Shown here: in pieces, positions 1 through 64,000 of the stretch
Layout: every line of letters starts with the position of its first letter
Numbering within the stretch: the stretch's first letter is position 1
Origin: Leucobacter chromiiresistens
GTDB taxonomy: Bacteria; Actinomycetota; Actinomycetes; Actinomycetales; Microbacteriaceae
Reading direction: 5' to 3'
Assembly: GCF_900102345.1 (NCBI RefSeq)
Contig: NZ_FNKB01000002.1
Coordinates: 327,653 to 391,652 of the forward strand
Length of the DNA: 64,000 nt
Program-made: the position numbers and the translations under genes
The notes under the pieces: model-generated
What the model was told of the DNA's origin: nothing
Database searches by the model: none
What the model saw: only the letters and a program-made list of their open reading frames with translations

Positions 1-690
1 CCGTGGCAGCTCCCCGCGACCGCGTGGGTGTGGAACACGGAGGCGGTGCCGAACGGCATCAAGACCCTCGACGACTTCCTGGATCCGAAGCTCAAGGGCA
101 AGGTCGTGGTGCTGAGCGAGATGCGCGACACCGTGGGGCTCATTCTGGCCGGGCTCGGGCACGACCCCGGCGGGCAGTGGGGCGATACCGAGTTCGACGC
201 CGCGATGGCGTGGCTCGACGACGCGCTGCAGAGCGGGCAGATCGGCAACGTGAAGGGCAACAGCTACACGCAGGATCTGATCACGGGGGATGCGCTCGCC
301 GCGATGGCGTGGTCGGGCGATGTGATCATGCTGAACGCCGAGAACGACAATCAGTGGACGCTGGAGATCCCGGAGTCGGGCGGCATGATCGCCGCCGACT
401 CGTTCACCGTGCCCAACGGCACGTCGCCCGAGGCGAAGGCGCGCGTCGAAGAGCTCATCGACTTCTACTACGACCCCGAGATCATGGCGCAGGTCGCCGA
501 CTACGTGACGTACGTCCCCCCGGTGAAGGGCACGCAGGAGGCGATGCGGCAGGTCAACCCGGAGAACGCCGACAACCCGCTGATCTTCCCGAGCGAGGAG
601 GACTGGGAGCACCTGCGTCCGTTCCGCACGCTCACGGCCGAGGAGGACAAGAAGTACTCCACCCAGTTCCAGAACGTGCTGGGGCTGTGA
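1..690 (+). CDS. Polyamine ABC transporter substrate-binding protein, C-terminal part (5' truncated by window)
   Basis: This is the C-terminal 229 codons of an extracellular solute-binding protein of the spermidine/putrescine (PotD-like) family. The frame is already open at base 1, so the signal peptide and first lobe lie outside the window. Visible family features are the second-lobe segment around DDFLDPKLKGKVVVLSE, the block GDVIMLNAENDNQWTLEIPE that lines the ligand cleft, and the C-terminal block DYVTYVPPVKGTQEAM. It would bind polyamine outside the membrane and hand it to the two permeases that follow. Its stop overlaps the GTG start of the ATPase gene by 4 bases, so it is the first visible gene of a four-gene operon. 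The exact polyamine cannot be read from this fragment. Confidence 0.88.
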   Translation, partial: PWQLPATAWVWNTEAVPNGIKTLDDFLDPKLKGKVVVLSEMRDTVGLILAGLGHDPGGQWGDTEFDAAMAWLDDALQSGQIGNVKGNSYTQDLITGDALAAMAWSGDVIMLNAENDNQWTLEIPESGGMIAADSFTVPNGTSPEAKARVEELIDFYYDPEIMAQVADYVTYVPPVKGTQEAMRQVNPENADNPLIFPSEEDWEHLRPFRTLTAEEDKKYSTQFQNVLGL

Positions 691-1874
691 GCGTGGCGGA
701 TCGGAGCGGGTTCGCGGAGGCGGGGGCCGACCTCCGGCTCGAGGGGATCCAGAAGCGCTTCCCGGGCTTCACCGCCATCGAGCATCTCGACCTGACCATT
801 CCCGCCGGCTCGTTCTTCGCGCTGCTCGGCCCGTCGGGGTGCGGCAAGACGACGACGCTGCGGCTCGTCGCCGGGTTGGAGGACGCGACCGCGGGCCGCA
901 TCCTCATCGGGGGCTCCGACGTGACGCAGCTGACCCCGCACCGCCGGCCGGTGAACACGGTGTTCCAGTCCTACGCCCTCTTCCCGCACATGTCGGTGCT
1001 CGAGAACGTCGCGTTCGGGCTGCGGCGGCGCCGCGTCTCCGACGCCGCCGCGAAGGCGCACGAGGCGCTGCGGCTGGTCGAGCTCGACCACGTGGCCGAT
1101 CGCAAGCCGCAGCAGCTGTCGGGGGGTCAGCAGCAGCGCGTCGCGCTGGCACGTGCGATCGTGAACCGCCCCGCGCTGCTGCTGCTCGACGAGCCCCTCG
1201 GTGCGCTCGACCTGAAGCTGCGCCGCCAGATGCAGCAGGAGCTGAAGCAGATCCAACAGGAGGTCGGACTCACCTTCCTGCACGTCACCCACGATCAGGA
1301 GGAGGCCATGACGATGGCCGACACCGTCGCGGTGATGCATCGGGGGCGGATCGAGCAGATGGGCGCGCCCGAGGATCTGTACGAGCTGCCGCGCACCGTG
1401 TTCGTCGCGAACTTCCTCGGGCAGTCGAATCTGTTCTCCGTGCAGGTCTCCGGCTCGACCGACCGGGTGCTCCGCACCGAGTTCCCGGGCGCGCGGCTGG
1501 CGGTTCCCCGTGATCGCAGCGAGCGGAGCAGCGGGCGGATCACGGTGGGCGTACGGCCCGAGAAGCTGACGCTCGCCCACGCGGAGCCCCCGCAGGACGC
1601 GCAGCTCAACGCCCTCGGCCCGGGCCGGGTGACCGACGTCTCCTTCATCGGCGTGAGCACCCAGTACACCGTTGCCGTGCCGGGGGCGGGCGACGTGCAG
1701 GTCTTCGCGCAGAACCTGCAGGCCGGGCCGACCGCGGCGCTCGGCGACGAGGTCTGGCTGAGCTGGCGCGTCGACCACACCTTCGGCCTGGCGGACGATC
1801 CGCTCGACACCGGCACCGTCGACTCCGAGCTCTCGACGCGGGCGATCGCGTCGCAGGCCGCGCTCGCCGAGTAG
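687..1874 (+). CDS. Polyamine-type ABC transporter ATP-binding protein (PotA-like)
   Basis: This 395-residue cytoplasmic ATPase powers the polyamine importer. Walker A (GPSGCGKTT) is at about residues 48-56, the ABC signature is LSGGQQQR, Walker B is LLLLDEPLGALD, and the H-loop sits in HVTHDQEEA. After about residue 260 there is a TOBE-type regulatory domain (GVRPEKLTL and onward), as in PotA and other CUT1-type ATPases. The GTG start at 687 overlaps the upstream stop; a second GTG at 693 is possible. Length and domain order are normal for the family. The next gene, a permease, begins 12 bases after its stop. Confidence 0.93.
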   Translation: MSVADRSGFAEAGADLRLEGIQKRFPGFTAIEHLDLTIPAGSFFALLGPSGCGKTTTLRLVAGLEDATAGRILIGGSDVTQLTPHRRPVNTVFQSYALFPHMSVLENVAFGLRRRRVSDAAAKAHEALRLVELDHVADRKPQQLSGGQQQRVALARAIVNRPALLLLDEPLGALDLKLRRQMQQELKQIQQEVGLTFLHVTHDQEEAMTMADTVAVMHRGRIEQMGAPEDLYELPRTVFVANFLGQSNLFSVQVSGSTDRVLRTEFPGARLAVPRDRSERSSGRITVGVRPEKLTLAHAEPPQDAQLNALGPGRVTDVSFIGVSTQYTVAVPGAGDVQVFAQNLQAGPTAALGDEVWLSWRVDHTFGLADDPLDTGTVDSELSTRAIASQAALAE

Positions 1875-1886
1875 GAGGAGACGATC

Positions 1887-2747
1887 ATGGCATTCACCGC
1901 GTTCTCGGCGAGCGCGAAGCAGCTGGATCAGACTCCGCGCAAGCGAGGGTGGGTGGCGCTCCTGCTGCTCGCCCCGGGCGTCGCGTACATGCTGCTGTTC
2001 TTCGTCGCTCCATTCGTGCAGCTCGCGCTGACCTCGCTGCAGGCCCCCGCCGACACGGGCGGCATCGGCCAGTACGTCGCGGCCGCGCAGTTCTCCAACT
2101 ACTGGGCGGCGATGCAGGAGTACTGGCCCCATCTCGCGAGGTCGTTCGCGTACGCGCTCACCGCGACGGTCATCGGGCTGCTGATCAGCTACCCGCTCGC
2201 GTACCTCATCGGCGTGAAGGTGCGGTCGCGGCCGATGCTGCAGGGGATCCTGCTGATCCTCGTCATCGCCCCCTTCTTCATCAGCTTCCTGCTGCGCACG
2301 CTCGCGTGGAAGGCGATCCTCCCGAGCGAACTGGTGGGCACGCACTTCTCCGTGATCTTCGGTCTCGTCTACAACTTCATCCCGTTCATGGTGCTGCCGA
2401 TGTTCGCGTCGCTGCAGGCGCTCGATCTGCGTCTCCTCGAGGCGGGAGCCGATCTGTACGCGTCTCCGCTCACCACCTTCCGCCGGATCACGCTGCCCCT
2501 CTCCATGCCGGGCATCGTCTCGGGCACGCTGCTCAGCTTCATCCCGATGTCGGGCGACTACGTGAACGCGTCGCGCGAGTTCCTGGGCGGCACGTCGACG
2601 ACCATGATCGGCAACGTCATCGAATCGAACTTCCTGCAGACGCAGAACTACCCGATGGCCGCGGCGCTCTCCATCATGCTCATGGTCGTCATCCTCGTGC
2701 TCGTCGCCACGTACGTGCGCAAGAGCGGGGTGGAGGACCTGCTGTGA
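1887..2747 (+). CDS. Polyamine-type ABC transporter permease (PotB-like)
   Basis: A 286-residue inner-membrane permease with about six predicted membrane helices, the first at residues 23-45 (VALLLLAPGVAYMLLFFVA). The EAA loop that docks onto the ATPase is visible as EAGADLYASPLTTFRRI, followed by a PLSMPGI turn. This is the PotB/PotH type of binding-protein-dependent permease. An AGGAGG-like ribosome site precedes the ATG. Its last codon overlaps the GTG start of the partner permease by 4 bases, so the two are translationally coupled. Confidence 0.92.
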   Translation: MAFTAFSASAKQLDQTPRKRGWVALLLLAPGVAYMLLFFVAPFVQLALTSLQAPADTGGIGQYVAAAQFSNYWAAMQEYWPHLARSFAYALTATVIGLLISYPLAYLIGVKVRSRPMLQGILLILVIAPFFISFLLRTLAWKAILPSELVGTHFSVIFGLVYNFIPFMVLPMFASLQALDLRLLEAGADLYASPLTTFRRITLPLSMPGIVSGTLLSFIPMSGDYVNASREFLGGTSTTMIGNVIESNFLQTQNYPMAAALSIMLMVVILVLVATYVRKSGVEDLL

Positions 2748-3544
2748 AGCGATTCAGTCTCGGAAAGGCGTTCGTCCCGGTCGTGAGCACGATCGTGCTC
2801 ATCTACCTGCTGCTGCCGATCCTGCACGTCATCGTGTTCTCCTTCAACGAGTCGGGGCGCAACAACATCCTCTGGCGGGGGTTCACGCTGCGCAACTGGG
2901 AGAACCCCTGCGGCGCTCCGCAGGTGTGCACCGCGTTCGGCAACAGCATCCTCGTCGGCGTCGTCGCCACGGTGATCGCGACCACGCTCGGCACGCTGAT
3001 CGCGATCGCGCTCGTGCGGTACCGCTTCCGGGCGAGATCGACCGTCAGCCTGCTGCTCTTCACGCCGATGGCGACGCCCGAGGTGGTGCTGGGCGCCGGT
3101 CTCGCCGCCCAGTTCCTGCTCGCGGGGGTGGAGAAGGGGATCGGCACCATCATCCTGGCGCACACAATGTTCTGCATCTCGTACGTGGTGGTGGCGGTGA
3201 AGGCGCGCGTCGCGAGCCTCGACCCCGCCATCGAGGAGGCGGGGCGCGATCTCTACGCCTCTCCGATGCAGGTCTTCTGGCGCATCACGCTGCCGATGCT
3301 CGCACCGGGCATCATCGGCGCGGCCCTGCTGAGCTTCGCCCTCTCCTTCGACGACTTCATCATCACGAACTTCAACTCGGGCACGGCGACGACGTTCCCG
3401 AAGTTCATCTACGTGTCGGCGCTGAAGGGCGTGCCGGCGCAGGCGAACGTGCTGGCGTCGATCGTGTTCGTCGCAGCGCTGCTGCTCGTGATCGTCGTGC
3501 AGATGGTGAACATCTCCCGTCGCAAGCGACTCGCTCGGGCGTAG
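2744..3544 (+). CDS. Polyamine-type ABC transporter permease (PotC-like)
   Basis: A 266-residue second permease subunit with about six hydrophobic segments and the EAA loop EEAGRDLYASPMQVFWRI. It resembles PotC/PotI and pairs with the upstream PotB-like subunit to form the channel. The start GTG lies inside the end of the upstream gene. The cytoplasmic tail ends in a basic run (SRRKRLARA), consistent with the inside-positive rule. It is the last gene of the ABC operon; the next gene has its own ribosome site 152 bases further on. Confidence 0.92.
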   Translation: MKRFSLGKAFVPVVSTIVLIYLLLPILHVIVFSFNESGRNNILWRGFTLRNWENPCGAPQVCTAFGNSILVGVVATVIATTLGTLIAIALVRYRFRARSTVSLLLFTPMATPEVVLGAGLAAQFLLAGVEKGIGTIILAHTMFCISYVVVAVKARVASLDPAIEEAGRDLYASPMQVFWRITLPMLAPGIIGAALLSFALSFDDFIITNFNSGTATTFPKFIYVSALKGVPAQANVLASIVFVAALLLVIVVQMVNISRRKRLARA

Positions 3545-3696
3545 CGGTGCGGGCCTGGCGTGCGCGGGGCGCGTCAGGCTTGCGCCGGGGGCCGCGCGGG
3601 TGCAAGATGTGTGCTTGGCGAATTCCTCGTCGCCGCACCAGGGCTGCCGAGCGGATTCATGTCGCGCGACGCAGCTGCGTTCTTGAAGGAGAGAAC

Positions 3697-5112
3697 ATGT
3701 CCGCTCTGTCTGCACCGGCGTCATCGAACGGTGCTCGTCTCAAGCGCAGCCTCGGGCTCTGGGCCATCGTGGGCCTCGGCCTCGGCTACATGACCCCCAC
3801 CGTGGTGTTCGACACGTTCGGCCTGGTGGCCCGAGACACGAACAACGTCGTGCCGCTCGCCTACACCGTGGCGCTGATCGTCATGATCTTCACGGCGATC
3901 AGCTACGGGAAGATGGCGGGGGCGATCCCCAGCGCCGGGTCGGCGTACACGTACGCGCGCGAATCGATGCATCCGAACGTCGGCTTCCTCGTGGGCTGGA
4001 CGGCGCTCATCGACTACATGCTGCTGCCGATGGTGAACTGCCTGATCCTGCGCAGCTACCTCGAGGCGTTCTTCCCCGGCGTCCCCGGAGCCGTGTGGGT
4101 CATCGTGTACGTGCTGTTCGTCACGACCGTCATCTACCTCACGATGCGCGGCACGTCGAACGTCAACATGCTGCTGCTCATCTTCTCGATCGTCGTGATG
4201 GCGATCTTCGTGCTCATGGTCATCCTGCAGCTCTCGGGCGGAGCCGGCGAGAACGGCGTCGTGACGATGCGGCCCTTCTTCCACGACGGCGTGGAGTTCG
4301 GCGCGGTGCTCGCCGGGGCGACGATCGTCTGCTTCTCGTTCATCGGCTTCGACGCGGTGACCATGTACGCGGAGGAGGCGAAGACGCCGAAGATCATGCC
4401 GAAGGCGATCCTGCTGACCGTGGTCATCGGCGGCGCGATCTTCCTCGTCGCCAGCTTCTTCACGCAGCAGCGGTTCCCCGATTGGAACGAGTTCGCCCCG
4501 GGCGGCGACATGCAGTACGTGGAGGACAGCACGCTGCCGATCATCGGCGATCTCGTCGGCGGCAAACTGCTCTCCGCGGTGCTCACCGCAGCCGGGTTCG
4601 CGGCGACCCTCGCGTCGGGGCTCGCGTCGCACGCCTCGGTGTCGCGCATGCTGCTCGTCATGGGCCGCAACAACGTGCTGCCGCAGAAGTTCTTCGGGTA
4701 CGTGAACCCGCGCACCCACACGCCGACCTTCAACATCGTGCTCACGGGAGCGATCTCCCTGCTCGCGATCGCCTTCACGCTCGAGATGATCGCGGCGTAC
4801 ATCAACTACGGTGCGCTGATCGCGTTCACCTTCGTCAACCTGTCGGTGATCGCGTGGTTCGCGATTCGCCAGGGGCGCAGGCGCACGCCGAAGGACATCT
4901 TCACGTACATCGTGATGCCGGTGCTCGGCACGCTGCTGACCGGACTGCTGTGGGTCAACCTCGACGGCCACGCGCTGCTCGGCGGACTCATCTGGAGCGC
5001 GCTCGGCTTCGTGTACCTGATCGTGATCACCCGCGGCTTCCGCCGCAAGGTGGCGTCGTTCGACGAGAGCCAGCCGGTGACGGGGTTCAACAAGGTGTCG
5101 GCGGGCGAGTAG
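3697..5112 (+). CDS. APC-family amino acid/polyamine permease (PuuP-like)
   Basis: A 471-residue secondary transporter of the APC superfamily with about twelve hydrophobic segments. The helix-1 block [24 protein letters not shown] and the helix-6 region [20 protein letters not shown] (read in pieces) are typical of the family's substrate and cation sites. The ATG is preceded by GAAGGAGAG at good spacing. Placement directly after a polyamine ABC operon suggests putrescine or a related amine as substrate, but that is inference from context. Family members also carry ordinary amino acids. Confidence 0.85.
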
Positions 5113-5138
5113 CCCCGTGCGCCGAGGCGCCCGCCGCG

Positions 5139-5783
5139 TCAGGCCCGGAGAGGCTTCTCCTCGGGCGGTGCGGCGGGCGTCGTCGCGCGGGCCCCGCGGT
5201 CGCGTCGGATCGCGCGGGGCGCGAAGAGCGGCAGCGTGATCGAGCAGAGCGGGCCGATGAGCGCGGCGAACACCACGGTGCCGATGCCGACGTTGCCGCC
5301 GAGGGCCCAGCCGATCAGCAGCACGGTCACCTCGACGGCGGTGCGGCCCGCCCAGATCGGCGTGCCGAAGCGCAGGTGGATGCCGGTCATCAGCCCGTCT
5401 CTCGGGCCCGGGCCGAGGTCGGCGCCGATGTAGACGCCGCTCGCGACGGCGAGCAGGAGCAGTCCGATCGTGAAGTAGGCCACGCGCAGCCACAGCGCGT
5501 CGGGGGTGGGCAGCAGCCAGAGCCCGAGCTCGATGCCCGGGCCGACGAGCAGGATATTGAGCAGCGTGCCGATGCCGGGCTTCTGGCGGAGCGGCCACCA
5601 GAGGAGCAGCACGAGCAGGCCGATGAGGTTGGTGAGCAGGCCGATGCCGAGGCCCGTCTGCAGCGAGAGGCCCTGTGCGAAGACCGTCCACGGGTCGACG
5701 CCGAGCGCGGCCTCGATCATGAACGCGTCGGCGACGCCGTAGAGCAGCAGGCCGGGGATGAGCTGGGCGAGTCGTCGGATCAC
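5139..5783 (-). CDS. YczE/YitT-type integral membrane protein
   Basis: A 214-residue polytopic membrane protein with five or six hydrophobic segments and the motif [19 protein letters not shown] that marks the YczE-like family. Its function is unknown. The GTG at 5783 was chosen because an upstream in-frame ATG at 5846 would run into the start codon of the divergent regulator. YczE-type genes are known to lie next to MocR-like regulators of the YczR group, and that pairing is seen here. The regulator across the 61-base gap is therefore its likely controller. Confidence 0.82.
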
Positions 5784-5785
5784 GG

Positions 5786-5844
5786 TGCCAGTCCAGCGCT
5801 GATTGGCATTGCCCGCAAGAGGCCACTTCGCATACAGTGGCCGC
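5786..5844. promoter_or_regulatory. Divergent promoter/operator region between yczE-like and mocR-like genes
   Basis: Two perfect dyads fill the gap. TGCCA at 5786-5790 faces TGGCA at 5804-5808, and GGCCAC at 5821-5826 faces GTGGCC at 5837-5842. The second dyad encloses a -10-like TACAGT (5833-5838) placed six bases before the regulator's ATG, so bound regulator would block its own promoter. MocR-family regulators are known to bind paired repeats in such divergent gaps; the assignment here is inferred. Confidence 0.55.
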
Positions 5845-7323
5845 ATGCCCGAGATGTGGACTGCCCAGCGGCTGAGCGCGCGCCGTCTCGCCGACCTCCT
5901 CGGCCGCTGGCGCGGCGCCGGGCACGGCTACCTCGAGCTCGCCGACAGCGTGGCGCTCCTCGTGCGCGACGGGCGCGTCGTGCCGGGAACGACGCTGCCC
6001 GCCGAGCGCCCCCTCTCCGAGACCCTCGGCGTGAGCCGCACCACGGTCGCCGCCGCGTACCAGCGGCTGCGCGACGCAGGGGTCGTGCAGTCGCGTCGCG
6101 GATCGGGCACTGTCGTACGCGGCTCCGGGGCGACGCGGGACGGCCTCTGGTCGGGCACGATCAGCGGAATCGACCTGTCGAGCGCCTGCCCCGAACCCTG
6201 GAGCGGGCTCGCGGCGCTCAACGCGCGCGCCGCCGAGGAGCACGCGGCCGCCTTCCAGCTCATCGGCTACGACACGCTCGGGCTCCCCGAACTGCGCGCC
6301 GCGATCGCCGAACGCTACGCGGCCCGCGGGCTCCCGACGGCCCCCGAGCAGATCATGGTGACGCTCGGCGCGCAGCACGCGATCTTCCTCATCGCGCGCA
6401 CGCTGCTGCGGCGCGGGGATCGCAGCCTGGTCGAGTCGCCCAGCTACCCGCACGCGCGAGAGGCGCTCGCCGCGATGGGGGCGCTCGTCGCCGAGCTGCC
6501 CGTGGGGGCTGGCCGCGGCGGGCCCGAGAGCGGGTACGACGCGGCGAGCCTGCTGGAGATCGCCGAGCGCACGTCGCCGAGGCTCGCCTACCTGATCCCC
6601 GATCACCACAACCCGACCGGCCTGCGCATGCCGGACGCGCTGAAGTCGCGACTCATCACGGCGCTCGCCGGCGCGGGCGCCTACGTCATCGCCGACGAGA
6701 CGACCGCGGAGCTCGCCCTGGGGGAGCCGCAGCGGATCGCACCGTTCGCCGCGCACGCCGAGCAGGAGCACCACCAGGATGCGATCCTCACCGTCGGGTC
6801 GCTCGGAAAGACGGTGTGGGGCGGATTGCGCGTGGGGTGGATCCGCGCCGCTCCCGAACTCATCGGGAGGCTCGAGGCCTCCCGCCGCATCGGCGATCTC
6901 GGCACCGGCGTCTGGGAGCAGGTGCTCGCACTGCACGCGCTGGAGCAGTACGACGACATCCTCGCCGAGCGGACGCGGCAGCTGACCTCCCGCCACCGCG
7001 CGCTCATCGCCGGTCTCGCGGAGCGCTTGCCCGAATGGCGCCCGTCGCCGGCCGTCGGCGGCGTCTGCGTATGGGTCGACATCGGCGAGCGGGCCAGCTC
7101 GCGCCTCAGCCGAGCCGCAGCGGAGCTCGACCTGCACCTGCCGCCCGGCCCGCGCTTCGGGAGCCCGGGCACGTTCGAGCGGTTCGTGCGCCTCCCGTTC
7201 TCGGCGCCCGAGGCCGCGCTCGACGAGGCGCTGCGGCGTCTCGCGCGGGCCTGGGACGGCGGCTCGGGCGCGGCGGGCGTCGGCCGCACGTTGACGCCCG
7301 CCTTCACCGAAGCCGTCATCTGA
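5845..7323 (+). CDS. MocR/YczR-type transcriptional regulator (GntR winged helix fused to aminotransferase-like domain)
   Basis: A 492-residue regulator. Residues 15-85 form a GntR winged helix ([24 protein letters not shown]), and the rest is a fold-type I aminotransferase-like domain. [11 protein letters not shown] (cofactor loop), [10 protein letters not shown] and the Schiff-base segment [16 protein letters not shown] with its lysine are all present, so PLP binding is likely. Known MocR proteins sense PLP or an amino compound and control a divergent gene; here that gene is the YczE-like membrane protein. A TACAGT box six bases before the ATG suggests a leaderless message. A second ATG three codons later is an alternative start. 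Confidence 0.88.
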
Positions 7324-7412
7324 CGCTCTGCCGCCCCCGAGCGGCGGGGAATGCGGAACGAGCACCCGTGCGACCCGCGGAATCCCCGCTCCGGCGAGTA
7401 AGCTTGAGCACC

Positions 7413-8522
7413 ATGCTCGACCTCGACTTCTCCGCCCGCATCCGCGCACTCCGCTCGACGTTCGCCGACATCGCCGCGGTGCTGGATCTGCCCAAGCTCG
7501 ATCGCGAGATCGCGGACCTCGAGGAGCAGGCCGCCGCCCCCGACCTGTGGGACGACCCCGCGGCCGCCCAGAAGGTCACGAGCGGGCTCTCGCACCGGCA
7601 GGCCCGCGTGAAGCGGGTGCGGGGCGTGGAGCAGCGTCTCGACGACCTCGAGGTGCTCGTCGAGCTCGCGCAGGAGGCCGACGACGCCGACTCCGCCGAG
7701 GAGGCCGCAGCGGAGCTGGTCGCGCTCGAGAAGGTCATCCAGGATCTCGAAGTGCAGACCATGCTCTCGGGGGAGTACGACGAGCGCGCCGCCGTCGTCA
7801 CGATCCGCTCGGGCGCGGGGGGCGACGACGCCACCGACTTCGCCGAGATGCTGCTGCGCATGTACCTGCGCTGGGCCGAGCAGCACGACTACCCGACGAA
7901 GATGCTCGACACGTCGTACGCCGAGGGTGCGGGGATCAAATCGGCCACGTTCGAGATCGACGCGCCGTACGCGTTCGGCACCATCTCGGTCGAGGCGGGC
8001 ACGCACCGACTCGCCCGCATCAGCCCGTTCGGGTCGGCCGACAAGCGCCAGACGAGCTTCGCCGGCGTCGAGGTCATCCCGCTCCTCGAGGAGGCCACCG
8101 AGGTGGAGGTGCCCGAAGCCGACATCCGCGTCGACGTCTACCGCTCCTCGGGCCCGGGCGGCCAGTCGGTGAACACGACCGACTCCGCGGTGCGCATCAC
8201 CCACCTCCCCTCGGGCATCGTCGTCTCCATGCAGAACGAGAAGTCGCAGATCCAGAACCGCGCGGCCGCGATGCGCGTGCTCCAGACCCGGCTGCTGCTG
8301 CTGCAGCGCGAGCAGGAGGCGGCCAAGAAGAAGGAGCTCGCGGGCAGCGTCACCGCGAGCTGGGGCGATCAGATCCGCTCGTACTTCCTGTACGGCCAGC
8401 AGCTCGTGAAGGATCTGCGCACGGGGCACGAATCCTCGCAGCCGGAGGCGGTCTTCAACGGCGACCTCGACGGGTTCATCGCCGCCGGGATCCGGTGGCG
8501 CTCGCTCGCCAAGAACGACTGA
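7413..8522 (+). CDS. prfB: Peptide chain release factor 2
   Basis: A 369-residue class I release factor that recognises UGA/UAA and triggers peptide release at the ribosome. The tripeptide anticodon SPF is at residues 204-206 and the catalytic GGQ at 249-251 ([10 protein letters not shown]). The frame is continuous from the ATG, so the in-frame UGA and programmed +1 frameshift of many proteobacterial prfB genes are absent, as is usual in Actinobacteria. It starts the prfB-ftsE-ftsX-smpB neighbourhood typical of the phylum. A TAAGCT box lies eight bases before the ATG. Confidence 0.97.
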
Positions 8523-8609
8523 TCGCGCGACTGGGAGTTCGCCCGAAGCGGCCCCGCTCCAGCGCGCCTCAGCATCGGCGCGGTCGGCAGGGCGTACAGT
8601 CGTCTCGTC

Positions 8610-9770
8610 ATGATCCTCTTCGAGAACGTCACCAAGAAATACCGGGGCACCGCGAAACCCGCGCTCGACGGTATCGACCTCCGGGTCGATCGCGGCGAGT
8701 TCGTGTTCATCGTGGGCGCCTCCGGTTCGGGTAAATCGAGCTGCCTGCGGCTGATCCTGCGCGAGGATCAGCCGAGCGCCGGCAAGATCCACGTGCTGGG
8801 GCAGGATCTCAGCAAGATCTCCTCGCGCAAGGTTCCGTACTTCCGCCGCAACCTCGGCACGGTCTTCCAGGACTTCCGACTCCTCACGAACAAGACGGTG
8901 TACGACAACGTGGCCTTCACGCTGCAGGTGATCGGCAAGTCCCGCGGCTTCATCCAGGAGGCCGTTCCCGACACGCTCGAGATGGTCGGGCTCGCGAATA
9001 AGGCGAAGCGCTTCCCGCACGAGCTCTCGGGCGGCGAGCAGCAGCGCGTCGCGATCGCGCGCGCCATTGTGAACAAGCCGGCGATCCTCATGGCCGACGA
9101 GCCGACCGGCAACCTCGACCCCGCCACCAGCCTCGGGATCATGCAGCTCCTGCGCGCGATCAACGCGGCGGGAACGACGGTCGTCATGGCGACCCACGAG
9201 GCGACCTTCGTCGACATCATGCAGCAGCGCGTGGTCGAGCTCTCGCAGGGCGTCGTCGTGCGCGACGAGGTCGGCGGCGGGTACGGCGAGACCGCTTCGA
9301 TCCCGATCGCCGACCTCTCCGACGAGAGCGTGCAGGTGCTGCGCACCTCGGAGGCCGTCGTGCGCGCCGCTCTGGCGCCCGAGATGCTCGGCGATACGGC
9401 CGGCTCGGCGGCGGTTCAGGATGCGGCGGAGCGCGATCCCGCGCTCGTCGAGGCCGCGGCGGAGGTGGTGGCCGCGGCCGCACCCGAGCCCGAGGTCGAG
9501 GAGCCTCGCCAGCCGCAGGCACCCGAGGCGGAGCGGCAGCGGGAGGCCTCGGTCTTCGAGGAGCCCCGCCCCTTCGGCGATGACGACGAGGACGAGGACA
9601 TCGACGAGACGGTGCACGCCGACGGCCCGCGCGGCCGCGGCATTCCGAGCTTCCTCGAGCCGGCGCGTCCCCTCGACCCCGTGCAGATGGCGGAGACGGG
9701 CAGCCTCGCCGAGCACCTCGGGCTCAAACGAACCGACGACGACCAGACGGATGTGGGGCCCGTGCGATGA
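8610..9770 (+). CDS. ftsE: Cell division ATP-binding protein FtsE with long acidic C-terminal extension
   Basis: Residues 1 to about 225 are a standard FtsE ATPase: Walker A GASGSGKSS (36-44), signature LSGGEQQR, Walker B ILMADEPTGNLD, and an H-loop in ATHEATF. FtsE works with FtsX to activate peptidoglycan hydrolases at the septum. The remaining 160 or so residues are unusual. They are acidic and low in complexity (PEPEVEEPRQPQAPEAER, then DDDEDEDIDETV) and end in a possible amphipathic segment near MAETGSLAEHLGLKR. Ordinary FtsE is close to 230 residues. The stop overlaps the ftsX ATG by four bases. A TACAGT box lies nine bases before the start. Confidence 0.95.
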   Translation: MILFENVTKKYRGTAKPALDGIDLRVDRGEFVFIVGASGSGKSSCLRLILREDQPSAGKIHVLGQDLSKISSRKVPYFRRNLGTVFQDFRLLTNKTVYDNVAFTLQVIGKSRGFIQEAVPDTLEMVGLANKAKRFPHELSGGEQQRVAIARAIVNKPAILMADEPTGNLDPATSLGIMQLLRAINAAGTTVVMATHEATFVDIMQQRVVELSQGVVVRDEVGGGYGETASIPIADLSDESVQVLRTSEAVVRAALAPEMLGDTAGSAAVQDAAERDPALVEAAAEVVAAAAPEPEVEEPRQPQAPEAERQREASVFEEPRPFGDDDEDEDIDETVHADGPRGRGIPSFLEPARPLDPVQMAETGSLAEHLGLKRTDDDQTDVGPVR

Positions 9771-10681
9771 GGGTGGGACTGGTACTCGGCGAGGTCTGGA
9801 ACGGCTTCCGCCGCAATCTCTCCGTGGTCATCTCGGTGGTGCTCGTGACCTTCGTGTCGCTCACCTTCGTGGGCGCCGCGATTCTGATGCAGCTGCAGAT
9901 CCAGCAGATGAAGACGTTCTGGTTCGACCGTGCGCAGGTCGCGGTGTACCTCTGCACCGACTACGACCAGAGCGCCACGTGCTCGGGCACGGATGCGGGG
10001 GAGGAGGAGATCGCCGCCGTGCAGGCCGCGCTCGACTCGGACACGCTCGCGCCGTACATCGAGGACACCTTCTTCGTCGACCACGAGCAGGCGTACGAGG
10101 AGTTCACGAAGCAGTTCGAGGGCAACCCGATCGTCGAGATCACGAGGCCCGAGCAGCTGAACCAGACGTTCTGGATCAAGCTGAAGGATCCGTCGCGCTC
10201 CGACATCATCCAGGAGACGTTCGCGGGCATCCCCGGGGTGCAGAGCGTCTCAGACCAGCGGAGCCTCCTCGACCGCATCTTCCTGTTCCTGGGCGTCGCG
10301 AGCTACACGGCCATCGCGATCGCCGGCCTCATGCTCATCGCCGCGATGCTCCTGATCTCGACGACGATCCGCCTGTCGGCCTACTCGCGGCGCCGGGAGA
10401 TCGGCATCATGCGTCTCGTCGGGGCGTCGAACCGCTTCATCCAGACGCCCTTCATCTTGGAGGGCATCATCGCCGCGCTCATCGGAGCGGTGCTCGCGAG
10501 CGCCGCCTCGGTGGCCATCGTGAAGTTCTTCGTGCAGGGCTTCCTGGCGCAGGAGGTGCCGTTCACGAGCTACATCACGGTCGAGCAGTCGCTCGTGGTG
10601 CCGCCGATCCTCGTGCTCGTCGGCGTCGTGCTCTCGGCCATCGCCGCGAAGATCGCGATCACCCGCTACCTGCGGGTGTAG
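9767..10681 (+). CDS. ftsX: Cell division membrane protein FtsX
   Basis: A 304-residue permease-like partner of FtsE. One membrane helix near residues 20-45 is followed by an extracellular domain of about 150 residues that in related bacteria contacts a peptidoglycan hydrolase. Three further helices close the protein. Two extracellular cysteines (LCTDYDQ and ATCSG) could pair. The C-terminal fold contains [18 protein letters not shown], the conserved coupling segment of the FtsX/MacB permease family. The start is coupled to ftsE by an ATGA overlap. Confidence 0.96.
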
Positions 10682-10760
10682 CGGGCGCCGGCGGCTGCGC
10701 GGGCGGATCGCGCGGCGCGCTATGCTGGGAGGTCCGGCCGCGCGAGAGAGAGGATGTGCC

Positions 10761-11237
10761 ATGCCCAAGGAGACCGGCGAGAAGCTGATTGCCTCGAACA
10801 AGAAGGCCCGGCACGAATACCAGATCCTCGACACGTTCGAGGCCGGGATGGTGCTGACGGGCAGCGAGGTGAAGTCGCTGCGCATGGGGCGCGCCTCGCT
10901 CGTCGACGGGTACGTCTTCATCGAGAACGGGGAGGCCTGGCTCGATGCCGCCTACATTCCCGAGTACCTCAACGGGTCGTGGACGAATCACGCCCCGCGG
11001 CGCAAGCGCAAGCTGCTGCTGCACCGGCATGAGATCGACAAGCTCTGGCAGAAGACGCGCGAGGGCGGCATGACGATCGTGCCGCTCAAGATGTACTTCC
11101 TCGACGGCCGTGCCAAGGTCGAGGTCGCCCTCGCGCGCGGCAAGCGCGAGTACGACAAGCGGCAGACGCTGCGCGAGCAGCAGGACAAGCGAGAAGCCGA
11201 GCGCGCCATGCGTCAGCGCAACCGCATGGGGGAGTGA
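10761..11237 (+). CDS. smpB: SsrA-binding protein SmpB
   Basis: A 158-residue RNA-binding protein that delivers tmRNA to stalled ribosomes. The conserved motifs [18 protein letters not shown] and [13 protein letters not shown] are present, and the basic C-terminal tail [17 protein letters not shown] is the segment that enters the mRNA channel. A TATGCT box lies about 30 bases upstream, with a GAGAGAGGA ribosome site before the ATG. The tmRNA gene itself lies 778 bases downstream, beyond a TetR-type gene. Confidence 0.97.
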
Positions 11238-11872
11238 CCCGCGTGGGAGATCCCGCGACGTCGAACCGGGTGCGCAAACCCGCGGAGGCGCGCCGGGCCG
11301 AGATCGTCGCCGAGGCCGCTGCCATCGCCCTGCGGGACGGCCTCGAAGGGGTGACGCTGCGCGCCGTCGCGGTGCCGCTCGGCGTGCGGCCGGGCCTCAT
11401 CAGCCACTACTTCTCCGCGGTGGAGGGGCTCGTCGTCGAAGCCTTCGTGCTCGCCGTCACGGCGGAGCGCGACTGGCTCTTCGGCGACGACGACGCGCCG
11501 CTCGCGCAGATGGCGGGCTTCGTGCGCCGCGCCGAGAGCCCCGAGGCCGTCGAGCTGTGCCGGCTCTGGCTCAACGCCCGCCATCTGGCGCGCGCCATGC
11601 CCAGCCTCGCCACCGCGATCGACGAGCAGGAGACGCTCGATCGGGTGCGGATGGTCGCGCTGATCGAAGCCGGGGTGGCGAATGGCGACTTCGCCGCGGA
11701 CGACCCGGTGGGGGCGAGCACCCGCATCTACATGGCGGTCGATGCTCTCGGCGTCTACGCCAACAACGCCGCGCCGTTCGAGCACCCCGCCCTCCGGCAC
11801 TTCGTCTCCGACGTGGCGGAGTGGAGCCTCGGGCTCCCGCCGCGTACGCTGCAGGCGGAATCGGGTCGGTGA
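11234..11872 (+). CDS. TetR-family transcriptional regulator
   Basis: A 212-residue regulator with an N-terminal helix-turn-helix (residues about 18-62, [21 protein letters not shown]) and a helical ligand domain. The GTG start overlaps the smpB stop by four bases; a second GTG lies three codons downstream. It sits between smpB and the tmRNA gene. No target operator can be named from the sequence. The domain after residue 80 resembles the BetI-like TetR_C group, so a small organic ligand is possible, but this is only inference. Confidence 0.85.
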
Positions 11873-11903
11873 CCCCGCACCCGTTGGTGAAGCAGTTTGC
11901 TGG

Positions 11904-11909
11904 TAGACT
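11904..11909 (+). promoter_or_regulatory. Candidate -10 box upstream of the tmRNA gene
   Basis: TAGACT is a good actinobacterial -10 hexamer in an AT-richer stretch and fits a precursor starting about 100 bases before mature tmRNA. No convincing -35 is seen at normal spacing (CCGTTG at 17 bases). The precursor would include the left arm of the inverted repeat described separately. Confidence 0.4.
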
Positions 11910-11965
11910 TGTCGTTCCGGCGCTTCGCCGGTGGAGTCGGCCTGCGAGCCGGACTGACAAATCCA

Positions 11966-11983
11966 CAGTGCATGATGCGAACG
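11966..11983 (+). repeat. Left arm of 18-bp inverted repeat bracketing tmRNA
   Basis: CAGTGCATGATGCGAACG is the exact reverse complement of 12389-12406. It lies 31 bases before the mature tmRNA 5' end. Pairing of the two arms in a precursor RNA would enclose the whole tmRNA. Confidence 0.85.
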
Positions 11984-12014
11984 TCCCGACCGCGCCGCCA
12001 CGGCGGCGCTCCAC

Positions 12015-12382
12015 GGGGCCGATCGGTTTCGACACGTCGATTTTGAGACTGTGAGAAGCGGGCCGAGGACGCGGAGTTATCTCGTAAACGCCCTTCGCAA
12101 ACCATAGGTGCCAACGTTAAGCGCACCGACTTCGCTCTCGCTGCCTAAGCACGAGACCGAGTCCGTCAGAGCGGGTGGGCTTCCGGCCCGCTTCTGGCGT
12201 CATTAAGGGAGCTCGCTGGTGCGTCGCGTCTCAGGGCGCACCGGGACTTGCACTGAGACTGGGCCTGTCGCGCTAGGTGTTCGTGGCGAAGTGCGGGGCC
12301 GAGTAGAACGTTTTCACGAACTACGCTCGTAGAAGGCACGGAATCGTCGAAGTGGACCGGGGTTCGATTCCCCGCGGCTCCA
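12015..12382 (+). ncRNA. ssrA: Transfer-messenger RNA (tmRNA)
   Basis: A one-piece tmRNA of about 368 nt that rescues stalled ribosomes with SmpB. The 5' end GGGGCCG pairs with CGGCTCC at 12375-12381 to form the acceptor stem. The T arm (GGTTCGATTCCCC) is just upstream, and the D-like GGTTTCGAC lies near the 5' end. The reading frame resumes at GCC (12110) after ATAGGT and encodes ANVKRTDFALAA before TAA at 12146-12148. With the alanine carried by the tRNA part, the tag is (A)ANVKRTDFALAA. The genome has A-CCG after the stem, so the CCA end is not fully encoded and must be added enzymatically. Confidence 0.96.
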
Positions 12383-12388
12383 CCGATG

Positions 12389-12406
12389 CGTTCGCATCAT
12401 GCACTG
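12389..12406 (+). repeat. Right arm of 18-bp inverted repeat bracketing tmRNA
   Basis: CGTTCGCATCATGCACTG is an exact complement of the left arm. It begins six bases after the mature 3' end. The overlapping GATGC-GTTC-GCATC (12386-12399) can instead form a small local hairpin, so two foldings compete. A GGGC/GCCC hairpin (12406-12419) follows and could help terminate transcription. Confidence 0.85.
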
Positions 12407-12510
12407 GGCTTCTCGGCCCTCGGGAGCGGCAGGCGCGGCAACCGGGAGGCGCGGGAGCGCTCCGATCCGATACCGTACAGATGCGGGTGACGAAAGGAAC
12501 GCATCGGATC

Positions 12511-14007
12511 ATGACGAACTCCCACGTGCAGGCCCCTCGCGAACCGGGGCTGGAGCGGGCTCTCAGCAATCGCCACATCCAGCTGATCGCGATCGGCGGC
12601 GCGATCGGCACGGGGCTCTTCATGGGTTCGGGCAAGACGATCTCGGTGGCCGGCCCCTCGGTCGTGCTGGTCTACATGATCATCGGGTTCATGCTCTACT
12701 TCGTGATGCGCGCGATGGGCGAGCTGCTGCTCAGCCGCACGCACTACCGCAACTTCGCCGACTTCGCGGGCGACATCCTGGGCCCGGGAGCGGCCTTCTT
12801 CCTCGGCTGGACCTACTGGTTCTGCTGGGTGGTGACGGGGGTCGCCGACGTCATCGTGATCTCCTCCGTCTACATCACGTACTGGCTGCCCGTGCTGCCG
12901 ACCTGGATTCCGGCCGTCGCGGTGATCGTGCTGCTGATGCTGCTGAACCTGCCGTCGGTGCGCGGCTTCGGCGAAACCGAGTTCTGGTTCGCGATGGTGA
13001 AGATCGTCGCCATCGTGGCGCTCATCGTGGCGGGGATCGTGCTGATCGCGACCGGCTTCACGAACGAGTACACCGATGCGCGCACCGGCGAGAGCATCGT
13101 GGGCACGGCGTCGCTGATGAATCTCTTCGCGGTCGGCGGCGGCTTCTTCGGAGGCGGGTTCATGGGGTTCGTCATGGGGTTCCAGATCGCGGTCTTCGCA
13201 TTCGTGGGGGTCGAGCTGGTCGGAACGACCGCTGCCGAGACGCGGGATCCCGAGCGCAACCTGCCGCGCGCCGTGCGTGCGATCCCGATCCGCATCCTGC
13301 TCTTCTACGTCGGGTCGCTGGTGATCCTCATCTCCGTCGTGCCGTGGGTGGCGTTCAGCAAGGACGAGTCGCCCTTCGTGATGCTCTTCTCCCTCGCGGG
13401 CATCGGTGCGGCGGCGCACCTCGTGAACCTCGTGGTGCTCACCTCGGCGGCCTCGTCGGCGAACTCGGGCATCTACTCGACTTCGCGGATGGTGTACACG
13501 CTCGCCACGAGCGGAGACGCGCCCCGGGTGTTCTCGAGGCTGACCCGCGCCCGCGTGCCGCGCAACGCGCTGTTCCTGACGGGCGTGCTGCTGCTGAGCT
13601 CGCTGGTGCTGCTGCTCACCGGGCTCGACAAGTCGGCGGGCTTCTCCATCGTCACGACGATCTCGTCGCTCTGCTTCATGTTCGTCTGGACGATGATCCT
13701 GATCAGCTACCTCGTGTACCGCCGGCGCCGCCCGCAGGATCACGCGGGGAGCGCGTTCAAGATGCCGCTCGGCACGACGATGCCGTACATCGTGATGGCG
13801 TTCTTCCTGTTCCTGCTGTGGGCGTTCACGCAGGATCCCGAGACGCGCGCCGGCCTGATCGCGACGCCGGTGTGGTTCGTCGTCGTGGGGATCGGCTACC
13901 TCGTGCTGCGCAAGAACTCCGCCCACGCGAAGCTGCGCGCCGATCATGCGACGCAGGTGGCGGAGGAGCGCGCCGCCGCTTCGGCGTGGCGCGCGCACCG
14001 GGCGTGA
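12511..14007 (+). CDS. cycA: D-serine/D-alanine/glycine:proton symporter family permease (CycA-like)
   Basis: A 498-residue APC transporter with about twelve hydrophobic segments. It follows the known CycA pattern closely: IAIGGAIGTGLFMGSGK at the first helix, FLGWTYWFCWVVTGVADV, GFQIAVFAFVGVELVGTTA, LTSAASSANSGIYSTSRM, and a C-terminal ATPVWFVVVGIGYL. It should import D-alanine, D-serine and glycine. The ATG at 12511 was preferred because GAAAGGA lies upstream; an in-frame ATG at 12481 sits just after a TACCGT box and is the alternative. It is the first gene after the tmRNA and reads as a single unit. Confidence 0.88.
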   Translation: MTNSHVQAPREPGLERALSNRHIQLIAIGGAIGTGLFMGSGKTISVAGPSVVLVYMIIGFMLYFVMRAMGELLLSRTHYRNFADFAGDILGPGAAFFLGWTYWFCWVVTGVADVIVISSVYITYWLPVLPTWIPAVAVIVLLMLLNLPSVRGFGETEFWFAMVKIVAIVALIVAGIVLIATGFTNEYTDARTGESIVGTASLMNLFAVGGGFFGGGFMGFVMGFQIAVFAFVGVELVGTTAAETRDPERNLPRAVRAIPIRILLFYVGSLVILISVVPWVAFSKDESPFVMLFSLAGIGAAAHLVNLVVLTSAASSANSGIYSTSRMVYTLATSGDAPRVFSRLTRARVPRNALFLTGVLLLSSLVLLLTGLDKSAGFSIVTTISSLCFMFVWTMILISYLVYRRRRPQDHAGSAFKMPLGTTMPYIVMAFFLFLLWAFTQDPETRAGLIATPVWFVVVGIGYLVLRKNSAHAKLRADHATQVAEERAAASAWRAHRA

Positions 14008-14080
14008 CGCGTCGGGTCTGAGCCGGCGCTCGACGCGGGGTCCGACTCGGCGCTCGTCGCGACCGGGGTAGGATCGGAGC

Positions 14081-14686
14081 GTGACGACATCGCGAGCCGA
14101 ACGGACGAGCCGCGGGCTCGTCGTCGCGGCCCTCGCCTCGTTCGTCGCGATCTTCTCCCACACGGTCGCGGACGGCGGATCGGTGCCGGTGCTGGGCGCC
14201 GTGCTCGCCCTCGCGTTCGCGGCTCCCGTGTGCATCGCGCTCGCGGGCCGGAGGCTCTCGTGGGCGCGCCTGTCGGTCGCCGTCGCCCTGAGCCAGTTCG
14301 CGTTCCACGGCCTGCTCGTCGCCGGGCTCGGCGGGGGGTCGTTCTCGTTCGGCGGCGCAGCGCATCTGCATCGCGCCGGTGCGATCGCGCAGCGCCTCGC
14401 CTCGGATGCGCCGGAGGCCGTGCTCCACGTCGATCACGCCGGGGGCGCGATGTGGGTCGCGCACGCGTGCGCGGCGCTCGTCACGGTGCTCGCGATCGGC
14501 GCGGGGGAGCGAGCGCTCGTCGCGATCCTCGGGCACGGACGGCTCCGCCGGGTCGCCGCACTGCTCGACTGGACCCCTCGTGCGGAGGGCGCCACCCGCC
14601 CGCTGCTGGCGGCCTGGCGCTGCAGTGCGCCGCGCCTCGCCATCCTGACTGAGCTGCGACGGAGGGGCCCGCCGCTGGCGGCCTGA
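14081..14686 (+). CDS. Membrane protein of unknown function in the copper cluster
   Basis: A 201-residue protein with three N-terminal hydrophobic segments (about residues 12-32, 36-55 and 63-83) and a fourth near 125-148. A histidine-bearing loop (AAHLHRAG, then LHVDHAGGAMWVAHAC) could bind metal. I do not recognise a named family. It stands directly before YcnI and CopC-domain genes, and similar membrane proteins are found there in relatives, so a part in copper handling is likely by context only. TAGGAT ends six bases before the GTG start, giving a probable leaderless message. Confidence 0.7.
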   Translation: MTTSRAERTSRGLVVAALASFVAIFSHTVADGGSVPVLGAVLALAFAAPVCIALAGRRLSWARLSVAVALSQFAFHGLLVAGLGGGSFSFGGAAHLHRAGAIAQRLASDAPEAVLHVDHAGGAMWVAHACAALVTVLAIGAGERALVAILGHGRLRRVAALLDWTPRAEGATRPLLAAWRCSAPRLAILTELRRRGPPLAA

Positions 14687-14750
14687 CCCCGCACGCATTC
14701 ATCGCGGTCGGCGCAGTGCCGCCCGCACTCAGTCAAACGGAGATCATCCC

Positions 14751-15500
14751 ATGCAGCACACCCGTACCCAGAAGTTCACGCGCCTCGCCGTCGGTGTCGG
14801 CGCCGGCGCCGTTCTCGCGCTGGCCGCGCCGCTCGCGGCCTCGGCCCACGTCACCGTGACGCCCGATCAGGTCGACGCCGGAGGCTGGTCGTACCTCACC
14901 TTCCGCGCGCCCACCGAGTCCGACACCGCGAGCACGACGAAGCTCGAGTTCCACCTGCCGAAGGACACGCCGTTCACCCACGTCTCGTACCAGCCGGTCG
15001 CGGGCTGGACGGCGGAGGTCTCGGAGGAGACGCTTCCCGAGCCCGTCGACGTGCTGGGCAACGAGGTCGCCGAGGCCCCGACGGAGGTCGTCTACACGGC
15101 GGAGGACGGCGGCATCGAGCCCGGGCAGGTGCAGATGTTCACGCTCTCGGTCGGCCCCGTCGCCGACACCGGCAGCATCGTCATCCCCGTCACGCAGACC
15201 TACAGCGACGGCACGGTGGTGGAGTGGGCGGCGACGCCCGAGCAACTGGAGGAGGACGACACGCTCGATCCCGCCCCCGTGCTCTGGGTGAACGACGCCC
15301 CGCCGGCCGATGACCACCACGGCGCGTCGGGCGGCCACGACGACGAGCAGGGCGCCGCGGCGGGAGCGGGGACCGCAGAGGCGGCCGGCTCGACGAACGG
15401 CGTCACGCTCGGCTTGAGCGTCGCGGCGCTCGTGATCGCCGCGGGCGGCGTGCTCCTCGGCGCCGTCGCGCTCGCGCGCTCGCGCAGGGCCGCAGAGTGA
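14751..15500 (+). CDS. YcnI-family copper-binding membrane protein (DUF1775)
   Basis: A 249-residue exported protein. A signal peptide covers about residues 1-32 and is cleaved after ASA, leaving a histidine as the first mature residue (HVTVTPDQ). That histidine is the copper(II) ligand of the YcnI domain, and the tryptophan W44 region (GGWSYLTFRAPTES) matches the second conserved site. The domain runs to about residue 180. A histidine/acid-rich linker (DDHHGASGGHDDEQ) and one C-terminal membrane helix follow. The stop overlaps the GTG of the CopC gene by four bases. Confidence 0.9.
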   Translation: MQHTRTQKFTRLAVGVGAGAVLALAAPLAASAHVTVTPDQVDAGGWSYLTFRAPTESDTASTTKLEFHLPKDTPFTHVSYQPVAGWTAEVSEETLPEPVDVLGNEVAEAPTEVVYTAEDGGIEPGQVQMFTLSVGPVADTGSIVIPVTQTYSDGTVVEWAATPEQLEEDDTLDPAPVLWVNDAPPADDHHGASGGHDDEQGAAAGAGTAEAAGSTNGVTLGLSVAALVIAAGGVLLGAVALARSRRAAE

Positions 15501-16171
15501 CCCAGCCGGGCAGCAGCAGCGGGCTCGCTCCGCGCCGCAGCACCGCGCCGCGCCGCAGCGCCGCGCCGCGCCGGGCGGTGCTCGTCGCTGCCGGCGCCCT
15601 CGTCGCTCTCGTCGGTCTGCCGGTAGCGGCGACGGCGGCGTCGGCGCACGACCAGCTCGTGAGCGCCGACCCGGTCACGGGCGCCACCGTCGAATCGCTC
15701 GACGAGATCACGCTGCAGTTCAACAACTCGCCCCTCGGGTTGGAGGGCAGCAACCTGGTGCGCGTGATCGGCCCGGACGGGAGCTACTACGAGACGGGCT
15801 GCCCGGCCGTATCGGGCCCCACCGTGTCGACCCCGCTGGCGCTCGGCCCCGCCGGCGATTACGAGGTGCAGTGGCGCGTCGTCTCGTCCGACGGCCACCC
15901 GATCGCGGAGAACTACACGTTCTCGTACGAGCCCGCCGGCGACGCCGAGGCGGGTGCGGGCTCCGCCGAGCCCGCCTGCGGCGAGGCCGAGCAGTCCGCC
16001 GCCGCCGGGGCGGCTGAGCAGACGGACGCGGCGCAGCCCGAGAGCCGCGAGGCGGAGACCGCGAGCCCGGTGAACGGGCTCTGGCTCGGCGTTGGTGTCG
16101 GCGGTCTGGCCGTCCTCGCGGTGGCGGTCGCCGTCTTCGTGATCCTGCGCCGGCCGCGCCCCCGCGAGTGA
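15497..16171 (+). CDS. CopC-domain copper resistance protein with membrane anchor
   Basis: A 224-residue protein with a basic, repeat-rich N-terminus (SxAPRRSxAPRR), a signal segment ending ASA, and a mature histidine start (HDQLVSADP) as in CopC. The beta-sandwich ends near SYEP, with SSDGHPI supplying the second copper-site histidine. An alanine/glutamate-rich linker and one C-terminal membrane helix (about residues 190-215) anchor it. It is coupled to the YcnI gene. YcnI plus CopC pairs are known copper-import or copper-buffering modules; no CopD domain is attached here. Confidence 0.9.
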   Translation: MTQPGSSSGLAPRRSTAPRRSAAPRRAVLVAAGALVALVGLPVAATAASAHDQLVSADPVTGATVESLDEITLQFNNSPLGLEGSNLVRVIGPDGSYYETGCPAVSGPTVSTPLALGPAGDYEVQWRVVSSDGHPIAENYTFSYEPAGDAEAGAGSAEPACGEAEQSAAAGAAEQTDAAQPESREAETASPVNGLWLGVGVGGLAVLAVAVAVFVILRRPRPRE

Positions 16172-16205
16172 CGGGAGCCGCGCCCGCGTCGGCGTGAGAC
16201 GCGCG

Positions 16206-17219
16206 CTACCCGCGCGACTCGTCGACGGAGAGCCATGCGGGGAAGGGGTCGGGCAGCATCCGCCAGCTGCCCGGCCCCGCCGCGAACTCCGCATCGGTGA
16301 GTGCGGCACCGTCGAGTGCGGCGGTGAGCGCCACCGGTTCGAGGTCGATGCCGATGAACGCGAGATCCTGCCCGATCGCGAGGAGCTCGGCCTCCGCGCT
16401 CACCGCGTCGCCGCCGATCGGCTCGAAGGAGATGACCCTGCCGATGTGGTCCCAGCTCGCGACGCGGCTCGGCCGGGTGGCGAGCCGGCAGAACCCGGCT
16501 GACCGCACGACGAAGCCGAACTCCCCGGGTTCGATGCGGCGATCGAGCACCGCCTGCAGGCGGCCCGGGTGCAGCGGCCGCTCGTGGGTGTAGCGCACAG
16601 CGGAGACGCGCGGGTCGCTCATGTGCGGGTCGTGCTCGCCGTTCAGCAGCGCCACCCATCCCGGCCCGTCCTGCTGCGGCGAGAGCGCCGGCGGCGCCGA
16701 GACGGGTTCGTGCCCCGCCTGGTGCAGGCTCAATCGCGAGCGCGGCGCGAGGTGGTTCGCGAGCGCCATGATTGTCGAGAGGTGCGCGGTCGGGAGCGAC
16801 TCCCAGTTCACGAAGACGATCTGCGTGGAGTACTCCATCTGGCTGACGAGCAGCTCGGCGCGCGCGACGTGCACGCCGCTGCTCCGCATCGGGAGGTAGT
16901 CGTCGCGCATCACGTCGGTGAGGAAGTGCACGGCATCGACCACGCAGACGAGGTGGATCAGCTGCACGCGGTCGGGCTCCGCGCCGAACGCGCCGATCGC
17001 CTCGGTCGCGCGCACGTCGGTCGGGAGCTCGATGACGGCGCGCCTCGACGCTCCGGCCCACGGGGCGAGCGCGGCGGCCTCGAGCAGCGGGTCGGGGTGG
17101 TGGGCTAGCCGAGCGGCGGTGATGAGCGCGGCGCCGGTGTGCGCGGCCCGGCGTGCGGCAAGCGCGCGGCGCTCCGGAGCGCACGCCCCCATCACTGCGG
17201 TGATCTCGATGGTGTGCAT
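16206..17219 (-). CDS. CobW-like protein without P-loop, divergent from the zinc-independent L36 gene (Mrf-like candidate)
   Basis: A 337-residue protein. The C-terminal 90 residues match the CobW C-terminal domain (LAFIGIDLEPVALTAALDG, then LTDAEFAAGP and LPDPFPAWL). The N-terminal part aligns with the G domain in outline (VCVVDAVHFL, LLVSQMEYSTQIVFVNW), but the P-loop GxxxGKT is replaced by AVMGACAPERR and no CxCC metal motif is seen. It therefore should not work as a GTPase metallochaperone. In mycobacteria a similar P-loop-less CobW-like protein is encoded beside zinc-repressed ribosomal protein genes and acts in ribosome hibernation (Mrf). Start ATG has AGAAAGGA upstream. A Zur-type palindrome overlaps its promoter. 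Confidence 0.72.
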   Translation of the reverse strand: MHTIEITAVMGACAPERRALAARRAAHTGAALITAARLAHHPDPLLEAAALAPWAGASRRAVIELPTDVRATEAIGAFGAEPDRVQLIHLVCVVDAVHFLTDVMRDDYLPMRSSGVHVARAELLVSQMEYSTQIVFVNWESLPTAHLSTIMALANHLAPRSRLSLHQAGHEPVSAPPALSPQQDGPGWVALLNGEHDPHMSDPRVSAVRYTHERPLHPGRLQAVLDRRIEPGEFGFVVRSAGFCRLATRPSRVASWDHIGRVISFEPIGGDAVSAEAELLAIGQDLAFIGIDLEPVALTAALDGAALTDAEFAAGPGSWRMLPDPFPAWLSVDESRG

Positions 17220-17261
17220 GTGGTCCTTTCTGGAGCGAGAGCGCGGATGTCCGCGCACATC

Positions 17262-17283
17262 ACTATACTGATAATAATTATCA
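17262..17283. promoter_or_regulatory. Zur operator and overlapping divergent -10 boxes
   Basis: TGATAATAATTATCA at 17269-17283 is a perfect 15-base palindrome of the Zur-box type. On the plus strand TATACT (17264-17269) is the -10 for rpmJ. On the minus strand TATAGT (17267-17262) is the -10 for the CobW-like gene. Zinc-loaded Zur would block both. This is by far the most AT-rich spot in the neighbourhood. Confidence 0.8.
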
Positions 17284-17302
17284 ATAAGCCGAGAGGGGCA
17301 TT

Positions 17303-17425
17303 ATGAAGGTTCGCGCATCGCTCGCATCGCTGAAGCGACAGCCGGGGGCGCAGGTTGTGCGGCGCCGGGGTCGCGTCTACGTGATCAACAAGGCCAACCC
17401 CCGCTTCAAGGGACGCCAGGGGTAG
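17303..17425 (+). CDS. rpmJ: 50S ribosomal protein L36, zinc-independent (C-minus) paralogue
   Basis: A 40-residue basic protein ([20 protein letters not shown] and on to [12 protein letters not shown]). It matches the second type of L36 and lacks the cysteines that bind zinc in the usual form. Such copies replace the zinc-bearing L36 when zinc is scarce and free the metal. It starts 19 bases after a perfect Zur palindrome with GAGAGGGG as ribosome site. The gene is too short for many gene callers. It ends 16 bases before the convergent membrane protein gene. Confidence 0.93.
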
Positions 17426-17441
17426 CAGTTCCTCTGGACGA

Positions 17442-18911
17442 CTACCCGCACCAGTCGCTGAGCCCGCCGATCGCGGACCGCACGGTCGCGCCCGAGTCGA
17501 GGCGCACGTAGTTCGTCGTGGTCTGCGCGTACCCGGGGGCCGACGCGGCACCATCGGCAGCGCCCCCGTCCGAGATGGTCTCGACGGCCGCGAACTCGGC
17601 GTTCGGCGAGAGGCAGACGCGGCCGATGCGCGTGGACGCCGCGGCCGGTGCGAAGACGCTGCGCGTCTCGCCGTCGCGCTCCACGAGCACGGAGCCGCCG
17701 GCGACGAGGGAGCCGTCGCCGAGCGCCGAGCCCGCCGACCGGGGGTCGACGCCGTCGGCGACGGGCGGCGGCTCGCCCGGCGTCGAGGCCGCTCGCGCCA
17801 GCACGGCGTCGGGGGCGGCCGCGAGCACGGCGCGATCGTCGGCGCCGGCGGGCTGCACCATCGGGGTGCGCTCGGGCTCCGCATCGAGCGTTCCCGTGAC
17901 GATCCCGCCGAGGTCAACGAGCGACGGGCCCGCCGCATCCGCAACCGCGAGCGCGGTGGTGCCCGGGACGAAGCCGAGCAGGTCTCCCGAGAGACCTAGG
18001 TCGAAGACGCGCGGCTCGGGCACCGACTCCCAGCCGAAGAGCCGGCCGTCGGGGCTCTGCAGCACGAGCGAGGTCGTACCCGGCACGAAGCGCCAGTCCC
18101 GCACGGGTACGGGCGACCCATCGGCTCCGGTCACGATCGACACGATGGCGGTCGCGGGGTCGATCACGAGCAGCGTGCGATCGTACTCCGTGCCGTCGTC
18201 GCCGGCGCCCGAGGCGACGACCCCGATCACGCCGCTGCGCGCCTCGCTGCGGAGCTGCCCGAGGTGCGGCGCCGTCATCACGCGGAACGGGTCGGGATCG
18301 GCGAAGGTCGCAGCGGATCCGCCGTCCGTCGTCGCCGCATGGACGTCGAGCGCCGCCCGGCCCGTCTCGTCTCGCAGCACGGTCGCGAGCCCGTCGCCCG
18401 TGATCGCGTACTCTTCGATGCGGGGCGCCGCGAAGACCTCGCGGGTGGCAGCGGGATCCTGCAGACGGTGCTCCAGCAGTCGGTCGCCGCCCGGGGAGCG
18501 GCTCAGCGTGTAGGTCGCCGGGTCGGGTGTGCGCACCGGCGCCGAGACCACGTCGCTGCTTCCGGTCGCGGCTCCGCTCACCCGCGCCTCGATGCGGTAC
18601 TCGGCGCCGGTGTCGAGCATCTCGAGGAAGCGGACGGTGAGCGAGCTGCCGTCGGAGGAGACGTCGATCGGCGTCTCGGGCCGCACGCTCACGGCGGCGG
18701 CGTCGACGTCGGCGATCGGCTGGCTGAAGTGCAGTTGCACGCGCTGGTCGGTGCGCGAGACGAGCAGCGCCGTATCGGCGTCGACGCCCGCGAGGCGGGG
18801 CGGCTGCACGAGGTTGGCGACGGCGAGGCCCGCGGCGAGCAGGCCGAGGATCGCGAATACCGCGATGCGCGACACCAGGGCGCGCCGTGCAGCTCTCGGC
18901 TCAGTAGACAT
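17442..18911 (-). CDS. Membrane-anchored protein with Ig-like and propeller-like regions, third gene of the Zur-linked permease operon
   Basis: A 489-residue protein with one N-terminal membrane helix (about residues 14-33) and the rest outside the cell. Residues about 45-115 look like a bacterial Ig-like (SbsA-type) domain (RVQLHFSQPIADVDAAAV). The remainder has repeated beta segments ending in LVID-, VLQSPDGRLFG- and FVPGTTAL-like strands, suggestive of a beta-propeller. I do not recognise a named family. Its ATG overlaps the TIGR03943 gene by 11 bases, so it should share that gene's zinc-linked regulation. A role as an extracytoplasmic partner of the permease is inference only. Confidence 0.65.
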   Translation of the reverse strand: MSTEPRAARRALVSRIAVFAILGLLAAGLAVANLVQPPRLAGVDADTALLVSRTDQRVQLHFSQPIADVDAAAVSVRPETPIDVSSDGSSLTVRFLEMLDTGAEYRIEARVSGAATGSSDVVSAPVRTPDPATYTLSRSPGGDRLLEHRLQDPAATREVFAAPRIEEYAITGDGLATVLRDETGRAALDVHAATTDGGSAATFADPDPFRVMTAPHLGQLRSEARSGVIGVVASGAGDDGTEYDRTLLVIDPATAIVSIVTGADGSPVPVRDWRFVPGTTSLVLQSPDGRLFGWESVPEPRVFDLGLSGDLLGFVPGTTALAVADAAGPSLVDLGGIVTGTLDAEPERTPMVQPAGADDRAVLAAAPDAVLARAASTPGEPPPVADGVDPRSAGSALGDGSLVAGGSVLVERDGETRSVFAPAAASTRIGRVCLSPNAEFAAVETISDGGAADGAASAPGYAQTTTNYVRLDSGATVRSAIGGLSDWCG

Positions 18912-19647
18912 ACGGGTCTTCCGGTTCGTCGATGGCGGTGACGGCGAAGGGGCGCAGCACCACGGGCTGGTCGCTCGTCACGTCGGGGTTCGCGACGAAG
19001 ACGCCCTCGACCTCGACCCAGGATCCCTCGGGGTGCTCGCCCGCCCAGCCGGGCGCGAGCACCGGCACGCCGAGCGGTTGGGCGTCGACCGCGCAGCAGG
19101 AGACGACGAAGCGGGCGGCGGTGAAGAGATCTGGCTCCCCGCCGGGCGAGGGGAGCACGAACCCGATGAAGCGCGCCGTGCGGCCCTCGGCCTCCGCGCC
19201 GCCGCCCTGCCGCAGCAGCATCGCCCAGTCATGGGCGTCGCGGTCGGCATCCGCTCCCGCTGCGGGAGCGTCGCCCGCCGGGCCCGATCCCGCGTTCACC
19301 TGCCGCTGCTGAGCAGTCGCGACGGAGAGCGTGGTCGGCGGGGCCACGAGCAGGGCGGCGGCGGTCGCGCCGACGAGCAGCACCGCCCCGGCGAGGGAGA
19401 GCGCGCGCCTCAGCGGACGGGGTGCGCTCCCGTCGTGCGCATCCGACCGCTCAGCGCGGCGCAGGGCGGGAACCGCCGCGCACAGCGCGATCGCGGCGAT
19501 CGCGCAGAGCGACACGGTGAACCAGAAGTATCTCGGGTGCACGTACCAGCCGAGGCGCCCCGTCGCGGCGAGCCAGAGGATCGCGGCGATCCCGAGCCCG
19601 CTCAGGATGATCCCGCGCCAGTACCGGTCGAAGCGCTCACGCCACAA
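18901..19647 (-). CDS. TIGR03943-family putative permease subunit (YcgQ-like)
   Basis: A 248-residue protein. Two or three N-terminal membrane helices (about residues 15-30, 38-58 and 85-105) are followed by an extracytoplasmic domain. The C-terminal half contains FVVSCCAVDAQPLGVPV, whose paired cysteines are a family hallmark, and ends EGVFVANPDVTSDQPV. This family is always found beside a DUF318 permease, and together they are thought to form a membrane complex of unknown substrate. It overlaps the permease gene by 11 bases and the downstream gene by 11 bases. Confidence 0.85.
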   Translation of the reverse strand: MWRERFDRYWRGIILSGLGIAAILWLAATGRLGWYVHPRYFWFTVSLCAIAAIALCAAVPALRRAERSDAHDGSAPRPLRRALSLAGAVLLVGATAAALLVAPPTTLSVATAQQRQVNAGSGPAGDAPAAGADADRDAHDWAMLLRQGGGAEAEGRTARFIGFVLPSPGGEPDLFTAARFVVSCCAVDAQPLGVPVLAPGWAGEHPEGSWVEVEGVFVANPDVTSDQPVVLRPFAVTAIDEPEDPYVY

Positions 19648-20641
19648 GGTTCAGCCCCCATCCGATGACGAGGCAGCAGAGGGCCACGAGGCCGGTGAGC
19701 AGCGCGAGCGCGCGGGCGGTGAAGGTGGTGCGCAGCAGGGCGAGCATCTTGACGTCCATCATCGCCCCGAAGAGGAGGAAGGCCACGATGCTGCCCGGCA
19801 GGAAGGTCGCGCTGAGCGAGAGGATGAAGAAGGCGTCGACGCTCGAGCAGATCGAGATGATGAACGCGAGCAGCATGAGCGCGAGCACGGACCAGAGCGG
19901 ATGCGACCCGAGCGCGAGGAGAAGGTCGCGCGGCGCACCCACCTGGATCGCTCCGGCCAGCGCAGACCCGATCACGAGGGCGGGCATCAGGGCGCTGGTC
20001 TCCTCCGCGATTCCGACGAGGCTCCGCTGCATCCGGCTCTGACGCGCGTGCTCGTGACCGTGCGCGCACTGGGCGCGGAAGCCGTCGGCGAGCAGCGCGG
20101 ACTGCTGCGCGGAGCGGCTGAGGAGCCAGCCCGCGAGGTTCGCGATCACGAATCCGCCGATGATGCGCGCTGCGAGAATCCCATCGCTCCACCCGAACGC
20201 GTGGTACGTGGTGACGATGGTCACCGGGTTGAGCACCGGGGCGGCGAGCAGGAAGGTCGCGGCCTCGGAGACGGTGAAGCCCCGCAGCATGAGCCCGCGC
20301 GCGAGCGGAACGTTGCCGCACTCGCAGACGGGGAGGAGCACGCCGGTGACCGACAGCACCGCGCGCCGCAGCGCCGCGTTGCGGGGCAGCACGCGATCGA
20401 TGACCGACTGGGGCACCCAGACCTGCACGACCGTGGAGAGCAGGATGCCGAGGAAGACGAACGGCAGCGACTCGATGAAGACGCTCAGCGACAGCGCGAC
20501 GAAGTCGGCGAGCGCCTCGGGCAGTGCGAGCGCGTCGCTCGCGCCATCGGTGAGCGCCCGCACGCCGATCGCGGCGACGAGCGCCAGGGCGGCGGAGCCG
20601 GCGAGCACGAGCGCGCGCGAGCGGTGCACCACCGCCGCCAT
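19637..20641 (-). CDS. DUF318-family permease (YcgR/ArsP-like)
   Basis: A 334-residue membrane protein with about eight hydrophobic segments. The conserved block LLPVCECGNVPLARGLMLRG and the second block LNPVTIVTTYHAFG mark the DUF318/YraQ family, and a second-half SICSSVDAFFILSLS mirrors the first. The cysteines in CECGN could contact a soft metal or metalloid. It heads an operon with the TIGR03943 and propeller-like genes. A Zur-box-like site overlaps its promoter (20721-20740), so the complex may take part in zinc supply. The substrate is not known. Confidence 0.85.
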   Translation of the reverse strand: MAAVVHRSRALVLAGSAALALVAAIGVRALTDGASDALALPEALADFVALSLSVFIESLPFVFLGILLSTVVQVWVPQSVIDRVLPRNAALRRAVLSVTGVLLPVCECGNVPLARGLMLRGFTVSEAATFLLAAPVLNPVTIVTTYHAFGWSDGILAARIIGGFVIANLAGWLLSRSAQQSALLADGFRAQCAHGHEHARQSRMQRSLVGIAEETSALMPALVIGSALAGAIQVGAPRDLLLALGSHPLWSVLALMLLAFIISICSSVDAFFILSLSATFLPGSIVAFLLFGAMMDVKMLALLRTTFTARALALLTGLVALCCLVIGWGLNLVA

Positions 20642-20720
20642 ACCGCCTCCGATCCGAACCGGGTCGGAGCTCCGAGCCGATTCCGCATGGCGCGATCGGG
20701 GGAGGTTCGATCGGCGCCGC

Positions 20721-20740
20721 CGATAATCGTTCTCAGTATA
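20721..20740 (-). promoter_or_regulatory. Zur-box-like operator with -10 box ahead of the DUF318 operon
   Basis: Read on the minus strand, TATACTGAGAACGATTATCG matches the rpmJ promoter (17264-17283) at 16 of 20 positions, including the identical TATACTGA that joins the -10 to the box. The same -10/operator geometry at two loci is strong support for a shared repressor. The half sites are imperfect (one arm GAGAA, the other TTATC). Confidence 0.68.
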
Positions 20741-20833
20741 GAAGCGGCGAAGGTCGCCCGGCCGAGAGGCGGGTGCGTGTCGCCGCGCCGCGCGATCGGG
20801 AGCAACGGCAGACGACGCCCGCGACGCGCATCG

Positions 20834-21241
20834 TCAGCGGGCGGGCGACGCGCTGCGGCACGCCGAGCAGATGCCGAAGACCTCGAGCGTGTGCGAATGC
20901 ACGTCGAACCCGTGCGTGCGCGCCACCGAGGTGAACCACGCCTCGTCGGGCGGCTCGATCTCGATGGTGGTGCCGCAGCTCGTGCAGACCATGTGGTGGT
21001 GATGCGTCTGCGGATCCTCGCAGGCGCGGTACAGCTGACCATCGGGGGTGGAGATCGCGTCGGCCTCCCGGTTCTCGACCAGCGCGTTCAGCTGACGGTA
21101 CACCGTCGCGATCCCGATCTTCGAGCCGTCGTCCGAGAGTCGCCGGTGCAGCTCCTGGGCCGAGATGAAGCCGGCCATCGATTCGAGTGCGGTGCGCACC
21201 GCCGCGCCCTGCGCGGTACGCCGGGTGCGAGTGGATGTCAC
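20834..21241 (-). CDS. zur: Fur-family transcriptional regulator, probable zinc uptake regulator Zur
   Basis: A 135-residue Fur-type repressor. The winged helix lies at about residues 28-60 (GIATVYRQLNALVE). The histidine run HHHH at 80-83 and CxxC pairs at C86/C89 and C125/C128 form the structural zinc site and sensory sites. Fur, Zur and Nur share this plan, so the name rests on context: two Zur-type boxes and a zinc-independent L36 gene lie within 4 kb. GTG at 21241 is the chosen start; TAGCAT lies about 35 bases upstream. It lies 192 bases upstream of the DUF318 operon on the same strand. Confidence 0.82.
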   Translation of the reverse strand: MTSTRTRRTAQGAAVRTALESMAGFISAQELHRRLSDDGSKIGIATVYRQLNALVENREADAISTPDGQLYRACEDPQTHHHHMVCTSCGTTIEIEPPDEAWFTSVARTHGFDVHSHTLEVFGICSACRSASPAR

Positions 21242-21457
21242 GGTGGGTCTCCCAGGGTCGAGGGTCGCCTCCGATGCTAGCAGCGGAGCGCCGCCCCGAG
21301 TTCTCCTGCCGGCGAACGCCCGGGAGCGGGGGCGGAGGCCAGCGGCTGCGGCGAGGCTCGACGCCCCGCGCCTGGGCACCTGTGCGCCCCTGCGCCGCGC
21401 TTCCGCGAACGCGGCGGGGCGGATACGCTGGTCGGAGGAACGGGAAGGGGCGGTCGC

Positions 21458-21946
21458 GTGGGGTTGTTCAGTGAAAGCGCCGCTCCGATCGCCGGCGGCG
21501 ATGCCCGTCTCCAGCCGCTGAGGCAGCAGCGTCTCGAGGTCGTACTCGACGAGCTGGGCTGGACGTACACGGTCGACGACGCGGGCGACGCCCGCGGCGG
21601 CTGGGAATCGGGATCGTTCTTCTTCCTCGTCGACGACGAGGCCGAGCCGTTGCTCTGCGTGCGCGGCTACTGGGGCGGGCGGCTCGGCGAAGCGGAGTAC
21701 CTCGGCGCACTCGAGCTCTGCAACCTCTGGAACGCCGACCGGCTCTGGCCGAAGACGTTCGTCGGGCGCGACGACGACGGGTCGATCCGTCTGAACGGCG
21801 AGCACACCGTCGATTACGCCGCGGGCGTCACCGACGCCCAGCTCGCCCAGCACCTGCGCTGCGCCGTCGGCACGACGCTGGCGTTCTTCGCGGAGGCGGG
21901 CGACGCCTTCCCGGAGGCGCGGGTGCGAGCGCAGGCGCCGCGCTGA
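21458..21946 (+). CDS. YbjN-domain protein
   Basis: A 162-residue protein with a YbjN fold, related to type III secretion chaperones. The core strands FFFLVDDEAEPLLCVRG and LCNLWNADRLWPKTFVG are seen, along with an acidic tail-side motif. No catalytic residues are known for the family, whose members are often linked to stress or motility. GTG at 21458 is preceded by a GGAGG-type site. A TACGCT box lies about 30 bases upstream. It is followed 13 bases later by the GlxA-type regulator. Confidence 0.8.
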   Translation: MGLFSESAAPIAGGDARLQPLRQQRLEVVLDELGWTYTVDDAGDARGGWESGSFFFLVDDEAEPLLCVRGYWGGRLGEAEYLGALELCNLWNADRLWPKTFVGRDDDGSIRLNGEHTVDYAAGVTDAQLAQHLRCAVGTTLAFFAEAGDAFPEARVRAQAPR

Positions 21947-21959
21947 GTAGGCTGGGCGC

Positions 21960-22901
21960 ATGAAACGCGTCGCCGTCGTCGTGCTCGAGGGCGCGAAGCC
22001 GATGGACGTCGGCATTCCCGCGCAGGTGTTCACCCACCGCGCCAGCATGCCCTACTCGGTCGACGTGTGCGGCATCAGGCCCGGTCTGATCGCCGGAGGC
22101 GACGGGCTCTCGTACCACGTGGAGCACGGGCTGGAGGCGCTCGACGAGGCCGATCTCGTCTTCGTCCCGGGATACCGGTTCCCCGACCGCGACGCGGCGC
22201 CGCGAGTGCTCACGGAGGCCCTCGGCCGCGCGCACGCCCGCGGGGCCATTCTCGCGGCGATCTCGACCGGCGCCTTCGCGCTGGCCGCCACGGGGCTGCT
22301 CGACGGCAGGCGGGCGACGACGCACTGGCACTACGCCCGGCGTCTCGCCGAGCGGTTCCCCGAGGTGCAGGTCGACGACCGGGTGCTGTTCGTCGACGAG
22401 GGCGCCGTGCTCACCTCGGCGGGCGCCGCCTCCGGAATCGACCTGTGCCTGCACCTGCTGCGCCGCGAGTCGGGCATGGCCGTGGCCAATCACGCCGCTC
22501 GCCGCCTCGTCGCCGCGCCCTATCGCAGCGGCGGTCAGGCGCAGTACCTGCCGCACAGCGTGCCGGAGTCGACGGGGGAGCGGTTCACCCAGACCCGCGA
22601 GTGGGCGCTGCGCCACCTCGGCGAGCCGCTGACCATCGCCCGGCTCGCGGAGCACGCGCGCGTCTCGGAGCGCACCTTCTCCCGGCGCTTCCTCGATGAG
22701 ACCGGGTACACCCCGATGCAGTGGGTGATGCGCGCCCGCGTGGATCGCGCGCGCGAGCTGCTGGAGGAGACGGATCTCGGCATCGACACCATCTCGGCGG
22801 CCGTGGGGCTGGGATCGGCGACGAACCTGCGCCGGCACTTCAGGCAGGTGCTCGGCACGGCGCCGACGGCGTATCGGCGCACGTTCTCGCAGTCGTCGTA
22901 G
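21960..22901 (+). CDS. GlxA-type regulator (DJ-1/PfpI domain plus AraC helix-turn-helix)
   Basis: A 313-residue regulator. Residues 1-170 form a class I glutamine amidotransferase-like DJ-1/PfpI domain, and residues 205-310 an AraC-type DNA-binding domain with two helix-turn-helices (RLAEHARVSERTFSRRF and DTISAAVGLGSATNLRRHF). The nucleophilic-elbow cysteine of active relatives is serine here (AISTGAF, Ser102), so the domain is likely a sensor and not an enzyme. TAGGCT lies six bases before the ATG, giving a probable leaderless message. Its targets are unknown. Confidence 0.88.
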   Translation: MKRVAVVVLEGAKPMDVGIPAQVFTHRASMPYSVDVCGIRPGLIAGGDGLSYHVEHGLEALDEADLVFVPGYRFPDRDAAPRVLTEALGRAHARGAILAAISTGAFALAATGLLDGRRATTHWHYARRLAERFPEVQVDDRVLFVDEGAVLTSAGAASGIDLCLHLLRRESGMAVANHAARRLVAAPYRSGGQAQYLPHSVPESTGERFTQTREWALRHLGEPLTIARLAEHARVSERTFSRRFLDETGYTPMQWVMRARVDRARELLEETDLGIDTISAAVGLGSATNLRRHFRQVLGTAPTAYRRTFSQSS

Positions 22902-23061
22902 CGCCCGGTCCGAGCGCCCCGAGCGGTGCGGTTCCGCCCGATCCGACGCTGGCGGTTTCCGTTCGAATGATGGCAATGCGGCCACTGGCGTGCGGGCGCG
23001 CGAGGGGCCACTCTGGAATGAGTCCACACTGCACCCCACCTCGAAGGAGATCGAAGAGCCC

Positions 23062-24060
23062 ATGACCCGTCGGGTAGCCATCAACGGATTCGGACGCATC
23101 GGCCGGGGCGTACTGCGCGTCCTGCTGCAGGAGCGGAACGACCTCGAGGTCGTCGCGATCAACGACCTCACCGACGCGCCCACGCTGGCGCACCTGCTCT
23201 CCCGCGACTCGCTCTACGGCAAGCTCGAGCAGCCGGTGAGCGTCGACGGCACGACGCTCGTCGTCGGCGACCGCCGCATCGAGATCCTCGGCGAGCGCGA
23301 TCCCGCGAACCTGCCCTGGGCGGAGCTCGGCGTCGACGTCGTGCTCGAATCGACCGGCCTCTTCACGAAGGCGGAGGACGCGCAGAAGCACATCGACGCC
23401 GGCGCGAAGCGCGTGCTCATCAGCGCCCCGGGCAAGGGCGCGGATCTGACCCTGGTGGTCGGCGTGAACGACGACCTCTACGACCCCGAGCAGCACCGCA
23501 TCGTGTCGAACGCCTCGTGCACGACCAACGCGCTCGCGCCGCTCGCGAAGGTGCTCGACGACCTCGCCGGCATCGAGTGGGGCACCATGATGACGGTGCA
23601 CGCCTACACGGCCGACCAGCGCCTGCAGGACGCACCGCACTCCGACCTGCGCCGCGCCCGCGCCGCAGCCCTGAACATCGTGCCGACGTCGACCGGCGCG
23701 GCGACCGCGATCGGCCTCGTGCTGCCGCAGCTCGACGGCAAGCTCGTCGGCGGATCCCTCCGCGTGCCCGTGCCCGTCGGCTCGATCGTCGAGCTCACCG
23801 CGGTGGTCTCCCGCGAAGTCACCCGCGACGAGGTGCTCGCCGCCTACCGCGCCGCCGCCGACGGCCCGCTCGACGGCGTGCTCGAGTACTCCGAGGAGCC
23901 GCTCGTCTCATCGGACATCGTGGGCAACCCGCACAGCTCCATCTTCGACTCCGAGCTGACGTACGTCGACGGCAAGCACGTCAAGGTCACCGCCTGGTAC
24001 GACAACGAATGGGGCTTCTCGAACCGCGCGGCGCAGGTGCTCGGCACGCTCGCCGCGTAG
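23062..24060 (+). CDS. gap: Glyceraldehyde-3-phosphate dehydrogenase, type I
   Basis: A 332-residue glycolytic enzyme. The NAD fold begins INGFGRIGRGVLR, and the catalytic cysteine is C153 in VSNASCTTN, with the partner histidine in HAYTADQRLQD. Length and motifs are normal for type I GapA. The start ATG follows GAAGGAGA. A very stable hairpin terminator begins 15 bases after the stop. Asp at position 35 (INDLTD) fits NAD rather than NADP use. Confidence 0.97.
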   Translation: MTRRVAINGFGRIGRGVLRVLLQERNDLEVVAINDLTDAPTLAHLLSRDSLYGKLEQPVSVDGTTLVVGDRRIEILGERDPANLPWAELGVDVVLESTGLFTKAEDAQKHIDAGAKRVLISAPGKGADLTLVVGVNDDLYDPEQHRIVSNASCTTNALAPLAKVLDDLAGIEWGTMMTVHAYTADQRLQDAPHSDLRRARAAALNIVPTSTGAATAIGLVLPQLDGKLVGGSLRVPVPVGSIVELTAVVSREVTRDEVLAAYRAAADGPLDGVLEYSEEPLVSSDIVGNPHSSIFDSELTYVDGKHVKVTAWYDNEWGFSNRAAQVLGTLAA

Positions 24061-24075
24061 CCCGGAGCGCGCACA

Positions 24076-24120
24076 GCAATAGCGGCCCCGCCCGATCCGA
24101 TCGGGCGGGGCCGCTATTGC
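24076..24120. terminator. Bidirectional hairpin terminator after gap
   Basis: A perfect 21-bp stem with a 3-base loop (arms 24076-24096 and 24100-24120, loop CCG). The GCAATAGC end is AT-containing and the core is G/C only. It lies between convergent genes, gap on the plus strand and the DUF3054 gene on the minus strand, and could stop both. Confidence 0.9.
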
Positions 24121-24133
24121 TTCCGCTGCTGCG

Positions 24134-24553
24134 TCAGCGGGAGGCGCGAGCGCGGAGCCTCAGCACCAGGGCGGCGATCGCCCGCCATCCGACCAGGAAG
24201 ACGCCGAGCGTCACCGCCGTGACGACGATGAACGACGGCGCCGTGCCCGCGCCGGTTGCCGCGCGCAGGAGCATGCCGATGACCACCGCCCCGGCCCAGA
24301 CGGGGAGCCCGGTGCGCACGATCGCCAGCGGCCGCCTGACGGCGAGCACGGCGAGCCACGCGATCCCCAGCCCCGCGAGGAACGGCCACGCCGTTCCCAG
24401 CAGGCCGAGCAGCGTCTCGGCGCGCGCGTGGCTGCTCCGCCCGATGCCGGCGAACAGGAGCACGAACACGACGTCGATCGCGAGCGCGATGGCGACGGCG
24501 CGGCCCGAAGCGGAGGCGCCGCTGCGGTCTCTGCGGCCGGTCGCCGCGCTCAC
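24134..24553 (-). CDS. DUF3054 family membrane protein
   Basis: A 139-residue protein with four hydrophobic segments (about residues 20-38, 50-70, 80-100 and 108-128) and a basic tail ending LRLRARASR. The pattern fits DUF3054, a family of unknown function common in Actinobacteria. The GTG start overlaps the stop of the upstream phosphatase gene by four bases, so the two are co-translated. Nothing further can be read about its role. Confidence 0.75.
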   Translation of the reverse strand: MSAATGRRDRSGASASGRAVAIALAIDVVFVLLFAGIGRSSHARAETLLGLLGTAWPFLAGLGIAWLAVLAVRRPLAIVRTGLPVWAGAVVIGMLLRAATGAGTAPSFIVVTAVTLGVFLVGWRAIAALVLRLRARASR

Positions 24554-25359
24554 CGGTCCGCCTCCGCGCGCGAGCGCTCGATCACGTGGAGCACCGCGTC
24601 GTGCACCCGCCCGTTCGTCGCGAGCGAGCTTCCGTTCCAGGCGCTCTCGGCACCGTCGATGTCGGTGAACCGCCCGCCCGCCTCGCGCACGATCGGCACG
24701 AGCGCGGCGAGATCGTACGGCTTCACGTCGAACTCGGCGACGATGTCGACGAGGCCCTCCGCCAGCAGCATGTACGACCACATGTCGCCGTAGGCGCGAT
24801 CCCGCCAGACCGCCCGCGAGAGATCGATGAGCGGCCGCAGATACCCCGCCAGATCCCATTGCTCGATGCTCTGGAAGCTCAGCGAGGCGTGCTCGAGGTC
24901 GGAGACCGCCGAGACGCGCAGGCGACGGGCCTCCGTCCCCTGCTGCCGACCCCACGCACCCGCACCGGTCTCGGCCCACCACCGGGCGCCGAACGCCGGC
25001 GCCGAGACGACGCCGACCGTCGGGCTCCCGTCGACCTCGAGTGCGATGAGGGTCGCCCAGTTCGGCACGCCGCGGAGGAAGTTGGACGTGCCGTCGATGG
25101 GATCGATGATCCATCGCCGCGCGCCCCGGTCCTCCCGCCCCGACTCCTCGCCGAGGAACCCGTCGTGCGGGCGCTCGGCGGCGATGCGCTCGCGCAGTGC
25201 GCGCTCGACCGCCGTATCCGCATCGGTGACGAAGGTGCGATCCGGCTTCGTGTCGATCGCGAGATCGGCGGCGCGGAAGCGGGGCAGCGAGATCGCATCG
25301 GCCAGATCCGCGAGTTCGAGGGCCAGCGAGAGATCGGGCGAGGGGAGCGCTCGGGTCAT
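24550..25359 (-). CDS. Inositol monophosphatase family protein, HisN-type histidinol-phosphatase likely
   Basis: A 269-residue magnesium-dependent phosphatase. The metal site is visible in FLGEES (first glutamate), WIIDPIDGTSNFLRG (paired aspartates), and VKPYDLAALVPIVREAGG near the C-terminus. In Actinobacteria this subgroup includes HisN, which makes histidinol from its phosphate, but inositol or related phosphates are also possible. ATG at 25359 fits GGAAGG at 25368-25373 with eight bases of spacing; a GTG two codons earlier is too close to that site. Confidence 0.82.
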   Translation of the reverse strand: MTRALPSPDLSLALELADLADAISLPRFRAADLAIDTKPDRTFVTDADTAVERALRERIAAERPHDGFLGEESGREDRGARRWIIDPIDGTSNFLRGVPNWATLIALEVDGSPTVGVVSAPAFGARWWAETGAGAWGRQQGTEARRLRVSAVSDLEHASLSFQSIEQWDLAGYLRPLIDLSRAVWRDRAYGDMWSYMLLAEGLVDIVAEFDVKPYDLAALVPIVREAGGRFTDIDGAESAWNGSSLATNGRVHDAVLHVIERSRAEADR

Positions 25360-25400
25360 GGACACACCTTCCGTGAGCGGAAACCGGGCGGATACGCGAA

Positions 25401-25425
25401 AAGCCCGGTATCAGATACCGGGCTT
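25401..25425 (-). terminator. Hairpin terminator after tRNA-Lys
   Basis: On the minus strand an 11-bp perfect stem (AAGCCCGGTAT with its complement, loop CTG) is followed by a short T run. It lies nine bases beyond the mature end of tRNA-Lys and separates it from the phosphatase gene. Confidence 0.88.
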
Positions 25426-25434
25426 CTCGAACTG

Positions 25435-25507
<73 letters not shown>

Positions 25508-25550
25508 ATATCGCTGTTCCGAGGCCTTGCCTCGCTGAGCAACGGATGAA

Positions 25551-25580
25551 ACTCTAACACGTTCGCGGGGGAGCCCTCAA
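25551..25580 (-). promoter_or_regulatory. Promoter of tRNA-Lys
   Basis: On the minus strand TTGAGG (25580-25575) and TAGAGT (25556-25551) are separated by 18 bases, about 45 bases before the mature tRNA. This is the clearest -35/-10 pair in the local sequence. GCCCTC/GAGGGC around it can also form a short hairpin that may end the upstream minus-strand gene. Confidence 0.6.
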
Positions 25581-25647
25581 ATCGAGGGCGGTATCCCGCG
25601 CGCGTCGCCCGAGCCTCCGCCGTTCGGGGCCCGAGCGGCGCGTCCGC

Positions 25648-25857
25648 TCAGCGCAGCTTCCTGCGCTCCTGCTCCTGCTCGTCTTGCTCCTGCATCGAGA
25701 CGGTGGCGATGGCGAGGGCCAGACCGGCGAGCCAGGCGCCCCAGACCAGATACCGCCGCCAGTCCTTGCGCATCGAACCGGTGCGCCGCGCGGTGCTCAG
25801 CGCTCCGAACGCGGCGCCGATCACTCCGGGATTGGTGACGTACTTGCCAATGGACAC
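25648..25857 (-). CDS. Small membrane protein of unknown function
   Basis: A 69-residue protein with a short N-terminal motif (SIGKYVTNPGVIGAAFGAL), one clear membrane helix (about residues 36-54) and a charged tail (QEQDEQEQERRKLR). The GTG start has GGGAGGC just upstream, and TAGGCT lies about 37 bases upstream on the minus strand. No family is recognised with confidence; related short proteins occur in other Microbacteriaceae by my recollection. Function is unknown. Confidence 0.68.
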   Translation of the reverse strand: MSIGKYVTNPGVIGAAFGALSTARRTGSMRKDWRRYLVWGAWLAGLALAIATVSMQEQDEQEQERRKLR

Positions 25858-25996
25858 GGTGCCTCCCAGCGGTCGATGATGATGACCGTTTCAGCCTAGC
25901 GGGAGGGTCTGCGGCGGGGAGGGGGTTGCGGTAGCCTGGCACCGACAGGCTTCGCGCAGGCGAGGTCGCGGAACGGATGATGAAGGAGAAGCCGGC

Positions 25997-26236
25997 ATGG
26001 CGAAGCAGGAGACGGGCGCGCTGTTCGAGGAGAGCTCCCAGGGGGCGGTCAGTGCGGTCACGGCGATCGTGTTCCTGGTGTCGATCGTGCTGGTGCTGGG
26101 CGGGTTCGTCGTCATGAGCTACGGCGTGAACCCGGAGCTCGGCCCCGCCGAGGTGTGGACCTTCGCCGGCGGCCTCGCCGCGACCACGCTGGGCTTCGCG
26201 CTGCCCTTCTCGCTGCTGCCGCTCACGGGCAAGTAG
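25997..26236 (+). CDS. Small two-helix membrane protein of unknown function
   Basis: A 79-residue protein with two hydrophobic segments (about residues 20-42 and 52-74). The first 15 residues are hydrophilic ([15 protein letters not shown]). TAGCCT lies about 59 bases upstream and GAAGGAGAAG is the ribosome site. A strong hairpin terminator follows the stop, so it is a stand-alone gene. No family name or function can be given. Confidence 0.7.
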
Positions 26237-26252
26237 GGCGCGCACCGCGGAG

Positions 26253-26285
26253 GCGGGGCCGGGGGAGTCGCTCCTCCGGCCCCGC
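26253..26285 (+). terminator. Hairpin terminator after the 79-residue membrane protein gene
   Basis: A 15-bp stem with one G-T pair and loop TCG (arms 26253-26267 and 26271-26285) starts 17 bases after the stop. There is no T run, as is common in very GC-rich actinobacteria. Confidence 0.75.
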
Positions 26286-26358
26286 TCGCGCGTTCGGCCG
26301 GTCGTCGTGCGGCTCCGCACGCCGTTCTGCGCATGCGGCAGCCCCTAGAATGGCGGTT

Positions 26359-28053
26359 ATGGCAGAGATCGACATGAAGCCGCGCAGCCGCGACGTCACC
26401 GATGGAATCGAGAAGGCCGCGGCCCGGGGCATGCTCCGCGCGGTCGGCATGGGCGACGCCGACTGGGACAAGCCCCAGATCGGCATCGCGAGCTCCTGGA
26501 ACGAGATCACTCCCTGCAACCTGAGCCTCGACCGGCTCGCGCAGGGGGCGAAGGAGGGCGTGCACTCGGGCGGCGGGTACCCGCTGCAGTTCGGCACGAT
26601 CTCCGTCTCCGACGGCATCTCGATGGGCCACGAGGGCATGCACTTCTCGCTCGTCTCCCGCGAGGTCATCGCCGACTCCGTGGAGACCGTGATGATGGCG
26701 GAGCGCCTCGACGGCTCCGTGCTGCTCGCGGGCTGCGACAAATCGCTGCCCGGCATGCTCATGGCCGCTGCCCGCCTCGACCTCGCATCCGTCTTCCTCT
26801 ACGCGGGATCGATCGCCCCGGGCTGGGTCAAGCTCACCGACGGCACCGAGAAGGAGGTCACGATCATCGACGCCTTCGAGGCGGTCGGCGCGTGCAAGGC
26901 CGGAACGATGAGCGAGGAGGACCTGAAGCGCATCGAGTGCGCGATCGCACCCGGCGAGGGCGCGTGCGGCGGCATGTACACGGCGAACACGATGGCCTCC
27001 ATCGCCGAGGCGCTCGGCATGAGCCTGCCGGGATCGGCGGCTCCGCCCAGCGCCGATCGACGCCGCGACTACTTCGCGCACCGCTCCGGAGAGGCCGTGG
27101 TCAACATGCTGCGCCTCGGCATCACCGCGCGCGACATCCTGACGAAGCACGCGTTCGAGAACGCCATCACGCTGCTCATGGCATACGGCGGGTCGACGAA
27201 CGCGGTGCTCCACCTCCTGGCGATCGCCCGCGAGGCCGAGGTCGATCTCACGCTCGAGGACTTCGACCGCATCGGCTCGAAGGTGCCGCACCTCGCCGAC
27301 ATGAAGCCGTTCGGCAAGTTCGTGATGGCCGACATCGACCGCCACGGCGGCGTGCCGGTCGTGCTCAAGGCGCTGCTCGACGCGGGCCTGCTGCACGGCG
27401 ACGCGCTCACCGTGACCGGCAAGACGATGGCGGAGAACCTCGCCGAGCTCGATCCCGACCCCATCGACGGCACGGTGATCCACCACCTCGACGACCCGAT
27501 CCACGCCACCGGCGGCCTGTCGATCCTGCACGGATCGCTCGCCCCCGAGGGCGCCGTGGTGAAGACGGCCGGCTTCGACGCCGAGCTGTTCGAGGGCCCG
27601 GCCCGCGTCTTCGACCGGGAGCGCGCGGCCATGGACGCGCTCACCGAGGGGCGCATCGGCAAGGGCGACATCGTCGTGATCCGGTACGAGGGGCCGAAGG
27701 GCGGCCCCGGCATGCGCGAGATGCTCGCGATCACCGCCGCCATCAAGGGCGCGGGACTCGGCAAAGATGTACTACTATTGACGGACGGACGATTCTCAGG
27801 CGGCACAACCGGCCTGTGCATCGGCCACATTGCACCGGAGGCGACGGACGGCGGTCCGATCGCCCTGGTCCGCGACGGAGACCTGATTCGGGTCGATATC
27901 GCCGCACGAACGCTCGATCTGCTGGTAGACCCCTCTGAGCTCGAGGCCCGACGAGAAAACTGGGCCCCGCTTCCCCCGCGGTACACGCGCGGCGTGCTGG
28001 CGAAGTACGCGAAGCTCGTCAAGTCGGCGTCACACGGCGCCGTCACCGGCTGA
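26359..28053 (+). CDS. ilvD: Dihydroxy-acid dehydratase
   Basis: A 564-residue iron-sulfur enzyme that makes the 2-keto acids of valine and isoleucine. The cluster cysteines lie in CDKSLPGM and [11 protein letters not shown], and [19 protein letters not shown] near residue 480 is the conserved C-terminal motif. ATG at 26359 lies seven bases after TAGAAT, so the message may be leaderless; an ATG three codons earlier is in frame. Codons from about 27760 to 27960 differ sharply from the rest of the gene (GTA CTA CTA TTG, several CGA, GCA and GTA), a sign of a recombined segment. It leads the ilvB-ilvN-ilvC group. Confidence 0.96.
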
Positions 28054-28134
28054 GCCGGAAGACGCGCGCACGGCACGCCGTCGGCCGAACACGGCCGCGT
28101 TCCGCGATATCACCTCCGATCACGAAAGCTGGAC

Positions 28135-29931
28135 ATGAACTCGGAATCGAGTGCACTCCCATCACCACACGCGGCTCGGCGCGGCGAGCGGATGACCGGC
28201 GCGCAGGCCGTCGTCCGCAGCCTCGAGGCGCTCGGCGTGACCGACGTCTTCGGGCTGCCCGGCGGCGCGGTGCTGCCGCTCTACGACGCTCTGATGGACG
28301 CCCAGAAGCTCCGCCACGTGCTCGTGCGGCACGAGCAGGGCGGCGGCCACGCCGCCGAGGGCTTCGCCACGGCTAGCAACACCGTCGGCGTCTGCATCGC
28401 CACGTCGGGGCCCGGCGCGACGAACCTCGTCACCGCCATCGCCGACGCCTACATGGACTCCGTGCCGCTGCTCGCGATCACCGGGCAGGTCTACTCGCAC
28501 CTCATGGGCACAGATGCGTTCCAGGAGGCCGACATCGTGGGCATCACGATGCCCATCACCAAGCACTCCTTCCTCGTGAAGCGCGCGGAGGACGTGCCCG
28601 AGGCCATCGCGGCGGCGTACTACCTCGCGTCGACCGGTCGACCCGGCCCCGTGCTCGTCGACATCACGAAGGACGCCCAGGAGGCGGAGTTCGACTTCGT
28701 CTGGGGCGAGCGAGCCGACCTGGCCGGGTACCGTCCCATCACGAAGGCCAACAGCAAGCAGATCCAGGCCGCGGCCGATCTGATCGCCGACGCCAAGCGC
28801 CCCGTGTTCTACGTGGGCGGCGGAGTGGTGCGCGCCGGAGCCGCCGAGGAGCTGCTGCAGCTCGTCGAGCTCGTGGGCGCGCCCGTCGTCACCACGCTCA
28901 CCGCGCGCGGCGTCTTCCCCGACTCGCACGCGCAGCACCTCGGCATGCCGGGCATGCACGGCACCGTGCCCGCGGTGCTCGCCCTCCAGGAGGCCGACCT
29001 GCTGATCACCCTCGGCGCGCGCTTCGATGATCGCGTCACCGGCAAGGCGGCGCTGTTCGCCCCGCACGCGAAGGTGATCCACGCCGACATCGATCCCGCC
29101 GAGATCGGCAAGATCCGTGCCGCCGACGTGCCGATCGTGGGTGATGCCGCCGAGGTGATCGCCGACCTGATCGCCGCGATGTCGACCGCGCAGGTCAGCC
29201 GCGAGTGCGCGAACATCAGCCCGTGGTGGGAGCGGCTGCGCGGGCTGCAGCAGAAGTTCCCCCTCGGGCACCAGCCGACGAGCGACGGGCTCCTCTCCCC
29301 GCAGCAGGTCATCCAGCGCATCGGCGAGCTCACCGGGCCGGAGGGCGTCTACGCCGCCGGCGTCGGCCAGCACCAGATGTGGGCCGCGCAGTTCATCTCG
29401 TACGAACGCCCCGGATCCTGGCTGAACTCGGGCGGCGCGGGCACGATGGGCTACGCCGTGCCCGCGGCGATGGGCGCCAAGGTGGCGGAGCCCGACCGCG
29501 TCGTCTGGGCCATCGACGGCGACGGCTGCTTCCAGATGACCAATCAGGAGCTCGCGACCTGCGTGGTGAACAACATCCCCATCAAGGTCGCCGTCATCAA
29601 CAACTCCTCGCTCGGCATGGTGCGTCAGTGGCAGACGCTGATCTACAACGGCCGGTACTCGAACACCGAGCTCAACACGGGGCACGGATCGCAGCGCGTT
29701 CCCGACTTCGTGAAGCTCGGAGAGGCCTACGGCTGCCTCGCCATCCGCGTCGAGCGCGAGGATCAGATCGACGAGGCGATCCAGCTCGCCCTCGCCACCA
29801 ACGATCGCCCCGTCGTCATCGACTTCGTCGTGAGCGCGGACGCGATGGTCTGGCCGATGGTGCGGCAGGGCACCTCGAACAGCGACATCCAATACGCACT
29901 CGAACACAGCCCCGAGTGGGAGGCAGAGTAA
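28135..29931 (+). CDS. ilvB: Acetolactate synthase large subunit
   Basis: A 598-residue thiamine-diphosphate enzyme. It condenses pyruvate with pyruvate or 2-ketobutyrate, the first shared step to valine, leucine and isoleucine. The active-site glutamate lies in [15 protein letters not shown], the FAD-linked block in [16 protein letters not shown], and the diphosphate motif in [15 protein letters not shown]. The first 20 residues ([19 protein letters not shown]) are a non-conserved leader; an ATG at 28192 would give the core protein. The small-subunit gene begins two bases after the stop. Confidence 0.97.
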
Positions 29932-29933
29932 CC

Positions 29934-30422
29934 ATGAGCCGTCGCGTGCTGAGCCTCCTCGTCGAGGACAAGCCGGGTCTGCTGACCCGCGTCGCCGGGC
30001 TGTTCGCCCGCCGCAGTTTCAACATCGAATCGCTCGCGGTCGGCCCGACCGAGATGCGCGGCCTCTCGCGCATCACCGTCGTCGTCGATCAGGACGACGT
30101 GCTGCTCGAGCAGGTCACGAAACAGCTCAACAAGCTCGTCAACGTCATCAAGATCGTCGAGCTGGACGGCGCCGCCTCGGTGCAGCGCGAGCACGTGCTC
30201 ATCAAGGTGCGCGCCGACAACCAGTCGCGATCCCACGTGCTCGAGGCGGTCACCCTGTTCCGCGCACGCGTCGTCGACGTCGTGCCCGACGCCCTCACCA
30301 TCGAGGTGACGGGCGACCGCGGCAAGATCGACGCCTTCCTGAAGGTGCTCGAGCCCTACGGCATCAAGGAGATCGCGCAGTCCGGCCTCATCGCCATGGG
30401 ACGCGGGTCGAAGTCGATCACC

Positions 30423-30443
<21 letters not shown>
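29934..30443 (+). CDS. ilvN: Acetolactate synthase small (regulatory) subunit
   Basis: A 169-residue subunit with an N-terminal ACT domain (SLLVEDKPGLLTRVAGLFAR and SLAVGPTE) that binds valine for feedback control, and a C-terminal domain (LIKVRADNQSRSHVLEA). It contacts IlvB to stimulate it. Start is two bases after the ilvB stop. The final codons and stop are duplicated just downstream as a 23-base tandem copy, described separately. Confidence 0.97.
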
Positions 30444-31550
<1,107 letters not shown>

Positions 31551-31565
31551 TCTGATCGCGAATCG

Positions 31566-31599
31566 AACGCCCGCCGGGGGAGTCCTCCCGGTGGGCGTT
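31566..31599 (+). terminator. Hairpin terminator after ilvC
   Basis: AACGCCCGCCGGG at the left pairs with CCCGGTGGGCGTT at the right (one G-T pair, loop of about eight). It begins 16 bases after the ilvC stop and is followed by a short T-containing end. Confidence 0.78.
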
Positions 31600-31643
31600 C
31601 TGCTGTGCGGGGCGCGGCCGGGGCGGGGCCGGGCGGGGCGATC

Positions 31644-31663
31644 GGGTGCGGGATCGCGCACCC
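31644..31663 (-). terminator. Possible terminator after hrpB (minus strand)
   Basis: GGGTGCG and CGCACCC form a 7-bp stem with a six-base loop, 35 bases beyond the hrpB stop in its direction of transcription. It is weaker than the ilvC terminator on the other strand. Confidence 0.45.
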
Positions 31664-31697
31664 CCTCCGGCGCTCACCTGCGGTGCGCCGCCCAGGT

Positions 31698-34325
31698 TCA
31701 CGGGGTCGAGGCGCGCTTCGTGCGGGCGGTGGCGGGCGCCGACCAGGGATCCTCGGGCCACGGGTGCTTCGGGTACCGGCCCCGCATCTCCTTGCGCACC
31801 TGCTGATACGGGCCGTTCCAGAACGACTCGAGGTCGTCGGTGACGGCGAGCGGCCTCCGCGCCGGCGAGAGCAGGTGGAAGAGCACGGGAACGCGCCCGT
31901 CGACGAGCGCCGGCGTGCGGGCGAGCCCGAACACCTCCTGCAGCTTCACGGCGACGATCGGCCGCTCCGCTCCGGTGCCGGGCTCCGGGTAGACGATGCG
32001 CGCACTGCCGCCCGACGGCACGGCCAGTCGCTCGGGGGCGAGCTGCTCGAATCGAGCCGCGTCGGGCCAGGGGAGCAGGCGCCGGAGTGCGGTGGCGAGA
32101 TCGAGGGAGCGGAGCGCTGAGCCGCCCGAGAACCGCTCCACGTCGGGGCCCAGCCACGCCTCCAGGTCGTCGATCAGTGCGGCGTCGCCCACGTCGGGCC
32201 AGGGCGAGCCGAGCTCGGCGTGCAGCAGCGCGAGTCGTGCGCGCAGGCCCCGGGCCGGCTCGGACCAGGGCAGCGAGGCGAGCCCCTCATCTCGGAGCAT
32301 CAGCGCGATGGCGGGCGCGGTATCCGCAGCGCTCGCGGCGACCGGTGTCGAACTCAGCAGGATCGCGCCCAGCCGCCGCTCCTGCCGCACCTGCACGCGG
32401 CCCTGGGCGATGCGCGCCGCACGTCTGTCGGTGCGCAGCGCCGCCCCGAACCGCAGCGCGTCGTCCTCGCGCAGCGCGGCGGCGAGACGGACGACGGCGC
32501 CCGTGCCGTCGGCGGCGCGACCGTCGGCCCGCTGCACCTCGCGCACCGCGATCCAGCTCGACGCGAGCAGCGGGCTGCCCTCGGGCAGCGCGGCCCGCGT
32601 GCCGCTCGCGAGGAGGTAGGCGCGGGAGCCCGCGTCGACTCTGCGCGCGATCCACTCGGGGCGTGCGAGCGCGACCACCGCGCCCGGCTCGACAGCGCCG
32701 GGCGCATCGCGCCGCCGCGCGTCGCCGCCTGTCTCGTGCCGCCGCGCATCGCCGCCCGCATGCGCCGCCGCGATGCGGAGCAGCCGCCGCGCCTCACCGC
32801 GCCAGCGCCCCGCCCTGGGCGCGCGGCCTGCTCGCAGCTCGGCGAGCACTCGCGCGAGATCCGAGCCCGGGTCGCGGAAGTCGCCCGATATCGCGGCGAC
32901 GACCTCCGCGACACCGCTCGCATCGCCCAGCTCGGCGCAGCCCGCGAGCAGGGCGCGCGCCTCCCGCGCGCCGACCGGCAACGGCGCGACGCGCCTGCCG
33001 AGGGCGGTGATGCCGCCCGCTGCGTCCACGAGCTCGAGCGCCCGCAGCACTCCCTCGGCCTCGTGCATCGCCGGCTCCGGCGGGCGGGTCAGCAGGGCCA
33101 GCCCATCGCCGCGCGGCGTGCCCCAGGCGGCGAGCAGCAGTGCCGCATCGGTGAGGTCGGCCGAGGCGATCTCGGGCGGGGCGTCGGCCGGCACGCGCGC
33201 GAAGTCGCCCTCCGAGTAGGCGCGGACGGCGCGTCCCGGGCCGAGCCGGGCTGCGCGGCCCGCGCGCTGCACGGCGCTCGCGCGGGAGGCGCTCACCGTG
33301 ACGAGACCGGTCATGCTGCGCGCCTGATCCCGGCGCACCTCTCGAGCGAGGCCCGCGTCGACGACGAGTCGCACGCCGGGCACCGTGAGCGAACTCTCGG
33401 CCAGCGACGTGCTCACGACGATGCGGGGCGGATCACCCGGGGCGGCACCGCGCACCGCGCGATCCTGCTCGCGGGCGTCCAACCGGCCGTGCAGTGCGAG
33501 CACCTCGACCCCGCCGCCGATCGCGTCGACCCGCGCGCGCAGCAGGCGCACCAGTTCGTCGACCTCGCGCCCCCCCGGCACGAACACCAGCGCGTCGCAC
33601 CCATCGACGCGCTGCGCCTCCGCGGCGACCGCTGCGAGGTGCGCGAGGAACTCGCGGGTGACCCCGCGCTCGTCGAGCCTCGGATGCTCGCACGGGGCGT
33701 ACTCGACCCGGAGCGGATGGAGCGCCGAGGGCACCTCGACGATCGGGGCGGGGGCGCCTGCAGCGCCGAGCAGATCGGCGACGCGCTGCGCGTTCAGCGT
33801 GGCCGACATCGCCACGACGATGAGATCGTCGCGCAGCTCTCGCACCTCCGCGAGCATGCCGAGCAGCAGGTCGCCGTCGACGGAGCGCTCGTGCACCTCG
33901 TCGAGGATCACGGCCCCCACGCCCGGCAGGTCGGGCTCCGCGAGCAGGCGGCGCAGCAGCACGCCGGGGGTGAGGGCCTCGAGCCGATGACCGGGATCGA
34001 GCACGCGCTCACCGCGCACCGTGAACCCCACGGTGCCGCCGACGGGGGAGCCGTCGAGGTGCGCGATGCGCGCTGCCGCGGCGCGCACGGCCACGCGCCG
34101 CGGCTGCGTGAGCAGCACGGTCGGTGCGCCGGCGCCCGGAGTCGCACCCGACGTGCGGGCGAGCAGCAGGTTCGCGACGAGCGGCGGCACGAAGGTCGTC
34201 TTCCCGGTGCCCGGCGGCGCGGTGACCACGGCGGCGCCCGCACCCGCGGCGCGCTCGATCGCGTCGGCCGCGTCGGCGACCACGAGGCCGGCGCCGATCG
34301 CGGCGAGATCGAAGCGATGCGGCAT
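31698..34325 (-). CDS. hrpB: ATP-dependent RNA helicase HrpB (DEAH type)
   Basis: An 875-residue helicase. Motif I is APPGTGKTT (residues 36-44), motif II is DEVH (142-145), motif III is SATLN, and motif VI is QRAGRAARLGPG. The HA2 region follows, and the C-terminus carries the HrpB-specific tail (SFWNGPYQQVRKEMRGRYPK). The family is of DEAH helicases with poorly known RNA targets. TAGACT on the minus strand ends six bases before the ATG, so the message may be leaderless. It is encoded opposite to ilvC and to the following membrane protein genes. Confidence 0.95.
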   Translation of the reverse strand: MPHRFDLAAIGAGLVVADAADAIERAAGAGAAVVTAPPGTGKTTFVPPLVANLLLARTSGATPGAGAPTVLLTQPRRVAVRAAAARIAHLDGSPVGGTVGFTVRGERVLDPGHRLEALTPGVLLRRLLAEPDLPGVGAVILDEVHERSVDGDLLLGMLAEVRELRDDLIVVAMSATLNAQRVADLLGAAGAPAPIVEVPSALHPLRVEYAPCEHPRLDERGVTREFLAHLAAVAAEAQRVDGCDALVFVPGGREVDELVRLLRARVDAIGGGVEVLALHGRLDAREQDRAVRGAAPGDPPRIVVSTSLAESSLTVPGVRLVVDAGLAREVRRDQARSMTGLVTVSASRASAVQRAGRAARLGPGRAVRAYSEGDFARVPADAPPEIASADLTDAALLLAAWGTPRGDGLALLTRPPEPAMHEAEGVLRALELVDAAGGITALGRRVAPLPVGAREARALLAGCAELGDASGVAEVVAAISGDFRDPGSDLARVLAELRAGRAPRAGRWRGEARRLLRIAAAHAGGDARRHETGGDARRRDAPGAVEPGAVVALARPEWIARRVDAGSRAYLLASGTRAALPEGSPLLASSWIAVREVQRADGRAADGTGAVVRLAAALREDDALRFGAALRTDRRAARIAQGRVQVRQERRLGAILLSSTPVAASAADTAPAIALMLRDEGLASLPWSEPARGLRARLALLHAELGSPWPDVGDAALIDDLEAWLGPDVERFSGGSALRSLDLATALRRLLPWPDAARFEQLAPERLAVPSGGSARIVYPEPGTGAERPIVAVKLQEVFGLARTPALVDGRVPVLFHLLSPARRPLAVTDDLESFWNGPYQQVRKEMRGRYPKHPWPEDPWSAPATARTKRASTP

Positions 34326-34419
34326 CGCTCCAGTCTAGAAGCCGCGGCAGGCGGAGGGGCGCGCTCGGCGCCCGCCGCTTTCGGCGGTCTCCGAGTCGCG
34401 GACCGATACCCTGGATCCC

Positions 34420-35016
34420 ATGAAGCAGAAGCCGGGCCGCGCGCCGCGGGAACCTCGGGAGAGCTCGCTCGCGAGCGGATGGACCGTCGAAGGCGAGGCG
34501 GCGCCCGTCGCCGCTCCGGCCGACGCGCCCCTCGGCGCGGAGCCGTTGCGGCCGGGGCCGCACGCCGGGCCCGTTGCGGCCGCCGCGTCAGTCGCGACGC
34601 CACGCTCCGAGGGCGCCGGCACGCCCTCGCCCTCGCCGTCGCTCGCGGGCGAGACGCGTGACGCGGAGCTCGAAGCAGAGCTTGAAGCGGAGCGCGACGA
34701 GCGCCCGCAGATGTCGAACGGCGCGCTCGTGGTGCTCGGCGTCTTCGGCGGGCTGTACCTGCTCTACACGTGGGGCTGGTTCATCATCGCCCAGGCCTAC
34801 TCGGGCAACAACGCGGTCACCGCGGCGGGCAGCGGGCTCATCGGCGGCGTGCTGCAGCAGATCGTGTTCTGGGCCGCGCCGCTCGCGGCGCCGCTCTGGT
34901 TCTTCACGGCGCTGGCGCTGAGTCGCGGGGGGCGCACGAAGCGCCTCGCGATCCTGCTGCTCGTCGGAGCGGTCGTACTCGTGCCGCTGCCGATGCTGAT
35001 CGCGAGAGGGGCCTGA
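34420..35016 (+). CDS. Membrane protein with disordered N-terminus, unknown function
   Basis: A 198-residue protein. The first 100 residues are rich in alanine, proline and charged residues (RAPREPRESSLASGW) and probably disordered. Three hydrophobic segments follow (about residues 106-127, 140-160 and 170-195). TACCCT lies seven bases before the ATG, suggesting a leaderless message. Similar proteins in relatives are sometimes mislabelled as DNA polymerase III subunits because of the proline/alanine tract; nothing here supports that. It pairs with the next gene, which starts three bases after its stop. Confidence 0.7.
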   Translation: MKQKPGRAPREPRESSLASGWTVEGEAAPVAAPADAPLGAEPLRPGPHAGPVAAAASVATPRSEGAGTPSPSPSLAGETRDAELEAELEAERDERPQMSNGALVVLGVFGGLYLLYTWGWFIIAQAYSGNNAVTAAGSGLIGGVLQQIVFWAAPLAAPLWFFTALALSRGGRTKRLAILLLVGAVVLVPLPMLIARGA

Positions 35017-35019
35017 GCG

Positions 35020-35340
35020 GTGGTGAAACTCATTGCGTCGTGGACTGCCGGGCTGCTGCTCGGCCTGCTGTACCTCTACGCGGTCGTCGCCGGCATCGGC
35101 AACTTCGTCGGGCTCGTCGGGTTGAGCGAGGCGCTCGGCACCGGCCTGTCGGGCTCCGGGCGGCTCTGGCTCATCGTCGGCATCGCGATGCCGGTGGTCG
35201 CGCTCGCGGCGGCGCTGCTGCTCGGGCGGGGCCGTGGGGCGGGCAGTCGGATCCTGCTGCTCGCCGCAGGGGTCGCGCTGGTCGCCGCGTGGCAGATCGA
35301 CCTCATGCACGTCATTCCCGAGTCGTCATATTTCGCATAG
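35020..35340 (+). CDS. Small membrane protein of unknown function
   Basis: A 106-residue protein with three hydrophobic segments (about residues 5-28, 45-65 and 75-93). The start is GTG at 35020, with a second GTG directly after it. It lies three bases beyond the upstream gene's stop, so the two probably form a unit. No recognised family or motif. The end MHVIPESSYFA is AT-richer than the rest. Confidence 0.68.
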   Translation: MVKLIASWTAGLLLGLLYLYAVVAGIGNFVGLVGLSEALGTGLSGSGRLWLIVGIAMPVVALAAALLLGRGRGAGSRILLLAAGVALVAAWQIDLMHVIPESSYFA

Positions 35341-35429
35341 CCGGGAGCGGGCGATCCGGGCGGGGCTAGACTGGTGACCTGCGTGCGCTGCGCGTATTGT
35401 CCTCGTTTTCAACCCGAAGGATCTGCTTG

Positions 35430-37022
35430 ATGTCTGCGCCGGTCGTGCTGATCGCCGAACAACTTTCGCCCGCAACCATCGCCGCTCTCGGCCCCGACTT
35501 CGAGGTGGTGCACGTCGACGGCACCGACCGCGACGCGCTGCGCTCGGCGCTCGGCACCGCGGATGCGGTGCTCGTCCGCTCCGCCACGCAGATCGACGCT
35601 GAGGCGCTCGGCTGGGCGCCGAAGCTCAAGGTCGTCGCCCGCGCGGGCGTCGGTCTCGACAACGTCGACATCAAGGCTGCGACGCAGGCCGGGGTCATGG
35701 TGGTCAATGCGCCGACCTCGAACATCATCAGCGCCGCCGAGCTGACGGTCGCGCACATCCTCGGGCTCGCCCGCCACCTGCCGCGCGCCCATCAGTCGCT
35801 GGCTGCGGGGGAGTGGAAGCGCTCCGCGTTCACGGGCATCGAACTCTTCGAGAAGACCGTCGGCATCATCGGGCTCGGGCGCATCGGCGCCCTCATCGCC
35901 GAGCGCCTCCGCGGCTTCGGCGTCGAGCTCATCGCCTACGATCCGTACATCACGGCGGCCCGCGCCCAGCAGCTCGGTGTGCAGCTCGTCTCCCTCGACG
36001 AGCTCGTGGAGCGCGCCGACTTCCTGACGATCCACATGCCGCGCACGCCCGAGACGCTCGGCATGATCGGCGCGGAGCAGCTGCGCGCGATGAAGCCGAC
36101 CGCGTACGTGGTCAACGTGGCGCGCGGCGGACTGATCGACGAGGATGCGCTGGCCGAGGCCCTGGCCGCGGGCGAGATCGCGGGCGCCGCGCTCGACGTC
36201 TTCGTGCAGGAGCCGCCGGCGGACACGCGTCTCACCGGGCTGCCGAACGTCAACGTCACCCCGCACCTCGGCGCGTCCACGGACGAGGCGCAGGAGAAAG
36301 CGGGTGTCTCGGTCGCGAAGTCCGTGCGCCTCGCCCTCGCCGGCGACCTCGTGCCCGACGCGGTGAACGTGGCCGGCGGCGCGATCGACGAGTACGTGCG
36401 CCCCGGTCTGCCGCTCACGGAAAAGCTCGGTCAGGTCTTCGCGGGGCTCGCCGACGGCGCGATCGCCTCGGTCGACATCGAGGTGCACGGCGAGCTCGCC
36501 GACCACGACGTGCAGGCGCTGCGCCTCGCCGGGCTCAAGGGCCTGTTCTCGAAGGTCGTCAGCGAGCCGGTGTCGTACGTCAACGCACCCCTCCTCGCCG
36601 ACCAGCGCAACATCGACGTACGGTTCTCCGTCGATGCGCAGTCGGAGAGCTACCGCAACGTCATCACGATTCGCGGCGCGCTCACCGACGGCACGCCCAT
36701 CTCGGTCTCGGGCACCCTCACGGGCCCGAAGCAGGTGGAGAAGATCGTCGAGATCAACGGGTACGAGGTCGAGCTGCCGATCCCCGAGCACCTGATCGTC
36801 TTCAGCTACGTCGACCGCCCGGGCATCGTCGCGACCTACGGCGGCGTGCTCGGTGAGGCGGGCGTGAACATCGCGGGCCTGCAGATCGCACGCGACGAGA
36901 AGCGCGGCACCGCCCTGTCGGTGCTCTCCGTGGACGCGCCCGTCGAGGACGCGCTCATCGGAGCGCTCCGCGGCGCCATCGGTGCGGAGAGCATGCACAC
37001 GATCGACATCGACGCGCTGTAG
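35430..37022 (+). CDS. serA: D-3-phosphoglycerate dehydrogenase (long form)
   Basis: A 530-residue enzyme that starts serine synthesis from 3-phosphoglycerate. The NAD-binding motif is GLGRIGALIAERLRGFG, and the catalytic trio lies in NVARGGLIDED (arginine), the DVF- region (glutamate), and HLGASTDEAQ (histidine). Residues 320-450 are the extra ASB domain, and the last 80 form an ACT domain that binds serine, so this is the actinobacterial long form. TAGACT at 35366-35371 gives a leader of about 50 bases. A hairpin terminator follows the stop. Confidence 0.97.
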   Translation: MSAPVVLIAEQLSPATIAALGPDFEVVHVDGTDRDALRSALGTADAVLVRSATQIDAEALGWAPKLKVVARAGVGLDNVDIKAATQAGVMVVNAPTSNIISAAELTVAHILGLARHLPRAHQSLAAGEWKRSAFTGIELFEKTVGIIGLGRIGALIAERLRGFGVELIAYDPYITAARAQQLGVQLVSLDELVERADFLTIHMPRTPETLGMIGAEQLRAMKPTAYVVNVARGGLIDEDALAEALAAGEIAGAALDVFVQEPPADTRLTGLPNVNVTPHLGASTDEAQEKAGVSVAKSVRLALAGDLVPDAVNVAGGAIDEYVRPGLPLTEKLGQVFAGLADGAIASVDIEVHGELADHDVQALRLAGLKGLFSKVVSEPVSYVNAPLLADQRNIDVRFSVDAQSESYRNVITIRGALTDGTPISVSGTLTGPKQVEKIVEINGYEVELPIPEHLIVFSYVDRPGIVATYGGVLGEAGVNIAGLQIARDEKRGTALSVLSVDAPVEDALIGALRGAIGAESMHTIDIDAL

Positions 37023-37034
37023 GCGTCGGACCTC

Positions 37035-37071
37035 GAAGCCCCTTCCGAGATCCCCGCGGGAGGGGCTTCGC
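37035..37071 (+). terminator. Hairpin terminator after serA
   Basis: CGAAGCCCCTTCC faces GGAGGGGCTTCG (one bulge, loop of about a dozen bases), starting 12 bases after the stop. No T run follows. Confidence 0.78.
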
Positions 37072-37184
37072 GCTGGGCGCCGCGTGCTGCGCGCCGCCTC
37101 GCGCAGGAGATCCCGCCTCGTGCAGGTGCGATCGGCGGATTCCTCCCTGCATGGCGCCGGATCCCCTGTCTGAAGCGCGGCGCT

Positions 37185-37232
37185 CGGCGCGCGGCGCGCG
37201 GGCGCGCGGGCGCGCGGCGCGCGGCCCGCCGC
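37185..37232. repeat. 48-base tract made only of G and C, with alternating CG runs
   Basis: There is no A or T between 37184 and 37233. Runs such as GGCGCGCGGGCGCGCGGGCG alternate purine and pyrimidine and could adopt Z-form or slip during copying. It fills the gap between serA and the convergent gntR-type gene, which holds no reading frame that looks coding. Confidence 0.85.
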
Positions 37233-37258
37233 TACCGCGGCCGACCCGCCGCTACCGC
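37225..37258. repeat. 14-base direct repeat at the 3' end of the gntR-type gene
   Basis: CCCGCCGCTACCGC occurs at 37225-37238 and again at 37245-37258. The second copy contains the stop codon of the minus-strand regulator (37252-37254) and the first copy lies just beyond it. Confidence 0.8.
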
Positions 37259-37917
37259 CCGGCGCGGATGGCCGAGGCGACCGCCTCGATGTGCCGCAGT
37301 GCGGCGCGCTCGGCCGCCGCGCGATCGCCCGCCTCGATGGCGGCGAAGATCTCCGCGTGCTCGACGTCGGAGTCGAGCTGGCGGGCCTGGGTGATGTTCA
37401 GGAACTCCGACTGGAGGTCGAGCGAGCGCCGCATGGACGCGGTGATGCTGAGCAGCACGGAGTTGTGGCTCGCCTCGGCGATGAGGGTGTGGAAGTCGCG
37501 GTCGAGGCGCACCCAGTCGTGCAGCACGGTGGTGTCGAGCATCCGGCTCAGCAGTCGGCGCATCGCGTCGAGCTCCGCCGCCGTGCGCCGCTGAGCGGCG
37601 TGCCCCGCGGTCGGCACCTCGACGTGGATGCGCGCCTCCATGAGGTGGTCGGGGTCGAAGCCGCCGAACTCGGACACTCCGGAGGGCGTCTTCGAGACGA
37701 CGTAGGTGCCGCTGCCGCTGCGGGTCTCGGTCAGACCGAGGGTCGCGCAGGCGTGCAGAGCCTCGCGCACGACCGATCGGCTGACGCCGAACTGCTTGGC
37801 GAGGGTCAGCTCGCCGGGGAGCCGGTCGCCGGGGGAAATCGCATCGTCGTCGATGAGATCCCGGATCGCGCGGAACGCGGCCTCGGTCGCGCTGATGCGC
37901 GTGACGGGGGAGTGCAT
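37252..37917 (-). CDS. GntR/FadR-family transcriptional regulator, probable asparagine operon repressor
   Basis: A 221-residue regulator. The winged helix at residues 10-75 contains LPGELTLAKQFGVSRSVVRE, and the C-terminal FCD domain is all helical with metal or carboxylate-site histidines (LDRDFHTLIAEASHN). FCD-type GntR proteins usually sense a small acid. It is divergent from ansP-asparaginase, and a FadR-like operator (CTGTCTGACAG) lies on that operon's promoter. Asparagine or aspartate is therefore a likely signal, but that is inference. Start ATG at 37917 is preceded by AAAGG. Confidence 0.87.
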   Translation of the reverse strand: MHSPVTRISATEAAFRAIRDLIDDDAISPGDRLPGELTLAKQFGVSRSVVREALHACATLGLTETRSGSGTYVVSKTPSGVSEFGGFDPDHLMEARIHVEVPTAGHAAQRRTAAELDAMRRLLSRMLDTTVLHDWVRLDRDFHTLIAEASHNSVLLSITASMRRSLDLQSEFLNITQARQLDSDVEHAEIFAAIEAGDRAAAERAALRHIEAVASAIRAGR

Positions 37918-37995
37918 TGACGGACCTTTCGGGAGCGCGTCGCGGGCTCGCTGGTCGAGGGTCGGCGTCGGCGCAGAGCTCATGGGAACAGGATA

Positions 37996-38042
37996 TTGAA
38001 CTTCTCCCATTTTCGGGTAACCTGTCTGACAGCCGGACAGGT
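37996..38042 (+). promoter_or_regulatory. ansP promoter with overlapping GntR/FadR-type operator
   Basis: TTGAAC (37996-38001) and TAACCT (38018-38023) are 16 bases apart. CTGTCTGACAG (38022-38032) is a perfect 11-base palindrome with the GT-N3-AC core of FadR-family sites and covers the start point. A wider inverted repeat, ACCTGTC (38020-38026) with GACAGGT (38036-38042), nests around it. Repression by the neighbouring regulator is the natural reading. Confidence 0.72.
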
Positions 38043-38084
38043 GAGCACAGGCCCATCGGCGGTGAAGCGAAGAAGGTTCGAACC

Positions 38085-39626
38085 ATGAACGATGAAGTTC
38101 TGCCGCTCGGCGGGAGCGCCGCCGACGCCCCGAGCGGTGCCGCACCGCACGCGACCGCCGTCGATGCCGGAGACTCCGGATACCAGCGCGGGTTGAAGCG
38201 CCGCCACCTCACCATGATCGCCATCGGCGGCTCGATCGGCACCGGCCTGTTCCTCGGGGCGAGCGGCCGCATGGAGATCGCGGGCCCGTCGCTCGCCTTC
38301 GTCTACATCATCTGCGGCATCTTCGCCTTCCTCGTCGTGCGCGCCCTGGGCGAGCTCGTCATGTACCGCCCGTCCTCCGGGGCGTTCGTCTCGTACGCGC
38401 GCGAGTTCATGGGGGAGAAGGGCGCGTACGCGGTCGGCTGGCTGTACTTCCTCAACTGGTCGACCACGGTGATCGCCGACATCACCGCCGTGGCCCTCTA
38501 CATGCACTTCTGGGCGGTGTTCGTGCCGATCCCGCAGTGGCTCCTCGCGCTCACCGCGCTCGCGATCGTGTTCGCCATGAACGTGGCGTCGGTGAAGCTC
38601 TTCGGCGAGATGGAGTACTGGTTCGCCATCATCAAGGTGGGCGCCATCGTCGCGTTCGGCGTGATCGGCATCTTCCTCGTCGTCACGCAGACCCCGGTCG
38701 ACGGGCGCACGCCGGGCTTCCAGCTCATCACGGAGAACGGCGGCTTCTTCCCGAACGGCGTCGGCGCGATGTTCGTGATCGCCCTCGGAGTGGTCTTCGC
38801 GTTCGGCGGAACCGAGATGGTGGGCGTCGCGGCAGGCGAGTCGGAGAACCCGCGCGCCGCGATCCCGCGCGCCGTCAACTCCATCATGTGGCGCATCGTG
38901 CTCTTCTACGCGGGATCGGTCATCCTGTTCACCCTCCTGCTGCCGTGGAATGCCTACTCCGGCTCGGAGAGCCCCTTCGTCACCGTGATGAACTCCATCG
39001 GCATCCCCTACGCCGGCGACATCATGAACGTCGTGGTGCTGACCGCGGCCATGTCGAGCCTGAACGCGGGACTGTACGCGACCGGGCGCACCCTCCGCTC
39101 CATGGCCGTCGCGGGCACGGCTCCGGCTTTCGCGAAGCGGCTCAACGCCTCGGGCGCACCCTACGGCGGCATCATGATCACGGCCGCGATCGGCGTGCTC
39201 GGCGTCGGCCTGAACTTCGTCGTGCCCGCACGCGCCTTCGACATCGTGCTGAACCTCGCGGGCATCGGCATCGTCGGCACCTGGGCGTCGATCATGGTCT
39301 GCCATGCGCTGTACGTGCGCCGCACCCGCCGCACCGGCGAGGGGCGCCCCGCGTACCGCCTGCCGTTCGCCTCCGTCACGAACGCGGTCACGCTCGTCTT
39401 CCTGATCGGCATCGTCGTGCTCATGGCGCTCGACGCGGCGGTCGGGCAGATCACGCTCATCGTCTTCGCGGGGGTCGTGATCCTCATGGTGATCGGATGG
39501 TTCGCGGTGCGGGGCCGGATCAACGCGTCGGCATTCACGGCGGCGTTCTCGATTCCCGACGCGGCCTTCGTCGAGCAGGACCAGCCGGGCGACGGGCGGC
39601 CGGGCGACGGGCGGCCGCGGGCATGA
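38085..39626 (+). CDS. ansP: L-asparagine permease
   Basis: A 513-residue APC symporter. It matches the AnsP pattern along its length: IAIGGSIGTGLFLGASGRM, YRPSSGAFVSYAREFMGEK, DITAVALYMHFW, LITENGGFFPNG, VVLTAAMSSLNAGLYATGR. Substrate assignment is supported by the coupled asparaginase gene. The last codons form a 15-base tandem repeat (39586-39615, giving GDGRPGDGRP), a site likely to vary in length. The stop overlaps the asparaginase ATG by four bases. Confidence 0.92.
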   Translation: MNDEVLPLGGSAADAPSGAAPHATAVDAGDSGYQRGLKRRHLTMIAIGGSIGTGLFLGASGRMEIAGPSLAFVYIICGIFAFLVVRALGELVMYRPSSGAFVSYAREFMGEKGAYAVGWLYFLNWSTTVIADITAVALYMHFWAVFVPIPQWLLALTALAIVFAMNVASVKLFGEMEYWFAIIKVGAIVAFGVIGIFLVVTQTPVDGRTPGFQLITENGGFFPNGVGAMFVIALGVVFAFGGTEMVGVAAGESENPRAAIPRAVNSIMWRIVLFYAGSVILFTLLLPWNAYSGSESPFVTVMNSIGIPYAGDIMNVVVLTAAMSSLNAGLYATGRTLRSMAVAGTAPAFAKRLNASGAPYGGIMITAAIGVLGVGLNFVVPARAFDIVLNLAGIGIVGTWASIMVCHALYVRRTRRTGEGRPAYRLPFASVTNAVTLVFLIGIVVLMALDAAVGQITLIVFAGVVILMVIGWFAVRGRINASAFTAAFSIPDAAFVEQDQPGDGRPGDGRPRA

Positions 39627-40669
39627 GGGATCGCACCCGGTCGCCACGGCTGCTGCTGGTCTACTGCGGCGGAACGTTCGGCATGCACGAGACCGGCGAC
39701 GGCCTCGCCGCCCAGACGGACCTCGGCGACGTGCTCTCCGGGCTCGTGGACGCCTGGGCGAGGCGCCACGGCCACCCGGTCGACTGGCGGCTCGCGGTGC
39801 CGCGATCCGTGATCGACAGCGCCGAGGCGACCCACGGGACGGCGCTCGAGATCGCCGACCTCATCCGTGAGCGCGTCGCCGAGGGCATCTCGGGCGGCGC
39901 GGTGCAGGCCGTGGTCGTGGTGCACGGCACCGACACGCTCGCGCACAGTGCGGCCCAGGCGGCGTTCGCGCTCGCCGACCTCGCGATCCCGATCGTCTTC
40001 ACCGGCGCCCAGCGCCCGATCGGCATCCCGGGAAGCGACGCGGAGCGCAACTTCGACGACGCGTTCCGCGAGGCGCTGTCGGGCGAGGAGCCGGGGGTGC
40101 GCCTCGTCTTCGGCGGCGCCGCGATGCCGGCCTGCCGCGCCGTCAAGCGCTCGAGCGAGGCGTTCGACGCCTTCATCGCACGTCGACCGGCGGCCCGCCC
40201 CGTCGACGGGGTCGGCTCGGAGCTGGCGGAGGCCCTCGCCGCGTGCGCGCATGCGCCGGCGCCGCGCGTCGGAATGCTGACGATGGTGCCGGGCCTGCCC
40301 GCGGAGATGCTCGGGGCCGCGCTCGACGCGTTCCCCGAGGGGCTGGTGCTCGAGTGCTACGGCTCCGGCACGGGGCCGCTCGTCGGGCCGGCGCACCTCG
40401 AGACGCTGCGCCGAGCCCGCGACTCGGGTACGCCGGTGCTCGCCATCACCCGCTGCGAGGACGGCGCGGTCGACCTGCCGCGCTACGCCGTGGGCGCCGC
40501 CATCGCGGCGGCCGGGGTGATCGGCGGCCACGATCTCACCGCCGAGGCGGCGATCGCGAAGCTGCGGGCGCTGCGGCGGGCGGGGCTCGCGGGCGCCGCG
40601 CTGCGCAGCGCCCTGGACCGGAATCTCGTGGGGGAGCAGCAGCGCTCGGGGAGCGCCCCGGAGCGATGA
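39623..40669 (+). CDS. L-asparaginase (type I-like)
   Basis: A 348-residue amidohydrolase that converts asparagine to aspartate and ammonia. The first catalytic threonine lies in LLVYCGGTFGM (usually YTGGTIGM) and the second in VVVHGTDTLAHSA. IVFTGAQRPIGIPGSDAERN and LECYGSGTGP are further family marks. No signal peptide is seen, so it acts in the cytoplasm on asparagine brought in by AnsP. The ATG is coupled to the permease stop. Confidence 0.92.
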   Translation: MRDRTRSPRLLLVYCGGTFGMHETGDGLAAQTDLGDVLSGLVDAWARRHGHPVDWRLAVPRSVIDSAEATHGTALEIADLIRERVAEGISGGAVQAVVVVHGTDTLAHSAAQAAFALADLAIPIVFTGAQRPIGIPGSDAERNFDDAFREALSGEEPGVRLVFGGAAMPACRAVKRSSEAFDAFIARRPAARPVDGVGSELAEALAACAHAPAPRVGMLTMVPGLPAEMLGAALDAFPEGLVLECYGSGTGPLVGPAHLETLRRARDSGTPVLAITRCEDGAVDLPRYAVGAAIAAAGVIGGHDLTAEAAIAKLRALRRAGLAGAALRSALDRNLVGEQQRSGSAPER

Positions 40670-40905
40670 TCCTGGGCATCCCCAGGGTGCGGTGCTACGC
40701 TGGGGGGAGCGGGCGATCGCCCGCATCAAACGAAGAACCGAGCACGCTGATCGGCGGGCTGGTCTTCGGTGGTGGATCCCTCTGATCCGCGCGGAGCGGT
40801 GCGCAGGGTGGTCGTCTACTGAACATCAGCATCCGCGGTCGAACGCAGCGCATGCCGGCGCGATCCGGACTGTCCATCGCGTGCTCTCGTGAGTAAGGAG
40901 AACCC
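40670..40905 (+). promoter_or_regulatory. Structured leader region of pnp
   Basis: A TACGCT -10 box at about 40695-40700 would give a leader of roughly 200 bases with no convincing coding frame. GGGCGATCGCCC (40711-40722) is a perfect palindrome, and CTGGGCATCCCCAG (40675-40688) forms a hairpin before the -10. In other bacteria the pnp leader folds and is cut to let PNPase control its own level; a similar role here is inference. rpsO, which often precedes pnp, is not present. Confidence 0.5.
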
Positions 40906-43164
40906 GTGGAGGGTCCTGAAATCAAGTTCGCCGAGGCCGTGCTCGATAACGGCACGTTCGGCAAGCGCACCATCCGTTTTGAGACCGGTCGTCTCGCGCA
41001 GCAGGCGCAGGGCGCCGTCGCCGCGTACCTCGACGAGGAGACGATGCTCCTCTCGGCGACCAGCGCATCGAAGCAGCCGAAGGATCACTTCGACTTCTTC
41101 CCCCTGACCATCGACGTCGAGGAGCGCTCGTACGCCGCGGGCAAGATCCCCGGCTCGTTCTTCCGTCGCGAGGGCCGCCCGTCGACCGAGGCGATCCTCG
41201 TCTGCCGCCTGATCGACCGCCCGCTCCGCCCCTCCTTCGTGAGCGGCCTGCGGAACGAGGTCCAGGTCGTCATCACCGTCCTCTCGATCGCGCCCGGCGA
41301 GTTCTACGACGCCCTCGCGATCAACGCCGCCTCGGCGTCGACGCAGATCTCGGGCCTCCCGTTCTCCGGCCCGATCGCCGGCGTGCGCCTCGCGCTCATC
41401 GGCGACCAGTGGGTCGCCTTCCCGAACGCGGAGCAGCTGCAGGACGCGGTCTTCGACCTCGTCGTCGCCGGCCGCGTCGTCACCGACGCGCAGGGCAACG
41501 ACGACGTCGCGATCATGATGGTCGAGGCCGAAGCGACCGAGCACAGCTGGGAACTGATCCGCAGCGGCGCGAAGAAGCCGAACGAGGCGGTCGTCGCCGA
41601 GGGGCTCGATGCCGCGAAGCCGTTCATCGCTCAGCTCTGCAAGGCGCAGTCGGAGCTCGCAGCGCAGTCGGCGAAGGAGATCGCCGACTACCCGGTCTTC
41701 CTGCCCTACACCGACGAGGTCCTCGCAGCCGTCGACGCGCTCGCGCGCACCGAGCTCGCGCCGATCTACCAGATCGCCGACAAGCAGGAGCGTCAGAACG
41801 CCGACGACGCGCTGAAGGCGCGGGTGAAGGAGGGCATCGCCGCGCAGGTCGAGGCCGGCACCCTCCCCGAGTCCGCCATCGCGCAGGTCTCCGCTGCGTA
41901 CAAGAGCGTGACGAAGGACATCGTGCGCACCCGCGTGCTCACCGAGGGCGTCCGTATGGACGGTCGCGGCACGAGCGACATCCGCGCGCTCGACGCCGAG
42001 GTCCAGGTCATCCCCCGCGTGCACGGCTCCGCGATCTTCCAGCGCGGCGAGACCCAGATCCTGGGCGTCACCACGCTGAACATGCTCAAGATGGAGCAGC
42101 AGATCGACTCGCTCTCCCCGGTGACGAGCAAGCGGTACCTGCACCACTACAACTTCCCGCCGTACTCGACCGGAGAGACCGGCCGCGTCGGCTCCCCGAA
42201 GCGTCGCGAGATCGGGCACGGCTTCCTGGCCGAGCGCGCCCTCGTGCCGGTGCTGCCGAGCCGCGAGGAGTTCCCCTACGCCATCCGCCAGGTGTCGGAG
42301 GCGCTCGGATCGAACGGCTCCACGTCGATGGGCTCGGTCTGCGCCTCGACGCTGTCGCTGCTGAACGCGGGCGTGCCGCTGCGCGCACCCGTCGCGGGCA
42401 TCGCCATGGGCCTCGTCTCCGACGAGGTCGACGGGGAGACGCGGTACGCGGCGCTCACCGACATCCTGGGCGCTGAGGATGCGCTCGGCGACATGGACTT
42501 CAAGGTCGCCGGCACCGCCGACTTCATCACCGCGATCCAGCTCGACACCAAGCTCGACGGGCTCCCCGCCTCCGTGCTGAAGGGCGCGCTGACGCAGGCG
42601 CACGAGGCCCGCCTGACGATCCTGGGCGTGCTGAACCAGGCCATCGACGTGCCCGACGAGATGGCTCCGACGGCGCCTCGCGTGCTCACGGTGAACATCC
42701 CGGTCGACAAGATCGGCGAGCTGATCGGCCCGAAGGGCAAGACGATCAACGGCATCCAGGATCAGACCGGCGCCGACATCTCGATCGACGACGACGGCAC
42801 CGTCTACATCGGCGCGACCGACGGGCCGGCCGCGGAGGCCGCGCGTGCGCAGGTCAACGCGATCGCCAACCCGCAGAACCCCGAGGTCGGCGAGCAGTAC
42901 CTCGGCACCGTCGTGAAGAACGCCGCGTTCGGCGCCTTCATCTCGCTGCTCCCGGGCAAGGACGGCCTGCTGCACATCTCCGAGGTGCGCAAGCTCGCCG
43001 GCGGCAAGCGGATCGAGAGCGTGGACGACGTGCTCTCCGTCGGTCAGAAGATCCTCGTGAAGATCACGAAGACCGACGACCGCGGCAAGCTCTCGCTCGA
43101 GCCTGTGATCGAGGAGCAGGCCGCCGAGGCGGTTGACGCTCCGGCGGCACCCGCAGCGGAGTAA
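40906..43164 (+). CDS. pnp: Polyribonucleotide nucleotidyltransferase (PNPase)
   Basis: A 752-residue 3'-5' phosphorolytic exoribonuclease that in actinobacteria can also make guanosine pentaphosphate. Two RNase PH domains are joined by a helical linker (first near residues 15-150, with [22 protein letters not shown]; second near 345-560, with [18 protein letters not shown]). A KH domain ([20 protein letters not shown]) and an S1 domain ([18 protein letters not shown]) follow. GTG start with TAAGGAG upstream. A strong terminator follows the stop. Confidence 0.97.
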
Positions 43165-43189
43165 TCCGCGCAGCGCGGTGCGCCGCACC

Positions 43190-43226
43190 CGACGCCCGCC
43201 GTCCCGTTTCGGGGCGGCGGGCGTCG
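43190..43226 (+). terminator. Hairpin terminator after pnp
   Basis: A 17-bp stem with one G-T pair and loop TTT (arms 43190-43206 and 43210-43226) starts 26 bases after the stop. Confidence 0.88.
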
Positions 43227-43295
43227 TGCGTTGCGCGTTCGGCTCTCTCATGAAATGCGACACGATGTGCGGGCATCAACGCCCCGGGGCCGGAC

Positions 43296-43310
43296 TTCCT
43301 GTCGCATCTC
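43296..43310 (+). repeat. Short interspersed repeat, copy 1 (TTCYTGTCGCATCTC)
   Basis: TTCCTGTCGCATCTC here matches TTCTTGTCGCATCTC at 44135-44149 at 14 of 15 positions. Its core TGTCGCAT also occurs in reverse (ATGCGACA) at about 43254-43261. The copies flank the decayed DUF559 gene. Confidence 0.5.
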
Positions 43311-43411
43311 GGGAGTGCGCACGCGCCGCGACGGTCGCAGGTCGGGAGCGCGCGCACCGCGACGACGGTCCGCGTCCTGATCCGGGCGGATGCAGGGAGC
43401 GGTTCACCGGT

Positions 43412-44015
43412 TCAGCGGGCGTTCCTCGCGGCGGTCGCCTGCGCGATGCGCGCGGTGAGGATCCGGATCATCTCGGCCGGGTGACGCAGATCGTGCGCGG
43501 TCACCCGGATCACCGCCCACCCCGCGTCCTCCATAGCGCGTACTCGGGTCACGTCGACGCGGGCCTGCCGCAGCGCATCACCGCCCACGAAGTGGTGCGC
43601 GCCTTCGTACTCGATCGAGATCCGCACCGCAGCCAGCGCGGCGGGCGTCGCGGCGGGCGGGTCGTATCGCCCCGGACCGGACACGATCCAGTCGCCCGCG
43701 GCGAGGAGCTCCTCGCGCGTGGCGACCTGCGCGAGGAGGCACCAGGCGTCGACGACGCTCGGAAGCCACGGCGGTCGATCGGGAACACGCTCGAGCGTTC
43801 CGGGCCGGAGCTGGTGGCCGGCGGTCTCCGGTCGCCGAAGGGGCCGCGACGGGCGCACCGCGCCGCATGTCCACTCCGTGGACGGGGCGCTTGACATCGG
43901 CCGAGTAGAGGCGCCAGCGGGGTGTTCCGGCTGAGAGGAGATCGCCGACGCGCGTGGGCGAGGCGTCGAGCAGGGGGAGTGGGGAGTGGGGAGAGCGGAC
44001 GCATCGCACCAGCAT
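43412..44015 (-). pseudogene. Decayed DUF559-domain protein (PD-(D/E)XK-like fold)
   Basis: The C-terminal part on the minus strand reads ISIEYEGAHHFVGGDALRQ and then MEDAGWAVIRVTAHDLR, which is a DUF559 (endonuclease-like) domain. Before it, VVDAWCLLAQVATREELLAAGDW fits the middle of the family. The likely N-terminus, with TPRWRLYSADVKRPVHGV, is in another frame, and the switch falls near 43870-43900. Compared with my recollection of relatives, about 45 residues are missing near that junction and about 75 more between the middle and DUF559 parts. The product should be non-functional. It breaks an otherwise conserved pnp-M16-dapB order. Confidence 0.7.
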
Positions 44016-44134
44016 GGCGGTGCGGGCGTGTTCCTGCACACGTTATCCACAGGGGAGCGCTGCTGCATCGTCGTGGACCCCGCCGCCCGAATTTCGCGAC
44101 GGAAGGTACGCGCATCACGGCGCGATGCTCGGAG

Positions 44135-44149
44135 TTCTTGTCGCATCTC
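44135..44149 (+). repeat. Short interspersed repeat, copy 2 (TTCYTGTCGCATCTC)
   Basis: TTCTTGTCGCATCTC, on the far side of the decayed DUF559 gene from copy 1 and in the same orientation. It lies 81 bases before the M16 peptidase start. Confidence 0.5.
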
Positions 44150-44230
44150 CGTCTGGGCGAGCCGGCGGGGGCCGCGCGGGCCGTCCGTCCGCCCCGGAAG
44201 CTCCGAGCCGCGAGGCCCTAGGCTGAGGGC

Positions 44231-45637
44231 ATGCGCGAACCCATAGCCCTGCCCCTCGACCAGCCCGAACTGACCGCTGATCTGGGCGGCGGGCTCGTCA
44301 GGCGCACCGTCCACCCCAGCGGCCTGCGCGTGCTGACCGAGCGCATGCCGGGGGCGCGAAGCGCGTCGATCGGATTCTGGATCGGCGTGGGCTCGCGCGA
44401 CGAGCAGGCGGAGCGCCCGGACGCCCCCGGCAGCCTCGGGTCCACCCACTTCCTCGAGCACCTGCTGTTCAAGGGCACCCCGACGCGCGACGCGTTCTCG
44501 ATCGCGACCGAGTTCGACCGCATCGGCGCCGAGCACAACGCGCTCACCGCGAAGGAGTACACCTGCTACCACGCGAAGGTGCGCGATGCCGACCTCGAGG
44601 TCGCGGTGACGATGCTGAGCGACATGGTCGCGAACTCGGTGCTCGACGCCGACGAGTTCGAGACGGAGCGCGGCGTGATCCTCGAGGAGCTGGCGATGGC
44701 CGCCGACGATCTCGCCGACGTCGCCAACGAGCGCTTCTTCGAGGCCGTGCTCGGGGAGCACCCGCTCGGGCGGCCGATCGGCGGCTGGCCGGAGACGATC
44801 ACGGAGGCCCGTCGGGCCGACGTCGATCGCCACTACCGCGATCGCTACGATCCCTCGACGCTGGTGGTGACCGCGGCGGGGGCGGTCGACCACGACCGGC
44901 TCGTGGCCCAGGTGCTCGCCGCGCTGAACGCCTCGCCGGAGGAGCGCTGGCACACCGACGGCGCCGCCGCCCCCGTGCGGCGGGAGCAGGTGGTCGACGC
45001 GTCGCCGGCGGGTGCGGAGGCTCCCGGACGCGCCTCCCTCGACTCGCCGCTCGAGCGGGAGCCGCGCGTGCGGATCACCGAGCGCCCCTCCGAGCAGGTC
45101 AATCTGCTGATCGGCACGCACGGCTTCAGCGCCGGCGACCCGCGCCGCTTCGCCTACGGGATCATGAACTCGGTGCTCGGCGGCGGCATGTCGAGCCGGC
45201 TGTTCCAGGAGATCCGCGAGAAGCGGGGTCTCGCGTACACGGCGTACTCCTTCGGCGCGAGTTACTCCGACTCCGGCGTGTTCGCGATGTACGCCGGCAC
45301 CGCCCCCGAGAAGGCGGCGGACGTCATCGAGCTCAGCCGGGTGGAGCTGCGCAGGCTCGCCGACACCGAGATCTCGGGCGAAGAGCTCGAGCGGGCGCTC
45401 GGTCAGATCGCGGGTTCCACGGCGCTCGCGCTCGAGGACTCGGACACCCGGATGGGCCGCCTCGCTCGCGCTGAGCTCGGCAGCGGCGAGCTCTTCGATC
45501 TCGACGCCTCGCTCGAGCGCTTCGCCGCGGTGACGCCCGAGCACATCCGCGAGGTGGCGGCGACGCTCGCCGCCCGCCCGCTCACGGTGGTCGCGGTGGG
45601 GGAGGCCTCGCGATCCTCGCTCGAATCGAGCGACTGA
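44231..45637 (+). CDS. M16-family zinc metallopeptidase
   Basis: A 468-residue peptidase. The inverted zinc motif HxxEH is HFLEH at residues 73-77, with the third ligand in the RGVILEELAMA block. The C-terminal inactive half carries the usual GGGMSSRLFQEIREKRGLAY motif. A proline/alanine-rich linker of about 30 residues joins the halves (near residue 260). This family member regularly follows pnp in Actinobacteria and may process small peptides. TAGGCT ends six bases before the ATG, giving a probable leaderless message. Confidence 0.93.
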   Translation: MREPIALPLDQPELTADLGGGLVRRTVHPSGLRVLTERMPGARSASIGFWIGVGSRDEQAERPDAPGSLGSTHFLEHLLFKGTPTRDAFSIATEFDRIGAEHNALTAKEYTCYHAKVRDADLEVAVTMLSDMVANSVLDADEFETERGVILEELAMAADDLADVANERFFEAVLGEHPLGRPIGGWPETITEARRADVDRHYRDRYDPSTLVVTAAGAVDHDRLVAQVLAALNASPEERWHTDGAAAPVRREQVVDASPAGAEAPGRASLDSPLEREPRVRITERPSEQVNLLIGTHGFSAGDPRRFAYGIMNSVLGGGMSSRLFQEIREKRGLAYTAYSFGASYSDSGVFAMYAGTAPEKAADVIELSRVELRRLADTEISGEELERALGQIAGSTALALEDSDTRMGRLARAELGSGELFDLDASLERFAAVTPEHIREVAATLAARPLTVVAVGEASRSSLESSD

Positions 45638-45660
45638 CCGCCGAACGGTACCCTGGACCC

Positions 45661-46416
45661 ATGACGAATCGTGTAGCGGTCTCGGGGTCGACCGGCCGAC
45701 TGGGAGCCCTCGTGTGCGAGGTCGTGGAGCAGCATCCCGACTTCGAGCTGGTCGCGCGGCTGCGCAGCACGTCGGGGCCCGAGGAGGGCGCCGACGCCGA
45801 CATCGTGATCGACGTGAGCCGCCCCGACGCCTCCCCGGGGATCGTGGATCGCGCGCTCGCCCGCGGGCAGCAGGTGGTCGTGGGTACGAGCGGATGGTCG
45901 GCCGCGCTGCTCGCCGAGCTCTCCGCCGAGCTGGAGCGCACGCCGGAGCGCGGCGTGATCGTCGTGCCGAACTTCTCGCTGGGCTCGGTGCTCGGCACCG
46001 CGCTCGCGCGCATCGCCGCGCCGTACTTCGACGCCGTCGAGGTGGTCGAGGCGCACCACCCCGGCAAGGTCGATTCGCCGAGCGGCACTGCGGTGCGCAC
46101 CGCCGAGCTCATGGCTGAGGCCCGCGGCGGCCGCCCGGTCGAGGCCCCGTTCGCGGAGCAGCCGGCGCGCGGTGAGCTCGTCGCGGGAATCCCAGTGCAC
46201 AGCCTGCGGCTGGCGGGCGTGGTCGCGAAGCAGGAGGTGCGCTTCGGCGGGCCGGGCGAGGTGCTCACGCTCACGCACGACACGCACTCGAACGAGGCGT
46301 ACCGCGCAGGCGTGCGGGCGGCGCTCGAAGCGGCTCCCGCGGCGCGCGGGCTCACGGTGGGGCTCGATGCGCTGCTCGGCCTGAACGGCGCGGCGCTCGA
46401 CGGCGGCGCGCGATGA
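45661..46416 (+). CDS. dapB: 4-hydroxy-tetrahydrodipicolinate reductase
   Basis: A 251-residue enzyme of the diaminopimelate/lysine pathway, reducing the product of DapA. The dinucleotide-binding motif is VSGSTGRLGALV (GxxGxxG), and the substrate motif is EAHHPGKVDSPSGTA with its catalytic histidine and lysine. TACCCT ends six bases before the ATG, so the message may be leaderless. The stop overlaps the next ATG by four bases. DapA is encoded 4.3 kb downstream. Confidence 0.96.
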   Translation: MTNRVAVSGSTGRLGALVCEVVEQHPDFELVARLRSTSGPEEGADADIVIDVSRPDASPGIVDRALARGQQVVVGTSGWSAALLAELSAELERTPERGVIVVPNFSLGSVLGTALARIAAPYFDAVEVVEAHHPGKVDSPSGTAVRTAELMAEARGGRPVEAPFAEQPARGELVAGIPVHSLRLAGVVAKQEVRFGGPGEVLTLTHDTHSNEAYRAGVRAALEAAPAARGLTVGLDALLGLNGAALDGGAR

Positions 46417-46874
46417 GCGCTCGCACGCGCGCCATCGTCGGCGTCGCGATCATGAGCGCCGTACTGGTGCTGTACTTCGTCTTCGTCGGCATCCGAGCGG
46501 TCGCGCTGCTCGGCTCGGGAGACCTCATCGCGATCCTCATGGGCGTCGCCATGCTGGTGCTGCCGCTCATCGGTGCGTGGGCGCTCCTGCGCGAGATCAT
46601 GTTCGGCAGTCAGGCCACGCGGCTGGCGGGCCGGCTGGAGGCGGAGGGCGCGCTGCCCGAGGAGCCCGTGTCGGCCCGCCCGTCGGGTCGCCCGGATCGC
46701 GCCGATGCCGACGCCGCGTTCCCGAAGTACCGCGACGAGGTCGAGGCGCAGCCGGAGTCGTGGCGCGCGTGGATGCGCCTCGGAATTGTCTACGACGCGT
46801 GCGGCGATCGGAAGCGGGCGCGCGGTGCGATTCGTCACGCGATCGCCTGCGAACGGCAGGATCTTCGGTCGTAG
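46413..46874 (+). CDS. Membrane protein with TPR-like C-terminal segment
   Basis: A 153-residue protein with two membrane helices (about residues 9-32 and 38-60). A cytoplasmic tail ends in a TPR-like pair of helices (SWRAWMRLGIVYDACGDRKR), so it may hold a partner protein. It is coupled to dapB by a four-base overlap, an arrangement I recall in other Actinobacteria. Function is unknown; it need not be related to lysine synthesis. Confidence 0.78.
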   Translation: MSARTRAIVGVAIMSAVLVLYFVFVGIRAVALLGSGDLIAILMGVAMLVLPLIGAWALLREIMFGSQATRLAGRLEAEGALPEEPVSARPSGRPDRADADAAFPKYRDEVEAQPESWRAWMRLGIVYDACGDRKRARGAIRHAIACERQDLRS

Positions 46875-46982
46875 CCCGGGCGATTCGTGAATCGCGCGCC
46901 GCATGCATAGAATCGATGCCCGGGCCGCCACGTCCGGAGCTTTCTGGAACATGCGATCGACGACCCAGTCTGGAAAGGTGAC

Positions 46983-48581
46983 ATGGCGAAGTACGACCTC
47001 AACGCGCCCGAGCCCGCGACGCGGACGCTCGATTCCGTCAGCGGCATCAGCAAGAAGGGGCTGCCGTCGGGCACGGTCGGAGTGCTCGGCGCCCTGGTCA
47101 TCGGCCTCTCGGTGTGCGCCCCGGCGTACACGCTCACGGCAGCCGTGGGCCCGGCGGCGAGCGAGGTCGGCTATCAGACCCCCGCGATCTTCCTCATGGG
47201 CTTCATCCCGATGCTGCTCGTCGCGCTCGGGTACCGCGCGCTGAACTCCGCGATGCCCGACTCGGGAACCTCCTTCACGTGGGCGACCCGCGCCTTCGGG
47301 CCGTGGATCGGCTGGATGGCGGGCTGGGGCCTCATCGCCGCCACCGTGCTCGTGCTGTCGAACCTGGCGGGCATCGCCGTCGAGTTCCTGTTCCAGTCGA
47401 TCAGCATCATGGCGAACGATCCGTCGATCGCCGACATCGCGGACAACAAGTTCATCAACATCGCGGTCTGCCTCGGGTTCATGGCGCTCGCCACGTTCAT
47501 CTCCTACCGCGGCATGACGTCGACGAAGGTGTTCCAGTACATCACCGTCGTCTTCCAGATGGGCGTCATGGTGTGGTTCATCATCGCCATGTTCGTTGGC
47601 GCGGGCGACCCCGCGAACGCCGAGGGCGCCATGCCCGAGCTGTCGTGGTTCAACCCCTTCGAGGTGAGCAGCTTCAGCGCTTTCGCCGCGGGCATCGCGG
47701 TCTCGATCTTCGTCTACTGGGGCTGGGACACCGTGCTCACGATGGGCGAGGAGACGAAGCCGTCGAAGGGCCGGCTCTCCACGGAGAGCAAGGCCGCGAT
47801 GATCCTCGTCGCCATCCTCGTCGTGCTCTACGTCGGCACGGCGACCGCGACGGTCGCCTTCGCGGGCATCGGCGACGGGCCGACGGGCCTCGGCAACTCC
47901 GCCATCGTCGAGAACGTGTTCGCGGCGCTCGCGCACCCCGTGATGGGGCCCGCCGCGATCCTGCTGTCGCTCGCCATCCTGGTCAGCGCCATGGCCTCGA
48001 TCAACTCGACCGCCATCTCGCCCGCCCGCACCCTGCTCGCGATGGCGCACTACCGGGCGCTGCCCGCGGCGATCAAGCGCGTCCACCCGAAGTTCAAGTC
48101 GCCGCACGTCGCCCTCATGCTCTCCTCGATCGTGGCGTCGGTCTTCTACGCCGTGATGCGGTTCGTCAGCGAGGACGTGCTGTGGGACACCATCACCGCG
48201 CTCGGCATGATGGTGTGCTTCTACTACGGCATCACCGCTCTCGCGAGCCCCTGGTACTTCCGCAGGACCGCGGTGCGCGAGGGCGTCGGATCGATCATCT
48301 CGAAGATCGTGCTTCCGGGGCTCGGCGGCGTGCTGCTGCTGATCGTGTTCGTGAAGACCACGATCGACTCGATGAGCCCCGATGCGGGATCGGGCAGCAA
48401 TATCGCGGGCGTCGGCCTCGTCGGCATCATCGGCGTCGGCGTGCTCGGCATCGGCGTGGTGCTGATGCTCCTGCAGGCGAAGGCCTCGCCCGAGTTCTTC
48501 TCGGGGCGCGTACTGGCGCGCGTCGACGCCTCGGAGGACACCTCGGCGATGCCGGTGTTTGACGACGGCCTCGGCTCGTAG
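46983..48581 (+). CDS. APC-family amino acid permease
   Basis: A 532-residue transporter with about twelve to fourteen hydrophobic segments. Helix 1 carries [21 protein letters not shown], and a later block reads [20 protein letters not shown], which is close to the amino-acid/metabolite branch of the APC superfamily. The substrate cannot be named. TAGAAT lies about 70 bases upstream, and GGAAAGGTGAC precedes the ATG. It is the fourth APC permease in this window and stands alone between dapB and thyA. Confidence 0.85.
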
Positions 48582-48637
48582 CCCGCGCCGCCGTGCACCT
48601 CGGCGTTCCCGGAGCGGGCCGCGGTAGACTCGGGCCC

Positions 48638-49447
<810 letters not shown>

Positions 49448-49448
49448 T

Positions 49449-49973
49449 GTGATCCTCGGAATGATCTGGGCCGAGGCCCGCGGGGGAGCCATCGGCCGCG
49501 GCGGCGACATGCCGTGGCGCCTGCCGGAGGACGCGGCGTTCTTCAAAGAGCGGACCCTCGGCGCGCCGGTGGTCATGGGTCGCAGCACCTGGGAGTCGCT
49601 GCCGGAGCGCTTCCGGCCGCTGCCGGGGCGCGAGAACGTCGTGATCACGCGCGACGCCGACTACGACGCGCCCGGGGCGACGGTGGAGCCGAGCCTCGAA
49701 TCGGCGCTCGCGGCGCTCGGCGAGCGCACGGGAGTCGAGGATCGCGTCTGGATCATGGGCGGCGGCCGACTCTACCGCGCCGCGATGCCGTATGCCGACG
49801 AACTCGTCGTGACCCGCATCGAACTCGATGTGCCCGACGCCGACACCTTCGCGCCGCAGATCGGGCCGGAGTGGACGCTCGTCGATGCGGGCACGCCCGA
49901 GACCTCGCGGACGGGGCTCGTGTACCGCTTCGAGCGGTGGCGCACGGAGGCTCCGAGAGAGAACGTCCGGTAG
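49449..49973 (+). CDS. folA: Dihydrofolate reductase
   Basis: A 174-residue NADPH-dependent enzyme that regenerates the tetrahydrofolate used up by ThyA. GGDMPWRLPEDAAFFKE holds the folate-binding aspartate region and the Trp loop, VVMGRSTWESLP is the NADPH motif, and IMGGGRLYRAAM is the second. GTG at 49449 begins two bases past the thyA stop. Its TAG stop is also the first three bases of the -10 box of dapA. Confidence 0.95.
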   Translation: MILGMIWAEARGGAIGRGGDMPWRLPEDAAFFKERTLGAPVVMGRSTWESLPERFRPLPGRENVVITRDADYDAPGATVEPSLESALAALGERTGVEDRVWIMGGGRLYRAAMPYADELVVTRIELDVPDADTFAPQIGPEWTLVDAGTPETSRTGLVYRFERWRTEAPRENVR

Positions 49974-49982
49974 CCTAGTCAC

Positions 49983-50963
49983 GTGGCACACCCAGAGAAT
50001 CCTTTCGGTCAGGTCCTCGTCGCACTCATCACGCCGTTCCACGCCGATGGTGAAGTCGATTGGGCTGCGACCGAGAAGCACATCGACGACTGCATCTCGA
50101 GCGGCGCGGACGGCATCGTGGTCACCGGTACGACCGGTGAGACGAGCACGCTGACCGACCCGGAGAAGCTGAAGCTCGTCGAGGTCGCGAAGTCGGTCTC
50201 GGGCGGCCGTGCCAAGATCATCACGGGCGGCGGCTCGAACGAGACGGCCCACGCGATCGAGCTCTACCGCGCCAGTGAGCGCGCGGGGGCCGACGGCGTG
50301 ATGATCGTCACTCCGTACTACAACAAGCCGACCCAGGCCGGCCTCCTCACGCACTTCCGCATGGTGGCGGACGCGACCGATCTGCCCGTCATCCTGTACG
50401 ACATTCCGGGCCGCACGGGCGTGCCGATCACGTACGAGACGCTGCTGCGGCTCGCCAAGCACCCGAACATCCTCGCCGTGAAAGACGCGAAGGGCGACTT
50501 CAGCGAGGTCAGCCGCGTGCTGAACCAGACCGACCTGATGTACTTCTCGGGCGACGACGCGAACGTGCTGCCGCACCTGTCGATCGGCGCGACCGGCCTC
50601 ATCGGGGTGACCGCGAACATCGCGGCCGCTCCGTACCGGGCGATCATCGACGCCGTCAACGCAGGAGACCTCCATACGGCCCGCGACGTGCATCAGCGGC
50701 TCGAGCCGCTGGTGCGCGCCGTCATGACGCACGTTCCCGGCACCGTCGCCGCCAAGTACATCCTCCACGGTCTCGGACGGATCGGCAGCCCGCGCGTGCG
50801 ACTGCCGCTCGTCGGGCCGGAGGAGTGGGAGGCCGCCCTCATCGAGGACGAGCTCGCCCTCATCACCGATGCCCCCGGCATCGATCTCTCGAACTTCAGG
50901 CCGGACCGCAACGCGGCTGCCGGCGGTGCCCTGCCCCGGATCGCAGGCACCACCCGCCAATAA
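49983..50963 (+). CDS. dapA: 4-hydroxy-tetrahydrodipicolinate synthase
   Basis: A 326-residue TIM-barrel enzyme that joins pyruvate with aspartate semialdehyde, the first committed step to lysine and diaminopimelate. The tyrosine of the proton relay lies in VTPYYNKPTQAG, the Schiff-base lysine in LAVKDAKGDF, and the N-terminal GTTGETSTL is the substrate motif. A TAGCCT -10 box (49971-49976) overlaps the folA stop and ends six bases before the GTG, so initiation may be leaderless. It directly precedes rnj, as in many actinobacteria. Confidence 0.96.
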   Translation: MAHPENPFGQVLVALITPFHADGEVDWAATEKHIDDCISSGADGIVVTGTTGETSTLTDPEKLKLVEVAKSVSGGRAKIITGGGSNETAHAIELYRASERAGADGVMIVTPYYNKPTQAGLLTHFRMVADATDLPVILYDIPGRTGVPITYETLLRLAKHPNILAVKDAKGDFSEVSRVLNQTDLMYFSGDDANVLPHLSIGATGLIGVTANIAAAPYRAIIDAVNAGDLHTARDVHQRLEPLVRAVMTHVPGTVAAKYILHGLGRIGSPRVRLPLVGPEEWEAALIEDELALITDAPGIDLSNFRPDRNAAAGGALPRIAGTTRQ

Positions 50964-50974
50964 CAGGAGGCTCA

Positions 50975-52651
50975 GTGCCCAACCCCGTAATCACCCCGCC
51001 CGCGCTCGAATCGGGCACCCTTCGCATCACGCCGCTCGGCGGCCTCGGCGAGGTGGGCCGCAACATGACGGTCTACGAGATCGACGGCAAGCTGCTCGTC
51101 GTCGACTGCGGCGTGCTCTTCCCCGAGGAGCACCAGCCGGGCGTCGACGTGATCCTGCCCGACATCTCGAAGATCGAGCATCGCCTCGGCGACATCGTCG
51201 CCGTGGTGCTCACGCACGGCCACGAAGACCACATCGGCGCGGTGCCGTACCTGCTGAAGCGGCGCGAGAACATCCCGCTCATCGGCTCGAAGCTGACGCT
51301 CGCGTTCGTCGAGGCGAAGCTCAAGGAGCACCGCATCCGCCCCGAGACGCGCGTCGTCGCCGAGGGCGACCGCATCACGACCGGTCCGTTCGACCTCGAG
51401 TTCATCGCGGTGAACCACTCGATCCCCGATGCGCTCGCCGTGGCCATCCGCACCGACGCCGGGCTGGTCATCGGCACCGGCGACTTCAAGATGGATCAGC
51501 TGCCGCTCGACGGCCGCATCACCGATCTGCGCGCCTTCGCCCGTCTCGGCGAAGAGGGCGTCGACCTCTTCATGACCGACTCGACCAACGCCGAGGTGCC
51601 CGGCTTCACGGCCCTCGAGAAGGACATCGGGCCGGTGCTCGAGCGCGTCATCGAGAAGGCGCCCGGCAAGGTGGTGGTCGCGAGCTTCTCGAGCCACGTG
51701 CACCGCGTGCAGCAGGTGCTCGACGCCGCGCAGAAGAACGGGCGCCGCGTCGTGCTGCTCGGCCGCTCCATGGTGCGCAACATGAAGATCGCCTCCGATC
51801 TCGGGTACCTGACCGTTCCCGAGGGCGTGCTCGTCGACCTGAAGAAGAGCGGCGACATCCCCGACGACCGCATCGTGTACATGTCGACCGGTTCGCAGGG
51901 CGAGCCGATGGCGGTGCTCGCGCGCATGGTGAACCAGGAGCACCAGGTCGAGATCGGCGCGAACGACACCGTGATCCTCGCGTCGAGCCTCATCCCGGGC
52001 AACGAGAACTCGGTCTACCGCATCATCAACGGCCTCATGAAGCTCGGCGCGAACGTCGTGCACAAGGGCAACGCCAAGGTGCACGTCTCGGGTCACGCCT
52101 CCGCGGGCGAGCTCATGTACTGCTACAACATCGTGCGCCCGAAGAACGTGATGCCGATCCACGGCGAGTACCGTCACCTCATCGCGAACGCGGGTGTCGC
52201 CATCCAGACCGGTGTGCCGCAGAACCGCACGATCATCGCCGAGAACGGCACGGTCGTCGATCTCGCCGACGGCGTCGCCCGCAAGGTCGGCCAGCTCGAG
52301 ATCGACTTCATCTACGTCGACGGCAAGAGCGTCGGCCGCGTCACCGACGAGGACCTGCGGGATCGCCGCACGCTCGCCGAGGAGGGGTTCATCTCGGTCA
52401 TCACGGTCGTCGAGACGAGCCTCGGGCAGATCATCTCGGGCCCCGAGGTGCACGCCAAGGGCGTCGCGGAGGACGACCGGGTCTTCGACAAGATCAAGCC
52501 GCAGATCGCCGACGCCCTCGAGCAGGCGATGAAGGACGGCGTGACCGACCCCCATGCGCTGCAGCAGATCACCCGGCGCACCGTGGGCCGCTGGGTGGGC
52601 ACGAAGCTGCGCCGGAAGTCGATGATCGTCCCTGTCGTGGTCGTGGTGTAG
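50975..52651 (+). CDS. rnj: Ribonuclease J
   Basis: A 558-residue metallo-beta-lactamase/beta-CASP ribonuclease with both endo- and 5'-exonuclease activity on RNA. The metal motif HGHEDHIGA and later histidines (HSIPDA, SSHVHRV, HVSGHASAGEL) are intact. The beta-CASP block and a C-terminal domain follow, with the odd terminal run MIVPVVVVV. GTG follows AGGAGG, 11 bases after the dapA stop. It probably works with PNPase in RNA turnover. Confidence 0.96.
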   Translation: MPNPVITPPALESGTLRITPLGGLGEVGRNMTVYEIDGKLLVVDCGVLFPEEHQPGVDVILPDISKIEHRLGDIVAVVLTHGHEDHIGAVPYLLKRRENIPLIGSKLTLAFVEAKLKEHRIRPETRVVAEGDRITTGPFDLEFIAVNHSIPDALAVAIRTDAGLVIGTGDFKMDQLPLDGRITDLRAFARLGEEGVDLFMTDSTNAEVPGFTALEKDIGPVLERVIEKAPGKVVVASFSSHVHRVQQVLDAAQKNGRRVVLLGRSMVRNMKIASDLGYLTVPEGVLVDLKKSGDIPDDRIVYMSTGSQGEPMAVLARMVNQEHQVEIGANDTVILASSLIPGNENSVYRIINGLMKLGANVVHKGNAKVHVSGHASAGELMYCYNIVRPKNVMPIHGEYRHLIANAGVAIQTGVPQNRTIIAENGTVVDLADGVARKVGQLEIDFIYVDGKSVGRVTDEDLRDRRTLAEEGFISVITVVETSLGQIISGPEVHAKGVAEDDRVFDKIKPQIADALEQAMKDGVTDPHALQQITRRTVGRWVGTKLRRKSMIVPVVVVV

Positions 52652-52654
52652 CTC

Positions 52655-53728
52655 GTGACGACCGGTTCGGCTTCGGCCGTCGCCCGGTTCGCCTCCGACG
52701 CGGAGCGCGCGGAGTGGAATGCGCGCATCGCCGCGAACCCGGGCGGCGGAGAGGTGTGGGCGGGCGAGCAGTACCTCGACGTCAAGCGCGCCGAGAACGG
52801 GTACCGCGACTTCCGCGTCATCGTGGAGCGCGGTGCACGCCCGCCCATCGCCGTCGGCGTGCTCGCGAAGCGCGCGCCGCTGCTCGGCTGGTGGTGGCAT
52901 CTGCCCGCGGGGCCCGCGGGCGCGGACGCCGCGGAGGTGCTCGAGACGGCTGCGGCCGTCGCCGCGCTCGCGCGGGCCTCCGGCGCCTTCCTCCTCAAGA
53001 TCGAGCCGCGGATCGGCCGCGAGGCGATCCCCGACATCCACGAGGCCGGCTACCGCGACGCCGTGCGCATCATTCCGAACCCCTCGACGGTGCTCGTCGA
53101 CGTCTCCGGTTCGGAGGACGAGGTGTTCGCGCGGATCGGCAAGAAGGCGCGCAACGCGATCAACCGGGCTCGGCGGGATGGCATCTCGGTGTCGCGGGTC
53201 GAGCCCACCGCCGAGCACAGCGCCCAGCTCTTCGGGCTGCTGCAGGAGACCGCCGAGGGGCGGTTCGTGCTGCGCTCGGAGCGGTACTACCGCGAGTTCT
53301 GGCAGCGCTTCTCGCAAGCCGGCGTCGGGCAGATGTTCCTCGCGCACCGCGACGGTGCGCTCGTCGCCGGAGCGTACGCGATGGCGCTCGGCGCGAAGAC
53401 GACGTACAAGGACGGTGCCTCCATGCGGGCGAAGACGGCCTACGGGGCCTCGCACGCGCTGCAGTGGGAGGTCATGCGCTGGGCGAACGAGCGCGGCGCC
53501 CTCGTGCACGACCTGTGCGGCGCGCCGCCCTCGGATCGCGCCGACGATCGCGAGCACCCGCTGTTCGGCGTGGGGCAGTTCAAGCGCTCGTTCTCGCCGC
53601 AGATCGTCGACTACGCCGGTGCGTTCGACCTGCCGCTGCGCCCGCTGGCGTACCGCATCTGGGAGGTCGCGGGCGATCGGATCGCGCGACGCGTCTCACT
53701 CGCCGTTCGGAAGGACCCCTACTACTGA
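52655..53728 (+). CDS. Fem-type peptidyltransferase (GNAT-fold), upstream of murJ
   Basis: A 357-residue protein of the FemAB/FemX group with two tandem GNAT-like domains. Typical blocks are IGKKARNAINRARRDGI, where the family's basic loop lies, and LVAGAYAMALGAKTTYKDGAS. Fem enzymes use aminoacyl-tRNA to add amino acids to the lipid II or peptidoglycan stem peptide. It starts three bases after rnj and its stop overlaps the murJ ATG. The residue it adds cannot be told from the sequence. Confidence 0.88.
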   Translation: MTTGSASAVARFASDAERAEWNARIAANPGGGEVWAGEQYLDVKRAENGYRDFRVIVERGARPPIAVGVLAKRAPLLGWWWHLPAGPAGADAAEVLETAAAVAALARASGAFLLKIEPRIGREAIPDIHEAGYRDAVRIIPNPSTVLVDVSGSEDEVFARIGKKARNAINRARRDGISVSRVEPTAEHSAQLFGLLQETAEGRFVLRSERYYREFWQRFSQAGVGQMFLAHRDGALVAGAYAMALGAKTTYKDGASMRAKTAYGASHALQWEVMRWANERGALVHDLCGAPPSDRADDREHPLFGVGQFKRSFSPQIVDYAGAFDLPLRPLAYRIWEVAGDRIARRVSLAVRKDPYY

Positions 53729-55347
53729 TGGCCGCCGGACTCATCCGCGCGAGCGCCGTCATGGCGTCGGGCACGATCGTCTCGCGCGTGCTCGGCCTCG
53801 CGAAGGCCATGCTGCTCGCCTACGCCATCGGCTCGGTCGGGGCGCGCTCGGCCGACGCGTTCGCGAACGGCAACCTGCTGCCGAACACCGTCTACATGAT
53901 CCTCATCGGCGGCGTGCTCAACGCCGTGCTGGTGCCGCAGATCGTCAAGGCCGCTCAGAACAGCGACGGGGGAGCGGGGTACATCAACAAGATCCTCACC
54001 CTCGTCACGACCGCGCTCGTGGTGATCACGGGCCTCGCGATGGCGGCGGCCCCGTGGATCGTGCGGATCACCGTGGAGGGCTGGGGCGAGGATCAGCTCG
54101 CGCTCGCCACGGCGTTCGCGTACTGGTGCATGCCCCAGGTCGTCTTCTACGGCATCTACACCGTCATGGGCGAGGTGCTGAATGCCCGCAGCCGGTTCGG
54201 CCCCTTCACGTGGGCTCCCGTGCTCAACAACCTGATCGCGATCGGCGGCATTCTCGTCTTCATCGCGATGTTCGGCGCCGACCCTGAGGGGCGTCTCGCG
54301 GTGACGGGGTGGACGCCCGAGATGATCGCCGTGCTGGGCGGCAGCGCGACGCTCGGCATCGTGGCGCAGGCGCTCATCCTCTTCGTGTCGTGGCGCAACG
54401 CGGGCATCCGCTTCCGGCCAGACTTCGCCTGGCGCGGCGTGGGCCTCGGCCACACCGCCCGCCTCGCGACGTGGACGCTCGCAATGGTCGTGGTGATGCA
54501 GGTCGGCGGCATCGTGACGAACCGCATCGTCGCGATCGGCTCGGGGGAGGGGCCGTCCACGAGCGCGATGCAGAACGTCTGGCTCATCTTCATGATGCCG
54601 CACTCCGTGATCGCGGTATCGCTCGCGACCGCCTACTTCACCCGGTTGGCGGAGTGGGGGCAGTCCGGCCGCATGACCGAGTTCCGGAGCGACCTCTCGG
54701 CGTCGCTGCGGCAGATCGCGCTCGTCATGGTCTACGCCGCCGTGATCCTCGTCACCGCGGCGCCCTTCGTCGGCCGCATCATCAACTTCGGGGCGCTGCC
54801 CGAGCAGGTCGACATGTTCGCCGAGGCCCTCGTCGCCTACGCGGCGAGCCTCGCGGCCTACAGCTTCCTGTTCGTCGTGCAGCGCGCCTTCTACGCGCTC
54901 TCCGACACGCGGACGCCGTTCGTGTTCACCACGATCCAGATGGTGCTCGTCATGGCGCTCTCCCTGCTGCTGCCCGTGCTCGTCGCCCCCCGCCACATCG
55001 GCGTCTCGTTCGCGGTGATCTGGTCGTTCGCCACGATCGTCGAGGCGCTGATCGCGACCTGGCTGCTCCGGCGCAAGATCGGCTCCATCGACGGGCGGCG
55101 AGTGGCGCAGAGCCTGACGAAGTACCTCATCGCCGCCGTTCCCGCCCTCGCCGTCGGCCTGCTCGCGACGCACCTCGGGCGCCTCATCGCGCCCGAGTTC
55201 GGCGTCTGGCAGGCGCTCCCGTTCGCGGTCGTCGAGGCCGTCGTCGTCGGCGTCGTCTATCTGCTGGTGCTCCGCCTGCTCCGATCCTCTGAGGTGTCGG
55301 ACATCGTCGGCACGCTCACCCGAACTCTCGGAAGGACCCGTTCGTGA
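53728..55347 (+). CDS. murJ: Lipid II flippase MurJ
   Basis: A 539-residue MATE/MOP-type membrane protein with about fourteen hydrophobic segments. ASGTIVSRVLGLAKAMLLAYA holds the first-helix arginine, and LLPNTVYMILIGGVLNAVLVPQ is the conserved helix-2 block. It flips lipid II across the membrane for peptidoglycan synthesis. It is short, without the long pseudokinase tail of mycobacterial MviN. It sits between two Fem-type genes, the first overlapping its start by one base and the second its stop by four. Confidence 0.93.
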   Translation: MAAGLIRASAVMASGTIVSRVLGLAKAMLLAYAIGSVGARSADAFANGNLLPNTVYMILIGGVLNAVLVPQIVKAAQNSDGGAGYINKILTLVTTALVVITGLAMAAAPWIVRITVEGWGEDQLALATAFAYWCMPQVVFYGIYTVMGEVLNARSRFGPFTWAPVLNNLIAIGGILVFIAMFGADPEGRLAVTGWTPEMIAVLGGSATLGIVAQALILFVSWRNAGIRFRPDFAWRGVGLGHTARLATWTLAMVVVMQVGGIVTNRIVAIGSGEGPSTSAMQNVWLIFMMPHSVIAVSLATAYFTRLAEWGQSGRMTEFRSDLSASLRQIALVMVYAAVILVTAAPFVGRIINFGALPEQVDMFAEALVAYAASLAAYSFLFVVQRAFYALSDTRTPFVFTTIQMVLVMALSLLLPVLVAPRHIGVSFAVIWSFATIVEALIATWLLRRKIGSIDGRRVAQSLTKYLIAAVPALAVGLLATHLGRLIAPEFGVWQALPFAVVEAVVVGVVYLLVLRLLRSSEVSDIVGTLTRTLGRTRS

Positions 55348-56378
55348 CCTCCCTCACCGTGACCCCCTGCACCGACCGCGCCGAGTGGGATGCCACCGTC
55401 GAGCGGCTCGGCGGCCACCCGCTGCAGCTGTGGGGCTGGGGCGACGTGAAGTCGGCCCACCGATGGTCGGCCGAGCGCGTGCTCGTGCGCTCGGGCGCCG
55501 GCGCCGACGCGCCCGTGGTGGGCGCCTGCCAGCTCCTCACCCGAACGCTGCCCGGCCCGATCGGCGACTTCGTCTACGCGCCTCGCGGCCCCGTGCTCGC
55601 GCGCGACGCCGAGGCGCCGGAGCGGCCCGCCGCCGCGCCGGCACCTTCCGCCGTCGCCGATGCCGTCGCCGACTACGTGCACGGCTCTCGGCGTGCGGTG
55701 GCGCTCTCGGTGGAGCCCGACGAGGACGCGGGCGCGTTCGCCCTCACGCCCCGCTGGCGCCGCGCCGAGACGCCCGTGCTGCCGGCGCGCACGCTGATCC
55801 TGGATCTGCGGCGGTCGGAGGAGGAACTGCTCGCGGACATGTCGAAGAAGCACCGGCAGTACATCCGGAAGTCGGGCCGGGAGGACGCCCTGCAGATCCG
55901 CCCGGTCGAGACGCTCGAGCAGCTCGACGCCTGCCTCGAGGTGTACCGCGAGACGAGCGAGCGCGCCGATTTCGGGCTGCACGAGGACTCCTACTACCAA
56001 GACGTGTTCACCATGCTCGGAGACGACGCCCCGGTCTGGGCGGCGTACGCCGAGGGCCGCCCGGTGGCGTTCCTCTTCATGGCGAAGTCGCGCCGCACCG
56101 CGTTCGAGCTGTACGGCGGGATGGACGAGACGGGGCAGCGCCTGCGCGCCAACTACGCGCTCAAGTGGCACGTCATCAGGCTCATGAAGTCGATCGGGAT
56201 CGAGCGGTACGACTTCGGCGGCCTCATCAACGACGGCGTGACCACCTTCAAGACGGGCTTCGCGTCGCACGAGAACCTGCTCGCGGGCAGCTGGGACCGC
56301 CCGGGCCCGGGGTACGCGCTGTGGTCGAAGGGCCTGCCGCTCGCGAAGCGCGCGGTTCGGGCGCTGCGCCGACGCTAG
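55344..56378 (+). CDS. Fem-type peptidyltransferase (GNAT-fold), downstream of murJ
   Basis: A 344-residue member of the FemAB/FemX group, distinct from the one upstream of murJ. Typical motifs are MSKKHRQYIRKSGRE and AFELYGGMDETGQRLRANYAL, followed by YDFGGLINDGVTTFKTGF. The core suggests an aminoacyl-tRNA-dependent amino acid addition to lipid II. GTG overlaps the murJ stop by four bases, so the three genes are made together. Two non-identical Fem proteins suggest an interpeptide bridge or side-chain of two residues. Confidence 0.9.
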   Translation: MTSLTVTPCTDRAEWDATVERLGGHPLQLWGWGDVKSAHRWSAERVLVRSGAGADAPVVGACQLLTRTLPGPIGDFVYAPRGPVLARDAEAPERPAAAPAPSAVADAVADYVHGSRRAVALSVEPDEDAGAFALTPRWRRAETPVLPARTLILDLRRSEEELLADMSKKHRQYIRKSGREDALQIRPVETLEQLDACLEVYRETSERADFGLHEDSYYQDVFTMLGDDAPVWAAYAEGRPVAFLFMAKSRRTAFELYGGMDETGQRLRANYALKWHVIRLMKSIGIERYDFGGLINDGVTTFKTGFASHENLLAGSWDRPGPGYALWSKGLPLAKRAVRALRRR

Positions 56379-56468
56379 GGGCTCCGCCGGTCGCCTCCGG
56401 GCCCGGCGATTCGCGCGGGCGCGGAGCGTCAACTCGCCATTGTCGGCGGTCGAACGTACCCTCGTACC

Positions 56469-59417
56469 ATGGCCAGTAAAGCTTCGTCGCGCCAGCACAC
56501 GGGAAAGGCCGCGACTCGGGGTTCCCGTTCAGCGGATACCCGAGCGACCGCGAAAACGAAGGTGCTCGCCGAACCGGAGGCTACGGACGGCGTCGTCGTG
56601 CGCGCCTGGAACGGATTGGCGCACGCCGTCGGGGCCGCGGCCCGCGCCTTCCGCGTCGAGCCGCTCGCGCCCGAGGATCGTCGTGACGGCGTGCCCCTGC
56701 TCCTCGTGCTGCTCGCGATCGCCGGAGCGGTGATCGAGTGGTTCTTCATCGGGCAGACGTTCGCCGTGACCCTCGATGCGTGGTCGTTCGGCGGGCTCTT
56801 CGGGCGGGTCGCCTTCGGTCTGCCGATCATCATGGCGGGCTTCGCGCTCTGGCTCTTCAACCATCCGTCGAGCGTGCACGACAACCGGCGCATCGCGACG
56901 GGGCTCACGCTCGCCGTGCTCTCGGCAGCCGGTCTGTGCCACCTGTACGGCGGCATGCCGAACCCCTGGGAGAACCCGGAGCAGCTGAGCGCTGCGGGCG
57001 GCGTCTTCGGCTGGCTGGTGGGTGGGGCGCTCAAGTACCTCACGATGTGGGTCGCGGTGCCGCTGCTCTCGATCCTGATCCTCATGTCGCTGCTCATCGT
57101 CTTGAAGACGCCGCCCTCGCGCATCGCCCGACGCGTGCGCGAGGCGTACGCGTTCCTCTTCGGCGTGAGTGCGGAGGGCGAGCATGATGCCGCGCCCGCG
57201 ACCGCGCCGAAGCGCAGCCGCAAGCAGGAGCGGGCCGAGCAGCAGGCGCTCTTCGACCTTGAGCAGCAGGAGGGCGACGGCGACGCGGTGCCCTGGTGGC
57301 GTCGCAACGCCTCCGGCCGGGAGGAGGACCCGGAGTACGCGGCCGACCGCTCCGGCCTCGATGCCGCACTCGGCGGCTCCGCACTCGGCGGCACCGCGCC
57401 TGAGGCGGAGAAGAACGGCGCGTTCGAATCCGCGCTCGCCCCCGAGCCGGCGACCGGCGTGTTCCCCTCAGACCTCTTCGACGAGCTCGAGCAGGCCGAA
57501 GCAGCCGTGCAGGCGACGGCGACCGGACCGGCGTCGGGGCTCGGCGACGACTCCTGGGACGACTTCGCGGCCGCCGCTCCCGAACCGCCCGCGGAGGAGC
57601 CGGCCGCACCTGCGGCGGCCTCGGAGCCCTTCGTCGTCGCGCCGCCGCACAGCCCCGCCGACCAGGCCGCGTACCGCCTGCCCGACCAGAACGCGCTCTC
57701 GGCCGGCGACGCCCCGAAGACGCATACGGAGGCGAACGACCTCATCACGGCCGCGATCGCGCGGGTCTTCGAGGAGTTCAAGGTCGATGCCCGGGTCTCG
57801 GGCTTCTCACGCGGCCCGACCGTGACGCAGTACGAAGTCGAGCTCGGCCCCGGCGTCAAGGTGGAGAAGGTCACCGCGCTCTCGAAGAATCTCTCCTACG
57901 CCGTCGCCTCGAACGAGGTGCGCATCCTCTCCCCGATCCCCGGGCGGAGCGCAATCGGCATCGAGATTCCGAACCAGGACCGCGAGAACGTCGCGCTGGG
58001 CGACGTGCTGCGTTCGAGCAAGGCGCAGCGCAGCCCGCACCCGATGACCATCGGCGTGGGCAAGGACGTCAAGGGCGGCTTCGTCGTGGCGAACCTCGCG
58101 AAGATGCCCCACCTGCTCGTCGCCGGTGCCACCGGCTCGGGCAAGTCGAGCTTCATCAACTCCATGATCACCAGCATCCTCATGCGGGCGACGCCCTCCG
58201 AGGTGCGCATGGTGCTCGTCGACCCGAAGCGCGTCGAGCTCACCGTCTACCAGGGCGTGCCGCACCTCATCACGCCCATCATCACGAACCCCAAGAAGGC
58301 GGCCGAAGCGCTGCAGTGGGTCGTGAAGGAGATGGACATGCGCTACGACGACCTCGCGAGCTTCGGCTTCCGCCACATCGACGACTTCAACGAGGCCGTG
58401 CGGTCGGGCGGCATCGTGCTCCCCGAGGGCAGCCAGCGCGTGCTGAAGCCCTACCCCTACCTGCTCGTGGTGGTCGACGAGCTGGCGGACCTCATGCTCA
58501 TCGCCCCCCGGGACGTCGAGGACTCGATCCAGCGCATCACGCAGCTGGCCCGCGCCGCCGGCATCCACCTGGTGCTCGCGACGCAGCGTCCCTCGGTGAA
58601 CGTTGTGACCGGCGTGATCAAGTCGAACGTGCCGAGCCGCTACGCGTTCGCCGTCGCGTCCGGCACGGACTCGCGCGTCATCCTCGACGAGGTGGGCGCG
58701 GAGCGGCTCATCGGGCAGGGCGACGGCCTGCTCCTGCTGAACGGCGAATCGTCGCCGGTGCGCGTGCAGGGCGCGTGGGTCGGGGAGGCGGAGATCGCGC
58801 AGGTGGTCGCACACGTCAAGGCTCAAGCGCAGCCCGAGTACCGCGCGGACGTGGCGCAGGCGGTCGAGAAGAAGGAGATCGACGAAGACATCGGCGACGA
58901 TCTCGAGGTGCTGATCGCGGCCATCGAACTCGTCGTCTCCTCGCAGTTCGGCTCGACCTCGATGCTGCAGCGCAAGCTGCGCGTCGGCTTCGCGAAGGCG
59001 GGCAGGTTGATGGACCTGATGGAGTCGCGCGACATCGTCGGACCGTCGGAGGGATCGAAAGCCCGCGACGTGCTCGTCAGCCCTGAGCAGCTGCCCGAAG
59101 TGCTCGCGCGCATCGGCGGCGGCCCGGCCCCCGCCGCACCCGCGTTCGAGTCCCCGCGCCCGCAGCCGCCGAGCGCCGGCGCACCGGGCTCCTCCGCATC
59201 CGTGGCGAGCGGCGCGGCGGGCCTCGCCTCCGGAGGCGCCGCCTCCGCTCCGAGCACCGGCGGCGACGCGGAGACGGACGTCATCGATCCGTTCGACGCA
59301 TCGCTCGGAACCGCCGACCCCCGGTACGACGACCCGATCGCCCAGCACCAGGCGAGCCTCGAAGAGGTCGAGAGCGACGGCGACGAGGACGCGTGGCAGC
59401 TCACCGGGCGGGACTGA
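56469..59417 (+). CDS. ftsK: DNA translocase FtsK/SpoIIIE
   Basis: A 982-residue septal DNA pump. Four N-terminal membrane helices (about residues 75-215) anchor it at the septum. A proline/alanine/acid-rich linker reaches to about residue 410. The motor contains [16 protein letters not shown] (Walker A) and [12 protein letters not shown] (Walker B). A C-terminal winged helix ([18 protein letters not shown]) reads DNA orientation signals. A further tail of about 110 residues, rich in alanine and proline, follows. TACCCT lies seven bases before the ATG, giving a possible leaderless message. Confidence 0.96.
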
Positions 59418-59496
59418 CCCGAAACGCTTCGGACCGATGCCGGACCGAAATCCGAGTGGCGCGGAGCCCCCGCGCCGATGAAAAGAGGAGACGACG

Positions 59497-60537
59497 GTGA
59501 CGCATCCCGACGCGCAGGTGGCCCCCGGTCCGCACGAGCCGCAGGAGCACGACCGCCGGCAGCGCGGCGCCTGGATCTGGGGAGTGACCGCCGCGCTCGC
59601 CGTGGTGGTGCTCGGCGCCGCCGGCACGGTGATCGCCGTCGACGCGCAGTCGAATAATCGCGGTGAGGTGCGTGCGATCGCGGCGCAGTACCTCGACGCG
59701 GTCGCGGCGGGGCGTCTCGCCGACGCGGAGCAACTCTTCGACGGAGCACCGTCGGCAGGCTCGGGCGAGGCCCCGAGCGCCGACGTGTTCGCCGAGGCGG
59801 AGCACATCGCGCACCCCGAGCTCGGGCGCTTCCGCGTCGACTTCGACGCCGGCCGGGCCACCGGCGAGGTCGTCTACGAACTCGACGGCTACCCGTACAC
59901 CGACCACCTCGAGCTGCGTCGCGACGAGGACGACTCGTGGAGCGTCACCTCGGGGCTGCGATACGACGTGATGCTCGACACGGCCGGAGGCGGAGCGCTC
60001 GGGTTGCGCGGAGCCGACGAGCCGTTCCCCGCGGGGGCCGACGTCGTGACCCTTTACGCGGGCCAGTACGCGCTCGAATCGCACAATCCCTACTTCACGA
60101 CCCTCGACGGGGCCCGATTCCCCGTCACCTCCGCGGGCGACGCGCTCTTCGCCTCCGACTGGGTCGCTCCCGGGCCCGACTACGCCGACGAGGTGCAGCG
60201 GAAGGTCGCCGAGGCCTACCGCGAGTGCGCCACGTCGACGGACGTCTGGGAGTTGCAGTCATGCGGCATCGACGTGATGGAGCCGAGCCCGAGGTTCGAC
60301 CCCGCCGCCCAGGTGGCCGTATCGGTGGAAATGGTGACGCCGCCGCTGGTGAGCAGCGTCGACGAGACCTCGATCTGGATGCAGATCGAGGATCGCGGGG
60401 CATTCACGGCGACGTACACCGGCCGCGGCGCCGACGGCCGACCGCTCACCGAAGAGCTCGAGGTGGGCGCCTCCGACGCGGACGTTGAGGTGACGCCGAC
60501 GACGGACGGGCTCGACGTCGAGATCTACGCCTACTAG
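59497..60537 (+). CDS. Membrane-anchored extracytoplasmic protein of unknown function
   Basis: A 346-residue protein with one membrane helix (about residues 25-48) and a charged cytoplasmic start (PHEPQEHDRRQRG). The outside part has a small NTF2-like segment (IAAQYLDAVAAGRLADAEQL) and two later beta-rich domains (from about residue 140), with cysteines C246 and C257 that could pair. No family is recognised with certainty. GTG at 59497 follows AAAAGAGGAG. It lies between ftsK and pgsA, each with its own apparent promoter or start. Confidence 0.7.
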   Translation: MTHPDAQVAPGPHEPQEHDRRQRGAWIWGVTAALAVVVLGAAGTVIAVDAQSNNRGEVRAIAAQYLDAVAAGRLADAEQLFDGAPSAGSGEAPSADVFAEAEHIAHPELGRFRVDFDAGRATGEVVYELDGYPYTDHLELRRDEDDSWSVTSGLRYDVMLDTAGGGALGLRGADEPFPAGADVVTLYAGQYALESHNPYFTTLDGARFPVTSAGDALFASDWVAPGPDYADEVQRKVAEAYRECATSTDVWELQSCGIDVMEPSPRFDPAAQVAVSVEMVTPPLVSSVDETSIWMQIEDRGAFTATYTGRGADGRPLTEELEVGASDADVEVTPTTDGLDVEIYAY

Positions 60538-60571
60538 GAGCGGGCGGCGGCGCCTCAAGTAGGCTGCTGAC

Positions 60572-61171
60572 ATGACCGCCAACGCCCCCGCGCCCGCGGC
60601 GCCCAGCAACTGGAACGCCCCCAACGTCATCACGGGGGCGCGCATCCTCGCCACGCCGTTCTTCCTGTGGATGCTGCTCGCCGATGGCGGCACCGACGGC
60701 CCCTGGCGGTGGGCGGCGGCCGTGTTCTTCGTGCTCGCGATCGCGACGGACGCGTGGGACGGGCACATCGCACGGTCCCGAGGGCTCATCACGGATCTCG
60801 GCAAGCTGCTCGACCCGATCGCCGACAAATTCCTGACCGGCGCAGCGCTGGTCGGCCTCTCGATCCTGGCCGAGCTGCCCTGGTGGGTCACCGTGCTCAT
60901 CCTCGTGCGCGAGGTCGGCATCACCGTGCACCGTCTGCTCGTCGCCCACGACGTCGTGCTCGCCGCCGCCTGGGCGGGCAAGGTGAAAACCGTGGCGCAG
61001 TCCGTCGCGATCACCCTCGCACTGCTGCCGCTCGCCGGTGTCGTGGGATCCGCCGCGCCCCTCGTCGAATGGGTCAACATCATCACGATGACCATCGCCT
61101 TCATCCTCACTATCACGAGCGGGCTCGACTACATCGTGGGGTACGCGCGGGCGAGGCGGGCGGCACGGTGA
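60572..61171 (+). CDS. pgsA: CDP-diacylglycerol-glycerol-3-phosphate 3-phosphatidyltransferase
   Basis: A 199-residue membrane enzyme for phosphatidylglycerol phosphate. The CDP-alcohol phosphotransferase motif is complete from D60 to D85 (DAWDGHIAR, then G and two further aspartates at regular spacing). Five or six hydrophobic segments are seen. TAGGCT ends six bases before the ATG, so initiation may be leaderless. The stop overlaps the cinA GTG by four bases. In Actinobacteria other CDP-alcohol transferases act on inositol phosphate, but this motif set fits PgsA. Confidence 0.9.
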   Translation: MTANAPAPAAPSNWNAPNVITGARILATPFFLWMLLADGGTDGPWRWAAAVFFVLAIATDAWDGHIARSRGLITDLGKLLDPIADKFLTGAALVGLSILAELPWWVTVLILVREVGITVHRLLVAHDVVLAAAWAGKVKTVAQSVAITLALLPLAGVVGSAAPLVEWVNIITMTIAFILTITSGLDYIVGYARARRAAR

Positions 61172-61709
61172 CCGCGTCCCGCCGAGCGGAGCTCGCCCGG
61201 CGCGTCATCGAGGAGGCGGGCGCGCGCGGGCTCACCCTCGCCGTCGCCGAGTCGCTCACCGGCGGTCTGCTCGCCGATGCCTTCGTCTCGATTCCGGGGG
61301 CCTCGCGCGTGCTCGTCGGGGCATCGTCGCCTACGACACCGCGCTCAAGCACTCGCTCCTCGGAGTCGACGACGAGCTCCTGCGCCGGAGCGGCCCCGTC
61401 GACGGCGACGTCGCGCGACAGATGGCCGCCGGGGTGCGTCGAGCGTGCGCCGTGCCGCGCAGGGGCTCCGCCGAGGCTCCCACGGCAATCGGCGTCGCCA
61501 CGACGGGCGTCGCCGGGCCCGATCCCGATCCGCAGACCGGTCAACCCGCCGGAACGGTCTGGGTCGCGGTGAGCGCGGGCGCCGTCGAGCGGCAGCGGCT
61601 GCTCGACCTCGACGGCGACCGCGCGACCATTCGCGCGGCAGCCGTCACCGCGGCGATCGAGCTGCTGGTCGAGTGCCTCGAGCCCGGATCGGCCTCATCC
61701 GCTCCGTGA
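61168..61709 (+). pseudogene. cinA: CinA C-terminal domain protein (nicotinamide-nucleotide amidase) with one-base frameshift
   Basis: The first frame reads LAVAESLTGGLLADAF and runs to SRVLVG. After the G run at 61318-61321 the family sequence continues in another frame: GIVAYDTALKHSLLGVDDE, then VATTGVAGPDPD and GTVWVAVSAG. Restoring one G (GGGG to GGGGG) gives a whole 180-residue gene that ends at 61709. The product would hydrolyse nicotinamide mononucleotide as part of NAD recycling. The lesion is one of five similar ones near the window's end and may be a sequencing error. The start overlaps pgsA. Confidence 0.88.
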
Positions 61710-61779
61710 CCTCGGTACGCTGGGGGCGAATCGATCATCGCAGATCGCGGCGATCCAACTCCGCGAAGGGGAATTGAGA

Positions 61780-63239
61780 GTGCAGAAGAACAGACGTTGG
61801 ACTCGCGTGCGCGCCGGTCTCGCGGCAGGATTCGCAGCGACGCTGCTGCTGGGAACCGGAGCGGCGACTGCGGTCATGCCGGCTCAGGCGGAGGGGGAGA
61901 CGTACGTCATCGCGACGGACACCACCTTCGCGCCGTTCGAGTTCCGCGATCCGTCGACCGGAGACCTCGTCGGCATCGACATGGACCTGATGAACACGAT
62001 CGCGGAGCGGGAGGGGTTCAGCGTCGACATCCGCTCGCTGGGCTTCCAGGCCGCGCTCTCGGCCGTGCAGTCGGGGCAGGCCGACGGCGTCATCGCCGGC
62101 ATGTCCATCACGGACGAGCGCAAGGAGATCTTCGACTTCTCCGAGCCGTACTTCGAGTCGGGCGTGCAGATGGCGGTCGCCGCGAACGACGACTCGATCG
62201 AGGGCTATGACGACCTCGCGGGTGAGACCGTGGTCGCGAAGTCGGGTTCCGAGGGGCTCGCCGAGGCCGAGAAGCTCGCCGAGGAGTACGGCTTCACGGT
62301 GAAGGCGCTCGATCAGTCGGCGACCATGTACGAGTCGGTGAAGAACCAATCGGCGGTCGCAGTGTTCGACGACTACCCGGTGCTGGCCTACGGCATCGAC
62401 CAGGGCAACGGACTCAAGGTCGTCACCGAGAAGATCCCGGGCGGCGAGTACGGCTTCGCCGTGGCGAAGGGCGAGAACTCGGAGCTGCTGGCGGCGTTCA
62501 ACGACGGGCTGGCGAAGCTGCAGGCCGACGGCACCTACGACGAGATCCTCGACACGTACCTCGGCGATTCCGAGACCACGCAGGGCGGCGGCAACATCTT
62601 CGAGCTCGTGGTCGAGAGCTGGCCGGCGCTCTCCAAGGGCCTCTGGAACACGGTGTCGATCACCGTCGTCTCCTTCATCATCGCCCTCGCGCTCGGGCTC
62701 GTGTTCGGGTTCATGAAGATCTCGTCCTCGCGCGTCGTGCGCGGAATCGCCACGGTGTACGTCTCGATCTTCCGCGGCACGCCGATCCTCGTCTGGGCCT
62801 TCCTCTTCTACTTCGGGCTGCCGCAGCTCACCGGGGCGCCCGGAAACGTCTTCCTCGCCGGTGTCGCCACGCTCGCGCTCAATGCCGGTGCCTACCTGAC
62901 CGAGATCGTGCGCGGCGGACTGCAGGCCGTGGATCCGGGGCAGATGGAGGCGGCGCGGTCGCTCGGCCTCGGGTGGGGCGCTCGATGCAGCGCGTCGTCG
63001 TGCCGCAGGCAGCCAAGATCTCGATGCCCTCCGTCATCAACCAGCTCGTCATCACGCTGAAGGACTCGTCGCTGCTCCTGACCATCGGCTTCGCGGAGCT
63101 CCTCTACCAGGCGCAGCAGATCTATGCGGCGAACTTCCGCACGACGGAGATGCTCATCATCGTCGGAGTGATGTACTTCATCGTCATCACCCTGCTGACC
63201 TGGCTTGCGAACATCGTGGATAAGAAGGTGAACAAGTGA
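61780..63239 (+). pseudogene. Polar amino acid ABC transporter: binding protein fused to permease, with one-base frameshift
   Basis: A signal peptide (about residues 1-38) is followed by a type 3 solute-binding domain (TTFAPFEFRDPSTGDLVGID and onward) and then, from about residue 275, a His/Glu/Gln/Arg-type permease domain (SIFRGTPILVWAF, EIVRGGLQAVDPGQMEAARS). At G4 (62975-62978) the frame breaks: RSMQRVVVPQAAKISMPSV continues in the other frame to the stop at 63239. One extra G would give 486 residues. Fused binding-permease proteins are known in Gram-positive glutamine transporters. GTG start follows GAAGGGGA. The downstream ATPase overlaps it by four bases. Confidence 0.88.
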
Positions 63240-63995
63240 CCGAGAACACGGCAACGCACACGGGCACTCCGGCGATCGAGGTCGCGGGACTGCGCAAGTC
63301 GTTCGGCAGCAACGAGGTGCTCACGGGCATCGACCTCGTCGTGGCGGAGGGGAGGTGGTCTCCGTGATCGGACCCTCGGGATCGGGCAAGTCGACCCTGC
63401 TCCGGTGCCTCAACCGCCTCGAGGAGCCGAGCGGGGGCTCGGTCGTGGTGAGCGGCATGGAGCTCACCTCGCAGCAGGCCGACATCAACGTGGTGCGGCA
63501 GAACATCGGCATGGTGTTCCAGCACTTCAACCTGTTCCCGAACATGACGGTGCTCGAGAACATCATGCTCGCCCCGGTCGACCTGAAGAAGAAGTCGAAG
63601 AACGAGGCCCGCGATGCGGCGCTGTCGCTGCTCGAGCGCGTCGGGCTCTCCGAGAAGGGGGACGCCCGACCGGCGTCGCTCTCGGGCGGGCAGAAGCAGC
63701 GCGTCGCGATTGCGCGTGCGCTCGCGATGGAGCCGAAGATCATGCTGTTCGACGAGGCGACGTCGGCGCTCCGACCCCGAGATGGTGGGGGAGGTGCTGC
63801 CAGGTGATCCGCGATCTCGCGGCCTCGGGCATGACGATGGTGCTGGTCACCCACGAGATGGGCTTCGCGCGCGAGGTGTGCGATCGCGTCGTGTTCATGG
63901 ACGGGGGCGCCGTGGTGGAGGAGGGCGCACCCGAGCAGGTGTTCGGCGATCCGCAGCAGGCGCGCACGCGGGAGTTCCTCTCGAAGGTGCTGTGA
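63236..63995 (+). pseudogene. Polar amino acid ABC transporter ATP-binding protein with three one-base indels
   Basis: A GlnQ/HisP-like ATPase broken by a missing G at 63349-63352 and by an extra C at 63771-63772 and another at 63800-63801. The pieces in order are VEVAGLRKSFG-like start, VSVIGPSGSGKSTLLRCLN (Walker A), LSGGQKQRVAIARAL (signature), LFDEATSAL (Walker B), and VLVTHEMGFAREVCDRVVF (H-loop). With the three corrections the gene is 252 residues, the normal family length. It would power the fused binding-permease protein just upstream. Whether the lesions are real is discussed in the findings. Confidence 0.86.
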
Positions 63996-64000
63996 GCGCC

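Follow-up and report, generated by a model that had tools for sequence, protein, structure and literature searches.

A Zur-type box at the promoter of a DUF318-TIGR03943 operon in Leucobacter chromiiresistens and its possible link to zinc supply

Genes at the locus

The window (the whole stretch of L. chromiiresistens DNA that was analysed, 64,000 nucleotides) contains three minus-strand genes whose ORFs overlap by 11 bp each, given that the second starts at the TTG of position 19647. The first (19637-20641) encodes a predicted permease of the DUF318 family (ArsP_1, PF03773; 7.2e-56, 189.9 bits against a gathering cut-off of 32.3) in which C106, E107, C108, C192, C265, D269 and D296 are invariant across 40 of 40 alignment rows. 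The second (18901-19647) encodes a TIGR03943 (DUF1980) protein (131.1 bits, cut-off 88.8) modelled as three long N-terminal helices followed by a C-terminal OB fold, probably extracytoplasmic, with a Cys-Cys-x2-Asp motif. Proteins of this family, like those of DUF318, have invariant Cys and Asp residues in alignment, and the first Cys is His in 5 of 31 rows.

The third gene (17442-18911) matches no known Pfam or NCBIfam family at E values up to 0.1. Its predicted structure (pLDDT 90.5) consists of a membrane helix (residues 5-35), a beta-sandwich (about 40-127) and a beta-propeller (about 128-488), and none of its alignment columns reaches 60% His or Cys apart from two Cys columns (62 of 78 each). 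The suggestion in the earlier note that a propeller-like protein forms a third component of the system is strengthened by this confident model and by the gene's presence beside the DUF318-TIGR03943 pair in 93 of 96 loci. AztD appears among the propeller's Foldseek matches (ranks 16 and 24); we rejected an identification as AztD, as NF038015 gave no match, hhalign returned a probability of 0.7%, and the conserved His ligands of AztD have no counterpart in the third-gene alignment (zinc-ligand residues according to the accessible part of PMC6689063).

A Fur-family gene was said to adjoin the DUF318 promoter; it can now be placed at 20834-21241 (minus strand), 5' of the DUF318 gene and in the same direction, and named zur. 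Its product (FUR, 5.5e-22) has as its best PDB matches MtFurB/Zur (2o03, 2.2e-31) and Streptomyces coelicolor Zur (3mwm, 1.7e-30), the next other Fur-family entry standing at 6.5e-17, so that it is nearer to Zur than to Fur, PerR or Nur. The E. coli-type Zur model NF008646 scores far below its cut-off (33.3 of 167 bits); the Fur and PerR models outscore it, yet are also below cut-off. The motifs YRAC, HHHH, CTSC and CSAC align with 2o03 and 3mwm and supply two CxxC pairs together with regulatory Cys and His residues, whose assignment to individual zinc sites draws in part on PMC6103462.

Beyond the operon lies rpmJ (17303-17425, plus strand; PF00444 7.3e-19; NF002021 78.9 bits, cut-off 70), coding for a type B ribosomal protein L36, the zinc-independent type. 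Divergent from it is a gene for a COG0523-like protein (16206-17219, minus strand) with only the CobW_C domain (PF07683; ZigA 99.8 bits, below the cut-off of 600); no P-loop is seen in the N-terminus of this protein, and none is present in its counterparts at the three nearest Leucobacter loci.

Zur boxes in the window and the genome

The rpmJ and DUF318 promoters had been proposed to share one operator arrangement, and the sequence bears this out: TATACTGATAATAATTATCA (17264-17283, plus strand) and TATACTGAGAACGATTATCG (20740-20721, minus strand) have the same base at 16 of 20 positions, and each joins a 7-1-7 Zur box to a -10-like element. Box 1 (17269-17283) is the perfect palindrome TGATAATAATTATCA and shares its first base with the last base of TATACT (17264-17269, plus strand), the putative -10 of rpmJ. 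The earlier note had placed this site at the rpmJ promoter only; the box is situated between the divergent rpmJ and COG0523-like genes and can serve both, and ACTATA (17262-17267), which reads TATAGT on the minus strand, is a candidate -10 for the latter. Box 2, TGAGAACGATTATCG (20721-20735, minus strand), lies 80 bases 5' of the DUF318 start and likewise adjoins a TATACT (20735-20740, minus strand) whose last base it shares and which is probably the -10 of the operon, placing the box at the promoter.

Sites within three mismatches of TGATAATNATTATCA number two in the window against 0.11 expected, and at least two occurred in 1 of 100 shuffles. Across the whole genome there are 19 such places (3 for the backward-pattern control), the rpmJ box being the only perfect match. 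With the published core TGANAANNNTTNTCA and up to one mismatch, the genome holds 8 places (control 1), both window sites included, box 1 with no mismatch and box 2 with one. Four of these eight precede rpmJ/COG0523, aztABCD, znuACB and the DUF318 operon. The four azt genes were identified by family models over cut-off (458 bits for AztD), and the znu genes were assigned by Pfam.

The core derives from the actinobacterial 7-1-7 consensus tGaNNatSatNNtCa given in the accessible part of PMC5472717, and ribosomal paralogs, COG0523 genes and znuABC are described as Zur-controlled in the portions of PMC6103462, PMC7174638 and PMC4298942 available to us. The regulons of S. coelicolor and Mycobacterium have the same box and the same classes of target as found here; that literature, in those same portions, names no DUF318, TIGR03943 or propeller operon, whereas such an operon belongs to one of the four promoters found in this genome.

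Might the second site be a chance AT-rich match, with the operon outside Zur control? Box 2 departs from the perfect palindrome at three positions, as many chance places in the genome also do, and it scores 20.0 against 27.8 for the rpmJ box. It nevertheless sits at the -10, counts among just eight genomic matches to the published core, and is part of a 20-mer whose 20 bases all agree between the window and three of the seven named Leucobacter loci, the nearest ones (L143-L145, from Leucobacter sp. L43, L. chromiiresistens and L. musarum), despite diverged flanks; we consider coincidence very improbable. The rpmJ/COG0523 box is also kept in these three loci with small changes, and CTATA at the rpmJ promoter is retained. 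Zur control of the DUF318 operon, as the earlier note had proposed, is well supported on sequence grounds: the box at the -10, the footprint shared with the closest Leucobacter, four zinc promoters recovered through an independent consensus, an adjoining Zur-type regulator, and recurrent zinc-gene neighbourhoods elsewhere.

Conservation and gene neighbourhoods in actinomycetes

Conservation of the site in relatives, on which the earlier reading also depended, holds for these three Leucobacter. In the other four named Leucobacter loci no strong box stands immediately before the operon, the best candidates there scoring 12.6 (L150), 13.3 (L148), 15.2 (L153) and 1.2 bits (L207), the last with a 23.3-bit box about 0.7 kb off. 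Among testable loci, a box of at least 16 bits stands directly upstream in 6 of 94 from the family (one of which, L091, is probably a chance match), 7 of 80 named ones and 5 of 39 from other actinomycetes. Direct Zur control is therefore patchy, within the genus as well as across the family.

Zinc-response genes occur no farther than about 5 kb from TIGR03943 in 23 of 95 family loci, 17 of 80 named loci (the two sets overlap) and 15 of 40 loci from other actinomycetes, compared with 0 of 40 recA loci. Recurrent neighbours are znu, zur, rpmB, rpsN, rpmJ and COG0523 genes. Some marker loci depend on a single weak neighbour, such as a znuB-type gene in L058 and an L28 gene in L138. Six loci (L076, L103, L105, L108, L134 and L135) show the order znuA-znuC-znuB-zur-DUF318-TIGR03943-propeller in one direction, with a box before znuA of 15.5 bits in L076 and 21-25 bits in the others, and in L139 and L140 a znuB-type permease gene (Pfam-assigned for L140) overlaps DUF318 by ATGA. 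On the DUF318 tree the zinc-neighbour label changes at least 16 times, nine changes being forced by starred branches; it is also clustered (shuffle mean 21.5), so that the loci are not independent.

These distributions bear on a reading we hold to be unlikely, in which some lineages borrowed Zur control for a system whose ancestral role lies outside zinc (envelope stress, a different metal or a sulfur compound). No zinc marker is found near TIGR03943 in 72 of the 95 family loci, and 27 family loci, none of them with a zinc marker, have rne- or obg-type neighbours; the absence of a strong box from four of seven named Leucobacter loci points the same way. Adjoining permease and second membrane-protein genes, as in the window, are also found as ycgR-ycgQ of B. 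subtilis, where the TIGR03943 model has matches, and as scfA-scfB of GAS, both of which we take to be DUF318 and TIGR03943 pairs. The accessible text of PMC5584981 ties the B. subtilis and streptococcal homologs to ECF sigma factors (reported to control ycgR/ycgQ), acid and in vivo fitness, and describes neither a zinc or Zur link nor a third propeller gene. Against a borrowed control stand the recurrence of the zinc linkage in distant actinomycetes and the many changes of the label on the tree, which together fit a lasting functional tie.

A predicted zinc-supply system

The reading we prefer, at a probability of roughly 60%, is that the operon belongs to the Zur regulon and that its products form a predicted zinc-importing membrane system. 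While boxes, regulon and gene association are features of the sequence, zinc import is the likeliest function by inference, and the earlier interpretation as a whole is partly supported. With sufficient zinc, Zn-Zur would occupy the 15-bp palindrome adjoining the -10 and block transcription; when zinc is low, Zur would leave and the operon would be expressed together with type B rpmJ, the COG0523-like gene, znuACB and aztABCD. The three products may then assemble into a membrane complex that brings zinc inward, the extracytoplasmic OB domain of the TIGR03943 protein capturing the metal via Cys-Cys-x2-Asp and handing it to the DUF318 permease, whose route would be lined by the invariant Cys-Glu-Cys, C192, C265, D269 and D296. 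The membrane-anchored propeller, which itself lacks a conserved zinc site, might dock to the assembly or cap it from outside.

Somewhat less improbable than a borrowed control, though still doubtful, is that Zur does control the operon, while its products carry zinc or a competing metal (Co, Cd or Cu) outward or load extracytoplasmic zinc proteins in scarcity. The SO_0444 and SaoE efflux families share PF03773 with the window permease, and, according to PMC3219624, growth in the presence of ZnSO4 or CuCl2 requires SO_0444, a proposed Cu/Zn efflux protein. The nearest NCBIfam models of the DUF318 protein are indeed efflux families (75.4 of 300 bits for SO_0444, and 68.1 of 325); the protein nonetheless falls far below the equivalog cut-offs of both SO_0444 and SaoE, the operon would be expressed at low zinc, and it is joined to importer genes in operons or by the ATGA overlap.

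The proposed importer resembles AztABCD in the Zur box, found at the aztABCD locus of this genome (L141), and in an extracytoplasmic propeller within a zinc locus. The window propeller differs from AztD in its N-terminal helix, its extra beta-sandwich and its lack of conserved His, and its partner is the DUF318 permease rather than an ABC system. More tentatively, and with less than even confidence, we suggest that DUF318-TIGR03943, together with an anchored propeller specific to the lineage, represents a novel class of zinc supply system, distinct from the ABC, ZIP and P-type ones, which many actinomycetes would use under zinc starvation by passing the metal from the OB Cys-Cys-x2-Asp site to a Cys-lined permease. 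The three-gene membrane system may be an overlooked part of the actinobacterial response to zinc shortage; if so, zinc acquisition would gain a component alongside Znu and Azt, and there would be a lead to follow on the ycgRQ and scfAB pairs, described in the accessible reports by fitness and stress phenotypes only. The zinc-starvation link also gives a concrete functional hypothesis to a common family: TIGR03943 is present in 91 of the 199 genomes sampled from the window's family and in 92 of 296 from its class, where 89 exceed the cut-off.

The predicted Zur boxes and their probable regulator

Judged on sequence, we regard the DUF318 operon as a Zur target with good confidence. Its genes for a propeller protein, TIGR03943 (closest named protein from Leucobacter chromiiresistens NS354, 93% identity) and the DUF318 permease occupy 17442-20641 on the minus strand, convergent with rpmJ (17303-17425, plus). 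Profile and sequence analysis of the window places a COG0523-like gene at 16206-17219 (minus), with one predicted Zur box between it and rpmJ and a second between DUF318 and zur (20834-21241, minus). The earlier note had assigned related 20-mers to the rpmJ and DUF318 operon promoters; both positions are right, and 16 of the 20 bases agree. It had also ascribed Zur-like cysteines to the adjoining Fur-type gene, and the Cys and His positions of the product align with those of solved Zur proteins. Its closest matches among solved structures are M. tuberculosis Zur/FurB (2o03, 2.2e-31) and Zur of S. coelicolor (3mwm, 1.7e-30), the best remaining Fur-type structure reaching 6.5e-17; besides zur, the genome holds one more Fur-family match.

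At up to three mismatches, TGATAATNATTATCA occurs at two sites in the window versus 0.11 expected, and at 19 places in the whole 3.21 Mb genome (control, 3), where the rpmJ box is the sole perfect match. As a window-independent test we turned to the consensus published for actinobacteria, taking its core, TGANAANNNTTNTCA, from the accessible part of PMC5472717. Eight places carry this core with at most one mismatch (control, 1), four of them zinc-response promoters: rpmJ/COG0523, aztABCD, znuA-znuC-znuB-znuB and the DUF318 operon. The aztABCD products all score above cut-off (AztA 234.7, AztB 348.3, AztC 380.6 and AztD 458 bits), while the znu locus, whose promoter reads TATAGTGATACTCGTTCTCA, encodes a Pfam ZnuA and two ABC-3 permeases. 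A TATA-TGA joint is common to three of the four (rpmJ, DUF318 and znuA). The remaining four places are either 3' of an rpmB-rpmG pair or ahead of genes with no evident zinc role.

Some features of these loci deserve separate mention. The box-like site at the rpmB-rpmG pair (C1:580614 of the same genome; L305) is 3' of the pair, not at its promoter. At the aztABCD locus (L141, C1:1021500-1029500, 575-5744), which has a candidate Zur box, aztA is divergent from aztB, followed by the gene for another AztD-like propeller (90.1 of 400 bits), aztC (380.6) and full aztD (458). The COG0523-like protein has a CobW_C domain only, without a P-loop, as in L143-L145, L117, L092 and L175, and is weakly similar to MRF, the recruiter for ribosome hibernation in mycobacteria (68.7 of 375 bits). 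Beyond its gene lie DUF1775 and CopC copper-type genes (14751-16171), a position kept in L143-L145.

Boxes and zinc genes in other genomes

The proposed operator before DUF318 recurs in some relatives and not in others. TATACTGAGAACGATTATCG is identical in the window, Leucobacter sp. L43, L. chromiiresistens and L. musarum (L143-L145) while neighbouring bases differ, and the rpmJ/COG0523 box is kept there with small changes, including a CTATA usable as a -10 on either strand. The DUF318 box was not seen in three loci named Leucobacter (L148, L150 and L153; best upstream candidates 13.3, 12.6 and 15.2 bits respectively), nor at DUF318 in a fourth (L207), where a box of 23.3 bits is found some 0.7 kb away beside znu-type genes. 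The same-genus genome G014, which has TIGR03943 (L109), offers a best candidate of just 13.3 bits, and two further same-genus genomes lack TIGR03943.

Among genomes of the family, TIGR03943 is present in 91 of 199; for the class the figure is 92 of 296. Within about 5 kb of all 95 family places outside the window's own genome, we searched for ZnuA, ZnuB, Zur, L36 type B, L28, S14, COG0523 and AztD (tblastn, E <=1e-5). Markers accompany 23 of 95 family, 17 of 80 named (a set overlapping the family one) and 15 of 40 other actinomycete loci, versus 0 of 40 recA loci from the same family; any box of at least 16 bits occurs in 23, 20, 19 and 3 of these loci, respectively. Among the example loci, of which a few had their gene families verified, znuA-znuC-znuB-zur-DUF318-TIGR03943-propeller runs co-directionally in six (L076, L103, L105, L108, L134, L135), in part followed by rpmB and rpsN. 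In L139 and L140 a znuB-type permease gene overlaps DUF318 by ATGA, in L050 znuA and DUF318 are divergent with a 24.9-bit box between them, and in L092 and L117 the operon adjoins rpmJ and COG0523.

The other 72 of the 95 family loci have none of the eight markers within that distance. In 27 of the 95 loci (L046-L140; e.g. L053, L078), the three genes lie among rne and rplU-rpmA-obg genes (25 with both rne- and obg-type neighbours); none is a marker locus, and none has a 16-bit box directly before DUF318 apart from L091, whose match looks like chance. Counting boxes of at least 16 bits in the 400 bases that precede the DUF318 match, we found 6 in 94 testable family loci (L091 included), 7 in 80 named and 5 in 39 other actinomycete loci. 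Direct Zur control of the operon is patchy. A quick tree was built from 94 DUF318 proteins, the window's own and those from 93 of the 95 loci. The zinc-neighbour label requires at least 16 changes on it, nine forced by starred branches, versus a mean of 21.5 for shuffled labels, so the label has in part been inherited and in part regained or lost.

Possible function of the trio

Five names of the TIGR03943 family occur in two papers. In part of our search, none of the papers listed contained TIGR03943, COG0701 or COG3689, and the accessible portions of Zur studies of C. diphtheriae, S. coelicolor, M. avium paratuberculosis and M. smegmatis name no such operon. An earlier mention of a Zur-linked DUF318 operon may exist, since subscription papers and RegPrecise lay outside the search. 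Relevant work on relatives, as far as the available text goes, comprises a streptococcal scfAB study and a fitness study of SO_0444 (PMC3219624). Because SO_0444, a PF03773 relative, is proposed in the accessible part of the latter to be a Cu/Zn exporter, the strongest alternative to the zinc supply put forward in the earlier note is export or redistribution. In our view zinc supply is the most likely role of the three products, at least in the linked lineages. Zinc would be captured at the Cys-Cys-x2-Asp site of the TIGR03943 OB domain and then pass through the Cys-lined DUF318 permease, with the propeller as a putative outer scaffold. The TIGR03943 model bears a weak Foldseek likeness (rank 10) to PA4066 (4hsp), a Pseudomonas aeruginosa protein with an OB fold that the available part of PMC8561739 assigns to a Zur-linked zinc operon.
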